This document shows, in pieces, positions 1-50,435 of a stretch of DNA of 50,435 nucleotides. The first letter of the stretch is position 1; each line of letters opens with the position of its first letter. Under the pieces are notes generated by a model. The model had not been told where the DNA came from and did no database searches. It worked only from the letters and a program-made list of their open reading frames with translations. The position numbers and the translations under genes are program-made. This stretch comes from Methanobacteriota archaeon (GTDB lineage: Archaea; Thermoplasmatota; Poseidoniia; Poseidoniales; Thalassarchaeaceae), in contig PBOL01000010.1 of NCBI GenBank assembly GCA_002725315.1, forward strand, positions 1 through 50,435, given 5' to 3'.

Positions 1-3000
1 GTCCACTTGCACGACCTGCCTGTGTGTCCTGTCATCGAAGCCTATTCCCTCGAAGATGATAGTGACGTTGCCGCCCAGGTCGTAGCCGTCGGGGTTCTGG
101 TCCTCTCCCTCGCAGGTACTCAGGCCCTCGCCGCCGTCCTTCTCGAGGGGAGTCTTGTTGTCGTCAGTGACCATGGCGGTGAAATCCCAGTAATCTCCAC
201 TGGAGACGATGTTCGGGCTGACAGCCATGATATTGATGTAGGTCCTTGAGACCACCCACAGGGAGACGTCCGCGGTGGTCCCCTGCCTGAACTCGTCGCC
301 TAGGTAGGTGAAGTCGAGGGTGAAGTTCCCGAGCGTGTCTATTTCTGTGAGGTTGACCCTGAAGATGCCGTTGTTGTCGGTGACGGCTATCCCGCTGGAA
401 CTGTCCTCGGACCAGGTCCAGTTCACCGGGACCTCCCTCACGGGCTGGAAGGCGTTGTCAGTGAGGCGGGCTTCTATGGTGGCGTTCTGGCCCCGGTACA
501 GCCTTGGAACAGTGTTCATCTCGAAGCTGGTCGTGCCAATCACGGAGATGTTGTTGTAGGCGCCGGTCGCAGCGAGCACTTCCGCCTGATCCCCGGTGAA
601 GTAGTAGTCGGATGCTGTGAAGTCGACCCTGATTCCGAAATGTCCGGCGGTGAACTCGTTGGTCCACTGCCCGACTTCATCGAATACGGCGAGACGCTCA
701 CCCGATTCCGTGATGTTTGACACTGGGTAGCCTACACGGAGGGTCTCCTTTGACCCTGCGAAAATGCCGTTCCTGTCGCCGTCGACCTGTAGGCCGACGG
801 AGTCATTAAGCCAAGGTGAGAATGTCCTGTTCCAGACGTTTGCGACGACCCGGTAAGTCTCCCCGGTGTACATCTCTGGTACTATCTCGCACCTTACTGG
901 GCTGTTGGGTACCGAGGGGTCCACGGGACCGCAGGGGGGTGAGTCGAAGTCAGCGCTGTTCTGCATGGCTACCGTCCAGTCCGTTCCATCCGATGAGAGG
1001 AACGGGACGAGGGCCCCCCCGGCTATTCCGGCTAGTCCCTCGGCGCTACCGTCCCAGAGGATTGGGTATGCCTTGCCCAGGCTGGCCTCGTAGTAGTCGA
1101 GCCCCGCATTGGCCAGGGAAGGCGCATGGAAGAGTGCGCGCCAGGCACCGAAAGAAGACCCGGTGAATTGGGTGGAGTCCCAGAAGTAAACCGGCCGGAA
1201 TGAGGCTGCGGAGAGTTCGGCCTCGATGTACATCCGGTGCATCGCACGGATGTAGAAGGTGTCAGTCTGGGAGCCCTCCAGATGAGGCCAGGGCCACTCG
1301 TACGGGTCATACGGAACCCCCATGTCTTTGCACGTGCCCAGATCGGGCCTCGAGAAGCCCACGAAGCTGTAGTCACCAGTGGGCAGTGTTGTGTTCTTGT
1401 ATTCGTAGGGCAGCTCTTGCACTACGTGAGCGCCAACGGGATTCAGAAATGAGCAGGGATTCCATAGTATCTGCTCGTATGCGCCTGAGGGCATTCCGGG
1501 ACCGTTGTCGTACCCGCTGTTCCACCGAACCTGCTCCCACGCGTCATCAGACTGGTTGTACGACAGGGATACCCAGCCCCCCGAGTCGGCCCGATACCCG
1601 TCTCCATAGCCATCGTATACGGTGGGGTGGGTTATGTTGCCGAACTGCGTTCCGGAGTCGCTAATGGTGAACGACACCGGGGCGTAGGGGATCCTGTTGT
1701 CGAAAATGCCTCTGTCGTAATCTGCCGTGTAGTGGACCTTGAAGTCCAGCTTCAGGGGTTGCTCGTCGGCCCTGAACCTCTGTCCGGAGACATAGCCGAT
1801 TGTCGTGTTCGCACGGACTTCCACCGGGAACCCCGCATCGCCGATACCATCCCCATCCGAGTCAGTGAGGGTGGAGCTGTGGTCGTGGATGAACATCTCG
1901 GTAACCTCGGCGAAGACCTCGTAGGTGGTGTTGGGACCGACGTCGATGTCCTCCGGGAACAGGAACTGTCCGACGATGAACTCGCCTAGTTCGTTGGTTA
2001 GGACGTCGATTGTCTCAATCACCGCAGTGCCGTTCCCTATGTACCGAACGTGGACCTGGACCGGGACGTCGGGGGCAGGTTCGAAGGTGCCAGAGTCTCC
2101 CATCCAAAACACGGAGCCATTGAAGATTGCCGGGGTGTTCTGATCGACCCAGAGTACCGGCTGGGTAGTCAGGGTTATCCTAGTGGTTATCTTGTCATCG
2201 TCATCGAGAATCCCGTCGTTGTCGGAGTCCCAGTCTGAGCTCCCCCCGTCGAACTCCTCTGTCTTGTTGGAGGGGTTCGCCCAGTTGCCCATCGAGGGGC
2301 CGTTCCAATCGAGGTCGGCCCTGCCGTCGTTGTCGTCGTCGACGTCGAAGTAGTCCGGGCCCGTTGTGTTGTTTGTCGGGTTCGCCGCTGCGACGCCCCC
2401 GCCGAAGTCGTCGTGGTCCCAGGGGTTGGTCGATTCCATGCCGAATCTGGATGGCCATAGCATGACCTCGTCCTCGTCCTTCATCCCATCGTAGTCATCG
2501 TCGTCGTCGAAGTCGTCACGAATCCCGTCGTTGTCGTGGTCCCAAGGTGCTATGGGGAAGTTGAGGCAGCACGTGTCGTCGGACGTATCGAAGGTCCCGT
2601 TCTGGTCAATCAGGTTCAGGAGCTCTAGGGAATTGGGCACCCCGTCGCCATCCCAGTCGTCATCGGCCCAGTTCACCAGTCCGTCGTTGTCGTGGTCCCA
2701 TGGGCTCTGCTCCTCACCTACGAAGCATGCCAGCTCCTGGGTCGTGTCTGGGACGCCGTTGTTGTCATCGTCGGGGTCCTCACCGTCGGGGACGCCGTCG
2801 TTGTCGTTGTCCACGTCGTAGTACTCGGGGAAGAGAAGGGCCTGGCCCATCACACCCCTGTCCCAGACTGCCTGGTAGATGCCATCTTGGTCTGGATCGG
2901 TGTCTAGCCCGTCGTCATCCATGTCAGCGCAGTTGTCACCAGTGAAGTAGTAGGGCTCCTCGATCGACATGTCGTCATCGAGGTCGTCGTTGGAGTCTAT

Positions 3001-5847
3001 CTCGAAGTAGTCCCAGATTCCATCGTTGTCGTCGTCGACGTCGAAGTGGTCGTACACTATGTCCCAGTCGTCATCGAGGTCGTTCGTGTTGTTGTACATG
3101 CATGTTGGGGTCCATGAGAAATCGGGCATTGGCTGACCGCAGTCAATGTCGGGATCAACATCGTCGTTCAGTTCGTCTGCGACCTCGTCGGGGAACAGGT
3201 TGCCGTTGGCATCCGATGTCCACTGGAAAAGCGCAGTATTTCCGTTTACTTCTGCACCATTTAGGCCGACGTATGCGATCCAGAGGTCTCTGTTGTTCTT
3301 AATCGCGTTATAGGTCACGGCGACTGAGGGAGAGGGGTTGCTGCCCGGATCGAATGTGAACCAGAAGCAGTTGCTCTCGCAGGCGTAATCATCGAAGGGA
3401 TGGTTGCCCCCGTCGTAAGAACCGTCGTCGTGCTCTGAGTCTGGCCGTGAACTGTAAGGAACGGTGAACAACTGGTTGTTTGACTGCGTGGCAGGCAATA
3501 GCGGATATCCGAACAGGAAGGCGTAATCCAATCCGCACCATCGCTCTTGCACTGCAGAGACCAATATGGTCCCGCACGAGTTGCCGTCTAGTGTCCCTCC
3601 CATCTTCACGTCGTTTACGTCTAGGACACCGTCATTGCCCTCGTCCTGGTCCCACCAGTCGGGGAGTCCGTCGCCGTCTTGGTCAACGTCGATACCGTTG
3701 ATCAGGGAGTCGCCGTCGGTGTCTATGTCGAAGAAGTTCATGCCATTGTATGGGCTCCACTTCATCATCAGGAACCAGTACATCTCGGGTACCCTTCCTC
3801 CCGTGGGAGGGAAAATGGCGTCGTCGTAGCCGTTGTAGTCTAGCATGAATCCGTTGCCGTCGTTGAACGGGTTGAATCCCCAGGTCATGTTCCAATAGTA
3901 GTGGTCTACCTGGGTGTATGCGGGTCCGTCCTCGGACCCATCAATGGCGTCTCCGTCGCTCTGGGGCCAGCTGTTTCCGTAGAACTGGTCTGTGTTGTCT
4001 ATGTCTACGATTCCGCAGTTTCCGTCATCGGGATCGTAGTAGTCGCTAATTCCGTCGTTGTCGTCGTCCCAGTCCTCGTCGTTCTGGAGGCCGTCGCCGT
4101 CTATGTCCGTGTCGATGTCGTTTGGCCCGTCATCCCGGTACATTGAGCCGTTCAACTGGTGAAGGCCGGCATCGTTGTCTAGGTCACAGTCCGGATCGAT
4201 GTCCATCCAATCTAGGATACCGTCGTTGTCATCGTCGACGTCCACCCAATTGTTTACGCCGTCTCCGTCCCAGTCGTTGAATCCTGTGTAAGAAGTCCTC
4301 CAGAGGACGCAGTTGATGCTGGGATCTTGGGGATTTGGGTTCTCGACGCTTGCGCAATCCCAAGTAACTACCTCAGCGGTGTCGTTTAGGGGGTATGGAT
4401 CGTCCTCGTTTAGGATTCCATCGTCATCCAAGTCCCAAGGAGTTGTGCCCCCGCTTCCGGCGAGTGACGGGTTGTCCGGGCTTGGGGTCCCCCCCATATC
4501 GGTATCCAACCAGTCCCAGACTAGATCGTAATCCTGGTCTATTGGCCTGAACCTGTCATCGTCCAGATCGCCATCGTAGTCAATCTCGCAGTCGATTCCT
4601 GGGGTGTCGAATTCAACAACTGCAATCGGATAGTCACCCTGGCCATCCCCATTGGTGTCTAGCTGCCTGCAGGCATCGGGAATGCCGTCGTTGTCGTCGT
4701 CGACGTCGTACATGTCCGCAAGGCCGTCGTTGTCGTCGTCGGTGTCCGATGAGTCCGGGGATCCGTCGTTGTCGTTGTCCGGATCTAGGAAGTTCGGGAT
4801 CCCGTCTCCATCAAGATCGCCATCGAATATGCTGGTGAAGCTCTGCTCTCGTGGATGGTTGAGGGCCTCCAAAGCGACGAAGTCCAGTCCATCGACGTAT
4901 ACGCCGTAGTCGGCGGCCGACCAAAGAGTGGCATCGTCCCAGAGAATCCCCGGCGTGGCGTCAATTCGCGAGGTCTGTGTGGCATCCCAGGGGTGCACGT
5001 CTTCAATGTCCACGACGCCGTCGTCGTCGTCGTCCTCGTCGAAGTAGTCCTGGACACCGTCAGAGTCGAAGTCGCAGGGCCAGTAGAACTGGTCGATCCT
5101 GCCGTCGTTGTCGTCGTCCTCATCATAGGAGCCTCGGCCAGGCCCATCGATGTCCTCATCGGTTATCCCATCGTTGTCGTGATCCATTGGATTCTGGTCG
5201 ACCAGGTAGTTGAATCCTACGGGCTGGCCTGTCCATGGGTGAATAGCATTGGGATCGACATGCCTATCTGAAGTCACGTTCAAAGGGTCGGTACCCTGGG
5301 TGTAGTCAATTGGCCCCTCTAGGATTCCGTCGTTGTCGTCGTCCCAGTCGTCCCTGTCCAGGATTCCGTCGTTGTCGTGATCCAATGGATCTGTCCCGTA
5401 GCAACCATCGAATCGCTCAATCAGGTCGTTGATACCGTCGTTGTCGTCGTCTAGGTCATTTAGGTCGTCGATTCCGTCGTTGTCGTGGTCGTCCGTGTTT
5501 GTCTCAGCAAGGAAGAATCCGTATTGTGGTCCCAAAGCCAGTGCTGAGGGATTGGACACCTTTCCGTAGATTGCTGCTGGGTCGTTGTAGAATGGGTCTC
5601 GGAAGGCTGCCTCCTGGAAGGGGAAGGACGAAGCAGGCTGGTTCTGATTCTCACCCTGGACGGGTCCGGAATACTGTTGATGCTGCTGGAGGGCGGTCCT
5701 CTTTGGGATCTCCACAAGTCCCGGTTCTTCTTCTTCGGTGTCCCAATTCGCGAATACCAGTAGCTGGGTGCTGAGTAGCATCAGCAGAACCATCGAAATC
5801 GCGGGGACAATCCCGTAGCCAACTTGTTTGACGTCTGTTTGTCTCAT
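1..5847 (-). CDS. Giant secreted/surface protein with thrombospondin type-3-like repeats (partial, C-terminus missing)
   Basis: The frame is open from the ATG at 5847 to the window edge, giving 1949 residues without a stop, so the C-terminus lies outside. Residues about 8-33 are one hydrophobic helix after a short basic start (MRQTDVKQVGYGIVPAISM), which fits a signal anchor; a pilin-type signal is a weaker alternative. Residues about 110-1215 carry at least 15 copies of an Asp-rich motif of the form DDDNDGIxD or DHDNDGIxD, the calcium-binding thrombospondin type-3 pattern. From about residue 1225 the sequence changes to beta-rich Ig-like modules with many Asn-X-Ser/Thr sites. I infer an extracellular, calcium-stiffened cell-surface or adhesion protein; ligand and anchor are unknown. 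A second ATG at 5851 is in another frame. The large size and repeats make this a place where assembly errors are likely. Confidence 0.88.
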   Translation of the reverse strand, partial: MRQTDVKQVGYGIVPAISMVLLMLLSTQLLVFANWDTEEEEPGLVEIPKRTALQQHQQYSGPVQGENQNQPASSFPFQEAAFRDPFYNDPAAIYGKVSNPSALALGPQYGFFLAETNTDDHDNDGIDDLNDLDDDNDGINDLIERFDGCYGTDPLDHDNDGILDRDDWDDDNDGILEGPIDYTQGTDPLNVTSDRHVDPNAIHPWTGQPVGFNYLVDQNPMDHDNDGITDEDIDGPGRGSYDEDDDNDGRIDQFYWPCDFDSDGVQDYFDEDDDDDGVVDIEDVHPWDATQTSRIDATPGILWDDATLWSAADYGVYVDGLDFVALEALNHPREQSFTSIFDGDLDGDGIPNFLDPDNDNDGSPDSSDTDDDNDGLADMYDVDDDNDGIPDACRQLDTNGDGQGDYPIAVVEFDTPGIDCEIDYDGDLDDDRFRPIDQDYDLVWDWLDTDMGGTPSPDNPSLAGSGGTTPWDLDDDGILNEDDPYPLNDTAEVVTWDCASVENPNPQDPSINCVLWRTSYTGFNDWDGDGVNNWVDVDDDNDGILDWMDIDPDCDLDNDAGLHQLNGSMYRDDGPNDIDTDIDGDGLQNDEDWDDDNDGISDYYDPDDGNCGIVDIDNTDQFYGNSWPQSDGDAIDGSEDGPAYTQVDHYYWNMTWGFNPFNDGNGFMLDYNGYDDAIFPPTGGRVPEMYWFLMMKWSPYNGMNFFDIDTDGDSLINGIDVDQDGDGLPDWWDQDEGNDGVLDVNDVKMGGTLDGNSCGTILVSAVQERWCGLDYAFLFGYPLLPATQSNNQLFTVPYSSRPDSEHDDGSYDGGNHPFDDYACESNCFWFTFDPGSNPSPSVAVTYNAIKNNRDLWIAYVGLNGAEVNGNTALFQWTSDANGNLFPDEVADELNDDVDPDIDCGQPMPDFSWTPTCMYNNTNDLDDDWDIVYDHFDVDDDNDGIWDYFEIDSNDDLDDDMSIEEPYYFTGDNCADMDDDGLDTDPDQDGIYQAVWDRGVMGQALLFPEYYDVDNDNDGVPDGEDPDDDNNGVPDTTQELACFVGEEQSPWDHDNDGLVNWADDDWDGDGVPNSLELLNLIDQNGTFDTSDDTCCLNFPIAPWDHDNDGIRDDFDDDDDYDGMKDEDEVMLWPSRFGMESTNPWDHDDFGGGVAAANPTNNTTGPDYFDVDDDNDGRADLDWNGPSMGNWANPSNKTEEFDGGSSDWDSDNDGILDDDDKITTRITLTTQPVLWVDQNTPAIFNGSVFWMGDSGTFEPAPDVPVQVHVRYIGNGTAVIETIDVLTNELGEFIVGQFLFPEDIDVGPNTTYEVFAEVTEMFIHDHSSTLTDSDGDGIGDAGFPVEVRANTTIGYVSGQRFRADEQPLKLDFKVHYTADYDRGIFDNRIPYAPVSFTISDSGTQFGNITHPTVYDGYGDGYRADSGGWVSLSYNQSDDAWEQVRWNSGYDNGPGMPSGAYEQILWNPCSFLNPVGAHVVQELPYEYKNTTLPTGDYSFVGFSRPDLGTCKDMGVPYDPYEWPWPHLEGSQTDTFYIRAMHRMYIEAELSAASFRPVYFWDSTQFTGSSFGAWRALFHAPSLANAGLDYYEASLGKAYPILWDGSAEGLAGIAGGALVPFLSSDGTDWTVAMQNSADFDSPPCGPVDPSVPNSPVRCEIVPEMYTGETYRVVANVWNRTFSPWLNDSVGLQVDGDRNGIFAGSKETLRVGYPVSNITESGERLAVFDEVGQWTNEFTAGHFGIRVDFTASDYYFTGDQAEVLAATGAYNNISVIGTTSFEMNTVPRLYRGQNATIEARLTDNAFQPVREVPVNWTWSEDSSSGIAVTDNNGIFRVNLTEIDTLGNFTLDFTYLGDEFRQGTTADVSLWVVSRTYINIMAVSPNIVSSGDYWDFTAMVTDDNKTPLEKDGGEGLSTCEGEDQNPDGYDLGGNVTIIFEGIGFDDRTHRQVVQVD
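2200..5530. repeat. Degenerate coding repeats, Asp-rich (GAC/AAC) tract
   Basis: On the plus strand this stretch repeats short units such as ccgtcgttgtcgtcgtc many times, unevenly spaced. They are the reverse complement of the GAC/AAC/GAT codons that encode the calcium-binding motifs of the giant surface protein. Copies share amino-acid pattern more than exact DNA, so this is a diverged protein repeat and not a tandem satellite. Plus-strand reading frames here are shadows. Confidence 0.8.
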
Positions 5848-5964
5848 CCATATCCCCGCTTGCCCTGAGGCAGGGTGCCCGACCAGTTCGGCCTGCTTAT
5901 CAATGGATTCCTGCTTTGTAGTGATTTGTATCAATACGCAATTGTAGTATCATCCGCAATTTCA

Positions 5965-6420
5965 CTATTCTCGATGATAGGGCGAGCCCCGATTTATCTC
6001 TGTGGCCCTGTACAACTGCTCCAGTATGACCGCTGCTGCCATCTCGTGAGTTAGCGTGAGTCTGGAGAGAGAAATCGATTTGGTTGCCCGGGATTTGAAT
6101 TCTTCCGAGAACCCCTCGCTTGGCCCTACCGCTATGTTTGTGTGCTCGCTATCTAGATTTGCAGAGTTTAGCCAATTCGCCAATTCGGAGCTTGACAACT
6201 CCTCCCCTTTCTCGTCCAAAATCACAAGCTTCCCACCTGCTCTGGAGAGGCTTGCCTCGTAATTCGTCATGCTCCTATCCTGGTGTTCCTTAACGCTGAT
6301 TCCACGGCCGCGAACCCTGCTCTCGTAGTCCTTAACAATGGCCCGGAGGGATTTGTCCTTGGGGCTGCCGAACAGATGAACGTACACTCGACCCACGCAG
6401 CATCGCAAGGGCCCACGCAC
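5965..6420 (-). CDS. rlmH: RlmH-type 23S rRNA pseudouridine N3-methyltransferase
   Basis: RlmH is a small SPOUT methyltransferase that methylates pseudouridine 1915 of 23S rRNA (E. coli numbering) using S-adenosylmethionine. The 151-residue product has the family order: an N-terminal beta strand (VYVHLFGSPKD), a central GKLVILDEKGEELSS segment, the SAM-site glycine motif IAVGPSEGF, and the diagnostic C-terminal tail LEQLYRATEINRGSPYHRE. Length matches the family (about 155). The ATG at 6420 adds about 11 residues before the first conserved strand, so GTG at 6396 or 6387 could be the true start. It lies on the same strand as the giant surface gene, with 117 bases between, and heads away from the plus-strand gene at 6467. 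Best known from bacteria, it also occurs in some archaea. Ends in TAG. Confidence 0.92.
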   Translation of the reverse strand: MRGPLRCCVGRVYVHLFGSPKDKSLRAIVKDYESRVRGRGISVKEHQDRSMTNYEASLSRAGGKLVILDEKGEELSSSELANWLNSANLDSEHTNIAVGPSEGFSEEFKSRATKSISLSRLTLTHEMAAAVILEQLYRATEINRGSPYHRE

Positions 6421-6466
6421 TTAGCGGTTCACAAAGCATCAAGAAACCGAACTAAGGCGCAATAGC

Positions 6467-6790
6467 ATGGGATGGTGGCCGTTCAAGAGGAAATCGAAGG
6501 CCTTCGTCAACGAGCCACACATCAAGGGGTCCAGAATTTGGATTCAAGACCTAAGAGAGGTCTGCGAGAGGTGCTTCGATGATAGGGCCGAGGGACAGAA
6601 GGCGGTATTAGAAATCAGGATAGAGTGGCAGAATGCACATTCTGAAGGAGAGTTGGTGGGCAATCTTTCCGATGGGCTAGATAGGAGGGCTTCCAAACTG
6701 TTGGAAGCGAATGACGCGGAATGGAATACGCTGTTGAACGATGAGGATTTCTGGAAACCCGGTTGGGGAAGCACGGTGGAGGAAGAGTGA
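6467..6790 (+). CDS. Hypothetical small soluble protein
   Basis: A 107-residue product starting at ATG, not recognised. It has a basic, aromatic start (MGWWPFKRKSK) and a charged, mostly helical body rich in Glu, Asp and Trp; no membrane segment and no catalytic motif is visible. Two cysteines sit four residues apart (REVCERCFDD), too few for a zinc ribbon. It ends in TGA directly followed by the GTG of the next gene, so the two are probably one transcription unit and may work together at the membrane. Confidence 0.7.
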   Translation: MGWWPFKRKSKAFVNEPHIKGSRIWIQDLREVCERCFDDRAEGQKAVLEIRIEWQNAHSEGELVGNLSDGLDRRASKLLEANDAEWNTLLNDEDFWKPGWGSTVEEE

Positions 6791-7504
6791 GTGATTTTCT
6801 GGATTCTTCTATTCTCTTTGGTCGGAGCATATGGCTACTACCTCAGCAGGCTTCAGCCTTTTCCGGAGATAGGGGGGAGGTTTGCGGCTACTGTACTGCT
6901 GATGGCATTTCTTCTTTGGATTTCTAGTACAAGTCCGAGAGAGGGATCGGAGCACTTCCCAGCCTTTCTCGCGGTGTTTGTAGGCGGGGCTTCGGTAGTG
7001 GTTGGAGCCAGGAGCATGGGTGTGACGAAAACCGACGTTATAGTGGCCCCCCTTGGCGGGATTTTGTTCTGTGTTGGGGGAGTTGCCCTTCTCTCGGCAA
7101 GATGGGAGTACGCCGATCAGGCCGAACAGATAGGATCTTTCGTTCTCGCAAGCATAATGGTGATGGTAGAGGTTTACCTATCATTCAGGGGCCTTGTAAT
7201 CGGTGTTCCCGGGATATCATGGTCGAAGTCTGGACTCAGGCAGATAAGAAGGGGTTTGGTTTTGGGCCCAAATGGGGCCATAGGTCACTTTGAGAGATCC
7301 TGGGATATGGAAGACCCATGGATCAACTCGATGAGCCATGCCGCCTTGGTTTTGATTCACAGGAGGCTTGGGGATTCTGAGAAAGAGGCCGAGCACAACT
7401 TGGAACTGGAAAAGTCGGGTGGGTGGGATTCGATTGATTCGTCGTGGACAAACGCCATTGAAGAGGCCCTAGAGAGTTCTGGTTTCACACTAGAGCACGG
7501 TTGA
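6791..7504 (+). CDS. Hypothetical multi-pass membrane protein
   Basis: 237 residues, starting at a GTG that abuts the stop of the preceding gene. The first half has about five hydrophobic segments (near residues 2-20, 28-45, 52-70, 78-100 and 112-135). The C-terminal half is soluble and charged, containing a segment near residues 175-195 (MSHAALVLIHRRLGDSEKEA) that looks helical. I see no known family signature. The tight linkage with the small soluble protein upstream suggests translational coupling. Confidence 0.72.
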   Translation: MIFWILLFSLVGAYGYYLSRLQPFPEIGGRFAATVLLMAFLLWISSTSPREGSEHFPAFLAVFVGGASVVVGARSMGVTKTDVIVAPLGGILFCVGGVALLSARWEYADQAEQIGSFVLASIMVMVEVYLSFRGLVIGVPGISWSKSGLRQIRRGLVLGPNGAIGHFERSWDMEDPWINSMSHAALVLIHRRLGDSEKEAEHNLELEKSGGWDSIDSSWTNAIEEALESSGFTLEHG

Positions 7505-7528
7505 AAGGGTGGGCCCCCTCGCGACATC

Positions 7529-8170
7529 ATGGTTCGAATCAACCGAGTCCACACCGGGACAGGTGATGGTGGTGAGACCTCCCTTCTTGATGGAAGGAGA
7601 GTGGGGAAGGAAGATGACAGGGTCGATCTATTCGGTACCATTGACGAGTTGAACTCGCAAATTGGGGTCGTCAGGATGGAAATAGGTAGATTCGTCCCAG
7701 ATGCTGACTCCGAGGATGAGATTGATTTGATAGGCTCGGGATTGGGTCTTGTGCAGCAGGAGTTGTTCGACATCGGAGGAGAGTGCGCCTGTCCTCCCGA
7801 GTCGCTGCCGGAAAGCGTGGCACTGATAGGAGCTGGCGAGGGGGAAAGACTGGTGGCGGAGATGGACAATTGGTTGGAGCGGCTAGAGCCTTTGGAGTCA
7901 TTTATCTTGCCAACCGGATCTGCACCTGTGGCTTCGATGCACGTAGCGAGGACAGTTGCCAGAAGGGCCGAGAGGGTGGCTTGTTCCCTTAGGTCAACTG
8001 AGGGAGAGGAGGCAATTAGGAGTGAGGTATTGGCTTATCTAAATCGGCTCTCTGACTGGCTATTTGTCTTGGCGAGGTGGTTTGGCAAGATTTCTGGAGA
8101 GGGAGAGACGCTATGGACTCCCTTAGGCGAAAGGATGTCCCAATCAGACGATTCGACCCTTAGCTCTTAG
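7529..8170 (+). CDS. pduO: PduO-type ATP:cob(I)alamin adenosyltransferase
   Basis: Transfers the adenosyl group of ATP to cob(I)alamin, making coenzyme B12. The 213-residue product shows the family landmarks: the N-terminal TGTGDGGETSLLDG ATP-binding loop (residues about 9-22), RVDLFGTIDELNSQIG (about 31-46), the arginine-rich helix ARTVARRAERVACSL and the terminal LNRLSDWLFVLARWF helix. Starts at ATG; ends in TAG. Its last 27 bases overlap the 3-prime end of the convergent Nudix gene. The adenosylcobalamin-dependent ribonucleotide reductase about 4.5 kb downstream is the obvious user of the product. Confidence 0.94.
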   Translation: MVRINRVHTGTGDGGETSLLDGRRVGKEDDRVDLFGTIDELNSQIGVVRMEIGRFVPDADSEDEIDLIGSGLGLVQQELFDIGGECACPPESLPESVALIGAGEGERLVAEMDNWLERLEPLESFILPTGSAPVASMHVARTVARRAERVACSLRSTEGEEAIRSEVLAYLNRLSDWLFVLARWFGKISGEGETLWTPLGERMSQSDDSTLSS

Positions 8171-8578
8171 GTGGTCCCATGCTGACCGAAGGAGGTTCTT
8201 CTCCTGCTCAAACGTAATCTGCTGCTCCGCTTCTTCAAATCGAAGCCAGAGGTAGTTAGTATGCTCGTGAGATAGAGTCACATCCAACTGATCGGTCTCT
8301 GCTAGGTACCAATAGACCTGCTTGGGAATCTGTTTGCCCTTTCTCGTGAAAGTGTACTCGGTTCTCTCACTCCAAGATTCGTCTACGGAAACCATGGTAA
8401 TGCCCGTCTCCTCGGACAACTCCCTTGACGCAGTATAGTGGTGGTCAGAATCTCCTTCCTCCACGTGCCCCTTCGGGAAGCTCCAATGCCCCTGTGGATA
8501 CTGAAGAAGCAGGATGCTGTCGAAGTTAACTAGAATGAAGCCGCAGGAGGTTTCGATCGCACTGACCTTGGTTGGCAT
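8144..8578 (-). CDS. Nudix hydrolase, diadenosine tetraphosphatase-like
   Basis: Nudix enzymes cleave nucleoside diphosphates linked to another moiety; the WSFPKGHVEEG lead-in resembles asymmetric Ap4A hydrolases, so Ap4A is the likeliest substrate. The Nudix box starts GHVEEGDSD and ends RELSEETGI, keeping the metal-binding RE and EE residues. The spacing between the first glycine and the RE pair is one residue longer than the canonical pattern, and the usual Glu at position 7 is Asp. I chose the ATG at 8578 (144 residues); a TTG at 8593 would add five residues and lies only two bases after a GGAGG sequence. The 3-prime end overlaps the cobalamin adenosyltransferase gene by 27 bases. Confidence 0.88.
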   Translation of the reverse strand: MPTKVSAIETSCGFILVNFDSILLLQYPQGHWSFPKGHVEEGDSDHHYTASRELSEETGITMVSVDESWSERTEYTFTRKGKQIPKQVYWYLAETDQLDVTLSHEHTNYLWLRFEEAEQQITFEQEKNLLRSAWDHLRAKGRIV

Positions 8579-8670
8579 ATCTACAACGTGCAACGCCTCC
8601 GGATGAAAACCTTCCGCGAAAAGGGAAATTATTGCGAAACCACCATTGACGTGGGGCCCGGTCGAATAGC

Positions 8671-9651
8671 ATGGTTCCCAGCCCTCTGGACCTCGAAATA
8701 CGTAGGATTGTCACTGATAGTGACCTAGATGGAGTTGTAACTGCTGCTATCCTACGAAGATGGTGGAAAGAGGCAGAAATTGAGTTTGGTCATCCTGGGG
8801 AGCTTCGCGCTGGACTTCTGGATTCGAAGATCGACAGATGGACGGCAGTTTGTGACCTGCCTTGGCATCCTAATTGCGGGCTGAGCATCGATCACCACCA
8901 GTCCAACAAGCCATCTGGAATAGATGAGTCCGAGTCAGTGGTAATCTGGAGGGACACTCCCTCTGCAGCAAGAATTGCATTTGATTTGATTTCCGAGAGA
9001 TTGGATCTTTCAGACATGGAAGGACTATTGGAGTGGGTGGACAAGTTGGACGGTGGTGGAGTCACTCGTGAGGAGTACCTGTCCGAGCATCCGGTTCTAT
9101 GGCTTGGGAGAGCTATCGACGTAGGGGAGGGCACTGCGATGGAGATCCTGGAGGCACTAGAGCGCGGAGTCGGGGTAGAAGAGATTCTCGAAAGCCCGGG
9201 AGTCTCCGAAGTTATCGAAAACAAGAGGGGGCAACTAGAGTCTCTGAGCGAGGCGATTGCTGGAAACATGAGAATCGAGGATAGGATGGCAATTGTGAGG
9301 CTCGAAGACCTAGGGATTCGGTCAAATGGATACCACGTCACTGCAATGGCAGGAGGGGATTGCGACGCTTGTGTGATTATTCACGGAGAAGTTGGAGCGA
9401 CATTCGGCGATGAGGGGGCATACCCCGTCTCGGCTTCATTCTACACCAACTCCTTCCTTCACCCTCAAGGCGGGCTGTTCGATCTGACGAAACTTGCAAC
9501 TCTTTTCGATGCTGATGGAGGGGGGCACGCGAATGCCTGTGGCTGTAGGATCAAGCCGATTCGGGGACACAGAAGTGGCGAGGAGGGAGTTTCGGTAGAA
9601 GACATCGAACTGAACGTTGCTGCTTGGCTGGAGCTGTGGGCAGGCAGATAA
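8671..9651 (+). CDS. DHH-family phosphoesterase
   Basis: A 326-residue member of the DHH/DHHA1 superfamily, which includes oligoribonucleases, cyclic-dinucleotide phosphodiesterases and RecJ nucleases. Visible metal-binding motifs are DSDLDG (residues 16-21), DLPWHPNCG followed by DHHQSN (about 74-79) and the C-terminal GGGHANACG of the DHHA1 domain (about 282-292). No extra membrane, CBS or OB domain is present, so a stand-alone NrnA-like cytoplasmic enzyme is the best guess; the exact substrate cannot be read from sequence. It diverges from the Nudix gene across 92 bases; an AT-rich patch near 8625-8632 may serve the Nudix side. Confidence 0.88.
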   Translation: MVPSPLDLEIRRIVTDSDLDGVVTAAILRRWWKEAEIEFGHPGELRAGLLDSKIDRWTAVCDLPWHPNCGLSIDHHQSNKPSGIDESESVVIWRDTPSAARIAFDLISERLDLSDMEGLLEWVDKLDGGGVTREEYLSEHPVLWLGRAIDVGEGTAMEILEALERGVGVEEILESPGVSEVIENKRGQLESLSEAIAGNMRIEDRMAIVRLEDLGIRSNGYHVTAMAGGDCDACVIIHGEVGATFGDEGAYPVSASFYTNSFLHPQGGLFDLTKLATLFDADGGGHANACGCRIKPIRGHRSGEEGVSVEDIELNVAAWLELWAGR

Positions 9652-10119
9652 TCAGAGAATTGTCAAAAGATACAGGAAGCCCAAGAAGGCATGGATTGCC
9701 AGAATTATTGCCATTATATCGCTTAACTTCCCATGCATCTCCTTCGTTCTTGCGAAGCTCTCTCCCGACGTTCTCTCATTCTTCGTTTTCCTTCCCAGGC
9801 TCCATAGGAAAAACATCAGCGAAACACCGATTATTCCCGACCAACCATGGAAATGGCCAGGTAGAAGGAGGCTGGTTGGGTCATCGTTGTCAATAATCCC
9901 TCTCGCCACGTTTGATGCAAATGCCAATGCGACTATTCCGATGGTTGCCATGGCGATGAGGTCGCCTGTAGTCTCGTGCTTGTCCACCGCAGACCTCCTT
10001 TCCGCGCCACTTAGAGACATCGAGTCTTTTCGCCAGCCCCTCTGCCTGTAGAAGGCCCAAATCAGTAATAGCGCAGCTATTGGGTGAGCAAGGATCACTG
10101 CATATCTTACCGGTTCCAC
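9652..10119 (-). CDS. Four-helix membrane protein with conserved histidines (DUF4079-like)
   Basis: 155 residues starting at a GTG that shares its G with the TAG stop of the upstream methyltransferase gene, so the two are translationally coupled. About four hydrophobic helices are seen (residues 7-24, 52-75, 85-110, 130-153). Histidines sit at helix ends: HPIAALLL, HETTGDL, HFHGWSGI, HGKLSD and IHAFLGF. This recalls DUF4079 and cytochrome b561-like membrane proteins, where histidines bind haem; haem binding here is inference. It ends next to the convergent DHH gene with no spacer. Confidence 0.7.
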   Translation of the reverse strand: MEPVRYAVILAHPIAALLLIWAFYRQRGWRKDSMSLSGAERRSAVDKHETTGDLIAMATIGIVALAFASNVARGIIDNDDPTSLLLPGHFHGWSGIIGVSLMFFLWSLGRKTKNERTSGESFARTKEMHGKLSDIMAIILAIHAFLGFLYLLTIL

Positions 10120-10796
10120 TATTCTCGGGATGGCTTATCCAACTTAGATTTGGCTGAGTTTCGCCAAACTGCACGATATCTGGTCGACTCCTTTTCAGGA
10201 ATTTCTGCGGAGTAGAACTCTACTCTTTCCAGGCCTTTGCCTATCTCTTCGATGAACTCTGCCGTTAGTGGCCATGGAGGACCTTCTTGGTCTTCTTCCG
10301 AGCCAAGTCTGCCTATGCATACGAGGGCCCCGCCCTCGGACAGGAAGGAAGACAATATTGGTGCAGCTTCTTTCCTAATCTGTTCGGGGATGGCTTGCAG
10401 GATGTGGACTTCGAGTACCAGATCAAACTTTCCCCTCCATGAAGTAGGCGGATCGAGTAGGTCCTCCACCACCCAATTCAGATTCCTCTGTGGATGTAAT
10501 TTTCTAGCCCATGATACAGCAGACTCAGAAATGTCGAAGGCAGTAACGTCCCATCCTCTTTTGTTGAGGAAAGACGCGTCCTCGCCGAGTCCGCATCCTA
10601 CAACTAATGCATTTCCCATCTCGTCATTTTGGTCCACCCAATCTACTAGGAAAGGGTGGGGTTCCTGCCAATCCCATGGGATCAGGCCTCTATTTTCATC
10701 AGACTCGGAATACAAATCCTCGAACCAAGAAAGCGGTTGGTCGGAAATCTGTGATCGATTGAATATTTCCAGCATCCGCTCTCTGGATTCTTCCAT
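10119..10796 (-). CDS. SAM-dependent methyltransferase, class I (thiopurine-methyltransferase-like)
   Basis: 225 residues. Motif I is NALVVGCGLGEDASFL (about residues 62-77), followed by the acidic end of strand 2 (DVTAFDISESAVSWA) and a strand-4 region FDLVLEVHILQAIP. The PHPFLVDWV lead-in and overall order resemble the thiopurine/tellurite methyltransferase group, which methylates small sulfur, selenium or metalloid compounds; the true substrate is unknown. It starts at ATG 9 bases after the stop of icd and overlaps the membrane protein downstream by one base, so it sits in an icd-methyltransferase-membrane protein operon. Confidence 0.85.
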   Translation of the reverse strand: MEESRERMLEIFNRSQISDQPLSWFEDLYSESDENRGLIPWDWQEPHPFLVDWVDQNDEMGNALVVGCGLGEDASFLNKRGWDVTAFDISESAVSWARKLHPQRNLNWVVEDLLDPPTSWRGKFDLVLEVHILQAIPEQIRKEAAPILSSFLSEGGALVCIGRLGSEEDQEGPPWPLTAEFIEEIGKGLERVEFYSAEIPEKESTRYRAVWRNSAKSKLDKPSRE

Positions 10797-10805
10797 CTTC
10801 TATAC

Positions 10806-12041
10806 CTACATGTGGGAGACCACGGCCTTACCAAATTCGGAGCAAGATAGTAGGGTTGCGTCGTCCATCAGCCTCTCGAAATCGTAGGTAACCGTCCGTG
10901 CAGATATGGCTCCCTCCATTCCCTTAACGATCAAGTCTGCAGCCTCTGTCCATGACATGTGCCTTAGCATCATCTCGGCAGAGAGTATCAAGCTCCCTGG
11001 ATTCACCTTGTCTTGGCCCGCGTACTTGGGGGCCGTTCCATGGGTGGCCTCGAAGATGGAAATCCCAGTGTCGTAGTTTATGTTAGCTCCCGGGGCTATC
11101 CCAATCCCTCCCACTTGTGCTGCTAGGGCATCTGAGATGTAGTCGCCATTCAGGTTCATCGTAGTCAGCACCCCATATTCTCTTGGGCGAGTCAGAACTT
11201 GCTGAAGCATTGCATCGGCAATCACGTCCTTGACAGTAATTCTGGTTCCCGTAGTCGGATTGTCGAATGAGCACCACGGCCCGCCATCAATCTCCTCTGC
11301 GCCGAACTCCTCCTTGGCAATCTCGTAGCCCCAATCCCTGAAACCACCTTCAGTGAATTTCATTATGTTACCCTTGTGGACAAGCGTTACACTGTCCCTG
11401 TCGTTGTCTATTGCGTACCTAATTGCTGCCCTGACAATCCTTGCTGTCCCTTCCTTGCTAATCGGCTTGATACCTATTCCTGCGGTATCAGGAAAGCGTA
11501 TCTTATCGACGCCCATCTCCTTCTGAAGGAAATCTATGACCTTACTGACTTCAGGACTTCCTGACTCCCACTCTATTCCGGCATACACGTCCTCGCTATT
11601 TTCTCTGAAGATGATCATGTCCACTGACCCCGGGTCCTTCACCGGGCTAGGTGTCCCGGAATACCACCTCACTGGTCTGACACAGGCGAAGAGATCGAGT
11701 TGCTGCCTAAGGGCCACGTTTAGGCTCCTTATTCCGCCCCCTACTGGCGTTGTTAATGGGCCCTTGATTGATACGAGGCCATCTCGCATAGCCTCCTTTG
11801 TTTCCTCTGGCAACCACTCTCCAGTTGAGTCGTAGGCCTTCTGGCCTGCTAATACCTCCTTCCATCTAATCTCCCTATTTCCACCATATGCTTTCTGTAC
11901 GGCAGAGTTCACCACCTGTATCATTACTGGAGTGATATCAATTCCTATTCCATCTCCCTCTATGTAGTGAATTATTGGGTTGTCGGGTACTTCCAACGCT
12001 GACCCGGACATACTAATCGTACTCCCCTCTGACATATCCAT
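10806..12041 (-). CDS. icd: NADP-dependent isocitrate dehydrogenase
   Basis: Converts isocitrate to 2-oxoglutarate and CO2 in the TCA cycle. The sequence is strikingly like E. coli Icd: [20 protein letters not shown] contains the substrate-binding and regulatory serine, [15 protein letters not shown] carries substrate residues, and [17 protein letters not shown] has the Lys-Tyr pair that favours NADP. The open frame extends to 12245, but the first 68 residues are Arg/Pro/His-rich, unlike the family, and run antisense through the OsmC gene. I place the start at ATG 12041 (411 residues; ATG 12035 also possible), which matches the usual length of about 416. Ends in TAG. Bacterial resemblance suggests old transfer into this lineage. 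Confidence 0.95.
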
Positions 12042-12109
12042 CGACCCTGCGATTGGTCGGGGATTGATGAAGCCAACCCTTGAAGGGTGATGCCTATGGT
12101 GAATGGGTC

Positions 12110-12499
12110 GTGAAAGGCGAGGTAACGTGGACCGGAGACGGTGGCTATGTTGGAAAGACCTCCAAGGGCAAAGTGTTTGGAATCTACGATGAGGATAGCC
12201 CAAGTCCGATGGAGATGGTGTTGCACGCCCATGCAGCTTGTTCAATGATCGATGTAATTGACGGATTGAAAGGGCGCGTGGAGAATGTGGAGTACGCTAC
12301 AGTTGACATAGAGGCAGAGAGGGCCGAGGAAAGCCCTCGTGTTTTCACGGCGGTATCAATGAATTACAAAATCAAGGGAGATGTTCCAGAGGAGCTCGTT
12401 CGACGCCTTATTGAAAGCAGCCATGAGAGGTTTTGCAGTGTCGGGATCATGATTACACGCTCTGGAACCTCTCTAGAATGGACGTTAGAAATGCTCTGA
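12110..12499 (+). CDS. OsmC/Ohr family protein
   Basis: OsmC-family proteins are small dimeric thiol peroxidases that reduce organic hydroperoxides with two cysteines. The cysteines are present: [10 protein letters not shown] (on the long central helix) and [13 protein letters not shown]. The start [17 protein letters not shown] matches the family opening. I chose GTG 12110 (129 residues) because a GGTGA ribosome site ends seven bases upstream; TTG at 12080 would add ten residues and lacks such a site. Diverges from icd; the gap contains two small inverted repeats (CGACC/GGTCG at 12042-12059 and CCCTT/AAGGG around 12077-12087) with no proven role. Confidence 0.85.
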
Positions 12500-12662
12500 A
12501 ATATGGATGGGTTACCAGATTGGTTTTCTCAAAATTTTCGAAAAAATAGTCCTGAGATTGGCCTCTTCTTGGCTAATCATTAAACACCCCCCATTCAGAA
12601 GCGCAACTCCCTTGCACAAGGCGGGACGAATCCTGACCGGTAACGACTGGAGAGAGAGATAA
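12500..12662 (+). promoter_or_regulatory. Upstream region of nrdJ
   Basis: 163 bases without a gene. An AT-rich patch (aaaattttcgaaaaaa near 12531-12546) and a TATA-like attaaac near 12579-12585 could be promoter elements. A small palindrome CCTTGcaCAAGG lies near 12612-12623, and GGAGAGAGAG precedes the ATG as the ribosome site. I do not see a cobalamin riboswitch, although the gene product uses B12. Confidence 0.4.
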
Positions 12663-15600
12663 ATGCAGACCAAGATTGGAGTGTCCAAAGGTACGGCGGA
12701 AGCCGAAAGCGGCCTAGTTATAGAGCGGCGGTTCACTTCTGTTGGCCAAGATCCTTTCGATACGTTCGACTGGATTGAGATGGACGTAGAAATAAGGAAT
12801 CCGGATGGTTCCATGGCTGACTCGATCGAGGGTGTAAAGCTGCCTTCCGGATTTTCGGGTATACCCGGAAAGGTATGCGCCCAGAAGTATCTGCGCAAGG
12901 CGGGCGTTCCGAAGCACCTTCGGAACGTTCCCGAAGAGGGGGTGCCTGTCTGGCTACAGCGAAGTGAGCCAGACCACGAGCGGTTGCAGACAATGGACGC
13001 CGCCGATAGAATGGGTGGTGAGACTGACGGAAGGCAACTCTTCCGTCGACTTGCAGGGACCTGGACCTACTGGGGCTGGAAGTACGGTTACTTCGCTAGC
13101 GAGGCAGATGCCCGCGCCTACTTCGACGAGATGTGCTACCTTATCGCTAGCCAGCGATCAGCACCCAACAGCCCCCAGTGGTTCAACACAGGCCTCCACT
13201 GGGCATACGGAATTGCTGGGCCCCCTCAGGGTCACACATACGTTGACCCGGACACCGGAAAGGTAGAGCTGTCTACTAGCGCATACGAGAGGCCTCAGCC
13301 ACACGCATGCTTCATCCAGTCGGTTTCCGACTCCTTGGTAGGGGGCACAGACTCAATAATGGGACTCTGGAACAGAGAGGCTCTTTTATTCAAGTATGGC
13401 TCTGGTACTGGTTCTAATTTCTCCAATATCAGAGGAGCAGGGGAGCCCCTTTCAGGAGGGGGGACTTCGAGCGGGCTGCTTTCATTCCTGAAGATTGGCG
13501 ATAGGGCGGCTGGAGCAATCAAGTCAGGAGGCACCACAAGAAGGGCGGCAAAGATGGTGACCTTGGATCTAGACCATCCAGACATCGAGGAGTACATTGA
13601 TTGGAAGCCGTCTGAGGAAGAAAAGGTGTCTGCCCTTGTAATTGGAAGCACCATTCTCCAAAAGCATGCGGACCAGATTATGGAAGCGGTTTGGGAGCAT
13701 GGAGATGACGAGGGCAGATTCAATCAGAAGACTAACCTGGGTCTGCGAAGGGCAATGGTCAGAGCAATCAGAGATAGCGTCCCCCAGTCACATATCCAGA
13801 GGATACTAGACCTTGCTGAGCAGGGCTGGAAAGGGCTTGAATTCGACGTTTTAGACACCGACTGGCAAGGAGAAGCGTATGCTACGGTGTCTGGGCAGAA
13901 TAGTAACAACTCGGTCAGGGTCCCAAACTCCTTCATGAGCGCGGTCAAGAATGGAGATCAGTGGGGCCTCTATTGGAGGACCGAGTTGGAGGCTGCTGAA
14001 TCCGAGGGAAGGGAGCCGGAGCCCTGCAGGACTATGGATGCGAATGCCCTGTGGGACAAGGTAGCATACACCGCTTGGGCGTGCGCTGATCCTGGGGTGC
14101 AGTTTGATACAACGATCAACGAGTGGCACACGTGCCCTCAGGCAGGACGAATAAACGGGTCAAACCCCTGCTCGGAATACATGTTCCTAGATGACACGGC
14201 ATGCAACCTAGCTAGCATCAATCTTCTCCACTACTATGACTTAGACACCCACGCATTCCAAATTGATGACTTCCGCCACAGTGTTAGACTGTGGACCACA
14301 ACTTTGGAAATCAGCGTGTTAATGGCCCAATTCCCATCCGAGTCAATAACCCAGAGATCCTATGACTACAGGACTCTGGGGCTTGGTTACTGCAACATAG
14401 GATCGCTGCTCATGCACATGGGAATCCCATACGACGACGACAGGGCGTACGCAATCTGCGGTGCTGTCACGGCAATAATGTGCGGTGAATCCTACGCTAC
14501 CAGTGCCGAAATGGCTTCCATACTAGGACCGTTTCCCGACTATGAAAGGAATGCTGAGGATATGCTCAGGGTCATGAAGAACCATCGTAGGGCAGCCTAT
14601 GACGCACCCGCTGAAGAGTTCGAAGGGCTAACTGTCCTTCCTGTTGGAATTAATGGAAAGAAGTGTCCCAAGGATTTGCTAGATGCCGCAAAGGAGTGTT
14701 GGGATCGAGCGGTTAGGGAGGGAGAGGAGCATGGGTACAGGAATGCGCAGACCACTGTGATTGCACCGACTGGTACGATTGGCCTAGTGATGGGAGCAGA
14801 CACCACTGGAGTCGAGCCTCAGTTCTCACTAGTTCAGTACAAGACCCTGGCTGGAGGGGGCTCGCTAAGGATAATCAACAGAGGAGTGCCTAATGCTCTG
14901 GGTAGGCTCGGATATTCCGAAAGCGAGTCTCTAGAAATAGAAGAATACATCATGGGAACGGGAAGACTCAGTGATTGCCCGGCCCTGTCCTCGGAGAGGC
15001 TCAAGGACGCTGGATTCGATTCGAAGGTACTGAGTTCTATTGAGTCCAAGTTAGCAGACGTCTTCGACCTACGTTCCGCATTCGCACCATCGATCCTGGG
15101 CAAGAAGTTCTGCACAGATACCCTTGGGTTGACAGAAGCCCAACTAAACGACCCGTTCTTTGACACATTGGGCTCCCTAGGATTCACAGCCGAGGATATT
15201 GAGGCAGCCAACGACCATGTCTTCGGACACAATACCATAGAAGGTGCCCCCGGATTGAAAGAAGAGCACCTTCCCGTTTTCGACTGTGCAACGCCTTGTG
15301 GGAAGTATGGGAAGAGGTCGATAGCCTGGGACGCTCACGTTAACATGATGGCTGCGGCACAGCCTTTCATCTCCGGAGCGATTTCAAAGACGATCAACAT
15401 GCCCTCAGACTCGACTATTGGAGATGTTAGAGAGGCATACAATCTGAGTCATTCCACTATGAACAAGGCCTGTGCCGTATACAGGGACGGGAGCAAACTT
15501 TCGCAGCCACTGATGAACCAATTAGTAGACTCAGTCGAACTAGATGAGGAAGAGGAAGAAGAGGAGGTCGTGGCGAAGATGGTTGAAGAGGCGGTTAGCG

Positions 15601-16301
15601 CAATCCCCGCTCCAGAGCCAGTGGCTAGGCCGGTTGCCGAGGCCCTTGTCCAGAGTTACATTGCATCGAGGAGGCCCCTTCCAGACAAGAAGAACTCCGT
15701 GAATATCAAAGCCAAGATCGGCAATCACAGTGTCCGATTAATCACCGGAGAATACCAAGATGGCAAACTTGGAGAGATATTCCTGCTGACCTCCAAAGAG
15801 GGCGCCGCTTGGAGGGCCCTTCTCTCCCAGTTTGCAATAGCAGTATCAATCGGACTCCAGCATGGGGTGCCCATTGACGCTTTCATCAAATCCTTCACAT
15901 TCAGTAAGTTTGAGCCGAGTGGAATGGTCCAAGGAGGAAGCGGAAGGGTGAAGATGTCCTCCAGCATTATCGATTGGGTGTTCAGAGAGCTCGCGATAGA
16001 GTACGCCGGGAGGAGCGATTTGGCTCACGTAGACGCGGAAGACCTAGATCCCTTCTCGATTAGCAGACCAGAGATGACAGAAGAGGGGCTTTCTCGGGTT
16101 CAAGGCGAGAAGAGAGAGGTCCAGATGACGCTAGAAGCTAGCGTCGCCCCAATCATGGATGTTGGGGAAAAGACCAGGCAGGCAGCTCGGGAGAGGGGCT
16201 TCACTGGTGACATATGTGATGACTGCGGTGGCAGTCAGATGGTAAGGAACGGGACATGCCTCAAGTGCAACGAGTGTGGTTCGACCACTGGCTGCTCCTG
16301 A
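12663..16301 (+). CDS. nrdJ: Adenosylcobalamin-dependent ribonucleotide reductase (class II, NrdJ)
   Basis: Reduces ribonucleotides to deoxyribonucleotides with a radical generated from adenosylcobalamin, independent of oxygen. The 1212-residue product is the long bacterial-type NrdJ. Catalytic landmarks: QPHACFIQSV (Cys about 216), GSGTGSNFSNIRG (about 245-257), NPCSEYMFLDDTACNLASIN (about 500-520), APTGTIG (about 701-707) and FDCATPCGKYGKRS (about 873). An acidic run near 960 is followed by a TSCPD domain (about 1005-1130; TGEYQDGKLGEIF, TFSKFEPSGMVQG). The tail CDDCGGSQMVRNGTCLKCNECG supplies redox or zinc cysteines. Starts at ATG after a GGAGAG site. Convergent with tfb, two bases apart. 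Confidence 0.97.
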   Translation: MQTKIGVSKGTAEAESGLVIERRFTSVGQDPFDTFDWIEMDVEIRNPDGSMADSIEGVKLPSGFSGIPGKVCAQKYLRKAGVPKHLRNVPEEGVPVWLQRSEPDHERLQTMDAADRMGGETDGRQLFRRLAGTWTYWGWKYGYFASEADARAYFDEMCYLIASQRSAPNSPQWFNTGLHWAYGIAGPPQGHTYVDPDTGKVELSTSAYERPQPHACFIQSVSDSLVGGTDSIMGLWNREALLFKYGSGTGSNFSNIRGAGEPLSGGGTSSGLLSFLKIGDRAAGAIKSGGTTRRAAKMVTLDLDHPDIEEYIDWKPSEEEKVSALVIGSTILQKHADQIMEAVWEHGDDEGRFNQKTNLGLRRAMVRAIRDSVPQSHIQRILDLAEQGWKGLEFDVLDTDWQGEAYATVSGQNSNNSVRVPNSFMSAVKNGDQWGLYWRTELEAAESEGREPEPCRTMDANALWDKVAYTAWACADPGVQFDTTINEWHTCPQAGRINGSNPCSEYMFLDDTACNLASINLLHYYDLDTHAFQIDDFRHSVRLWTTTLEISVLMAQFPSESITQRSYDYRTLGLGYCNIGSLLMHMGIPYDDDRAYAICGAVTAIMCGESYATSAEMASILGPFPDYERNAEDMLRVMKNHRRAAYDAPAEEFEGLTVLPVGINGKKCPKDLLDAAKECWDRAVREGEEHGYRNAQTTVIAPTGTIGLVMGADTTGVEPQFSLVQYKTLAGGGSLRIINRGVPNALGRLGYSESESLEIEEYIMGTGRLSDCPALSSERLKDAGFDSKVLSSIESKLADVFDLRSAFAPSILGKKFCTDTLGLTEAQLNDPFFDTLGSLGFTAEDIEAANDHVFGHNTIEGAPGLKEEHLPVFDCATPCGKYGKRSIAWDAHVNMMAAAQPFISGAISKTINMPSDSTIGDVREAYNLSHSTMNKACAVYRDGSKLSQPLMNQLVDSVELDEEEEEEEVVAKMVEEAVSAIPAPEPVARPVAEALVQSYIASRRPLPDKKNSVNIKAKIGNHSVRLITGEYQDGKLGEIFLLTSKEGAAWRALLSQFAIAVSIGLQHGVPIDAFIKSFTFSKFEPSGMVQGGSGRVKMSSSIIDWVFRELAIEYAGRSDLAHVDAEDLDPFSISRPEMTEEGLSRVQGEKREVQMTLEASVAPIMDVGEKTRQAARERGFTGDICDDCGGSQMVRNGTCLKCNECGSTTGCS

Positions 16302-16303
16302 TC

Positions 16304-17227
16304 TCAAATCTCTAGTTCGATATTCAGATTCTGGATCAGTTCCTTGTATCTGTTCCTGATAGTAACCTCAGTCACCCCGGCTACCTCGGCGACCTCGCGT
16401 TGTGTTCTCCTCTTACCACAGAGTACGCTAGCAATGTAGATTATCGAAGCAGCGATTCCTGTCGGTCCGCGACCGCTGGTGAGTTCCTTCTCTTGGGCTG
16501 CGGCAATCAACTCGTAGGCCTTTGCCTGCACCTCTGCATCCAGATCCAAACCGGAGCAGAACCTTGGGATATAGTCCTCGGGCTTGGTTGGTGGGATCTT
16601 CATCCTGAGTTCCCGGACCATGAATCGGTAGGTCCTACCAATCTCCTTTCGCCCGGTCCTGCTAGCCTCTCCTATCTCATCGAGGGTCCTTGGATTCTCA
16701 CAAATCCTGCAGGCAGCGTATAGGCTGGCAGCAGCTACGCCCTCTATTGATCGCCCACGAATCAAGCGTGCATCGACGGCCTTTCCATAGGTCACTGCAG
16801 CTGTCTCCCTGATAGTCTTGGGCAGCTCGAGTCTGCTTGCCATCCTATCGAGTTCGGCTAGTGCCATTGCCTTGTTTCGCTCTGTAGCATTGCTTACCCG
16901 AGACCTCTTCTGCCACTTCCTCATTCGGTAGAACTGGCTTCTATATCTGCTAGAAATCGACTTCCCTGAGTAGTCTTTGTTTTGCCAGTCGATATCGGTA
17001 GATAGTCCCTTGTCGTGAAGCATCACAGTCATCGGAGCACCTGTCCTGGCCCGTTGATCACCTTGCTCTGGACTGAATACTCTCCACTCTGCTCCCTGGT
17101 CGATTACCTTGTCCTCTAGGACTAGGCCGCAGTCATCACAGACCACCTCCCCCCTAGACTCGTCCTTACTCAAATTCCGGCTTCCGCATTCATCGCACTT
17201 TACTGTGTCCTCAACAAGGTATGACAT
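16304..17227 (-). CDS. tfb: Transcription initiation factor TFIIB
   Basis: TFB bridges TBP-bound promoter DNA and archaeal RNA polymerase. The 307-residue product has the full layout: zinc ribbon with Cys 11, 14, 30 and 33 (VKCDECG, VVCDDCG), the B-reader region around [17 protein letters not shown], then two cyclin repeats (about 115-205 and 210-300). The second repeat ends with the BRE-recognition helix-turn-helix [20 protein letters not shown]. Starts at ATG 17227 after a GGTGAGG ribosome site; ends in TGA. Archaea often have several TFBs; which paralogue this is cannot be told here. Confidence 0.97.
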
Positions 17228-17373
17228 AACATCCTCACCCCCCTTTCAACGAAAAGGTATTAAATTCCGAAAAGACATCATATTTAAGGTTATAATTCTG
17301 GTTGTAAATTGTTTTCATTTCTCGAGAATCGTGAAATACGAAGCGATACTGGAGTAAATGAGGGGCTCGCAAT
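17228..17373. promoter_or_regulatory. Divergent promoter region between tfb and the aconitase-family gene
   Basis: 146 AT-rich bases between divergent starts. On the minus strand TTTAATA (17257-17263) lies about 30-35 bases before the tfb ATG, where an archaeal TATA box is expected, and GGTGAGG precedes the ATG. A second AT-rich block (catatttaaggttataattc, 17279-17298) could serve either direction, most likely the plus-strand gene through a leader of about 60 bases. Confidence 0.5.
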
Positions 17374-18528
17374 ATGTCGTCAGAATGGCCGCCGGAGGAA
17401 GTTAGTCTGACTACCGGAAAGAGGGTTCTTTTCCTTACCAAGGACATGGAGCTTATTCGAAAGCAGTTGTATGATGGGCTTGACCTTAGGATGGAGGACT
17501 TGTCGGTAGATGACCTCATGGACGACATCAATACTGACGTGATGACCCCAGCATGGGTATGCTTCGATCACGAGCCAGCAATAATCGCGGAGAACGCATA
17601 TGCAGGGCTAATTCACGAAGGGAGGAGGGTCTTCGAGCCTAGATCCCTAATTGACGGGGAGTTCGAGGTTATTGTTTCTGGGCATCGGAAGGGGACAGGC
17701 TCTAGCAGAGAAACTGCAGCTCAATGTGAGAGGTGGTCAGGAATCAGGATCGTGATTGCGGCATCATTTGCCCCTATTCACGAGCGCAACAATCTGAATC
17801 TGGGGCAACTAATGGGGGATCATTCCGTCCTAAAGAGGCTTCAAGATGGGGAGGGGATTCCTCTGTCTGAGTTCACTTCCAAGTACGACCAAGTAAGCGG
17901 ACTGATATTGGAGAGTGGGGGGATCTTACCTTTCGCAAAGAAGCTGAAGGAGGGTTCCATTGTTCTCCCAAAGAATACCACTGGACCCCGAAAGATGACA
18001 ATGGTAGAGAAGATAGTTGCAAACAAACTACTCGGAACAGAGGGGGGTTCTGGATTTGTAAAGCCCGGGGACGCGGTGTTGGCCCGAGTGGATGGTGGAT
18101 ATTCTCACGAGTTCACTACCGCCCAGGTACATACATTTCTGGAAGAGGAATACGGGCAGGACTACAGTCTTCCGAACCCCCCAAAGTTCGCTGTATTCGA
18201 AGACCATCTGCTCTATGCAACGGGAGTACCGAGGTTTGGTAGGTTCGAGGACAAGATCCAGAATCTTAGGGACATGCAGGTAGAGTTCCAGAGGCATACT
18301 GGGGTCCGGGACTATTCAGCTGAGAATGGGGTAAGTCCGGGAATCTGCCATCAGGTGGCCAGAGAGGAGTTTATCGATGTTGGTGACTTCATCCAAGCAA
18401 CCGATTCACACACCTGCATGGGAGGAGCATCAAATGCTCTAGCTTACGGAGTTGGCTCTACAGAGTATGCAAACCTGATACACAACCAATTTGCGTTCCT
18501 CAACGTTCCAGAGAGCATTCGGTTTTAG
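17374..18528 (+). CDS. Aconitase-family hydro-lyase, N-terminal part (swivel domain plus start of catalytic domain; ends at an in-frame TAG)
   Basis: 384 residues of an iron-sulfur hydro-lyase. The swivel domain comes first (about residues 50-165): DINTDVMTPAWVCF and the catalytic-serine loop GHRKGTGSSRETAAQ. The catalytic domain then begins with MTMVEKIVANKLLG (about 209), GFVKPGDAVLARVD, DHLLYATGVP and the active-site DSHTCMGGASNALAYGVGSTE. The swivel-first order is that of AcnB, not of AcnA. The frame stops with TAG in the middle of a conserved segment, VPESIRF-stop-LVGRLDPGCTAKDV, and carries on in the same frame. Whether the substrate is citrate (aconitase) or isopropylmalate is not certain; icd nearby favours aconitase. 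Alone, this part lacks the iron-sulfur ligands and should be inactive. Confidence 0.85.
   Translation: MSSEWPPEEVSLTTGKRVLFLTKDMELIRKQLYDGLDLRMEDLSVDDLMDDINTDVMTPAWVCFDHEPAIIAENAYAGLIHEGRRVFEPRSLIDGEFEVIVSGHRKGTGSSRETAAQCERWSGIRIVIAASFAPIHERNNLNLGQLMGDHSVLKRLQDGEGIPLSEFTSKYDQVSGLILESGGILPFAKKLKEGSIVLPKNTTGPRKMTMVEKIVANKLLGTEGGSGFVKPGDAVLARVDGGYSHEFTTAQVHTFLEEEYGQDYSLPNPPKFAVFEDHLLYATGVPRFGRFEDKIQNLRDMQVEFQRHTGVRDYSAENGVSPGICHQVAREEFIDVGDFIQATDSHTCMGGASNALAYGVGSTEYANLIHNQFAFLNVPESIRF
18526..18528 (+). other. In-frame TAG codon inside the aconitase-family reading frame
   Basis: Codon 385 of a frame that is otherwise continuous from 17374 to 19365 (664 codons with the final TAA). The residues on both sides join into a normal family segment with one residue replaced, so nothing is inserted or lost. 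One base change from AAG, GAG or CAG would create it. No ribosome site precedes the following TTG. Confidence 0.9.
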
Positions 18529-19365
18529 TTGGTTGGGAGATTGGATCCCGGGTGCACCGCCAAAGACGTCATTCTTCACATTCTTTGGAAGTTTGCAGCG
18601 AACTCAGATACCTTGGATAGAAGCATGGAGTTCGGTGGACCGGGTCTAGCTAGCCTGTCGATGGACGAAAGAGCCACCTTGTGCAATATGGCAACTGAGT
18701 GCAGCGCGAAGACGGGGATTTGCGAAGCAGACGATAAGACAGTAGAGTGGTTGAAGTCCAGGCGCTCTAGCACTTCTGAGGAAGACATCAGAGGTGCGTT
18801 CGTATGGCCAGACGAAGGTGCAGAATACGATGGGGGGATTCATGAAATCGACCTCTCGAAAATTCGGCCCATGGTGGCTCATCCAGGAAACCCGGACGAA
18901 GGGGTCCCCTCGGATCCGACTAATGGCGCATATATCGATGAAATCGGCGAAGTTCGGATAGACATAGCCTACGCAGGATCTTGTACAGCTGGTAAGGATG
19001 ATGACTTCTCCTATTACGCGATGGTCTGCGAATCTGCGCTCGAATCTGGGCTAACCATTGCTGAAGGGGTGGACTGTTACATCCAGTTTGGCTCTAAATC
19101 TGTGAAGGAGCTCGCTAGCAGAATGGGCTGGACTGAAACTTTCGAGAAGGCCGGTGTGAAGTTGATTGATCCTGGATGTGGTGCGTGCATAGGTGCTGGT
19201 CCTGGTGTGAGTGAGAGTGCCGAACAGGTAACTGTCTCAGCGATTAACAGAAACTTCCAGGGCCGTTCTGGACCAGGAATGCTCTACCTTGCTAGTCCAC
19301 TTACTGTGATGACAAGTGCATTCACTGGAAAAATTACTTCTTGGCACCCTGATGTATTCTCCTAA
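18529..19365 (+). CDS. Aconitase-family hydro-lyase, C-terminal part with the iron-sulfur ligands
   Basis: 278 residues continuing in the same frame after the TAG. It begins LVGRLDPGCTAKDVILHIL, the normal continuation of the catalytic domain. The three [4Fe-4S] ligands are all here: AGSCTAGK (Cys 152 of this part) and DPGCGACIGAG (Cys 217 and 220). The usual SCTN-x-R motif reads SCTAGK, so the substrate-contact Asn and Arg are Ala and Lys. An independent start would be the TTG directly after the TAG, with no ribosome site, so separate translation looks weak. Either this is the second half of a gene broken by a nonsense change or sequence error, or the product is made by read-through. Ends in TAA, 57 bases before top6B. 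Confidence 0.85.
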   Translation: MVGRLDPGCTAKDVILHILWKFAANSDTLDRSMEFGGPGLASLSMDERATLCNMATECSAKTGICEADDKTVEWLKSRRSSTSEEDIRGAFVWPDEGAEYDGGIHEIDLSKIRPMVAHPGNPDEGVPSDPTNGAYIDEIGEVRIDIAYAGSCTAGKDDDFSYYAMVCESALESGLTIAEGVDCYIQFGSKSVKELASRMGWTETFEKAGVKLIDPGCGACIGAGPGVSESAEQVTVSAINRNFQGRSGPGMLYLASPLTVMTSAFTGKITSWHPDVFS

Positions 19366-19391
19366 AATGCAGTGTTAATTGCTTCGACCGA

Positions 19392-19400
19392 GGTATATTC
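19392..19400 (+). promoter_or_regulatory. TATA-like element for top6B
   Basis: GGTATATTC ends 22 bases before the ATG at 19423, the spacing of an archaeal TATA box to a leaderless start. This supports the ATG over an upstream GTG at 19372, which would place the element inside the coding region. Confidence 0.45.
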
Positions 19401-19422
19401 AATAGCGGTCTCGATTCGGGGG

Positions 19423-21573
19423 ATGATTACTGCTCAAGCCCCGCGTCATTTGGACATGGGAGGACTTGGTGGAATTGGTGATTTCGTGGACCCTGCAGAA
19501 AAAGTTGCCAGCAAACAAAAACAGATTTCAATCAGCGAGTTCTTCGAGAAGAACAAGCATTTCTTGGGTTTCGATACACTACAGAGATCTTTAATCACAG
19601 CAGTAAAGGAAGCAGTAGACAATTCGCTTGATGCCTGTGAAGAAGCGAGGATTCTCCCAGAAATTAGAGTTGAGATAAGGAGGCTAAAGGGAGACCGTCT
19701 TAGGCTAATTACTCAAGACAATGGCCCGGGGATACCTAGAGAGGACATCGAGAACGTTTTCGGAAAATTCCTCTTGGGTTCTAGGTTCCACGCAATTCGC
19801 CAGACGAGAGGCCAGCAGGGCATAGGAATTACAGGGGTAGTAATGTACAGCCAATTGACTGCTGGATCAAAGACAAAGGTAGTCTCCAAGATTTCGAGAG
19901 ATTCGTCTGCAGTTTTCGTTGAATTGGGAATTGACACACGACGAAACAAGGCAACTAAATCCGGGGAGAACCGGGATATCTGGATAGATGGAAAAACGGG
20001 TGAGGCGGTGTCACACGGATTGAGGATCGAGACAGAGATGAGGGCAAAGTACCAGAGAGGTAGACAGTCGGTTCACCAGTATCTTAGAATGACTTCCATC
20101 GTCAACCCTCATGCCAGTATCTCATTAGTTGTACAGGATAGGGATGGCAGCACGATAGAGGAGGAGGACTGGCAAAGGACTACTGAGAGGCTGCCTCGCG
20201 TAGTGAGTGAGATTCGTCCGCACCCACATGGAATGCAACTTGGTTCACTACAAAGAATGCTTAAGGAGTCGGAAGAGAGGAAATTAACTTCTTTCCTAAG
20301 GCACAATTTCTCTGGGGTCAGCATGAGAGCAGCGAGAGAAATTCTCGCGGAAGCTGGATTAGACGAAGGCAGGAGTCCAAAGAGGATATCGGGAGACGAT
20401 GCTCAGGAAATGATTGCAGCCTTCAAGAAAGTCAAGTTACTATCTCCCCCAACCGATTGTCTCTCACCGATAGAAGACTTGCTGATCAAGAAGGGTCTTT
20501 CTAAGGCCATTGACTCCAGGTTTGCATCTACAATCACAAGGAATCCAAAGGTTACCCAAGGAAACCCGTTTCAGATAGAGGTGGGTTTGGTTTTCGGTGG
20601 CGACCTTAGCGCTGACGGGCCAATTGAGGTGCTCAGGTTCGCAAATAGAGTTCCTCTGATGTACCAGCAAGGAGGTTGCCTCCTAACCAAGGCACTCGAG
20701 GCGGTTGACTGGAAGCGGTACGGACTAGACCACCCTGGCGGCAAGGGCATCCCCAAGGGTCCTGCGGCAGTACTGATTCACCTGGCCTCCACCAACGTTC
20801 AGTTCACTAGCGAGGCGAAAGAAGCAGTATCCGACAATGAAGAGGTGTTCGAGGAGATTCGTTTGGCCATGCTAGAAGTTGGAAGAGGTCTGAAGGGCTA
20901 TCTAAAGAAGAGTTCTCAGAGAAAGAAGGCAAGAGAAAAATTCGAGTTGATCAACATCATTCTTCCTGAGATATCAAAGAAATCCTCAGAGTTACTATCA
21001 AGGGATGAGCCGGATTTGGCACCGATTATCACCAAGATCATGGATGCGGTATTTTGCGAAGAGGAATTGGGTTGGGATGAGGAAAGAGGGCTTGCCACGT
21101 GTTCGATCACTGTTTACAACTACACTGCTAGGGCTAGAGCCTACACTATTCTTGCAAAATGGCCCGAAAGCGATGGGACTGCGATAACAGAAAATCCACT
21201 GGGTGGCAGCAAGCAAGCCAGAGGACTATGGGCATGGAGGCTCGATACACTTAATCCGGGTTCAGCGACTACGATTCATTTTGGGGTATCTGGACTGAGA
21301 AAGGGAGAATGGGGTGATGCAGAGATTTTCTACAGAGGCAATGGCGAGATAATTGGGGCGACCAGAATTGATGAGAAGTTGCTCGAAGAACTGAGGAGAT
21401 CGGAGGCTCTGGAAGCAGCTGAGGTCGAGTTGGAGGGGCCGAAGGAGCCAATCTCCCAACTCAAAGAAAGGGCTGAACAGAATGAGGCTTCGCAGCCCCA
21501 AAAACTGAGTGATGGTCAGACTAGCCTGTTTGAGGATTTCACCACTAGGGACGGATTGGAGGTTGACGAGTGA
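19423..21573 (+). CDS. top6B: DNA topoisomerase VI subunit B
   Basis: ATP-operated clamp subunit of the type IIB topoisomerase that relaxes and decatenates DNA. GHKL ATPase motifs are clear: EAVDNSLDAC (N box), DNGPGIP, and GQQGIGITGVVMY as the glycine lid. A helix-two-turn-helix region and a transducer domain follow, with the switch-lysine region HPGGKGIPKGPAA. The C-terminal third is an Ig-like domain and an acidic tail ending EVDE. I chose ATG 19423 (716 residues) because it follows a GGGGG run and a TATA-like element; GTG 19372 would add 17 poorly conserved residues. The TGA overlaps the next gene by four bases, so A and B subunits are coupled. Confidence 0.95.
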   Translation: MITAQAPRHLDMGGLGGIGDFVDPAEKVASKQKQISISEFFEKNKHFLGFDTLQRSLITAVKEAVDNSLDACEEARILPEIRVEIRRLKGDRLRLITQDNGPGIPREDIENVFGKFLLGSRFHAIRQTRGQQGIGITGVVMYSQLTAGSKTKVVSKISRDSSAVFVELGIDTRRNKATKSGENRDIWIDGKTGEAVSHGLRIETEMRAKYQRGRQSVHQYLRMTSIVNPHASISLVVQDRDGSTIEEEDWQRTTERLPRVVSEIRPHPHGMQLGSLQRMLKESEERKLTSFLRHNFSGVSMRAAREILAEAGLDEGRSPKRISGDDAQEMIAAFKKVKLLSPPTDCLSPIEDLLIKKGLSKAIDSRFASTITRNPKVTQGNPFQIEVGLVFGGDLSADGPIEVLRFANRVPLMYQQGGCLLTKALEAVDWKRYGLDHPGGKGIPKGPAAVLIHLASTNVQFTSEAKEAVSDNEEVFEEIRLAMLEVGRGLKGYLKKSSQRKKAREKFELINIILPEISKKSSELLSRDEPDLAPIITKIMDAVFCEEELGWDEERGLATCSITVYNYTARARAYTILAKWPESDGTAITENPLGGSKQARGLWAWRLDTLNPGSATTIHFGVSGLRKGEWGDAEIFYRGNGEIIGATRIDEKLLEELRRSEALEAAEVELEGPKEPISQLKERAEQNEASQPQKLSDGQTSLFEDFTTRDGLEVDE

Positions 21574-22676
21574 CTATGGACAGACAGAAAACAAAGGAAG
21601 AAGTGATTGAGGCATTGCATGGTGTTGCTTCGGAAATGCATGACAAGATGCTGAAGGGCAATCCGCCCACAATGACCCTTCCAGTGAGATCAAAGTCAAA
21701 CATAGGATTCGACAAGAAGTTGGGCGTCTACAAATACGGGAAGAAGAAGACGGTGCGTGACGCTACCTCACTAGGTTCGGCGAGACAGCTTCTCAGAGCC
21801 TTGCATATCACCGATTTCGTAGAGGGCATGATTACGGATGGGAAGACATCGACGCTGAGGGAAATGTACTACATCTCAGAGGGTTGGGGCCATGGAAAGT
21901 TCTCCAGCCAGAACGAGAGCAATGGAGTCTCTGAGGATCTGGAGATAGTCACAAAGTGCCTCAGAGAGGACTTCGGTCTCAGGCCAGAGGAGGACGGGGC
22001 ACGAATAATCGGGAACGTTACCTTCGAAGAGAGGAATCGGAGGGGGGACTGGATGCGGATAAACTGCCGTGATGATGTAGGCGGCTCCGGATATGGGGTC
22101 CCCTACAACGTGGAGTCGGAGAAGTTGAGGATGATCGAGGAAGATATCGACTTCGTGATGGCCATAGAGACTGGTGGAATGTTTGACAGATTGGTAGAGA
22201 ATGGGTTCGACGAAGAGGCGCGATGTGCCCTAGTACATCTGAAGGGACAACCAGCAAGATCTACTAGGAGGATTATGAGGAGGATGAGCGATGAATGGAA
22301 CAAACCAATTTTGGTCTTCGCTGATTGTGATCCTTGGTCTTTCAGAATATATGCTAGCATTGCTTACGGTGCAATCAAGACGGCACACATATCTGAGTAC
22401 CTGGCAACTAAGGAAGCAACGTATCTCGGAATAACCGCAGACGACATTCTAGCTTACGACCTGCCGAGTGACGAGTTGACAAAGCAAGACATGAATGCAT
22501 TAGAGGCAGAATTGAGTGACCCTAGATTCGCAACCGGATGGTGGCAAGAACAAATAGGTCTGATGAAAGAAATCGGCAGGAAGGCAGAACAGCAGTCTCT
22601 TGCCAAATACGGTTTAGATTTCGTTACTGACACCTATTTGCCGGAAAAGCTGTCCGCACTAGGACTATCCTACTGA
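21570..22676 (+). CDS. top6A: DNA topoisomerase VI subunit A (Spo11-like)
   Basis: The DNA-cleaving subunit, homologous to Spo11. It forms a 5-prime phosphotyrosyl bond through a tyrosine of the LREMYYIS motif (Tyr 100 or 101) in the CAP-like domain. The Toprim domain shows [13 protein letters not shown] and the metal-binding [13 protein letters not shown]. Length 368 is normal. Starts at GTG 21570, overlapping the top6B stop as GTGA; ATG 21576 is an alternative two codons later. Together with top6B it gives the complete heterotetramer. Confidence 0.96.
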
Positions 22677-22713
22677 AAATAAGCCTGATAGATGTGTATC
22701 CCCGGGACCCGTC

Positions 22714-23436
22714 ATGGCGAGTGGTAGGAAGAGGTGGGCGATCCGCTCAACCGGCTCTTCATTTATCCTCTTGGTTCTAGCAATTGTTGCAATGATCCAG
22801 ATATATCCTAGTCTGGCTTTCGATCCCGATGAATACGTCGTGAAAGTAGAACCGGGCGAGTCGGTCCAATTTGATTTGACTGAGGAGACCTTGTTGACTT
22901 GTCTCCGAGTTAATGAAGGAGCAAGTCCGGCGAGTGAACTGAGGCTGGAGAGTTCCAATGGAAGCGAGTTACCGGGCCGCTCTCCAGGATTTATTGAGTC
23001 GGACAGGCCGGGTCTAGACGATCAAAAGATATACTCGCCCGTGAGGATTTTCGACGGCATCGAAGAGGGGGCTTACACTTTACACAATGACGCAGAGTCC
23101 TCCATACTTTGTCTGGTCGACGACGGAGCAATGGCTGACGATTTGTACGGAAATCCGTGGCTATACTTGTTCTATGTCGGATGCTGCCTAGGACTCCCCA
23201 TTGGGCTGATTGGCTTGGTTCTAGCCATCATGGTGTGGACCGACAAGAGGAAGTTGCCGGATCAATTCGTAATTATCAATGATGGAAGGGTACTGATATC
23301 GGAAGTGGATGGGGCGGATATCGTTCAAGAGCAGCAAATTGGAGTCCCGGGCCCATTTGTAGAAGGGCCTGTTGAAGAGAACGAAGAACGTTCGGGAGAT
23401 TCGGATAAGCGCTGGGTCGAGTGGGATGACGGCTGA
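22714..23436 (+). CDS. Hypothetical membrane protein with an extracytoplasmic domain
   Basis: 240 residues, unrecognised. An N-terminal hydrophobic helix (residues about 15-35, SSFILLVLAIVAMIQIYPSL) is followed by a beta-rich domain of about 110 residues with two cysteines (LLTCLRVNEG and SSILCLVDDG), a likely disulfide outside the cell. A second membrane helix (about 147-170, including a Gly-Cys-Cys) leads to a cytoplasmic acidic tail of about 65 residues. Starts at ATG; stands 37 bases after top6A and may be read on from it. Confidence 0.72.
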   Translation: MASGRKRWAIRSTGSSFILLVLAIVAMIQIYPSLAFDPDEYVVKVEPGESVQFDLTEETLLTCLRVNEGASPASELRLESSNGSELPGRSPGFIESDRPGLDDQKIYSPVRIFDGIEEGAYTLHNDAESSILCLVDDGAMADDLYGNPWLYLFYVGCCLGLPIGLIGLVLAIMVWTDKRKLPDQFVIINDGRVLISEVDGADIVQEQQIGVPGPFVEGPVEENEERSGDSDKRWVEWDDG

Positions 23437-23495
23437 GCAACAATGCAATCTGTAGTAGATTAGTTCCGAGTGGGTTTTTAGAGGCCCCTGACTAC

Positions 23496-23510
23496 CCAAC
23501 CTTGGGTTGG
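23496..23510. promoter_or_regulatory. Inverted repeat at the start of the ArsR-type regulator gene, possible operator
   Basis: CCAACC-TTG-GGTTGG is a perfect six-base-pair inverted repeat ending five bases before the GTG start. A T-rich TATA-like stretch (gggttttta) lies about 15-25 bases further upstream. A dimeric winged-helix repressor binding its own start region would use such a site; this is inference. Confidence 0.35.
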
Positions 23511-23515
23511 TAAGT

Positions 23516-24256
23516 GTGGTAGGCTTCGACGAGTCCCTTAGCATACTGGAGAATTCCACCAGAAGGGACATCCTCAGATGCTTGGTCAAGGAGCCCCACT
23601 ACCCACTTCAATTATCAGAAATACTTGATGTTAGTCAACAGGCGATCGTCAAGCATTTGAAAGTTCTAGAAAAGGCTGGTTTCGTTGACTCAGAGAGTAA
23701 GAAGTCGGACAAAGGAGGTCCTCCAAAGAAGGTATACAGGGTCAATCAGTCGTTTTCAATACGACTAGACCTCGGTCCAGACCTTTTCAGAGCCGAGCAC
23801 AGAAAGATGCCGAGGGGCGGGGCCGTGAAATTGTCGGGCAGTCTTCCGAGGGAGCTTGGGCAAATTGCTCGGAGTATCGGCAATAAGAGATCAATCCCAA
23901 TGGTCGACGCAATGGGGGTTCTGTCTGACCTGGATTCTGCTCTAGAAAGGGTAGATGAGCAGAGGGATGCAATCATTGCTCTGCACCAACAAGTTATGCA
24001 CAAGGTTTCACCCAGTGTCGAAGAGGAGTTCGAATCTTACGAAGAAAGGCAGCTCGCCCATGAAATGATGAGGAATCCCAGGAGGCCATTAGATCTGGAC
24101 ATCTTCTCAAACAGTCTCAGAATTCAATCGGTACATGCCGAGAAGATGATGGACACACTTAGGAATCGCCTGATGAGAGACTTCGCCTCCAACAGAGGGA
24201 GCTTCATAGCAGGCAGCGAAAGCGCACCCCTCCCTTGGTGGATGGCAAAGAAGTAG
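23516..24256 (+). CDS. ArsR-type winged-helix transcription regulator
   Basis: 246 residues. The N-terminal 75 residues form the winged helix: ILENSTRRDILRCLVKEPHYPLQLSEI, recognition helix VSQQAIVKHLKVLEKAGFV, and a wing ending KVYRVNQ. The remainder is a helical domain with charged, possibly coiled segments (SALERVDEQRDAIIALHQQV), likely for dimerisation. No metal-binding cysteine motif is evident, so the signal is unknown. GTG 23516 was chosen; TTG 23507 is nine bases upstream and lies inside the inverted repeat. Ends in TAG directly against the stop of the convergent surface-protein gene. Similar regulators are common in Thermoplasmatota. Confidence 0.85.
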   Translation: MVGFDESLSILENSTRRDILRCLVKEPHYPLQLSEILDVSQQAIVKHLKVLEKAGFVDSESKKSDKGGPPKKVYRVNQSFSIRLDLGPDLFRAEHRKMPRGGAVKLSGSLPRELGQIARSIGNKRSIPMVDAMGVLSDLDSALERVDEQRDAIIALHQQVMHKVSPSVEEEFESYEERQLAHEMMRNPRRPLDLDIFSNSLRIQSVHAEKMMDTLRNRLMRDFASNRGSFIAGSESAPLPWWMAKK

Positions 24257-27200
24257 TCAGAAGACCATGTCGTCGTCGTCGACCCCAGGCATTAGGCTGC
24301 TAAGCTCTGCAAATCTTGCGAGAGCGGCTACCCTGCGACCCCAGACTACGTACCCAGCCACACCGACAAGCGAAAAGGTGGCGCCCACAATAATCACTGG
24401 TACAGAGTACTTCGCGACGACGTCTACGCCAACGTCGAGGGCTCCCCACGTGGAGCTCATCTTACCCCCACTGATGGCCATGATATTGTTCGTTTCGTCG
24501 GTCTCGACGATGTTGTTGTCTGGATCTACAACAACGACGATTTCGTGATTGCCTGCCTCGACCATGTAGAGAAGTGTGATTGGGTTAGCTTCCTCGGTGT
24601 CGGTCTGACCAATCGGCATTATTGCCTTGACGAGCTGCCTGTAGACGATGTTGCCCTCGTCACAGCCGTTTCTCTTGATATCTGATGGTGACTGGTCCTT
24701 GCAGAGGATGATGTTCACATCCGCTGCGTGGGCGTTTCCTCGGTTCAACACGTATACGCTAACAGAGAGCATCTCACCAATCTCTCCCTCGTTAGAGGAG
24801 ATGTCTACCCTGTACAGATCAAGATCCGGGGCCCGGAGCCTGAGCTCGAGTACCTGCTCATTGTCGTCGCATTCTGGGGGAGGGTTGTCCAACAGGCCGT
24901 CCTTGTTGGCGTCGATAGTGCAAGAGTCCTCCCATATTGGGGTCTCATCATGGTCGCCACCTTGCTCAGAAGAGCCATGTTCGGATAGTAACTTGATTCC
25001 GATGAAGCGGTCCTGTAGTGCTGCATCGGGAGCAATGGAAACTATGACTACTAATTGTAGAGTTTCGTAGGGCTGCATCCTTGGAAGAGTGACGGTCCCG
25101 CTGGATGTGACGAAGCATTCGTCTGTCTCCTCAGGGAGTATCTCAGTCGCGGTGAGTTCGGAGCAGGGTTTCTCTAGGGGGTATTCAGACCTGAATCCCT
25201 CTAGCAGCGCATATTCGATTTCCCATGTGCTAAGCGGACCTAGGCCTGGTTTCACGCCCCATACGTTGTCTGCAATCGTGTTATTATGGACAGTTGGTCT
25301 ATCTTCGACGTTGCCGAAGTTTGAGACGTTCAGAGTGAACCGGACTATTCTGCTTGGGGCTGTCGTCTTGATCTTGCTCTCTACAGATGGATCTAGAGTT
25401 ATCCTCATGTCATGGAACTCTACAATCTCCACCCTTACTACTATCTGATCTTGGAGTCTAGTACCCTCGAATGGCTCTTCGCTCATCACGTTGAACGTTA
25501 GAGTATACTCGCCAGCCAGAGTCTGCTCGGGAACGTTGATGGAAATCTGTACAGTCTGGGACTCGTCCCTATCAAGCTCAGTGAACAGAATCCGGGGAAT
25601 GTTTAGATCCCAAACATGGGACTCCCCGTTCGCATCTACAATGGAAGCGATCGAGATGTCGAAGCGGTCCGGCCCGTTTCCTAGGTTGTTGATCGTGGTA
25701 TCCATGTCGTATGATTGGCCGGGGTATAATTCCAGCATGGTGTTCTCGACATCGGCTTCTAACTCGTACCTCTGAACGACGTTGGTCAGAATTAGGACTG
25801 AGTCGCGGACCTTCGGAGAGCCGTCCAAATGTGCTCTGATTGTCACAGATTCTCCTATTCCTGCTGTTGAGTTGAAGGGTGAGCACATTTCTGCTGTAAC
25901 GCTGTATGGAGTCTCTATCTGCGCCCAGTAGATGTCCTCATCTGCAGAAGACGAGGCACCCGGCCAATCGGAGAAGTCCAGGTCCACCGTCCAATGCTCG
26001 AACCTCCAAGTTAGGAGATCGAAGTTTGGTGGTTTCTCCGTGGGTGCTCCAGGGGTGGTGAAAACTAGGTCCCCGGGAGTGAAGTGCTTTGTCACCTGTA
26101 TCGGGAACTCGGCGCATTCTCCCGGTAGAACGTACAGCTTCGTGTCACCGATTTCGAATACTATGTTCCCCGTGGTTCTGATTGAGACGTTTATCCAAAG
26201 CTCAAGAACGTCAAATGTCCCTCTGTCTATGGACAACACCGGTTCACCGGTAGACCATCCTTTGAGATAAATTACGAACGTACCCGGATCTTGTGACTCT
26301 GGAACTGATACCTTGAGGTTCCTAGTGACTGTTTGCCCGGGATCAAGGGAAATAGACAGAGGGAAGTCTATCCCCCAACCGAACGGTAGAGCCCACTCAT
26401 TCTGACCCCCTAGGGTCGAGGGGTCGTAGAATGCAAATGTGTCGAAGACGTTGCCGGTGTTCCGAATTGAGATTGAGAATACTGCTGACTTGCCTTGCTC
26501 AACATCGACCTGGAAATGGCTGGTGTCTAACTCAATTCCGTGAACCACGTCCATGAGAGTTAGGAGCATGAGTTCGTTGCGAATCGCGGGGTCCTTGTGA
26601 GATGTGGCAAGAATCCTAATCTGGGCCAACTCGTCCTGCTTAGCCTGGTAAATTGTGGGGGCTCTTACCCTGACGTACAATGGGACGATTTCCCCTCCTT
26701 CCAAGAATACAGGGGTGGAGTCAAAGACGGGGGTGTTGTTGGTCGCGAAGAACAGGGTGGCCGTCCAGTTGTTTGGCACACCGTCCATGGTTACAGTGAA
26801 CGTGTCCTGGACCAACTCGGCCGGACCGGGTGTTGGGTTGGCAATTGTGATATTGAAGGTAGTTAGTTCGCTGGGTTGTATCGTGTGATAGAAAGTCTCT
26901 GCCTCGGCCGGGCAATCATACGGGTATCCCTCGATATTGGTATTTGCCTGCATCTTTTCATCGCATGCTAGGGAGACATCAACTAGACCCGTTAGTACGT
27001 GTACGTAGCATAACGTGTACTTGTTTCCATTGCTCTGATCGTTGCACTTATTCGTATCCGACCAACCAAGGTGAGCCCCGCTTCCCAGATCGTTGGCGAA
27101 TGCGGGAGGCATCCCGAAATCAGGAATTAATGGAGAGTTGGGTCCCAATTTGTCCGACTGCCACTCGGTAACTGGAACTCTTTGCCAGGGGTCAAAAATC

Positions 27201-29437
27201 GCAGAAGCGATTGAGTTGAGGGGGAATCCATTGGGGTACTCGTCGTTGGTGTGATTCAGCCTTGTGTACATCACGGTCTCTCCTTGAGAGCCATTGTAGT
27301 TGTCTAGCCAAGAGAGGTGCACATTGTCGAAGTCGTCTGTCAGAATGGCGGGGAAATGGGAGTTTGCCCCAAATGGCCTATCTGCGGGAATTCCAGCAAT
27401 TCCCTCGACTTCCGAAATCGCTCCGTCAGCAATTTGCTTAATGCCGAATGATGGAAGGCCCCCGGGTACACCGTCCCATTCGGCTGCGCCCCTCAATCGG
27501 AGACGTGTGTAGTATATCTCATAGTTCACATCGATATCGAATCCATACACCCTCCCATCTTGCCATGCAAGATGTGTGTTTCCCGAGGTGTCGATGGCTA
27601 TTGATGGATGCAAGCTGTATGCATCGTCGAGGGTAATTCTGGTGTCGTTTACGACTACTAGGTGACCGTATCCCTGATCGTCCTCAGATGGGCCGATATC
27701 CTCAGCGTAGTAGTTCTGTTGGGAGTTTGCCTCGGTCCCAGGATCACCCCTTGTCCAACCTGGCCATGGGTTATCCAAAAGAGAGTGAGGATCTAGGACT
27801 GTCATGTAAATCTCCCTAGAGTTGTTTGTCGCTAAGTATACCATTGCCTCGACCATGATTTGCAACTCTGTGGAAGAGGACGCGGATGTGGGGAAGCTGT
27901 ACATCTCTCCACCTGCACTGGTTAGTCTAGTCGTTGCCCCATTGCACGATCTAGAGTTGAGGCCGGAGCCCGACGGGCACTGTGCCAAGTCCATCATGTA
28001 GGATCCTACCGAGGTGTCGGAACCGGCCCACAGTGGAGTTGGGATTATGTCGGCAACTACGCAAGCGTCATGGGCTTGGTTGATGCTCTGTGTGTCATCG
28101 TTGTCCATTGGAGTCCCCCCATACGGGCCCTCGTCTGAAATTGGGATGACTATCTTGGTCGCATTAGGATTCCAGTGATGGTCCGCCGAAGTAGGTGGGT
28201 TGCCTGGAACGTTGCCCCCGATGTCCCTCCAAGACAGGCAGGCCCACGTAGCCGCAGGGCCCCAGAACTCGCTGTAATACCCCCCGTCGGCTGGAAGATT
28301 GGTGGCCTGGTTGTTGTATACCACCTCTGTTAGCTCTCGGATCCCTCCTGAGTCGTCGCCAGGAGCTATACCAAGTGGCGTGTTTCTCGGTCCTTGGCTT
28401 CCAGAGCCCCCCGTCTGGTAGGCATTTGCGCAGTTCCCGCTAGTTGAGGCCGCCGGCCAGTTGCCGCTCAGAGCATAGAGGGTTTCGTAGACGGTCATGT
28501 TCGCGCTAACAAGTAGTGGCTTGAGGCCGGGGAAGTAGCCTCCGCTAGCGAAGTTTCCACCGTAGAATACCACGCACATGTCTGCCCACTCAGTATTCAT
28601 GGAACCAGAAGTGTCGATTGGAACGACCATCTCGACCTTGCCTCCTCTGGTGTCATCCCAGACAATCTGAACGAAGTCGTCAACATCAACGGCAACGTCC
28701 GGATGTCCCTTGTGACCAAGAATGGGGGTCAGGAGAGTATTATCGATCTCGACGATAACAGTTCTAGCGGTTTGGTCGACAGATAGCATCTTGTAGTAAA
28801 TCTGAGATTGCTGGTAGAACATCTCCAGGGGTTCGAAAGAGTCCTCCCACACTATGTGTGGGTTGTTGTCTGAGTCGACGTCGATCGCTGGCCAGTCCCT
28901 GTTCTGGGGATCATTGGCTACCTCATAGTCGTCGGGAACTACGGAGAGTACGGAGTCCAGCGACGAGTCCCCGCTCTGATCGTCCAGAGAAGGATCAAGG
29001 AGGGTATACATGATCTTGTATTGGTTCGCCTTGTCTGTCCAAACTACATGTACCATGTCATCGTGATCTACCCGTATGTCGGGGTGCCATGCTCTCTGGG
29101 CTCCGGGGTCAGAAATTTGAGTCTGGTCGATTAGTGTCTCTCCACGCGGATCGAGCATCTTGTAGTATAGGTGGTTTGTGTTGCGGCTCCACACCAAGTG
29201 GATGTTGCCTTGGGAGTCTGCATCTAGAGCAATCATCCTGTCATTGTGTGTTCCGCTTTGCACGATCTGCACTGCATCTGTAAGTACGATGTCGGAGGCG
29301 CTGGCCCCGGGGGGAAGTGCGGAAAGGATGCTAGTTAGCATTAGGAAGACCAAGGCGATGCTCGCCTTCCTGGACTTCTTTTCTTCCAGAAGGGTGCAGT
29401 CGAAGCCCTGCATTGGCTGTTGTCGAGTTTTTCGCAT
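24257..29437 (-). CDS. Large surface protein: beta-propeller repeats with inserted VWA domain, CARDB-like modules, C-terminal anchor
   Basis: 1726 residues from ATG 29437. A basic start and hydrophobic stretch (about 24-48, ALVFLMLTSILSALPPGASA) form a signal peptide. Seven related repeats of the form D-x-D-x-x-x-N-x-H-x-V/A-W-x-D (for example DSQGNIHLVWSRN, DSDNNPHIVWED, DTSGNTHLAWQD) suggest a beta-propeller. Between the fourth and fifth repeats lies a VWA domain with the metal site PIDTSGSMN (Asp 275). Residues about 850-1650 are Ig-like/CARDB modules, including a DANKDGLLDNPPPECDDN calcium-type loop. A membrane helix (about 1678-1700) and a short basic then acidic tail finish the protein. 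I infer a cell-envelope protein that binds ligands or partner proteins. Convergent with the ArsR-type gene, with no spacer. Confidence 0.9.
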   Translation of the reverse strand: MRKTRQQPMQGFDCTLLEEKKSRKASIALVFLMLTSILSALPPGASASDIVLTDAVQIVQSGTHNDRMIALDADSQGNIHLVWSRNTNHLYYKMLDPRGETLIDQTQISDPGAQRAWHPDIRVDHDDMVHVVWTDKANQYKIMYTLLDPSLDDQSGDSSLDSVLSVVPDDYEVANDPQNRDWPAIDVDSDNNPHIVWEDSFEPLEMFYQQSQIYYKMLSVDQTARTVIVEIDNTLLTPILGHKGHPDVAVDVDDFVQIVWDDTRGGKVEMVVPIDTSGSMNTEWADMCVVFYGGNFASGGYFPGLKPLLVSANMTVYETLYALSGNWPAASTSGNCANAYQTGGSGSQGPRNTPLGIAPGDDSGGIRELTEVVYNNQATNLPADGGYYSEFWGPAATWACLSWRDIGGNVPGNPPTSADHHWNPNATKIVIPISDEGPYGGTPMDNDDTQSINQAHDACVVADIIPTPLWAGSDTSVGSYMMDLAQCPSGSGLNSRSCNGATTRLTSAGGEMYSFPTSASSSTELQIMVEAMVYLATNNSREIYMTVLDPHSLLDNPWPGWTRGDPGTEANSQQNYYAEDIGPSEDDQGYGHLVVVNDTRITLDDAYSLHPSIAIDTSGNTHLAWQDGRVYGFDIDVNYEIYYTRLRLRGAAEWDGVPGGLPSFGIKQIADGAISEVEGIAGIPADRPFGANSHFPAILTDDFDNVHLSWLDNYNGSQGETVMYTRLNHTNDEYPNGFPLNSIASAIFDPWQRVPVTEWQSDKLGPNSPLIPDFGMPPAFANDLGSGAHLGWSDTNKCNDQSNGNKYTLCYVHVLTGLVDVSLACDEKMQANTNIEGYPYDCPAEAETFYHTIQPSELTTFNITIANPTPGPAELVQDTFTVTMDGVPNNWTATLFFATNNTPVFDSTPVFLEGGEIVPLYVRVRAPTIYQAKQDELAQIRILATSHKDPAIRNELMLLTLMDVVHGIELDTSHFQVDVEQGKSAVFSISIRNTGNVFDTFAFYDPSTLGGQNEWALPFGWGIDFPLSISLDPGQTVTRNLKVSVPESQDPGTFVIYLKGWSTGEPVLSIDRGTFDVLELWINVSIRTTGNIVFEIGDTKLYVLPGECAEFPIQVTKHFTPGDLVFTTPGAPTEKPPNFDLLTWRFEHWTVDLDFSDWPGASSSADEDIYWAQIETPYSVTAEMCSPFNSTAGIGESVTIRAHLDGSPKVRDSVLILTNVVQRYELEADVENTMLELYPGQSYDMDTTINNLGNGPDRFDISIASIVDANGESHVWDLNIPRILFTELDRDESQTVQISINVPEQTLAGEYTLTFNVMSEEPFEGTRLQDQIVVRVEIVEFHDMRITLDPSVESKIKTTAPSRIVRFTLNVSNFGNVEDRPTVHNNTIADNVWGVKPGLGPLSTWEIEYALLEGFRSEYPLEKPCSELTATEILPEETDECFVTSSGTVTLPRMQPYETLQLVVIVSIAPDAALQDRFIGIKLLSEHGSSEQGGDHDETPIWEDSCTIDANKDGLLDNPPPECDDNEQVLELRLRAPDLDLYRVDISSNEGEIGEMLSVSVYVLNRGNAHAADVNIILCKDQSPSDIKRNGCDEGNIVYRQLVKAIMPIGQTDTEEANPITLLYMVEAGNHEIVVVVDPDNNIVETDETNNIMAISGGKMSSTWGALDVGVDVVAKYSVPVIIVGATFSLVGVAGYVVWGRRVAALARFAELSSLMPGVDDDDMVF

Positions 29438-29495
29438 ACTTAACGTAAACCCCTTGCGGTCACTGTTTCAAGTCCTAGGCTCTCCCTCAAACGGT

Positions 29496-30119
29496 CTAAA
29501 CCCAATCAAGCGGATCGAAGTCTTTGCCGAATCCGCCGGTTTCGTCCGTGTCTATCTCGGAGGTCCTGGGATGGGAATGTCCCCGGGACTTCCGACTCTT
29601 GTCCGACCAATCATCCACGGGGCCGGGCTTTCCTATTCCAGGTCCGAAACCGTATTTGATTTGATGTATCAAGGAGAGCTTGGTCAGCCAGACCCGCCTC
29701 ATAGAATGCATAAATTCGTTCTGGGTTAGGCCATCGAACCATACTGGTCTTGATAGATTGAAGGCCTGTAGAGGTCCGGAGGTTCCATCCTTTTTCCGCC
29801 CAACATGAAGCACCCAATCAAGGTCTGAAGATGTCATGTTGATCCGTGTGTCGTGTAGCCAAGCCTCCCATCCTTCCGGGTCTTCGTTAGATAGTTCCCT
29901 CATTGACTTCTGCTGGCCTTCGTCTACCCTGGTGATTGAATAAATCAGAATGAGGTTCCTCTTCTTTGGAATTACTACGTTGAAGAGATGGCCCTGCTTT
30001 GTTGGTGGGTATCTAATGTGCAGGTGCATAATCGCCTGTGGATCAGTAACTTCCCTAGCCTCAAGCCTCTCACCGTCAAGCCAAGCCCTGATTGATTCTG
30101 CAGCTTCGCGAGAGTTCAC
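29496..30119 (-). CDS. DUF2299-like hypothetical protein
   Basis: 207 residues from GTG 30119. The first 150 residues resemble the archaeal DUF2299 family, whose fold recalls secretion chaperones: REAAESIRAWLDGE, then HLFNVVIPKKRNLILIYSIT, and a basic segment MRRVWLTKLSLIHQIKYGFG. The last 50 residues are low-complexity, rich in Ser, Asp, Gly and Pro, ending FGKDFDPLDWV. Family assignment is from memory of the pattern and is tentative. It follows the acyltransferase gene by 20 bases on the same strand and may share its transcript. Confidence 0.65.
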   Translation of the reverse strand: MNSREAAESIRAWLDGERLEAREVTDPQAIMHLHIRYPPTKQGHLFNVVIPKKRNLILIYSITRVDEGQQKSMRELSNEDPEGWEAWLHDTRINMTSSDLDWVLHVGRKKDGTSGPLQAFNLSRPVWFDGLTQNEFMHSMRRVWLTKLSLIHQIKYGFGPGIGKPGPVDDWSDKSRKSRGHSHPRTSEIDTDETGGFGKDFDPLDWV

Positions 30120-30139
30120 GGCTCCCTCAGGGGCCCGAC

Positions 30140-31618
30140 CTATTTAGACAAGTTGAGAAGTTTTTTCGCTTCAGATATTAGCTCTTCCAGCTTTGCCCCA
30201 TCACGTGATGATGATAGTGCCCTCCTACGCTTAGAGTCGGCGAAGTCGACCCAATAATCGTACCCGAACAGGAAAATTAGGTTGCTTAGGTGGAAGGATA
30301 TCATAGCAATTATCGTTGCAGGGACAAGTAGGTAGGAGACGCCGAAAGCGGAAAGCGCAAGAGCCGCGGCAATGGGCGGCCAAAATAGAACCGGGGAGAA
30401 CATTGCAGCCAGCATGTGGTAAGTCGTCCTGGCGTCCACGCCTTCGTCAGTCCTATCCCCAAGAAAACGGGCAAGAAGGGCTTGGGGGCCGGTGGAGATA
30501 ATCGTGATCGGTGCAGAAATTAGCATTAGGGGCAAGGCGAACATAAGGCTGCGCCAGTTTCTGGAAGTGGAAATCCCAGAGTCTGTGATAGACCTTCCAT
30601 CTAGATCGTGAGAGTGGAGTATCTCGGCTGCTTGGGATGACGGTTCGATTATCTCTTCAGGAATGTCCCCATTGGAAATCATCTCGCGAACCCTCCTTGC
30701 TGCGATCACCTCATCCTTGAAGCTCGACAAACTGTCTCCGACCTGGTTAGCTTGAACGTGGGCCAATAGGTGCCATGCCCTGTAAGTTGTCCAATCGGGA
30801 GCATTCGGGGTGAGTTCTGACAGAGATTGGAAAAGCTGATCCCTCAGTGAGTTTACTTGTTTGTGGGGTGGCTCAACCCACTCACCACTAACCAGTTTTG
30901 GTCCGTGATCTGAGTCTTCTGGAGTTTCGATTAGCAGGGGGTCTCCAAATTCTACGAAAACGTCGGTTCTGAACCAGTAGTGTCTCCTGTAGTGAAGACC
31001 GACCGGTTGGATGGCTGGTGGGTCGATTCCCTTCATTGAAGCAATGGCGGCAGCGTTGATTCCAAACCTCATGGTACCAGTTTTGAATCTGTGTAATCGA
31101 GAGTCTTGGTGCGACTTTCCCTCTGGCATTACCACTGCATTGTGTCCGGCTGCGATGCAGTTTGTCATAGTAAGAAGGGAGCGTTGATTGATCTTCCTAG
31201 CATAGTCCTCATCTGCTACCCCCAATTGTATCTCGGGACGCCTGATTACTGGTTGTGAACCCATCCTTCTGGAGAACCAGCCAATCAGAGGCATAGTCAT
31301 CAGATCGTGCCTTCCCATAGAAATCACCTTCCTATCCTGTGAAAGGAGCAAGGACATTGGGTCGACCAATCCATTAATGTGAATAGAAGAGAAGATGCGC
31401 CCTCCATTGTGAATAGGTGGTTCGTCTACCTGCCTACTTCGGAAAATGTACCGCCAAGCAATTCTCATCATCTGCATTATTAGGTGCCAGAATAATGGGC
31501 TTCCTGGGTGCCGTCCAGAATGATCCCAAGGAAGGTTATCGAGCTTCTTTCGCCTTAGTTTCATGGCTCCGCTAGACAGTACTGGGTCAACATCCGGTGC
31601 TGGTTCGTTGCCTGCCAC
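30140..31618 (-). CDS. PlsC-like glycerolipid acyltransferase with C-terminal membrane domain
   Basis: Members transfer acyl groups to glycerol-phosphate lipids. The acyltransferase block spans about residues 70-250: catalytic HINGLVD (His 80, Asp 86, the six-residue spacing seen in Gat1-like enzymes), MGSQPVIRR, and MPEGKSHQDSRLHRFKTGTMRFG, matching the family motif with Glu-Gly and a basic follow-on. Residues 350-450 contain about three membrane helices, then a charged C-terminus. GTG 31618 is used; ATG 31564 would remove 18 residues that carry no conserved motif. An acyl-ester enzyme is unexpected in an archaeon with ether lipids, but such homologues have been noted in Marine Group II. TAG stop. 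Confidence 0.88.
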   Translation of the reverse strand: MAGNEPAPDVDPVLSSGAMKLRRKKLDNLPWDHSGRHPGSPLFWHLIMQMMRIAWRYIFRSRQVDEPPIHNGGRIFSSIHINGLVDPMSLLLSQDRKVISMGRHDLMTMPLIGWFSRRMGSQPVIRRPEIQLGVADEDYARKINQRSLLTMTNCIAAGHNAVVMPEGKSHQDSRLHRFKTGTMRFGINAAAIASMKGIDPPAIQPVGLHYRRHYWFRTDVFVEFGDPLLIETPEDSDHGPKLVSGEWVEPPHKQVNSLRDQLFQSLSELTPNAPDWTTYRAWHLLAHVQANQVGDSLSSFKDEVIAARRVREMISNGDIPEEIIEPSSQAAEILHSHDLDGRSITDSGISTSRNWRSLMFALPLMLISAPITIISTGPQALLARFLGDRTDEGVDARTTYHMLAAMFSPVLFWPPIAAALALSAFGVSYLLVPATIIAMISFHLSNLIFLFGYDYWVDFADSKRRRALSSSRDGAKLEELISEAKKLLNLSK

Positions 31619-31658
31619 GATGGGTCGGAGGAGTCTAAGGTCTTGATGGTTCAGAGCG

Positions 31659-32090
31659 TCAAATCAGGTGCTCCCTGATCTCTGAAGCGATCCTTGCTCC
31701 TTCTTCGTGGTCTATTGGGCTGGACTTGAATGGCCAGGAAAGGCCCCTTCCATCTTCATACTTTGGAATGATGTGGAAGTGGACGTGGAATACGCTTTGG
31801 AACGCGTTTGGACCATTATTCTGGAGTACGTTGAATTCCTTGGTCCCGGTTGCCTTAAGCACTGCTTGGGAAATCCGGGGTAGGACGGCCCCGATTGCCT
31901 GGGAAGATTCGGAGGATAGTTTTTCCAAGGTCCTAGCTGGCTCCTTTGGGACTACTAGGGTGTGTCCGGGGCTGAAGGGATTAATATCCAAGAAGGCGAA
32001 CACTAGATCATCTTCGTATACCCTGTGACAGGGGATTTCTCCGTTAATAATCAGAGAGAAGATGCTCGGGCCTTCCTCATCCATATTCAC
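31659..32090 (-). CDS. HIT family nucleotide hydrolase
   Basis: Histidine-triad proteins hydrolyse or transfer AMP from adenosine-phosphate compounds. The 143-residue product has FSLIINGEIPCHRVYEDD at the front, INPFSPGHTLVVPK in the middle and the catalytic triad HVHFHIIP near residues 100-107. The fit with HINT-type proteins is complete. The GTG at 32090 overlaps the stop of the upstream FAD gene as GTGA; ATG 32084 is an alternative two codons in. The overlap means coupled translation with the flavoprotein. Confidence 0.92.
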   Translation of the reverse strand: MNMDEEGPSIFSLIINGEIPCHRVYEDDLVFAFLDINPFSPGHTLVVPKEPARTLEKLSSESSQAIGAVLPRISQAVLKATGTKEFNVLQNNGPNAFQSVFHVHFHIIPKYEDGRGLSWPFKSSPIDHEEGARIASEIREHLI

Positions 32091-33559
32091 ACCGAACCAA
32101 AGATGGAATTGGCGACATTTGCCAGCCCGTCCAGCCTTATTGCAGTCACCATCTCTGTATTCATCACTACGGAGTCGTCTGTTATCCGAATCCCCTCATC
32201 CAATATCTCAGTGATCGAAGAAATTGCAGATTGCGATGATGTTTGCTCAGATGAAATAGACGAGGCCATGGCGTTGGACAGGCGTGTTGCGAACTGGCCT
32301 ACCGTGAGCCCTCCTCCGTTTCTCATGGATTCGATTTGTTCGGATGATTCCCTGAGTGCCTCATCAATCGCCGATGGCCCTCCGAATTGGGCTTCTGCAG
32401 ACCAACCCGATGCGTGGGCCCCAGCCGCCTTTCCAGTGACTAAGTCCTCTAGAAGGATGTTTCCTGGCAGGGGTCCTTCTCCATGCGTCCCGAAATGGCC
32501 GCTTCTCCCGGCTGCATATAGGCCTGTGAGCCAAAGCCTGGAAGGTTGGCCCTCGCCAGTAGACCCATCGAAGGTTACTCTTCCGAACTCGTCGCATGGT
32601 ATTCCACCTGTAGTGAAAGCGACGCCGGCGGTAATTGGAATAACTTCCCTTGATACGTCTATTCCAAGCCTTTCAGATACATCAGAAGCGATTTGGGAGA
32701 ACCAAGTAGCCGAGTCGGGCTCCATTGCTCTCATATCTAGGACGCACGGTTCGCCCTCAAGGACTTCCTCTGGGCCAACATCTTCACCGCTTTCTCTCCG
32801 GATCCTTGCTCCTGAGCCTAGTACGTCTATTGGAATGTGAATGTCACAATTTCTCACAGACAGCGGATGCAGAGGGGTTGATTCCATGCCCCTCAAGGAG
32901 ATTCCTGCTCTCAACGCAAGAGAGGCTCCAGTGCCCGCACCTTCATTGGGCGTTGCCCATAGGCCCTGATGGCCCTCCGTTGCGAGAATAACAGACTTGG
33001 CTTGAATGGGGACAATCTCCCCCGTAAGTGTGCTCATCGTAATAATTCCCCTAACCTGTTGGTTGTCTACTGCCAGCCGTATAGGTAGTGTGTCTGCCCA
33101 TCGCTGAATTCCTCTCTTGATTGCTTGCTCCTCGAGAATCCGGGTAACCTCTCTGGTGGTTGAGTCCCCACATCCAGTCATCCGATCTACACTGTGACCC
33201 GGAGCGCTGTATGCATGTGGGAGGCCTCCTTCTCTCGTTCTTAGTACGAGGCCCCATCGCTCCAACTCAGCCAAAGTAGCGACTCCCTCTCCGCAAACCC
33301 TGGCTGCTGAAATCTTGTCAGTCGACTCTCCACCAGCAGAAATGGTATCTTCCCTGTGAGCTGAGGAGTCCAGCTCATCTATTGAGGCTGCAATTCCGGC
33401 TATAGAATGGGCGCCTGAAGCCGAGCCAACTCCCGAGGCGTCGATGAGTAATGGAGAGGTGCCTGAATCTGCACATGCTATCGCTGCACGCAGGGCTGCA
33501 GGTCCAGCTCCGACCACTACTACGTCCCACGACTCCAAGGCTATCGTAGTCGTCCACAA
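32087..33559 (-). CDS. FAD-dependent oxidoreductase of the succinate dehydrogenase/fumarate reductase/aspartate oxidase family
   Basis: 490 residues. The FAD-binding start is WDVVVVGAGPAALRAAIA; a capping domain contains the family's ITAGVAFTTGGIPCDEFGRV, and the FAD-closing segment is LWLTGLYAAGRSGHFGTHGEGPLPGNILLEDLVTG. The C-terminal helical domain is short and ends without the extended tail of true SdhA. No SdhB or SdhC partner is adjacent, so I do not call it succinate dehydrogenase; NadB or another desaturating flavoprotein is possible. The only candidate first codon is TTG 33559, since an in-frame TGA lies just upstream; TTG 33538 is a later choice. Confidence 0.82.
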   Translation of the reverse strand: MWTTTIALESWDVVVVGAGPAALRAAIACADSGTSPLLIDASGVGSASGAHSIAGIAASIDELDSSAHREDTISAGGESTDKISAARVCGEGVATLAELERWGLVLRTREGGLPHAYSAPGHSVDRMTGCGDSTTREVTRILEEQAIKRGIQRWADTLPIRLAVDNQQVRGIITMSTLTGEIVPIQAKSVILATEGHQGLWATPNEGAGTGASLALRAGISLRGMESTPLHPLSVRNCDIHIPIDVLGSGARIRRESGEDVGPEEVLEGEPCVLDMRAMEPDSATWFSQIASDVSERLGIDVSREVIPITAGVAFTTGGIPCDEFGRVTFDGSTGEGQPSRLWLTGLYAAGRSGHFGTHGEGPLPGNILLEDLVTGKAAGAHASGWSAEAQFGGPSAIDEALRESSEQIESMRNGGGLTVGQFATRLSNAMASSISSEQTSSQSAISSITEILDEGIRITDDSVVMNTEMVTAIRLDGLANVANSIFGSV

Positions 33560-33605
33560 GTCCCAATCTCATGAACGTGACGCCCCGGCAGCATCGAAAC
33601 AGGTT

Positions 33606-35078
33606 TCACTCTGCGACTGAAATTGCCAGTCTTCTCACTGCTACTGCAGCATCTAGCATCTTCTCTGCTGCTCCCTCTGGATTGAATCCCGAAGACAGGG
33701 AAGTAGTCACCACAAGAGACGACAAGGTCTCCCCATTTGGGCCTCTCAGGGTTACCTGCACTGGTCTAGATCCAGAGGTGTTTTTTTGCCAAGCCAGGCC
33801 TATCCATAACACGTAGCAATTGTCAATGAGCCTCCCTAGAACATCGACCAGATCATTTCCTTCCTCTCCAAGTCGGGCGGGTCCCTTGGGTTGTCTAGAG
33901 AGTGGGGGGCTCAGTCTGATGGTCTGCTTGTGCGGTTCTCCATCCGCAGCAATGATCTCTATCTCAACCTTGGATTCCTTCCTCGAGTGATTGTGGACCA
34001 TAACGAATAGATCTCCCTGTCCTTGGGAGCATCTAGGAGGGATGTCTAGATCCATCCTCCATGGACTCTCAATCAATGAGGAGTGCCCTCGCATTGCAGA
34101 GTCCTGTAACCGGTCTATCAGCCTGAACAGTCCGGGCTGCCAAGCTCTGGTGTGAGCCATGAGTCTCCTAAGTGTCCTGATACTGAACTTCGAGTTGTCG
34201 TCAGTGAGTTCGTCAATAGCAGCGACCCTGAAAACCCTCTTTGATTCGGAAAGTAGTCTTTCGTCATCGAGGAGGTCGAGATGGTTCAGATGAAGCACCC
34301 GAAGTAAGTGCTCTACGGCTGAAGAGGGAGTTTGGCTAGACCGGACCTTGTTTTCCAACTCACCGACCCAGTCGTCCCATGCTCCTGCCGTTTCTGGATC
34401 AAGGTGAGCTACTACCAGATCTGAGAGAACCCTATCCAAGGTGCTCTGGTGAAGGGTTGGCGCATGAAGAGAGAGTAGCGGGAAGTCACTGTCGGTCATT
34501 GGAATCCGACTCTCGAGTTGTATCGTATTTAGGAGAGCTATTGCTCCAAGGAAGAGTGCCAGACCAAACAAGAAAGAGGCTAGAATTGTACCAGTCTCGA
34601 AGTTGTCGGCTGAGTTAATTGCCAAAGCAGCAACAATCGAGCAAAGGATGCGTGTCCTCTCTCTCAGTACCCTCTCGTGGAGAGTGTTGAGGATTCGTTC
34701 CACCCCGGGGTATGCCTCCATTGATTTCATACCCTCCGCTTTAAGTTGCAGACGGTCCCTAGCAGACATCTGTGCAAAGGAAGAGGCAAAAAGGGCGGGG
34801 GCGAAGAGAATTGATTGGAGTGCAAATAGAGCAACTCCCACCTGCTCAAATGCGTGGCTTCGGTCCGAGAAGAGCACTATGGTATAGCAGATGGCAACTA
34901 CAGATACTAGCGTTCTGAGTCTGGAAATCGTAGGTAGAGTTGACACCCGAGTCCAGAGGACTCTTTGAGAGTCCCTTATCCTAACTCTCCTAGAGAGAGC
35001 AGACTCGGTAACTTGACCGAAACTGCTGTCGTCCCCATAGGGATTGGGAAGTAGAGAGTCGCTCTTCGCCACGCCCAT
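33606..35078 (-). CDS. Hypothetical membrane protein
   Basis: 490 residues from ATG 35078, unrecognised. A soluble 50-residue head precedes two hydrophobic segments (about 55-75 and 80-105), then a charged loop and another pair (about 142-190). The C-terminal 290 residues are soluble: a helical region rich in Leu, Asp and His (HLDPETAGAWDDWVGELE onward) and a beta-rich end (DLFVMVHNHSRKESKVEIE). No catalytic motif is visible. It is separated from the flavoprotein by 46 bases on the same strand. Confidence 0.75.
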   Translation of the reverse strand: MGVAKSDSLLPNPYGDDSSFGQVTESALSRRVRIRDSQRVLWTRVSTLPTISRLRTLVSVVAICYTIVLFSDRSHAFEQVGVALFALQSILFAPALFASSFAQMSARDRLQLKAEGMKSMEAYPGVERILNTLHERVLRERTRILCSIVAALAINSADNFETGTILASFLFGLALFLGAIALLNTIQLESRIPMTDSDFPLLSLHAPTLHQSTLDRVLSDLVVAHLDPETAGAWDDWVGELENKVRSSQTPSSAVEHLLRVLHLNHLDLLDDERLLSESKRVFRVAAIDELTDDNSKFSIRTLRRLMAHTRAWQPGLFRLIDRLQDSAMRGHSSLIESPWRMDLDIPPRCSQGQGDLFVMVHNHSRKESKVEIEIIAADGEPHKQTIRLSPPLSRQPKGPARLGEEGNDLVDVLGRLIDNCYVLWIGLAWQKNTSGSRPVQVTLRGPNGETLSSLVVTTSLSSGFNPEGAAEKMLDAAVAVRRLAISVAE

Positions 35079-35176
35079 CCGTATCGTTCATTCTGCTTGA
35101 TGGCATCGGACGTCTGAGGGTTGTTTCCCCCGTTTTCAATCGTCACATTTCTTGGGGGGTGCGTGCTCGCGGAGAC

Positions 35177-35254
35177 GGGCGTGTAGCATAGCCTGGATAA
35201 TGCACCGGCCTCCTAAGCCGGGGACCGCGGGTTCGAATCCTGCCGCGCCCGCCA
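35177..35254 (+). tRNA. tRNA-Arg (anticodon CCT)
   Basis: Full cloverleaf by eye. The acceptor GGGCGTG pairs with CGCGCCC (one G-T pair). The D stem is GCAT/ATGC. The anticodon stem CCGGC/GCCGG encloses CTCCTAA, giving anticodon CCT (codon AGG). The T arm is GCGGG-TTCGAAT-CCTGC. The discriminator is G, and CCA is encoded at 35252-35254. The mature body is 75 bases and I see no intron. The stop codon of the convergent RFC-like gene begins at the next base. Confidence 0.95.
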
Positions 35255-36391
35255 TCATCTCATTGCCAGGCCGTGGAATCTGCCTGCTTCTGCGGTGCGG
35301 TGCAAGAACCTCTCGAATTGTATCCTAGGATACATTGATCGCTGTATGCCCACGTCGCACTCAGAGAGGGCGTCTAGCATCTCTGATCTGAGAGAGGGGG
35401 GGACGCTAAGTCTCCTGCCAACAATTACGCTGTGGATCTGTGAGATTATATCGGTCGCGTCCAAACCATGGTTTGACATGAGATTGTCAATTTCTGAAAT
35501 CGCTCCGGAAAGCACCTTTCTCTTCCTACCGCCTTGATTCTCCCATCGCCACTCCACAACTCTACCTCTCAATGCGAGCTCCAAGAGGTGCCTTCCGGCT
35601 TGTAGGGTAGAGGCTTGTACCAGTTTGTGGACAGAGGTCCTGTCGTTCGCGAGCCCTCTGAGTTCCAAGAGTTCCAATATGAATATCGCTTTCTTCAGGT
35701 TTCCATCACTGATGTAAGCAATGTCTTCCAGAACTCCGTCAGCGGGTACGCAATCGTTTCTTTCGGCTATCGAAGCCAGTGTTTCTACTAGGGTCGTCCT
35801 TTCGGTCGAGGGGATTCGGATCATCTGGCTTCTGGACCTAAGGGCTTCAATAATCCTAGAAGGAGCCCGAGCAACTAGGATGAACCTAGATGCGTTGCCA
35901 ATTACTTCCATCATCCTCCTAAGATATGCCTGGCGGATGTGCCCTAGGTGGTCCGCATCCTCTATGACGATGAGTCGGCTGATGGGAACATTGTTCGGTT
36001 TGGCTTCCGCTTCCTTACCAGATGGGGCGATATCTCCGGGGGTTGGGTTGACTATTCCTCTGTCGAACGCATCAAGGCTCATTCTTCCAGCGAGACTGTC
36101 CGAATCCGAACCTCCGGGCCTGAGGAACTCTTCGAACGATGCCATTGCTCCACGTTGCTTAGCAAGGTCGCGGGCTTGGAGTACATGGGAAGTAGCCTTC
36201 CATCCAGGACCGAGTATCTGCCTCGCTACGAGTCGCCAAGATGCGGTCTTTCCGACGCCGGCAGGGCCCGTGATTAGCAGATGCGGGGGGTCGGAGGATG
36301 TGCTGGCAGATGACAGAGCATGGCGGACCAATTCTGGAACTGCCAGCTCTGAGAAGCGAGAGGGTGCCTCAGATTCCAGCCAGCTCGCCAT
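35255..36391 (-). CDS. Divergent RFC small-subunit-like clamp-loader ATPase
   Basis: Clamp-loader AAA+ proteins open the PCNA ring at primer ends. The 378-residue product starts at ATG 36391 and has an intact Walker A (ITGPAGVGKT). Strand 3 reads LIVIEDADHL where the usual Walker B is DEAD, and the arginine-finger region reads RSRSQMIRIPS where the family has SRC. An acidic, low-conservation insert of about 50 residues (roughly 88-145) makes it longer than typical RfcS. The C-terminal collar helices seem present (SECDVGIQRSMYPRIQFERFL). I infer a paralogue that binds but may not hydrolyse ATP in the usual way. Another canonical RfcS is expected elsewhere. Confidence 0.85.
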   Translation of the reverse strand: MASWLESEAPSRFSELAVPELVRHALSSASTSSDPPHLLITGPAGVGKTASWRLVARQILGPGWKATSHVLQARDLAKQRGAMASFEEFLRPGGSDSDSLAGRMSLDAFDRGIVNPTPGDIAPSGKEAEAKPNNVPISRLIVIEDADHLGHIRQAYLRRMMEVIGNASRFILVARAPSRIIEALRSRSQMIRIPSTERTTLVETLASIAERNDCVPADGVLEDIAYISDGNLKKAIFILELLELRGLANDRTSVHKLVQASTLQAGRHLLELALRGRVVEWRWENQGGRKRKVLSGAISEIDNLMSNHGLDATDIISQIHSVIVGRRLSVPPSLRSEMLDALSECDVGIQRSMYPRIQFERFLHRTAEAGRFHGLAMR

Positions 36392-36431
36392 GGAACTAGG
36401 GGGAAGTGGCGGGCCTTGAACTCCGCGTTGG

Positions 36432-36695
36432 TCACTCGGCCTTCAGGACCTTGGCCATCCCATCTTTCCTGGGCTTGACGAATATCCTGTATCCACACTT
36501 ATGGCAAGACTTCCCTGTAGAGCCGGCCTCGGACCATGTCATATGCCCGCAATTAACGCACTTGTATCGAATCTCGAGGGGGTCCATCGGAGAATTGCAG
36601 TGGCTGCATTGCTCCTCGCCAGTAGGGTTGTACTCCCTTCTATCTGTGCGGTTGCAGTTCCTACACTTGTGGAGAATGGTCTGGTCTGTCTTCAT
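36432..36695 (-). CDS. rpoP: RNA polymerase subunit P (Rpo12) with an extra N-terminal zinc ribbon
   Basis: RpoP is a small zinc-binding subunit that helps hold the archaeal polymerase assembly platform. The C-terminal half, YKCVNCGHMTW through KSCHKCGYRIFVKPR and KVLKAE, matches the whole of a typical RpoP of about 46 residues. The first 40 residues form another CxxC/CxxC unit (HKCRNCNRTD and QCSHCNSPMD), doubling the length to 87. Starts at ATG 36695. It lies 40 bases ahead of the RFC-like gene on the same strand. An unrelated double zinc-ribbon protein is the alternative. Confidence 0.78.
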   Translation of the reverse strand: MKTDQTILHKCRNCNRTDRREYNPTGEEQCSHCNSPMDPLEIRYKCVNCGHMTWSEAGSTGKSCHKCGYRIFVKPRKDGMAKVLKAE

Positions 36696-36744
36696 TCGTA
36701 TCGTCCCGGCGACCTAGGGGGCCTTCTTCAATCTGTCCTATCAT

Positions 36745-37338
36745 TCAGAGGCTCTCACGGGCTCGTTTGCATATCTCGACGAAGTTCTCGAAAATAGTCG
36801 AGCCGTGCTCTGTATCATTTACCTCGGGATGGAACTGTAGTCCGAATCTATCGAGGTCCTCGTTCTGCATTCCTTGGACCTCACACGACTCGCTATGGGC
36901 TACAACTGAGAAGCCCGGGGGTATTACGGTGACCTCGTCATTGTGGCTCTCCCAAACAGTTTGCTGCTCGGGGGTTCCGGCAAAAAGAGGCCCCCCGCCC
37001 CCAACAAGAGATATTGTCGCGGCTCCGAACTCTGGCTTAGGGGCCTCTCCTGCGTCGCCCCCGTAGTGACGGGCCATGAACTGGTGGCCGGCGCAAATTC
37101 CCAGAATTGGGATTCCTAACTCGAGATATTCCCCACAGTTCCCGAGCTCTCCGGTGAGTCCAACCCTTGCCGCACCGCCCGAGAGAATGAGCCCGTCTAA
37201 TTCCCTCAATTCGCTAGCAGGTGTTGAGTTCGGAAGTATCTGTGTGTCGACCCCAAGATAACGGAGCATCCTCCACTCTCTATGCGTCCATTGGCCGCCG
37301 TTGTCAATGACATCAATGGCTATCCTAGGGCCCTCCAT
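36745..37338 (-). CDS. guaAA: GMP synthase glutamine amidotransferase subunit
   Basis: Releases ammonia from glutamine for the separate ATP-pyrophosphatase subunit (GuaAB) that turns XMP into GMP; the split form is archaeal. 197 residues with LILSGGAARV, the nucleophile in ILGICAGHQF (Cys about 81), and the His-Glu pair in FGLQFHPEVNDTEHG. TVWESHNDEV is the usual substrate-side motif. GuaAB is not in the window. It begins 79 bases from the tRNA-Asp gene on the opposite strand. Confidence 0.94.
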   Translation of the reverse strand: MEGPRIAIDVIDNGGQWTHREWRMLRYLGVDTQILPNSTPASELRELDGLILSGGAARVGLTGELGNCGEYLELGIPILGICAGHQFMARHYGGDAGEAPKPEFGAATISLVGGGGPLFAGTPEQQTVWESHNDEVTVIPPGFSVVAHSESCEVQGMQNEDLDRFGLQFHPEVNDTEHGSTIFENFVEICKRARESL

Positions 37339-37417
37339 GAAGAACCTGAGTGCAGTTGGGCCATCAATGATGCCCTCTCAAAGTTTGAAAAAGGGAAGCA
37401 ATCTCGGAAAAGAGCCG

Positions 37418-37493
37418 GCCCCGATGGTGTAGTGGCCTATCATGCAGCCCTGTCGAGGCTGCGACCCGGGTTCAAATCCCGGTCGGGGCGCCA
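37418..37493 (+). tRNA. tRNA-Asp (anticodon GTC)
   Basis: The acceptor GCCCCGA pairs perfectly with TCGGGGC. The anticodon stem CAGCC/GGCTG encloses CTGTCGA, giving GTC. The T arm is CCGGG-TTCAAAT-CCCGG. The discriminator is G, and CCA is encoded at 37491-37493. The body is 73 bases without intron. An AT-rich stretch (aaagtttgaaaaa) about 25-40 bases upstream may be its promoter. Confidence 0.95.
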
Positions 37494-37504
37494 ATCAAAC
37501 CGCC

Positions 37505-38677
37505 TCATTGGGAGGAAATCCACGCTTCGAAAGAGCACAGGCGAAGGGTGCTGCTATAGTCCCTCTTGACTCTGAGAGAGGGCTCTGGCTTACCCTCGAG
37601 AGTCAATGGAAGAGCACTCCGAATGGAAGTGTTCGCATCCTCGATGTCTGTTTCCGGAGCAATCACCCTTCCCCTAACCATTGAGGGTGTCTTTCGATCT
37701 AGCAAGGGTACTAGGGTGGGGAGTAGATCTATTGTCCTGTGAGGAAGATTGACAATCAGCAAGTCCCATCTCCCTCTAAGCTCGGGGTCTTCACATAGCT
37801 TCGTAGCATCGGCCACGCCCACAATTCTATCTTCGAATAGCCTTGCTATCGGCTCAGGCTGGGAGGGATAGTTGCGCCCATCCCATCGTCGAAGGTTGTC
37901 AAAGAGCAGTTCCACTGCATCTGAGTTTAGATCGGAAGCAAGGACTTCCCCCACTAGATCGGGCTCCGAAAGAAGGGCTGACAGTGCGGGCCCGACTCCA
38001 CAGAAAGGATCGCAAACTCTGATGGGTCGGCCGAGAAGAGCGCGCAATTCCTTTGCAAGTGATAGAGTCTCCAGCCTCTCTGACTGTAGTTTTGTGGAGA
38101 AGTAGGCCTTGTTTGGGTCACAGGCTATCGCCCGCCCGGACTCACGGACCAGAACTCTGGTTGTGCTGACTGAATCTGGAATTTCTTCGGTGACAATTTC
38201 TTCCCCGATCCTAGCCCCTATGGGTGTGAGTTTCCTTATCCTCAGCTCGCCCTGCACTCCTTCGTCATTGAGAACAAGTCTGATGTGTGGGTGGGATAGG
38301 AGCTTAGCCCTGGCAATTTCAGAAGTGAAATCCTCCAATTCATCTTCTATCCTCACAACCATCATGTCGGAAATGAATTCATGGGAAGATGGCCACGCAT
38401 CCCCATGTGACTCAATATCGTCCTTCCCGACGAGCAAGGAGAGGTGGTTCCACCAATCCGAGTCTATTCTGGAGTCAGGGGATCCCTCCATTAGCTCTAC
38501 CTCGTATTCATGAAGGGGGGCTGTGATTGTGACTGGTGCTCCGGCACTGATTGGAATCATCCGATTGCCAGAATCATCAGAGAAAACCCTCATTCCAAGG
38601 GCAAGCCACTGCCTTTCCCTGAGTATGGATAGAGCCTGCTCAACTTCTCGATTTGGGACTCGGAGGTGGCGCAGCAC
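37505..38677 (-). CDS. trm5: Trm5/TYW2-family tRNA (guanine-37) methyltransferase
   Basis: Archaeal Trm5 makes N1-methylguanosine at tRNA position 37, preventing frameshifts. The 390-residue product shows AYFSTKLQSERLETLSLA, the lead-in typical of the family, the SAM motif VCDPFCGVGPALSALL (about 226-241), the acidic strand-2 end ASDLNSDAVELLFDN and the catalytic NLPHR (about 306-310). The N-terminal 190 residues are less conserved, including the D1-like domain. Starts at GTG 38677. It is convergent with the tRNA-Asp gene, ending 11 bases from it. TYW2, a wyosine-pathway relative, is the main alternative. Confidence 0.85.
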   Translation of the reverse strand: MLRHLRVPNREVEQALSILRERQWLALGMRVFSDDSGNRMIPISAGAPVTITAPLHEYEVELMEGSPDSRIDSDWWNHLSLLVGKDDIESHGDAWPSSHEFISDMMVVRIEDELEDFTSEIARAKLLSHPHIRLVLNDEGVQGELRIRKLTPIGARIGEEIVTEEIPDSVSTTRVLVRESGRAIACDPNKAYFSTKLQSERLETLSLAKELRALLGRPIRVCDPFCGVGPALSALLSEPDLVGEVLASDLNSDAVELLFDNLRRWDGRNYPSQPEPIARLFEDRIVGVADATKLCEDPELRGRWDLLIVNLPHRTIDLLPTLVPLLDRKTPSMVRGRVIAPETDIEDANTSIRSALPLTLEGKPEPSLRVKRDYSSTLRLCSFEAWISSQ

Positions 38678-38729
38678 GTTGATGGGCCGGTAGGCGCCAT
38701 CGCTTCACAATGACGGAAGGCGGGACAGC

Positions 38730-39248
38730 GTGATCAGGAGTATTCTGATTTCCCCTCTAAAACGATACTTTCTGACAAAGAGGTTGTTCACAGAAGCCAA
38801 AGAATTGGCGCAGTCTAAGGGAAAGGGGCTGATGGTGATAGGTGATCCCTGTAGTGGGAACTACTTCCAGTTCATGTCAAGCTTGTTCCCGAACTGCGAA
38901 CACGGCGATGTTACTGTGGACCTGGGTGGATGTGATGACTGCAAGAGAATGGATATCAACGACATGTCCGCATGGAATGAGTTCGAAGACGGGGCGTTCG
39001 TGGTAATGGAGACCGGGGTTCTTGGATTCTCAAAAGACCCGGAGAAGGTTCTAGGGCAAATCAGAAGAGTCTCTGGTGGTGACTTCCTTTCCGCGGGAGG
39101 TAACAGAGGTTTGCTGTGGGAGATGTACCTCTACAAGACCTACAGCAAGGAGTTGATTTACTCCATGGATCCCTTCGATTCTAGGGTAGACGTGTACTAC
39201 TCGGGAATAAGGCTAGGCAGAAAGGGTTCCTTTCGACTGAAATTCTGA
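38730..39248 (+). CDS. Hypothetical protein, possibly a reduced methyltransferase-like fold
   Basis: 172 residues from GTG, after a GGAAGGCGGG stretch. The order GKGLMVIGDPCSGNYFQF, then DVTVDLGGCDDC, then DGAFVVMETGVLGFSKDPEKVL follows the strand pattern of class I methyltransferases, with a terminal RVSGGDFLSAGG like their strand 5. The canonical glycine-rich SAM loop is replaced by GDPCSGN, so activity is uncertain. Four cysteines lie at PCSGN, PNCEHG and GGCDDC. Ends TGA, just inside the inverted repeat before dphB. Confidence 0.65.
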   Translation: MIRSILISPLKRYFLTKRLFTEAKELAQSKGKGLMVIGDPCSGNYFQFMSSLFPNCEHGDVTVDLGGCDDCKRMDINDMSAWNEFEDGAFVVMETGVLGFSKDPEKVLGQIRRVSGGDFLSAGGNRGLLWEMYLYKTYSKELIYSMDPFDSRVDVYYSGIRLGRKGSFRLKF

Positions 39249-39270
39249 AGCACATCAGATTGATGTGCTT
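39248..39270. repeat. Perfect inverted repeat between a hypothetical gene and dphB
   Basis: AAGCACATCA-GAT-TGATGTGCTT gives a 10-base-pair stem with a three-base loop, beginning at the last base of the upstream stop codon. It is not followed by a T tract, so it is not an intrinsic terminator of the usual kind. The dphB ribosome site (GGAGGGGAGGGGG) starts about five bases after the stem, so RNA folding could affect initiation. Confidence 0.6.
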
Positions 39271-39289
39271 TAGAGGAGGGGAGGGGGCG

Positions 39290-40108
39290 ATGGCAGTCGA
39301 TGAAATGCCTCCGGGTCTCTGGCTAATCGGAATCGGTCCTGGCGATCTAGAGCACATGACAGAGAAAGCAAGACGTGTCGCTAGAGGGTGCAACAAGAGA
39401 TACCTAGAGGGTTACACGGCGCTTCTTCCTCCGGGGCAGGAGGATTTGCTAGAGGGCGTGGTGGGACCATGGAATAGGATAATGCGGCCAGAGGTTGAGG
39501 AGCCAAAGGACCTGCTTCTAGAGGCAAAGAACTCGGCGGTTGCACTTCTGGTGGTCGGTGATCCAATGCAGGCCACTACTCACATCGACCTGGAAGCGCA
39601 CTGCATAGAGCAAGACGTTAGTTTTGAGGTGGTTCCAGGAATGTCGGCTACAACTTTAGCGGTATCCCTCTCAGGCTTGCAATCATATCGATTTGGACGA
39701 CAGGTTACCCTTCCGTACCCTTACGGAGAGTATCTAGCAACATCGCCATTGGAGATGATCGATGCGAACTATGTCAGAGGACTGCACACCCTTGTCCTGC
39801 TTGATCTAGACCCAACGGGGATGGGTTTCGACCCCCCCAAACCAATGCAGCCTGGAGAGGCGGTCTCTGTTCTACGGGCAATGGTTGAGAAGTTCATCGA
39901 GGAGAGTGGGGAGAAGGAGAGCCTTGAGGTCCCTGTTGACGAATGGGATGGCATTCTCCTTAGTGACATTGGTACTGAGGCGCAGAGGATAGTTTCCGGT
40001 GAGTTGGGTGAAATTGCAAATGTCCACGATGGTTTGATCCATACTCTAATCCTCCCAAGCGACATGGGTCCGAATGAGAAGGAAGCATTCGAACGAAGAA
40101 GAATGTAG
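39290..40108 (+). CDS. dphB: Diphthine synthase
   Basis: Methylates the modified histidine of elongation factor 2 in diphthamide synthesis, using SAM. The 272-residue product has LWLIGIGPGDLEHMT at the start, ALLVVGDPMQATTHIDL, and VVPGMSATTLAVSLSGLQSYRFGRQVTLP, all typical of the tetrapyrrole-methylase fold of DphB/Dph5. ATG 39290 was chosen because a strong GGAGGGG site precedes it; in-frame TTG 39260 and ATG 39263 lie upstream, within or just after the hairpin. Confidence 0.94.
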   Translation: MAVDEMPPGLWLIGIGPGDLEHMTEKARRVARGCNKRYLEGYTALLPPGQEDLLEGVVGPWNRIMRPEVEEPKDLLLEAKNSAVALLVVGDPMQATTHIDLEAHCIEQDVSFEVVPGMSATTLAVSLSGLQSYRFGRQVTLPYPYGEYLATSPLEMIDANYVRGLHTLVLLDLDPTGMGFDPPKPMQPGEAVSVLRAMVEKFIEESGEKESLEVPVDEWDGILLSDIGTEAQRIVSGELGEIANVHDGLIHTLILPSDMGPNEKEAFERRRM

Positions 40109-40161
40109 AATCGCTCTTGCGACGGAATCAAGTCGGGTTGACCCGTCGCCTAGTCGATAAC

Positions 40162-41871
40162 ATGGCCAAGCCGCCAGCCGAAGTTCGGTTCCCAGGGGAC
40201 AAGAACAGGAGACGTAGGCTTAGAGTCAGGGGGATAAAACAGGCCTCTAAGGAGATCCAGAGGAGGCTTGAGTCCAACCTAGAGTCACTGCAGGAGGACC
40301 CGGAGGTTTTCCTTCCTGACATAAAATGTGAAATTGGCAAGGCGTCATTCTTCGGGCCAAAGGATCCGATGGCGATTACGCTCAAGGAAATAGGTAACGT
40401 TTCTTCGAAACGAAATGACTCCCGTTGGCTTAGGAACCGGATGTCTAAGAGGAGGGGGGACGGTGTGAGCATGGCTTTGGCCGGCAGCCTACTAGCCGCT
40501 TCCGAAGAGGACCTCTCCACCGTTTCAGTATTCAAGAGCCCGTTGTATGGGAATGCTAGCTATCTGAAAAGAGGCAATGGGAGGCCGGGTCACCTTGTAG
40601 GAATACAGAACTTCACCCACCCAAGGCTGAGGTTGCTAGTTTGGGACGATCATGCAAGGTCAGGACACTACTTCTTCTCATGGGATAGCGGTTTCGTTTA
40701 CACTGGCGCGAAACCGGAAGCCCCTCCAGAGTGGATCAAATGGGCCTTGGACAACTCCTCTGTAGATCTCTCGGGAGATGATTTGAGGTGGACTGTCGGG
40801 CTTGACGAGAATGTTGTGAAGAATGATGAGCCGACCGAGCAAGGCTGGCTAAAGCTTACCTTCACGGACGGAACCGTGGTAGGGCTATCTCAAACTGCTC
40901 TTTCTAAGACCGATGAGCCCCTTGCACAGAGCATTGCAATGGCTATGATGCCCCCAAACAAGCTCGGAGAAGTTTGCAAGGCGGGTTGGATGTGGAAGCC
41001 GGGTGGATGGCCAGAAGACCGGGGCCTTCCGGAACAGGGAGAAGAGAGATTGGGCGAGGTTCTTGACGGATGGCTCAAGATGTCACTGGAAGACGGGGTA
41101 CTGGCCAGGGCCTGCAGATCCAGTGTACTCAACTCGATTACAGACGGTTTCGTGGTTGGAAATAATTGGTTTGCAGAAGAGGACCAAAGTGGATTCCTGG
41201 AGCAAATGAGCGGAACAGAAGACGAGAGGCGCGCTCTTGCTTGCATACTAGACTCGCTAGAAGGTGGGGTGCATGTGAGGAGTGATGGGGTAGTGCTTGA
41301 GCTCGAAGACAAAGTAGTGAGATTAGAAGATTCGTCATGTCATCCTGTACTTGTCTCCCTTTGGCCAGAACACGGAATGGAGGTCCTAGAAAGCCTATTC
41401 GGAATTTCTGGCGAAGAGGCAGAAAAGACACATGCAAGGCAGACGAAGAGGAAGCAAGGATTTGGCGCATTCCTGAGAGAACTAGGGGAGAGCCTCAGCA
41501 CTGCAATGAGGCTGGATAGGCTCCCTTGGGAGAGTAATTCACTGCCCTCGCCCCTGTCATTCGCAGACCTACTAGTCAGGAAGGCGGCGGACGACGGTAT
41601 AGCATCAACCGTCTCTTTGGCTAGGGGTGGAAGGGGTATTGAGGCCGCAATGGGCTGGGCTTGGCTTGTTGTCCACGACAGAACTGAGTCAGATGCATGG
41701 AGGTTTGACGAAGGCAGCAGAGACAAAGGAGGGGATTGGGTTCCGGCTCTACAAGCACTTTGGGATGCTGCTGACTCCCTACTGCTAAAGGATGACCTGA
41801 AGGCCGAGGAAGATTACAGAAGCTCAATGGCCTGGTTGGCAGAGGTCAGTGGTTCTGGTCCACTTCCTTGA
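40162..41871 (+). CDS. Hypothetical protein, unrecognised
   Basis: 569 residues from ATG 40162; a TTG at 40117 would add 15. The N-terminus is very basic (DKNRRRRLRVRGIKQASKEIQRR), suggesting nucleic-acid or ribosome contact. The body is soluble and rich in Trp, Asp and Glu (WDDHARSGHYFFSWDSGFVYTG; WMWKPGGWPEDRGLP). Near residue 430 a basic patch THARQTKRKQGFGAF separates two parts. No membrane segment, nucleotide-binding loop or metal motif was found. It lies between dphB and vsr on the same strand with short spacers. Confidence 0.72.
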   Translation: MAKPPAEVRFPGDKNRRRRLRVRGIKQASKEIQRRLESNLESLQEDPEVFLPDIKCEIGKASFFGPKDPMAITLKEIGNVSSKRNDSRWLRNRMSKRRGDGVSMALAGSLLAASEEDLSTVSVFKSPLYGNASYLKRGNGRPGHLVGIQNFTHPRLRLLVWDDHARSGHYFFSWDSGFVYTGAKPEAPPEWIKWALDNSSVDLSGDDLRWTVGLDENVVKNDEPTEQGWLKLTFTDGTVVGLSQTALSKTDEPLAQSIAMAMMPPNKLGEVCKAGWMWKPGGWPEDRGLPEQGEERLGEVLDGWLKMSLEDGVLARACRSSVLNSITDGFVVGNNWFAEEDQSGFLEQMSGTEDERRALACILDSLEGGVHVRSDGVVLELEDKVVRLEDSSCHPVLVSLWPEHGMEVLESLFGISGEEAEKTHARQTKRKQGFGAFLRELGESLSTAMRLDRLPWESNSLPSPLSFADLLVRKAADDGIASTVSLARGGRGIEAAMGWAWLVVHDRTESDAWRFDEGSRDKGGDWVPALQALWDAADSLLLKDDLKAEEDYRSSMAWLAEVSGSGPLP

Positions 41872-41896
41872 AGAAAATGAGTAGGGGAGATTGCAA

Positions 41897-42376
41897 ATGG
41901 CAATGGAGGTTCCCGGCCCTTCTTCTCCTGCGGTCCACAATGTAATGATTGCCAACACAAGCAAGGACACGAAACCAGAACTGTTGGTAAGGAGGATTCT
42001 CAGGAAGGGCGGCTTCCCGGGATACAGGCTCCATTGGAGGATAGATGATGAGGGGGGCAGGTACGTCTGTCGGCCCGATATCACATACCCCGGTAGGAAG
42101 TTGGCTGTCTTCGTCCATGGTTGCTTCTGGCATCGATGCCCGAGATGTGCTCTAGGCCTTCCAAAGTCAAACGTCGACTATTGGAGACAGAAGTTCGAGA
42201 AGAACGTCGAGCGCGACAGTAGAAAAGAGGAGGCCTTAGTGGTACTCGGCTGGACTGTCCATACCATCTGGGAATGCAAACTCGAAGGCGGCGCTTCCGA
42301 ACTGCTCGGGATTCTGAATATCCAGAATACAGAATTTGAAACGGATGACGGCATGCGGCAAGCGTGCGACTTCTGA
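41897..42376 (+). CDS. vsr: Very short patch repair endonuclease (Vsr)
   Basis: Vsr nicks DNA beside T:G mismatches produced by deamination of 5-methylcytosine. The 159-residue product matches across its length: DTKPELLVRRILRKGGF, RPDITYPGRKLAVFVHGCFWH (catalytic Asp and the His/Cys metal cluster), then LPKSNVDYWRQKFEKNVERD and GWTVHTIWECKL. ATG 41897 follows GGGGAG at good spacing; TTG 41891 lies upstream. No cytosine methyltransferase lies in the window, so the gene is orphaned here. It overlaps the next gene by 13 bases. Confidence 0.93.
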   Translation: MAMEVPGPSSPAVHNVMIANTSKDTKPELLVRRILRKGGFPGYRLHWRIDDEGGRYVCRPDITYPGRKLAVFVHGCFWHRCPRCALGLPKSNVDYWRQKFEKNVERDSRKEEALVVLGWTVHTIWECKLEGGASELLGILNIQNTEFETDDGMRQACDF

Positions 42377-43584
42377 CCTTCTTCAGATTCTACAGGCAGA
42401 TCCGAAAGGATGGGCCTGCGGACCTAGATTGGATACAAAGGCAGGGACTTCTCGCAGTGAAGTTGACCCAGATCTTCGCTCTTAGGCCCGACATGCTCAG
42501 CATAGAGAAGTGCCGACAACTGCAGCAGATGTACAGGAACGCATCCACCATTCCCCCCGAGGACGTAGAGCGCATTCTGCGAGAAAGGGCCCCAGAGGGT
42601 TTCCACGATTCGATCGCTTGGTTCGAAAAAGCCCCACTTGCTGCTGCTTCGGTAGGACAGGTGCACAGGGCTACTCTAACCAACGGAGAAGATGTCGTGG
42701 TTAAGGTGGTGAAGGCTGACCACAAGGAGTCTTTCCAGAGGGACGTAAAGAGGTTGATGAGGTTGATGAGGATGGCCATATCCCTGTCTCCTAAACTGAG
42801 GAGGGTGGGGAATCCCATGGCATTGCTCAGGCACGTTGAGGATTACACAACCAGGGAGCTGGACCTGCGGAATGAAATCAGAGGAGGGTCAGAACTGGAG
42901 GCGATACAAAGTAGTCTATCAGAGGATTTCCCAATGCCTAGACTACGTTTCCCGAAGTACTATCCAGAGATATCCAACGAACACGTCCTGGTATCCGAGT
43001 TTGTGAGGGGTAAGACTCTAGAGGAGTGCATCAATGATGAGAGCCTTCCATGGGAATACTTGATCGAGTTATTCAGGATTCAGGGTGCCTACATGTTCGG
43101 AGTGGGGACCTTTCACGGTGATCTACATCCAGGTAACTGCATTATTGACGAAGAAGGAAACTTCGTATTCATCGACAATGGTGCAATCTGCGAAGCCCCC
43201 CGGAGAGTTAGCCTATCGCTGTTCAAGTTCTTCGAAGAGTTATCCAAAGGTAGTCTTGATTCTGCGTTTGAAGCCCTATTGGACCTAACTGAAGAGAGGC
43301 CTTCGGAAGAGAGGGTCAGGCGCTTCAAGAGCAGGATGGATGAGATTTACGAGGGGTTCGGAGAGAAAAGCGTAGGTGAACAGAGCCTGACTGACCTAAT
43401 GATGAGGACCGTTAGGGCGGCAGTCGAGGACGCGGGGGCCGACTTCGGCGAGGAGGGTTTTCCAATCATTAGATCTCTGATGTACATGGACGGTTTGGTA
43501 ATCAGAACCCATCCAGAGGTCAAGTTGATTGCCGAGATGGGTCCGTCGCTGGTTGAGTTCAGAGAAGGGCTGGGGATGGAGTGA
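42364..43584 (+). CDS. UbiB/ABC1/ADCK-type atypical kinase
   Basis: 406 residues. These proteins act as ATPases or kinases in lipid and quinone metabolism. Seen: the alanine-rich loop AAASVGQVHRA (about 92-102), the lysine strand DVVVKVVKAD, the catalytic loop HGDLHPGNC (about 252-260) and the metal-binding FIDNGAI. The characteristic KxGQ motif of the N-terminal extension reads VKLTQIFALRPDML, with Gly changed to Thr. No C-terminal membrane helix is evident. Starts at GTG 42364 inside vsr and is followed by crtI four bases after its stop, which hints at an isoprenoid-linked role. Confidence 0.9.
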   Translation: MRLLTFFRFYRQIRKDGPADLDWIQRQGLLAVKLTQIFALRPDMLSIEKCRQLQQMYRNASTIPPEDVERILRERAPEGFHDSIAWFEKAPLAAASVGQVHRATLTNGEDVVVKVVKADHKESFQRDVKRLMRLMRMAISLSPKLRRVGNPMALLRHVEDYTTRELDLRNEIRGGSELEAIQSSLSEDFPMPRLRFPKYYPEISNEHVLVSEFVRGKTLEECINDESLPWEYLIELFRIQGAYMFGVGTFHGDLHPGNCIIDEEGNFVFIDNGAICEAPRRVSLSLFKFFEELSKGSLDSAFEALLDLTEERPSEERVRRFKSRMDEIYEGFGEKSVGEQSLTDLMMRTVRAAVEDAGADFGEEGFPIIRSLMYMDGLVIRTHPEVKLIAEMGPSLVEFREGLGME

Positions 43585-43588
43585 TTGG

Positions 43589-45145
43589 ATGAGCAGCCAT
43601 AGTGACGTTCTCGTGGTAGGCGCTGGACCTGGTGGGCTGGCTTGCGCGATGCTGCTGGCCAAGGCCGGGGTCAACGTGACGATACTCGAGAAATCGGATG
43701 ACGTGGGAGGGAGGACGCGCGTCTTCGAGAAGGATGGGTACAAGTTCGACAACGGTCCGACTTTCTTCCACTATCCAGAGATAGCAGAGGAGATATTCAG
43801 TGCTCTGGGATTGGATGCTCATGAGGAGCTTGGCCTTATTCCTCTAAATCCAAACTATCGTCTCGTCTTCGGTGCCGGTGGGAGTCTTAATGCGACCACA
43901 GACATGGAGGATATGGTCGCTCAGATAACCGAACTTTGCGGTAAAAAGAACGCGGAGGGCTTCAGAAGGTACGTGGAGGACAACCGGACCAAGATGCGGC
44001 TCTCGAAGAATTGCCTGAACACTCCTTGGAGAGGGCCGATGGACCTGATAAACCGAAGGGCGCTGAGGGTTTCTAGGGTTCTTCGACCATGGAGGAGCGT
44101 GGCATCTGACCTAGCTAGGATGTTCCCCGACGAGAGGATGCAACTGGCAATGTCGTTCCAGACCAAGTACCTAGGAATGAGTCCCTTCCACGCTCCTAGC
44201 CTATTCACCATTCTTGCATACCTGGAGTACGAACACGGTGTCTTCCACACAGAGGGGGGACTAGGGACGATAACCCAGAAAATGGGGGAGATTGCCAGGG
44301 GATTGGGAGTCGAGATTCGTCTCAACGAGCCAGTGAGTGAGTTCGTCTTCGAGGGAAAGACAGTGGTGGGCGCTAGAACCTCCGAGGGAACTTACACTGC
44401 AGATAGATACGTCATGAACGTGGACTTCGCCACTGGGATGAAGGGGCTGGTTCCAGATGTCCTTAGGAAGAGGTGGTCAGACAAGAAATTGGACGAGAAG
44501 TCTTACTCCTGTTCCACGTACATGCTCTATCTAGGTGTTGACAAGCTGTACGACACCCCGCATCACCAGATCTATGCCGCGAAGGACTACCAGAAGAACC
44601 TGAGAGAGGTTACGGAGAACAAGGTGACTTGGGACGACCCCTCTGTCTACGTCCAGAACGCCTGTGTCACTGATCCGACAATGGCTCCAGAGGGTCACTC
44701 AACAATCTACGTCCTAGTACCAGTGAGCAGCAGTCACGATGGGATTGACTGGGATGATATCAAGGATGACTACATGGACGTGATACTGGGACAGATGGAG
44801 CATCTAGGGTTCACCGACCTGAAGGACCACATAGTCTCCCAGACGATTGTGACTCCCGATGACTGGGCATCTCGTGACATCTACAAGGGAGCTGTGTTCA
44901 ATCTAGCCCATGGCCTCGACCAGATGTTGTGGCGGAGGCCTCAGAACAAGTTCGAGGAACTGGAGAAGTTGTATCTTGTCGGTGGTGGAACTCATCCCGG
45001 GAGCGGTTTACCGACGATTCTGGAGAGTGGCAGGATATCGGCAAAGATGATTTGCGCCGACATGGGGATTGATCCTGATTGGAACGGTGCAGACCCGTGG
45101 TTCGAGGACCTGAGACGCCCAAAGATCAAAGCTAGAAATGTATGA
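43589..45145 (+). CDS. crtI: CrtI-type phytoene desaturase-like carotenoid oxidoreductase
   Basis: FAD enzymes of this family desaturate or isomerise carotenoid precursors. 518 residues from ATG 43589: dinucleotide motif DVLVVGAGPGGLACAMLLAK, then DVGGRTRVFEKDGYKFDNGP, a central YMLYLGVD, and the C-terminal FAD segment LYLVGGGTHPGSGLPTILES. The frame extends upstream to 43529 inside the kinase gene, but those 20 residues are not conserved. Which step it performs (phytoene desaturation or a later one) cannot be told. It stands four bases after the kinase and is followed by the ABA4-like gene. Confidence 0.9.
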   Translation: MSSHSDVLVVGAGPGGLACAMLLAKAGVNVTILEKSDDVGGRTRVFEKDGYKFDNGPTFFHYPEIAEEIFSALGLDAHEELGLIPLNPNYRLVFGAGGSLNATTDMEDMVAQITELCGKKNAEGFRRYVEDNRTKMRLSKNCLNTPWRGPMDLINRRALRVSRVLRPWRSVASDLARMFPDERMQLAMSFQTKYLGMSPFHAPSLFTILAYLEYEHGVFHTEGGLGTITQKMGEIARGLGVEIRLNEPVSEFVFEGKTVVGARTSEGTYTADRYVMNVDFATGMKGLVPDVLRKRWSDKKLDEKSYSCSTYMLYLGVDKLYDTPHHQIYAAKDYQKNLREVTENKVTWDDPSVYVQNACVTDPTMAPEGHSTIYVLVPVSSSHDGIDWDDIKDDYMDVILGQMEHLGFTDLKDHIVSQTIVTPDDWASRDIYKGAVFNLAHGLDQMLWRRPQNKFEELEKLYLVGGGTHPGSGLPTILESGRISAKMICADMGIDPDWNGADPWFEDLRRPKIKARNV

Positions 45146-45154
45146 GGTGTTAAG

Positions 45155-45592
45155 GTGGATTTGTTCGATCTCTCTTTCTTTCTTTCCACGATGTGGGTTG
45201 GCCCTTTCTGGATAGCGATGCTAGTCTACCCCGAGCATGAAAAAACCCAATCTGTAATGGGCGGCCCCTGGTTCTTCTTGGGCCCGATAGTGATTTGGTG
45301 GGCTTTGATGGCATCCGACCCACAAGCACTTGTTGACTTCGCGAAGGACTCGATGGATCCTAGAGGGGTGCTAGACGGCTTGGCCGAGTTGTTGGGAACG
45401 AGGGTCGGAGCGTCTGCGGCCTGGGCCCACTTCGTCGCTGGTGACATCGTGGTAACTAGGTGGATGTGGAAGAGGTGCTTGGAAAGGGAGGTCGATAGAT
45501 GGGTTTCGACGGTGTCGGTTTTCTTCGGAGTCATGCTGATGCCGGTTGGGGTTGCATTGCACCTAGCACTGGTTCGTGAAAACACGGACTGA
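45155..45592 (+). CDS. ABA4-like membrane protein (DUF4281)
   Basis: 145 residues with about four membrane helices, from GTG 45155 after a GAGGTG site. The pattern STMWVGPFWIAMLVYP, an acidic loop, SAAWAHFVAGDIVVTRWMW and a final helix matches the plant ABA4/DUF4281 family. ABA4 is required for neoxanthin formation and has been reported to act on carotenoids. Its position directly after crtI agrees with a carotenoid role. The reaction here is unknown; family assignment is by pattern. Confidence 0.78.
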   Translation: MDLFDLSFFLSTMWVGPFWIAMLVYPEHEKTQSVMGGPWFFLGPIVIWWALMASDPQALVDFAKDSMDPRGVLDGLAELLGTRVGASAAWAHFVAGDIVVTRWMWKRCLEREVDRWVSTVSVFFGVMLMPVGVALHLALVRENTD

Positions 45593-45596
45593 TATT

Positions 45597-46016
45597 ATGG
45601 AAGACTGGCTGGAGCACTTGGTCGCGGTTCCATACGGACTATGGATTGCATGGGTAGGCGTTCAGCACTTCCGTGATCCCGCATGGTTTGAGCCGATAGT
45701 GCCAAGCATACTCGGGAGTGCAAGGTTCTGGGTCTATGCCAGTGGCGCCTTCGAAATCATGCTCGGGCTGGGGGTTGCTCTGCCCTGGTTCCGCAAGGAG
45801 GCTGCCTTTGGGGTGACGCTGATGCTTCTGGTGCTGTACTGGGCGAACCTGAACATGTGGGTAAACGACATCCCATTGAATGGTAAGACGTATGCTAGTC
45901 ACTGGCACGCCCTACGGGGAGTTGGGCAGGTTGCCTTGGTATGCATCTCCCTCTGGTTGGGTGGGTTCGAAACGGGGCAGAGGCTGTCCGAATGGATCCG
46001 TTCTAGAGGATGGTGA
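45597..46016 (+). CDS. DoxX-like membrane protein
   Basis: 139 residues with four hydrophobic helices. The order VPYGLWIAWVGVQHFRDPAWF, FWVYASGAFEIMLGLGVALPWF, and a third helix LMLLVLYWANLNMWVN followed by HWHALRGVGQVALVCISLW is that of the DoxX/DoxD-like family, whose members are often linked to redox or respiratory functions. ATG 45597 is four bases after the previous stop; GTG 45576 would overlap it. It is the last gene of the apparent carotenoid unit and ends five bases before a convergent phosphatase. Confidence 0.78.
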   Translation: MEDWLEHLVAVPYGLWIAWVGVQHFRDPAWFEPIVPSILGSARFWVYASGAFEIMLGLGVALPWFRKEAAFGVTLMLLVLYWANLNMWVNDIPLNGKTYASHWHALRGVGQVALVCISLWLGGFETGQRLSEWIRSRGW

Positions 46017-46021
46017 TTTGA

Positions 46022-46807
46022 CTAGGTCAGTACCTGATTGATCCTGTGTACCTCTTCGACCTGGCCAGTCTGGAGATCATAAGCGGAAATCCTAGGTCGG
46101 TGAGTCGGGTCCCGAAGGACAATTCCCGTATCGAGCAAGACAGCGGATGGACGTCCGTCTTCCAACGGTACCGGGCTCCTCCAAATGCCCCCTTCGGGTG
46201 ATTCTACTTCGAAGTTTGAGAGCATCTGCACGGGAGTGTGGCCTGCGATAATCTGCCTATGAGGATCCAATGGGAAGGTCGCTCGGAACACCTCCCGGGA
46301 CTTGAGTCGATCCTCATCCGTTTGCTCGTCGAGAGGTATGTCTGCTCTGTATCCGGAGTGGGCTAGGCGGAATCGGTTCAGGATGACTTCCGTTGGCAGG
46401 CTGTCGGTGTAATCAAGCCAGAGTCTTGCGTTCTTCCTCTTCTCCTGTTCACTGTTGCCCATGGAATCAAGAGTTGCCCTACCCCCTACTCTGTCAATCC
46501 AGAAATCCTCTCGGCGGGGATTGTCTCCCAGAGCGATCGACATCAGAAGCTCATGGTTTCCCTTGATTGAGAAGATTCGGTCGCTCTCGCTTACTATGCA
46601 GAGGACCCCTTGGCTATCCGGGCCCCTGTCGATCAAATCGCCGACGCAGATTACCATATCCCCCTCCATTAGTTCGAGCTTGTCTAGGAGAATCTCGAAC
46701 TCTTCCCTGTATCCATGGATATCGCCAACTGCCCATACCGAGGAGCCCCCGTCAAGTGCCTCTTGGAGGGCCTTCTCTAGGCCTAGATCCCTATGAGTAG
46801 GGTTCAT
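46022..46807 (-). CDS. PPP-family serine/threonine phosphatase-like metallophosphoesterase
   Basis: 261 residues from ATG 46807. All metal-binding motifs are present: VGDIHG (28-32 region), GDLIDRGP (56-63) and GNHE (83-86), then LAHSGY and IIAGHTPV for the later His ligands. This is the PrpA/PP1-like layout; both protein phosphatase and dinucleotide (ApaH-like) activity are possible. The ATG is one base from the stop of the four-helix membrane protein gene, so the two are one operon with the winged-helix membrane protein further upstream. Confidence 0.9.
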   Translation of the reverse strand: MNPTHRDLGLEKALQEALDGGSSVWAVGDIHGYREEFEILLDKLELMEGDMVICVGDLIDRGPDSQGVLCIVSESDRIFSIKGNHELLMSIALGDNPRREDFWIDRVGGRATLDSMGNSEQEKRKNARLWLDYTDSLPTEVILNRFRLAHSGYRADIPLDEQTDEDRLKSREVFRATFPLDPHRQIIAGHTPVQMLSNFEVESPEGGIWRSPVPLEDGRPSAVLLDTGIVLRDPTHRPRISAYDLQTGQVEEVHRINQVLT

Positions 46808-46808
46808 C

Positions 46809-47228
46809 CTACTCCTCTTCGTCCGACTCTATCGGAATCATTGGCACCAGCATGGCAGCGATTAGCAGCACAGGGATGAGGATGAAGATGGCTCCGAAGA
46901 AGCCCGCTGGGGATCCTCCTGGCCTGGGAATTGCAGGCTCTATCAGCATCCCAGTGATGAACATGGCCGCCATCAGCGCCGCTATTCGCATATTGTCCAT
47001 AATGGATTGGCCGGTTCCGCTTAGTCTCTGAGGCAGCAGCAGAAGTATCAGCCAAACTATCAAAACCATCAATGAGAGCATTGCTAATGGGTTTACCTCC
47101 TGGGGCCCCCTGCCCTCCTCGAGAGATGTCTCCATTGACATCAGGACACGCAGGGAGATTGCTAGTATCGCTACTGCCAATACGGCAATCATTGCCATTC
47201 TTCCGTCCCTGCCTTTGCCTTGTGACAT
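46809..47228 (-). CDS. Hypothetical four-helix membrane protein
   Basis: 139 residues. Hydrophobic helices lie at about 11-29, 47-65, 80-97 and 108-130, with a basic start and an acidic end (ESDEEE). Methionine is very frequent. No family is recognised. Its ATG overlaps the stop of the membrane winged-helix gene (TGATG), and its TAG is one base before the phosphatase ATG. Such packing suggests the three products act together at the membrane. Confidence 0.78.
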   Translation of the reverse strand: MSQGKGRDGRMAMIAVLAVAILAISLRVLMSMETSLEEGRGPQEVNPLAMLSLMVLIVWLILLLLPQRLSGTGQSIMDNMRIAALMAAMFITGMLIEPAIPRPGGSPAGFFGAIFILIPVLLIAAMLVPMIPIESDEEE

Positions 47229-47698
47229 CAGTTTCCTTCCTCCGCTAGTTCTACTCGCTTACCCATTCCGTCCCTGATCCTCCTAATTTGGCCTTCTGAC
47301 TCCATCCTAGACAGGAGCCTGCTTGCCTTCGAATCGGTGAAACCGGTCTCTCTGACTAGCTCGGCCTGCCACATCGAGCCGTTGCTTGACGACAGTATGC
47401 CGACCACTGTTTGCTGGTCTTCCGAAAGCATCCTAGGTGTGCTGGGGGTATCCCTGCTTTCAGGCGCCGGTTGTCTGCGCGGGTCGTTTAGCCACATCAG
47501 GGATACGCCGATGATTACTCCGACGCTGGTAAGGAATAGCGAGTAGATTACGTAGGATGCGAAGTATCCGGACGTGCCGGATTCGAAGGTGAACGGAACC
47601 GCGATTAGGAGTATCAGCATGAATCCGCCCAATGCCAGAGTGATCCTAGCCACCCTGTCCATCGGGGGTTCCTGGCCCCTCCCTGAAGTCGCATCCAT
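47228..47698 (-). CDS. Membrane-anchored winged-helix regulator
   Basis: 156 residues from ATG 47698; the frame extends to 47764 but the extra 22 residues are not helix or motif. Two hydrophobic helices (about 15-35 and 45-67) are followed by a linker and a C-terminal winged helix (about 88-152): LSEDQQTVVGILSSSNGSMWQ, recognition-type helix TDSKASRLLSRMESEGQI, and basic wing RRIRDGMGKRVEL. The type is common in archaea: a DNA-binding domain tethered to the membrane, presumably sensing envelope state. Target and signal unknown. Confidence 0.8.
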   Translation of the reverse strand: MDATSGRGQEPPMDRVARITLALGGFMLILLIAVPFTFESGTSGYFASYVIYSLFLTSVGVIIGVSLMWLNDPRRQPAPESRDTPSTPRMLSEDQQTVVGILSSSNGSMWQAELVRETGFTDSKASRLLSRMESEGQIRRIRDGMGKRVELAEEGN

Positions 47699-47773
47699 GA
47701 AGCATCCGCCACTAGTGTAGATGTGAATGTTGGGCGGCCCGGTGCGTTGCCGGGATTCTCGCACTACTCTTGG

Positions 47774-48574
47774 TTATCGGGGGGAGTCTGCCTCGTCTCC
47801 CCTGTCGTCATCCCCAGAGTCGTCCTCTCTTTCCGAATCCTCTTCCAGTTCGCCCCAATCACAGTAGAATACGCCGTCGCCGCGGTCTGCGGCCTCTGTC
47901 CAGACTCCCATCCTAGACTCGCACATCTCCTGGGTAATCTCTGTGTGATGGGGTGCTGGAAGCGGATGCCCCCGGTCCTCGCACCTGTCTATCATCTTGC
48001 AAAGGGCTCCGCCCATTCGGCCGCGGAATCCCTGTCTCTCGTCATGGTCCCTGTGGCACCTGAAATCGTCTGCGCACTCCCTGTGGTGCTCTGCACGAGA
48101 GATCATGTGCCTTAGTACAGTTACTATTGTCTCTGAGTCAGCCGGGCAATCAGCGCTGTCGAGGCAGAAGTCAATCGCCTCCTGAGCAGCCCTGAGTTGG
48201 GTGAACTTCTCCTCTGCGAACTCCATCCTCTCGGTCTCTTCCCAGTGCTTTCTCTCGTCCCAGTCCTTGAATTCCTTATCGTCACAATCGTAGTAAACAA
48301 CACCATTTTCTTCTCTTATGCAAATGTGATAGTCATCGGCCTTGTCTTCCTTGGCCTCGTCATCCACGGAGTCGGTCCCGTCTACCTTGGCCTGCATTCC
48401 ATCGACAGCCCAAGTGAGTTTCTCGATCATGGAGGATAGGGATTCGGCGTCTGCTGTGCAGTCTGCGCTGTCGAGGCAGAATTGGAAGGCTGCGATAAGG
48501 TTGGAGTCGATGTCGATCCTCTGCTCGAGGTGCTCGGTCCTGTCTTCCATCCTGTCGTTCATTCGGTTCTTCAT
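47774..48574 (-). CDS. Hypothetical acidic protein with a duplicated cysteine motif
   Basis: 266 residues from ATG 48574 after AGGAAGG. Very rich in Asp, Glu, Arg and His. The segment FCLDSADC-x-AD occurs twice, at about residues 32 and 136, each followed by a helical stretch of about 25 residues, so the protein has an internal duplication. Other cysteines (YHICIREENG, YDCDDKEFKD, ECADDFRC, MIDRCEDRGH, EMCESRMG, FYCDWGEL) point to disulfides or metal binding. No signal peptide is visible, although the composition looks extracytoplasmic. The end is an acidic low-complexity tail. It follows the small anchored protein by 12 bases. Family unknown to me. Confidence 0.75.
   Translation of the reverse strand: MKNRMNDRMEDRTEHLEQRIDIDSNLIAAFQFCLDSADCTADAESLSSMIEKLTWAVDGMQAKVDGTDSVDDEAKEDKADDYHICIREENGVVYYDCDDKEFKDWDERKHWEETERMEFAEEKFTQLRAAQEAIDFCLDSADCPADSETIVTVLRHMISRAEHHRECADDFRCHRDHDERQGFRGRMGGALCKMIDRCEDRGHPLPAPHHTEITQEMCESRMGVWTEAADRGDGVFYCDWGELEEDSEREDDSGDDDRGDEADSPR
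48153..48481. repeat. Intragenic direct repeat encoding FCLDSA
   Basis: The 17-base sequence gcgctgtcgaggcagaa occurs at 48153-48169 and again at 48465-48481, 312 bases apart, an exact multiple of three. Both copies encode the same part of the duplicated cysteine motif on the minus strand. Confidence 0.85.
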
Positions 48575-48586
48575 TGCCTTCCTGAT

Positions 48587-48820
48587 TTACTTACCCATTG
48601 GCTTCCCATCAGTTTCCTTCTCCTCCCAAGTGTCCTCTCCGGTCACATCATCGACCGCTCCCTCGAAGGGGTCCGCCTCTGCGTAAACCGGTGCAGCGTA
48701 GTCCTCCAGGGTCGCTGCAACCGAGGCCCCGGCCAGCAGGGACACAACTGCGAGGGTGATTACCCCGATTGTGGCTCTGTTCCCATTCTGCTCCGTTCTC
48801 TCGCTCTTTCCTAGCTCCAT
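48587..48820 (-). CDS. Small membrane-anchored or secreted hypothetical protein
   Basis: 77 residues from ATG 48820, preceded by a GGTGA ribosome site; the frame extends upstream to 48859 without support. A charged start (MELGKSERTEQNGNR) and one hydrophobic helix (about 16-36, IGVITLAVVSLLAGASVAAT) form a signal peptide or anchor. The rest is acidic (YAEADPFEGAVDDVTGEDTW). It is the first gene of the minus-strand block, and a TATA-like element lies about 40 bases upstream. It may present or anchor the cysteine-repeat protein encoded next. Confidence 0.68.
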   Translation of the reverse strand: MELGKSERTEQNGNRATIGVITLAVVSLLAGASVAATLEDYAAPVYAEADPFEGAVDDVTGEDTWEEKETDGKPMGK

Positions 48821-48856
48821 ATCCTGTTCACCTTGCAGTGCCAGTGGGTGCAAAAC

Positions 48857-48868
48857 CATATTATAATC
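48857..48868. promoter_or_regulatory. TATA-like element between divergent genes
   Basis: CATATTATAATC lies in the 129-base gap between the starts at 48820 (minus) and 48950 (plus). It is about 40 bases from the minus-strand ATG, close to archaeal promoter spacing with a short leader. For the plus-strand gene it would imply a leader of about 55 bases; cgataatagg near 48882 is another candidate. Confidence 0.45.
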
Positions 48869-48949
48869 TGGCCCAAATGCTCGATAATAGGTGAAAAAAC
48901 CTGCAAAAGGTTGTCGAGGGTTCTTGATGTAGTGCCGTTTGCGAGCACC

Positions 48950-49870
48950 ATGGATTTGATGCTGAGAGTTGCTGGTTTACTCGGCATAATCCTTGGAGCC
49001 TTCCTGTTCCGGGACAAGACTGGAAGGGGTTCGGGCAAGAGGATTATTCAGATTTTCACCATTATCGGAGGATCTGTGGGATACTTGGCGGCAACGGGAG
49101 CCTTGGCGATTGGGGCGGAAGAGTTTGTCGGTGATGGTGATCCACGGGTTATCCAGGTTGTGTTTACCTTACTGGGGGCCTATATTGCCAGACAATGGGC
49201 CAAGATGGCTCGTCGTGCAATCGTGATATTGGGGCCTCCATGGGCGATTCTGATGTTCATTGATTATCTAGAATACCAAAAGGGAATTGACATATTGGGC
49301 CTGGCTCAGAAGATTCCTAGCTTCCCCAACATTTCAGCGGGCTCTATGGAAGGCCTTCTGATTATACTGGTCACCGCGATTTCGATATATACGAGAAGGG
49401 TGATGAGGAGGTATGCACCATTGGTAATTTCTGGTATGCTTTCGGGATTCTTGATTACCTATGGGTTCGTGTTCTTGGTAACAGGGATACAACCAGAGCC
49501 CGGTGGTCCTGAGGTTTGGGGGGTCGTTTCGATAGCCTTAGTCAGCATCACGCTACAGGTTCGGTATATCTCAAAGGCAGAGGAGGGTAGGATTCGGAGA
49601 GAACTGTACAGAACGGACGAAGATCTGATTGCACTCAAAGAGAAGGCCTCGAAAGCGAAGAAGACGGTAACAAAGGGCTTTGGAGACACCTTGGTTGTGA
49701 CCTGTCCGGCTTGTTCAGTGAAATCCCCTAACAAAGTGATTACAAGGAAAGAAGGTGCAAAGGGAATTGAGGTCTTAGTCAATTGTCGCTGGAAGAACGA
49801 GTGGGAAGAAGTATGCAACAACCACCATACAGTAATTGAGGTCAAGGCCGGAACTGCTTACCACAATTAG
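48950..49870 (+). CDS. Hypothetical membrane protein with C-terminal zinc-ribbon-like domain
   Basis: 306 residues from ATG 48950; upstream codons to 48833 are open but read through the promoter gap. Six or so hydrophobic helices occupy residues 5-210, for example [16 protein letters not shown] and [22 protein letters not shown] charged helical linker (about 212-250, [15 protein letters not shown]) leads to a cytoplasmic end with [12 protein letters not shown] and a later CRWKNEW plus [11 protein letters not shown], plausible zinc ligands. No family recognised. Its last 29 bases overlap the convergent aminotransferase gene. Confidence 0.75.
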
Positions 49871-50435
49871 CTAGGGTCTCATCCAATTTCTGCAGAGCGT
49901 CATCGACGTCGTATGCGGTTAGCACCATTGGAGGCTTGATCTTGATCACGTTGTGAAGCGGCCCGTCTGTGCTTAGAAGAACCCCCTTTTCCCTCATCAT
50001 GTCGACCAAAAACGCTGCCTCGATGTCTGCTGGCTCCTTCGTAGCCCTATCCCTAACCAATTCAATCCCAAGAAAAAGGCCCCTACCACGAACGTCGCCA
50101 ACTATCTGGTGACTATCCATTAGAGAATTGAGTCCGTCCATGAGTCGTTTTCCCAGCGAAGAGGCCCCCTCCATCAATTTCTCTTGTTCAATTACATCTA
50201 GTACAGCGCTTCCAATGGCACAGGAAACCGGATTCCCTCCGAACGTGCTGAAGAACTCCATCTCACCGAAGGCAGAGGCCACCTCCTTTGTGGTGAATAC
50301 GGCCCCCATTGGATGGCCGTTGCCCATGGGCTTTCCCATTACCACAATGTCTGGAATAGCTTCCGAGTCATCAAAGGCCCACATACTGGAGCCGACCCTT
50401 CCAAATCCGACCTGTACTTCGTCTGCTATCAGCAG
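49842..50435 (-). CDS. Class III aminotransferase, AGXT2-like (partial, N-terminus missing)
   Basis: The last 197 codons and the TGA are in the window; the frame is open to the right edge, so the gene starts outside. It begins at the PLP-binding aspartate motif [15 protein letters not shown], then the lysine that holds PLP in [48 protein letters not shown] and [18 protein letters not shown]. This order is that of alanine-glyoxylate aminotransferase 2-like enzymes and ethanolamine-phosphate phospho-lyases; which of these cannot be told without the front half. Convergent overlap of 29 bases with the membrane zinc-ribbon gene. Confidence 0.9.

Follow-up and report, generated by a model that had tools for sequence, protein, structure and literature searches.

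RESULTS

A single in-frame TAG interrupts an aconitase-family gene

The window, a stretch of 50,435 nt, is contig C31 of a 1.41-Mb genome (81.6% complete) that is most closely related, among named archaea, to Candidatus Thalassarchaeum and other members of Marine Group II. According to its sequence and the list of its ORFs, it contains an open frame from 17374 to 19365 with a sole interruption, the TAG at 18526–18528 (Table 1). The initial annotation had described this frame as broken by that TAG only, and both adjacent ORFs agree with the description: an ORF of 384 aa (17374..18528; ATG start, TAG end) is directly adjoined, in the same frame, by one of 278 aa (18529..19365; TTG start, TAA end). 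The read-through product of 663 residues aligned end to end with the proteins of intact relatives and was gap-free at the TAG site. The flanks of the stop join to the normal family segment with one residue replaced, as had been claimed; this is residue 385, which is Glu in most relatives. Past the TAG at 18526, 278 codons are open, compared with 0 to 40 past the 11 TAGs that end other ORFs in the window, and an open frame of this length is far beyond chance.

Table 1. Parts of the interrupted aconitase-family gene in the window
Feature	Coordinates	Strand	Description	Basis
5′ part of interrupted gene	17374..18525	+	Swivel domain (LeuD/Aconitase_C-like) at the N terminus, then the first part of the aconitase core; GTGSSRE, DSHT	Pfam; alignment with solved chains of aconitase and of LeuC type
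In-frame TAG, codon 385	18526..18528	+	GAG in nearest relative	Sequence; codon comparison
3′ part of interrupted gene	18529..19365	+	Remaining aconitase core with Fe-S cysteines; true stop TAA 19363–19365	PF00330 positions 172–463

Identity of the encoded protein

The protein belongs to the aconitase superfamily, both domain models of which exceeded their gathering scores. Specifically, PF00330 (cut-off 28.7) scored 51.4 bits in the 5′ part (profile positions 20–169) and 223.4 bits in the 3′ part (positions 172–463; E 7.7e-66), while PF00694 matched residues 99–146 with 46.7 bits (cut-off 22.8). The swivel loop GTGSSRE (residues 107–113, including SSRE at 110–113) and DSHT (344–347) lie 5′ of the stop, and the cysteines of the iron-sulfur motif (C537, C602, and C605, aligned to solved chains) lie 3′ of it; all of these are invariant among 19 family members. 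The three Fe-S cysteines, the DSH motif, and the swivel SSRE loop that mark the superfamily are accordingly all present, and the earlier observation that the stop divides the catalytic parts stands. None of the named NCBIfam families (AcnA, LeuC, HacA, and others) scored over its curated cut-off, the best being PRK00402 with 290 bits vs 385, and the best solved relatives were the large subunits of isopropylmalate/citramalate isomerase and of homoaconitase. Judging from its motifs, the intact protein would be a [4Fe-4S] hydro-lyase with both domains in one chain and the swivel domain first. A second PF00330 protein, which is intact, is encoded on contig C25 of the same genome, and LeuA_dimer found no match in that genome. 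The structure predicted for the read-through protein from 19 sequences (mean pLDDT of 51) was too poor for use or for a structure search.

Swivel-first, one-chain proteins of this kind are nearly universal in the archaeal family, where they occur beside a second PF00330 protein and score below every NCBIfam cut-off. A study of archaeal fusions and fissions (PMC11237513) treats AcnA as a two-subunit fusion and also deals with technical fissions that arise via gene fragmentation; its passages on AcnA and on fissions contain no description of the window gene.

Codon 385 is a sense codon in the relatives

A family-wide search of 148 genomes found the gene in 131 of them, with an internal in-frame stop only in the window's copy. 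The protein of the nearest relative, G004, is 90% identical and has GAG as its codon 385, so one G-to-T change suffices to produce TAG. Among 29 aligned relatives, codon 385 was mostly GAA or GAG and in two cases GAT, and no stop was seen. A second collection of 80 loci, drawn partly from the same genomes, contained GAA (47), GAG (18), AAT (9), AAA (3), and GAT (3), again with no stop within the gene. The comparison with related genomes that the initial annotation had proposed therefore yielded a sense codon in every relative examined that has position 385, and the stop is private to the window's genome at the species level. The solved relatives carry Asn, Asp, or Lys at this position, so residue 385 is not among the fixed catalytic ones. 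Viral contigs searched by exact pattern contained no copy of the TAG site.

Two observations on the relatives are recorded here in their own right. A record labelled Candidatus Peregrinibacteria (L106) encodes this same Marine Group II aconitase-family gene (79% identity) and probably comes from a mislabelled or mixed genome. Two genomes, G003 (contigs C21 and C58) and G114 (C11 and C27), each contain two full-length aconitase-family copies of differing identity, which may represent contamination or paralogues.

Constraint before and after the stop

Apart from the TAG, the 663 codons show no decay. At positions conserved in nine near relatives, the window's copy carries private changes at 7 of 309 positions before the stop and at 2 of 219 after it (P = 0.32), i.e., with no excess downstream; the same count for G004 gave 5 before the stop site and 5 after (P = 0.35). 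Similarly, dN was low on both sides of the stop. The lack of downstream decay implies a late origin of the stop, an error, or read-through.

We also found broken copies in two other genomes of the same genus. The copy in G001 (L190, G001:C26) has an out-of-frame deletion of ~140 bases and that in G005 (L191, G005:C23) one of approximately 56 bases; neither is accompanied by a run of N, and each is either a real loss or an assembly scar. Damaged copies of the aconitase-family gene are not unique to the window's genome among these drafts. The neighbouring gene for topoisomerase VI B served as a control; across 55 genomes it lacked any true internal stop, five "internal TGA" matches being an artefact of a query that began upstream of the conserved Met. 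Within the genus, 3 of ~22 aconitase-family copies were damaged vs 0 of ~22 for topoisomerase VI B, a difference that is not significant (P = 0.23); it is possible that occasional loss or frequent misassembly affects the aconitase-family gene. In two genomes of one genus (G044:C66 and G053:C7), the segments that match residue 306 and residue 321 of topoisomerase VI B are separated by 387 bases, which lie in an open frame and may represent an intein or an added domain.

Internal stops elsewhere in the genome

The ORFs of two relatives were set against the window plus 20 sampled stretches (~389 kb, overlapping slightly), and the homologous coding segments compared came to 141,663 bases. Within these segments, no internal stop other than the TAG of the aconitase-family gene was convincing, and we saw no reading frame that was split. 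Five further stops were rejected: three lay upstream of the likely start, one lay near a C-terminal end in a poor alignment, and one fell in an ORF of 174 aa that is probably no gene. Over the 29 kb syntenic with G004, the same TAG was the sole internal stop in any full-length gene match. A scan for interrupted genes by codon score missed the known aconitase-family case and was replaced by the ORF comparison. The assembly is not error-rich in the part tested, and the case is an isolated one, compatible with a true allele or a single wrong base.

TAG is an ordinary terminator

The initial annotation had counted at least eight other genes ending in TAG; we found that it terminates 11 of the 37 ORFs in the window taken as genes. 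For 6 of these 11, a syntenic orthologue in G004 terminates at the same residue or close to it, in two cases with TGA or TAA. No match to PylS exceeded the TIGR02367 cut-off in the window's genome (81.6% complete) or in its relatives, while one control genome scored over it. None of the 38 tRNA places in the window's genome (81.6% complete) has a CUA anticodon, with the proviso that the model could overlook a tRNA-Pyl of unusual form. The 121 nt of RNA around and after the stop had no unusual structure (z = 0.47). One of the 38 tRNA places, missed by ARAGORN (L061; G000:C8:53991-54092), was read by eye as a tRNA-Tyr gene with an intron after its anticodon, GTA.

A search for pylS, tRNA-Pyl, and further TAG-interrupted genes had been suggested beforehand; it detected neither PylS over the cut-off nor a CUA tRNA in the window's genome (81.6% complete), and the 142 kb compared contained no further internal stop that was convincing. 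Together with the routine use of TAG at gene ends, these results uphold the earlier view that global reassignment of TAG is unlikely, and the TAG in the aconitase-family gene is probably not decoded.

DISCUSSION

It is very likely that the TAG is a private nonsense codon, being either a nonsense allele that arose very recently in the strain or population sampled or a base error in the reads or consensus, and we regard these two origins as about equally probable. A single G-to-T substitution would have changed Glu codon 385 from GAG to TAG in one genome sequence and left the gene otherwise intact. If the stop is real, translation would end after 384 residues; because the cluster cysteines are located after the stop, no working [4Fe-4S] enzyme would be expected from the window gene, and the separate aconitase on C25 would remain. 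The initial annotation had listed a private nonsense mutation, a sequencing or consensus error, read-through or amber recoding, and a genuine two-piece enzyme as explanations, and had held that sense codons in all close relatives would point to one of the first two. As regards the relatives, all those examined have a sense codon, so that the first two explanations are supported and the other two are not.

Amber read-through or local recoding, in which an amino acid inserted at TAG 18526 would give the full 663-residue enzyme, would be expected to leave just such constraint as we see, with the frame intact for 278 codons past the TAG and no excess of private changes, and residue 385 does tolerate change (Glu, Asp, Asn, and Lys in relatives). 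However, the TAG codon is common to no relative examined, it is a routine terminator in the window, the RNA around it is structurally unremarkable, and the sampled coding sequence holds no other convincing internal stop; PylS over the cut-off and a CUA tRNA were likewise not found, although either could fall in the part missing from the genome. We therefore consider this explanation very improbable, and a shade less probable still is fixation of the TAG in the species with decoding through an undetected suppressor or efficient read-through, which would supply full-length enzyme at a regulated level.

A two-piece enzyme, assembled from residues 1–384 and from another protein whose translation begins at TTG 18529 or close by, is comparably remote. 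Both pieces are intact with every motif present, and the TTG lies directly 3′ of the stop, but a split at this site occurs in no relative among the gene-bearing genomes of the family (131 of 148), the stop falls inside a conserved stretch of the core domain, and the 20 bases upstream of the TTG (CAGAGAGCATTCGGTTTTAG) contain no obvious ribosome-binding site. Overall, recoding or a two-piece enzyme is unlikely. Least probable of all is an old pseudogene in the window's lineage: the second aconitase that remains in the genome and the out-of-frame deletions, lacking N runs, in the copies of two other genomes of the genus would suit such a history, whereas the 663 codons are undecayed except for the TAG and constraint is equally strong before and after it. 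A private nonsense codon remains the preferred reading.

Had this TAG been fixed and translated, it would have spoken for amber decoding by archaea of Marine Group II, but nothing found here points in that direction. The case mainly calls for caution: when a conserved gene in a draft genome from the environment contains just one stop, recoding or fission should not be read from it unless relatives have the stop too.

In comparison with known systems, the window gene resembles the genes that methanogens and related archaea decode with pyrrolysine at TAG, in that it is an archaeal metabolic gene with this codon in frame; unlike those systems, it is not a methylamine methyltransferase gene, its relatives carry an ordinary Glu, and neither PylS over the cut-off nor a CUA tRNA was detected in its genome (81.6% complete). 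Its core and swivel domains and [4Fe-4S] cysteine motifs are, by sequence, like those of archaeal isopropylmalate/citramalate isomerase (LeuC/LeuD) and homoaconitase (HacA/HacB), from which it differs in carrying both domains in one chain, swivel first, and in having all of its NCBIfam scores below the cut-off. With the private nonsense alleles and consensus errors of environmental draft genomes, it shares the single in-frame stop, the sense codon in all relatives examined, the absence of decay, and the one-base difference from the relative's codon, and nothing distinctive sets the window gene apart from them.

Follow-up and report, generated by a model that had tools for sequence, protein, structure and literature searches.

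A long Gat1-like acyltransferase retained across the archaeal order Poseidoniales: a candidate for the first acylation step of glycerolipid synthesis

In the yeast GPATs Sct1 (Gat2) and Gpt2 (Gat1), the His and Asp of motif I stand five residues apart and not four, and motif III reads FPEGGSHDR, as printed in a review on yeast (PMC7613133). Among archaea, PlsC homologues together with a putative fatty-acid pathway were described in Marine Group II by Villanueva et al. 2017, as cited in passages of PMC6962369 and PMC7852524; an initial sequence-only reading of the DNA studied here had likewise referred to published acyltransferase homologues in this group. Passages of Rinke et al. 2018 (PMC6461757) give G1P dehydrogenase as absent from, and G3P dehydrogenase as present in, this group. 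Excerpts of Coleman et al. 2019 (PMC6431249) describe archaeal PlsC and PlsY as patchy, known from bins alone and not likely to take part in making membranes. Bacterial PlsY and PlsC, for their part, reportedly accept both stereo-forms of the substrate (PMC13400652). The lipids of Marine Group II are themselves disputed: part of one article states that no intact GDGT lipids were found where the group dominates (PMC6962369), whereas another claims in its title that the group contributes to the archaeal lipid pool (PMC7291766). The published idea of a “mixed membrane” is still inferential.

The window analyzed here, a stretch of 50,435 nucleotides, belongs to a Marine Group II genome (order Poseidoniales) with a match to GGGPS, in agreement with the archaeal host presumed in the sequence-only reading. 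Its minus strand carries, at 30140-31618, an intact open reading frame for a protein of 492 amino acids, with a GTG start and no internal stops. We call this protein and its counterparts in the order type A; a second long HX5D paralogue, which scores closer to the bacterial proteins (e.g., at loci L083, L084 and L086), is termed type B. The features are given below, with invariance read from an alignment of 41 rows (A3: the window protein, 17 type-B and 23 bacterial sequences):

32087..33559, minus strand: FAD-dependent oxidoreductase, NadB/SdhA-like, scoring under the equivalog cut-offs; 4-base overlap with the HIT gene; at 43 of 45 loci
31659..32090, minus strand: HIT-family protein, upstream neighbor; at 45 of 45 type-A loci
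30140..31618, minus strand: predicted Gat1-like long acyltransferase, type A; PF01553 domain plus C-terminal helical region, 492 aa
31361..31381, minus strand: motif I, H80-INGLV-D86 (HX5D), presumed catalytic His and Asp; H80, G83, L84, D86 and P87 invariant in 41 of 41 rows
31238..31261, minus strand: motif II region, residues 120-127, GSQPVIRR; G120 and P123 invariant in A3, R126 in at least 90% of rows
31103..31126, minus strand: motif III, residues 165-172, PEGKSHQD; PEGxSH as in the yeast GPATs (FPEGGSHDR)
30989..31006, minus strand: motif IV region, residues 205-210, PVGLHY; G207, L208, H209 and Y210 invariant in A3
30146..30556, minus strand: C-terminal predicted membrane helices, residues 355-491, from hydropathy and the AlphaFold2 model
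29496..30119, minus strand: DUF2299 protein, downstream neighbor; at 45 of 45 loci
24257..29437, minus strand: large protein with a CARDB domain, next in the block; at most of the 45 loci

The 492-aa protein has a single Pfam domain, PF01553, whose score of 37.9 bits (cut-off 23; E 1.8e-9) places the match beyond chance; the same domain was found in all 21 members of an alignment of the window protein with 20 long relatives (A1). The motifs from which the sequence-only reading had recognized this acyltransferase family are intact, with HINGLVD starting from position 80 and PEGKSHQD from position 165, and the fusion to membrane helices that it described holds as a prediction, on which the hydropathy maxima (356-377 and 402-453) and the structural model agree. 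The residues that never vary in A3 are H80, G83, L84, D86, P87, the PEG of motif III, H170, G207-Y210, F216, R217 and W276, the last of these lying behind the acyltransferase domain, where T259 and P320 are also retained in at least 90% of rows. We take GSQPVIRR to be the motif II stretch, and PVGLHY presumably corresponds to motif IV.

The five residues between His80 and Asp86 (HX5D) are what the sequence-only reading had counted as a Gat1-like six-residue spacing, and this spacing is a constant feature: it is seen in all 46 type-A ORFs (44 of them distinct), 43 of 43 type-B ORFs and 42 of 42 long bacterial ORFs, whereas the 35 short PlsC ORFs of Poseidoniales, chosen by PEG[TS]R and length and with a few present twice, uniformly display HX4D. 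PEGx[ST] is present in 45 of the 46 type-A ORFs (PEGKSH in the window protein; the exception, at L072, reads PEGTAH), and the His170 that closes PEGx[ST]H does not vary across the 41 rows of A3. The TIGR00530 model for AGP acyltransferases gives the window protein 27.2 bits where 102.95 are needed, and this shortfall, together with HX5D in place of HX4D, ruled out a canonical PlsC/AGP acyltransferase. The fungal Sct1/Gpt2 subfamily proper was likewise rejected, given about 36 residues between motifs II and III as against about 120 in yeast. Taken together, HX5D, PEGxSH, the invariant residues and the profile matches described below identify the window protein, by its sequence, as a Gat1-like acyltransferase, which we file under that name and not as an orthologue of the yeast enzymes because the spacer of about 120 residues is absent.

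A comparison with the yeast GPATs, resting on printed motifs and not on aligned sequences, shows that Gpt2 and Sct1 share with the window protein the HX5D motif I and the PEGxSH motif III, and perhaps also the possession of several membrane spans, but differ in size (about 84-86 kDa versus 492 aa) as well as in the motif II-III spacer. Moreover, a membrane span precedes motifs I-III in Gpt2, whereas in the window protein every clear hydrophobic stretch follows the domain; the prediction for its C-terminal part, of moderate confidence, is three to four helices, and Gpt2 is printed with six membrane spans. The Thermotoga enzyme TmPlsC resembles the window protein in fold and motif order, although canonical PlsC proteins have a His-Asp interval smaller by one residue, are shorter overall and lack the C-terminal region. 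The relatives found outside Poseidoniales are long bacterial acyltransferases from Myxococcota, Rhodothermota/Bacteroidota, Gemmatimonadota and Planctomycetota, which share HX5D, PEGxSH, a conserved stretch behind the domain and a similar length, but are only 22-27% identical to the window protein; we know of no characterized member of this group. In profile-versus-profile comparisons, 18 type-A proteins matched the Gemmatirosa protein with 98.8% probability over 215 columns that extend behind the acyltransferase domain, and type A matched type B with 99.9% probability over 452 columns. On the side of difference, the motif II-III loop of type A is 7 residues longer than that of the Gemmatirosa protein and, as we read the alignment, the bacterial consensus KDxATxK is replaced by DARTTYH in the window protein.

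An AlphaFold2 model built on a 41-sequence alignment (mean pLDDT 77.7, pTM 0.77) displays the strands and helices of the acyltransferase domain at about residues 40-270, further helices up to about 350, and then four long C-terminal helices (355-389, 394-426, 434-470 and 472-491; block pLDDT 52-89). Upon re-alignment of the model to the best 1000 chains by Foldseek rank, the top solved match was T. maritima PlsC (TmPlsC, 5kym; Z 12.8, 181 aligned residues, 2.9 Å), followed by human GPAT1 (Z 12.6, 250 aligned, 5.3 Å) and three plant-type GPAT entries (Z 11.3, 11.2 and 11.1), such that 5kym, 8e4y and 1k30 are all matched at Z 11-13. A complex I assembly chain, seemingly unrelated, also reaches Z 10.9; PatA comes at 9.1, LpxM at 7.5 and 7.4, and all other rows of the list at 4.8 or less. 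The Foldseek E-values are weaker, GPAT1 alone passing E 0.001 (9.7e-4), with TmPlsC at 4.7e-3 and ATP-synthase chains from 5.2e-3, near PlsC in rank. A search of solved structures with the single sequence of the window protein returned no match, and profile searches of the same kind recovered TmPlsC at E 0.007 and 5e-7, with unrelated membrane proteins appearing from E 0.03.

In our phylogenetic tree, type A forms a clade of its own (SH-aLRT 100) on a very long stem of 1.87 changes per column. When an outgroup is included, it joins type A, type B and the bacteria at an open fork; without one, the program warns of meeting long branches. Types A and B may go back to one gene or to two acquisitions. 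It was computed from 10 of the 37 type-B loci plus three from A1 and all 42 rows then called bacterial, with proteins under 400 aa left out; the bacterial sample, the best 80 of 207 loci, is biased because a single peptide pattern served for its retrieval and resemblance to the Gemmatirosa protein for its ranking. Plasmid searches yielded one long relative, that of Gemmatirosa, and otherwise partial matches; a copy on a Persicobacter plasmid was set aside for its apparently broken frame, and a scan of viral contigs for relatives found none. Most Poseidoniaceae have type B, as do genera g4, g6 and g8 within the window's family and, as match numbers suggest, g11.

Given the very long type-A stem and the DARTTYH in place of KDxATxK, the window enzyme may have changed its substrate. 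As an alternative to a phospholipid acceptor, the enzyme might acylate a glycolipid, an aminolipid, a surface protein or a polysaccharide, in the manner of PatA and LpxM, which share the fold. The stem branch and the large CARDB-domain protein at the end of the gene block are compatible with such an acceptor, but PatA and LpxM rank under PlsC and the GPATs in the structural comparison, the Gat1-like signature motifs are intact, and the HIT and DUF2299 neighbors indicate no particular acceptor; we consider this alternative decidedly unlikely.

The gene is nearly universal in the order. Matches at E 0.001 or better were detected in 140 of 145 Poseidoniales genomes, which fall into two families, the window's own with 74 genomes and Poseidoniaceae with 71, and in 32 of the 33 genomes with completeness of 90% or more and contamination of 5% or less. 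Clear type-A proteins are present in 134 of the 145 (31 of the 33 good ones), while six of the 140 have weak best matches only (6.5e-8 to 1.9e-22; type B or fragments: G019, G055, G105, G119, G138 and G141). No match was obtained in five of the 145 (G013, G036, G110, G123 and G134), of which G013 is 94% complete and belongs to the window's genus. In a sample of 243 genomes of the phylum, 62 of 64 Poseidoniales matched; outside the order, eight genomes gave partial matches of at most 40 bits, to the acyltransferase domain. The order and strand of the HIT, acyltransferase and DUF2299 genes are kept at all 45 type-A loci, which come from 44 genomes including that of the window. Most simply read, the gene was present in the common ancestor of the order and has held a fixed place.

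This wide retention also bears on the quality of the source genome, which is a bin of 52 contigs with 81.6% completeness and could in principle have picked up a bacterial contig. However, contamination is very unlikely in view of the order-wide presence and synteny: matches occur in 140 of 145 genomes and the same gene block in 44, and the contig also encodes a replication factor C-like protein (PF08542, above cut-off). We therefore deem a contaminating contig vanishingly improbable.

The wider block, spanning 24257-33559 on the minus strand and running from the FAD oxidoreductase through the HIT, acyltransferase and DUF2299 genes to the CARDB gene, is conserved across the order, and its members have no evident functional link. 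Those loci that lack the CARDB protein either end near contig or retrieved-sequence edges or give no match. Upstream of the block, at 33606-35078 on the minus strand, the window encodes a 490-aa protein that no Pfam or NCBIfam model matches at E 0.01; it has this upstream position in 9 of the 15 longer loci.

As the sequence-only reading had advised, we surveyed the same genomes for G1P dehydrogenase, GpsA, fatty-acid synthesis, and further PlsC or PlsY genes, and what emerged mostly favors its interpretation. G1P dehydrogenase (PF13685) has no match over cut-off in any of the 145 genomes, with 10 weak partial matches at 19-22 bits against a cut-off of 28, whereas 13 of 14 controls match, the four archaeal ones among them. 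The GpsA domain PF01210 is found in 144 of 145 genomes (143 over cut-off), a bare match that says little because all 14 controls also have it; strong GpsA-type matches (best E 2e-19 or better) are present in 137, with 1.5e-36 in the window's genome and weak matches only in seven. This dehydrogenase pattern agrees with the passages of Rinke et al. 2018 (PMC6461757). PlsY (PF02660) matches none of the 145 genomes as against 8 of the 14 controls, in contrast to Coleman et al. 2019 (PMC6431249), where Marine Groups II/III are listed with PlsY, and PlsX was absent from the one genome searched for it, the window's own. PF01553 itself occurs in all 145 genomes, with two or more matches in 133, and a short PlsC-type match (frame under 400 aa) in at least 124; the window's genome has such a second, short HX4D PlsC elsewhere.

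The ether-lipid route evidently persists, since CarS is found in 136 of 145 genomes (not in the window's own incomplete one) and GGGPS (PF01884) in 119, and strong CdsA matches (162-174 bits) are limited to seven genomes, all of genus g4 (seven of its eight). In nine of the 12 genomes of genus g7, GGGPS was not found, by loss or an assembly gap. The bacterial-type CdsA-like protein of g4 is seen, for example, at L189:4631-5593 (G015); one such protein scores 84 bits against the phosphatidate cytidylyltransferase PRK11624 (cut-off 385). Of the weak PF01148 matches outside g4, those compared coincide with the positions of CarS genes.

With PlsY absent, a known first-step GPAT would be missing from these genomes unless the long enzyme performs the step, and it is this missing first acylation that the divergent, order-wide Gat1-like enzyme best fits. 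Hence, with a confidence a little above even, we propose that the window protein is a membrane-anchored Gat1-like G3P (or dihydroxyacetone-phosphate) 1-O-acyltransferase, with the short PlsC acting second to give phosphatidic acid. In this scheme, a GpsA-type dehydrogenase would supply G3P, whose hydroxyl would be activated by His80 and Asp86, with the PEGKSH and PVGLHY loops aiding substrate binding and catalysis; an acyl-CoA (or acyl-ACP) would donate the chain to yield 1-acyl-G3P, to which the separate short HX4D PlsC, which fits the second step by its motif, would add another chain to form phosphatidic acid. We infer the substrate, the acylated position, the acyl donor and the passage of the product to membranes. 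Counting against a first-step role are the five genomes without a match (one of them 94% complete) and the six with weak matches only, along with the long stem, the altered KDxATxK stretch, the motif II-III distance of about 36 versus about 120 residues, and the complex I and ATP-synthase chains that come near PlsC in the structural rankings. The ether-lipid genes that persist, the scarcity of strong CdsA matches outside g4 and the missing acyl source in the window's genus likewise weigh against it.

Alternatively, the enzyme might acylate a lysophospholipid (1-acyl-G3P or a lyso-ether lipid) in a second or remodeling step, the first being performed by another protein or unneeded. The best sequence-level PDB match is indeed an LPA acyltransferase, TmPlsC, and Pfam and NCBIfam place the window protein nearest that superfamily; further, a Marine Group II lipid with an isoprenoid ether and an acyl ester on G3P has been proposed, according to part of PMC6962369. 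Yet the protein falls far short of the TIGR00530 cut-off, its HX5D and PEGxSH agree with the yeast first-step enzymes, and the genome already possesses a short HX4D PlsC, making such a role fairly unlikely in our estimate and leaving first-step acylation as the reading we carry forward.

What is new here relative to the PlsC homologues already known from Marine Group II, which come from the same organisms and belong to the same superfamily as the window protein, is the division between two enzymes, the order-wide conservation and the Gat1-like identity. The published PlsC, in the passages available, is treated as one function, whereas we recognize two distinct enzymes, both widespread in the order, and no PlsY; among the literature matches listed for Poseidoniales acyltransferases or PlsC, within the open-licence papers covered, no paper on the long enzyme was found. 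The combination of a widespread first-acylation candidate, a short PlsC and a GpsA-type gene answers the objection of patchiness and of bins: the view of Coleman et al. is weakened for PlsC by its wide presence and fixed gene order, though the genomes here too are largely bins. It also reduces the “mixed membrane” question to a single expressible enzyme that can be assayed; if active, it would mark a bacterial- or eukaryote-type start of phospholipid synthesis in a dominant order of archaeal plankton.

As for fatty-acid synthesis, also among the checks that the sequence-only reading had advised, the outcome is divided. Strong ketoacyl-synthase matches (best E <1e-20) are present in 87 of 145 genomes, namely 67 of 71 Poseidoniaceae and 20 of 74 in the window's family (g2, g4, g6, g8 and g11), and many Poseidoniales are, as judged from sequence, carriers of a PfaA-like fatty-acid megasynthase; no such strong match came from any of the 11 genomes in the window's own genus, where acyl chains would consequently be obtained from outside or by another route. 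Another possibility is that the enzyme works as proposed but serves storage or the handling of imported fatty acids, in neutral-lipid formation or CoA recycling, and not membrane phospholipid. All genera reportedly have genes for fatty-acid degradation (PMC6461757), and, besides the lack of a strong ketoacyl-synthase match in the window's genus, most of the order has no strong CdsA match. Nevertheless, that almost all of these small genomes keep the gene suggests a core role, and genus g4 does have a CdsA-like gene; a function in storage or in handling imported fatty acids strikes us as very improbable.

If the first-step acyltransferase does feed membranes, the Poseidoniales might have crossed the lipid divide: their own two-step pair would make G3P acyl-ester phospholipids beside, or mixed with, isoprenoid ether lipids on G3P, with chains from the PfaA-like megasynthase in Poseidoniaceae and some sister genera and with CdsA activating phosphatidic acid in one genus. 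We offer this larger proposal tentatively and regard it as rather doubtful; were it true, retention across the order would signify a stable mixed membrane and not a passing gene transfer.

The full architecture of the megasynthase was read from a single genome, G002, the figure of 87 genomes being a count of ketoacyl-synthase matches. In this member of Poseidoniaceae (L185:1070-9895), the predicted PfaA-like protein has 2,941 aa, with a similar start in L186 (G048), and comprises, in order, a ketoacyl synthase (KS), an acyltransferase, a second KS stretch, three ACP stretches, a KR and a dehydratase part (KS-AT-KS-ACPx3-KR-DH). It scores 840 bits against PfaA, where the cut-off is 1010, and its gene adjoins those for phosphopantetheinyl transferase-like and enoyl reductase-like proteins. 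Among the literature matches listed, as titles and abstract starts, there was no report of such a megasynthase in Marine Group II, and we do not claim it as unreported. Besides its PfaA-like match, genome G066 encodes a further 2,347-aa protein (L188:1927-8970) with a KR, an ACP, two ketoacyl-synthase stretches and a dehydratase part.
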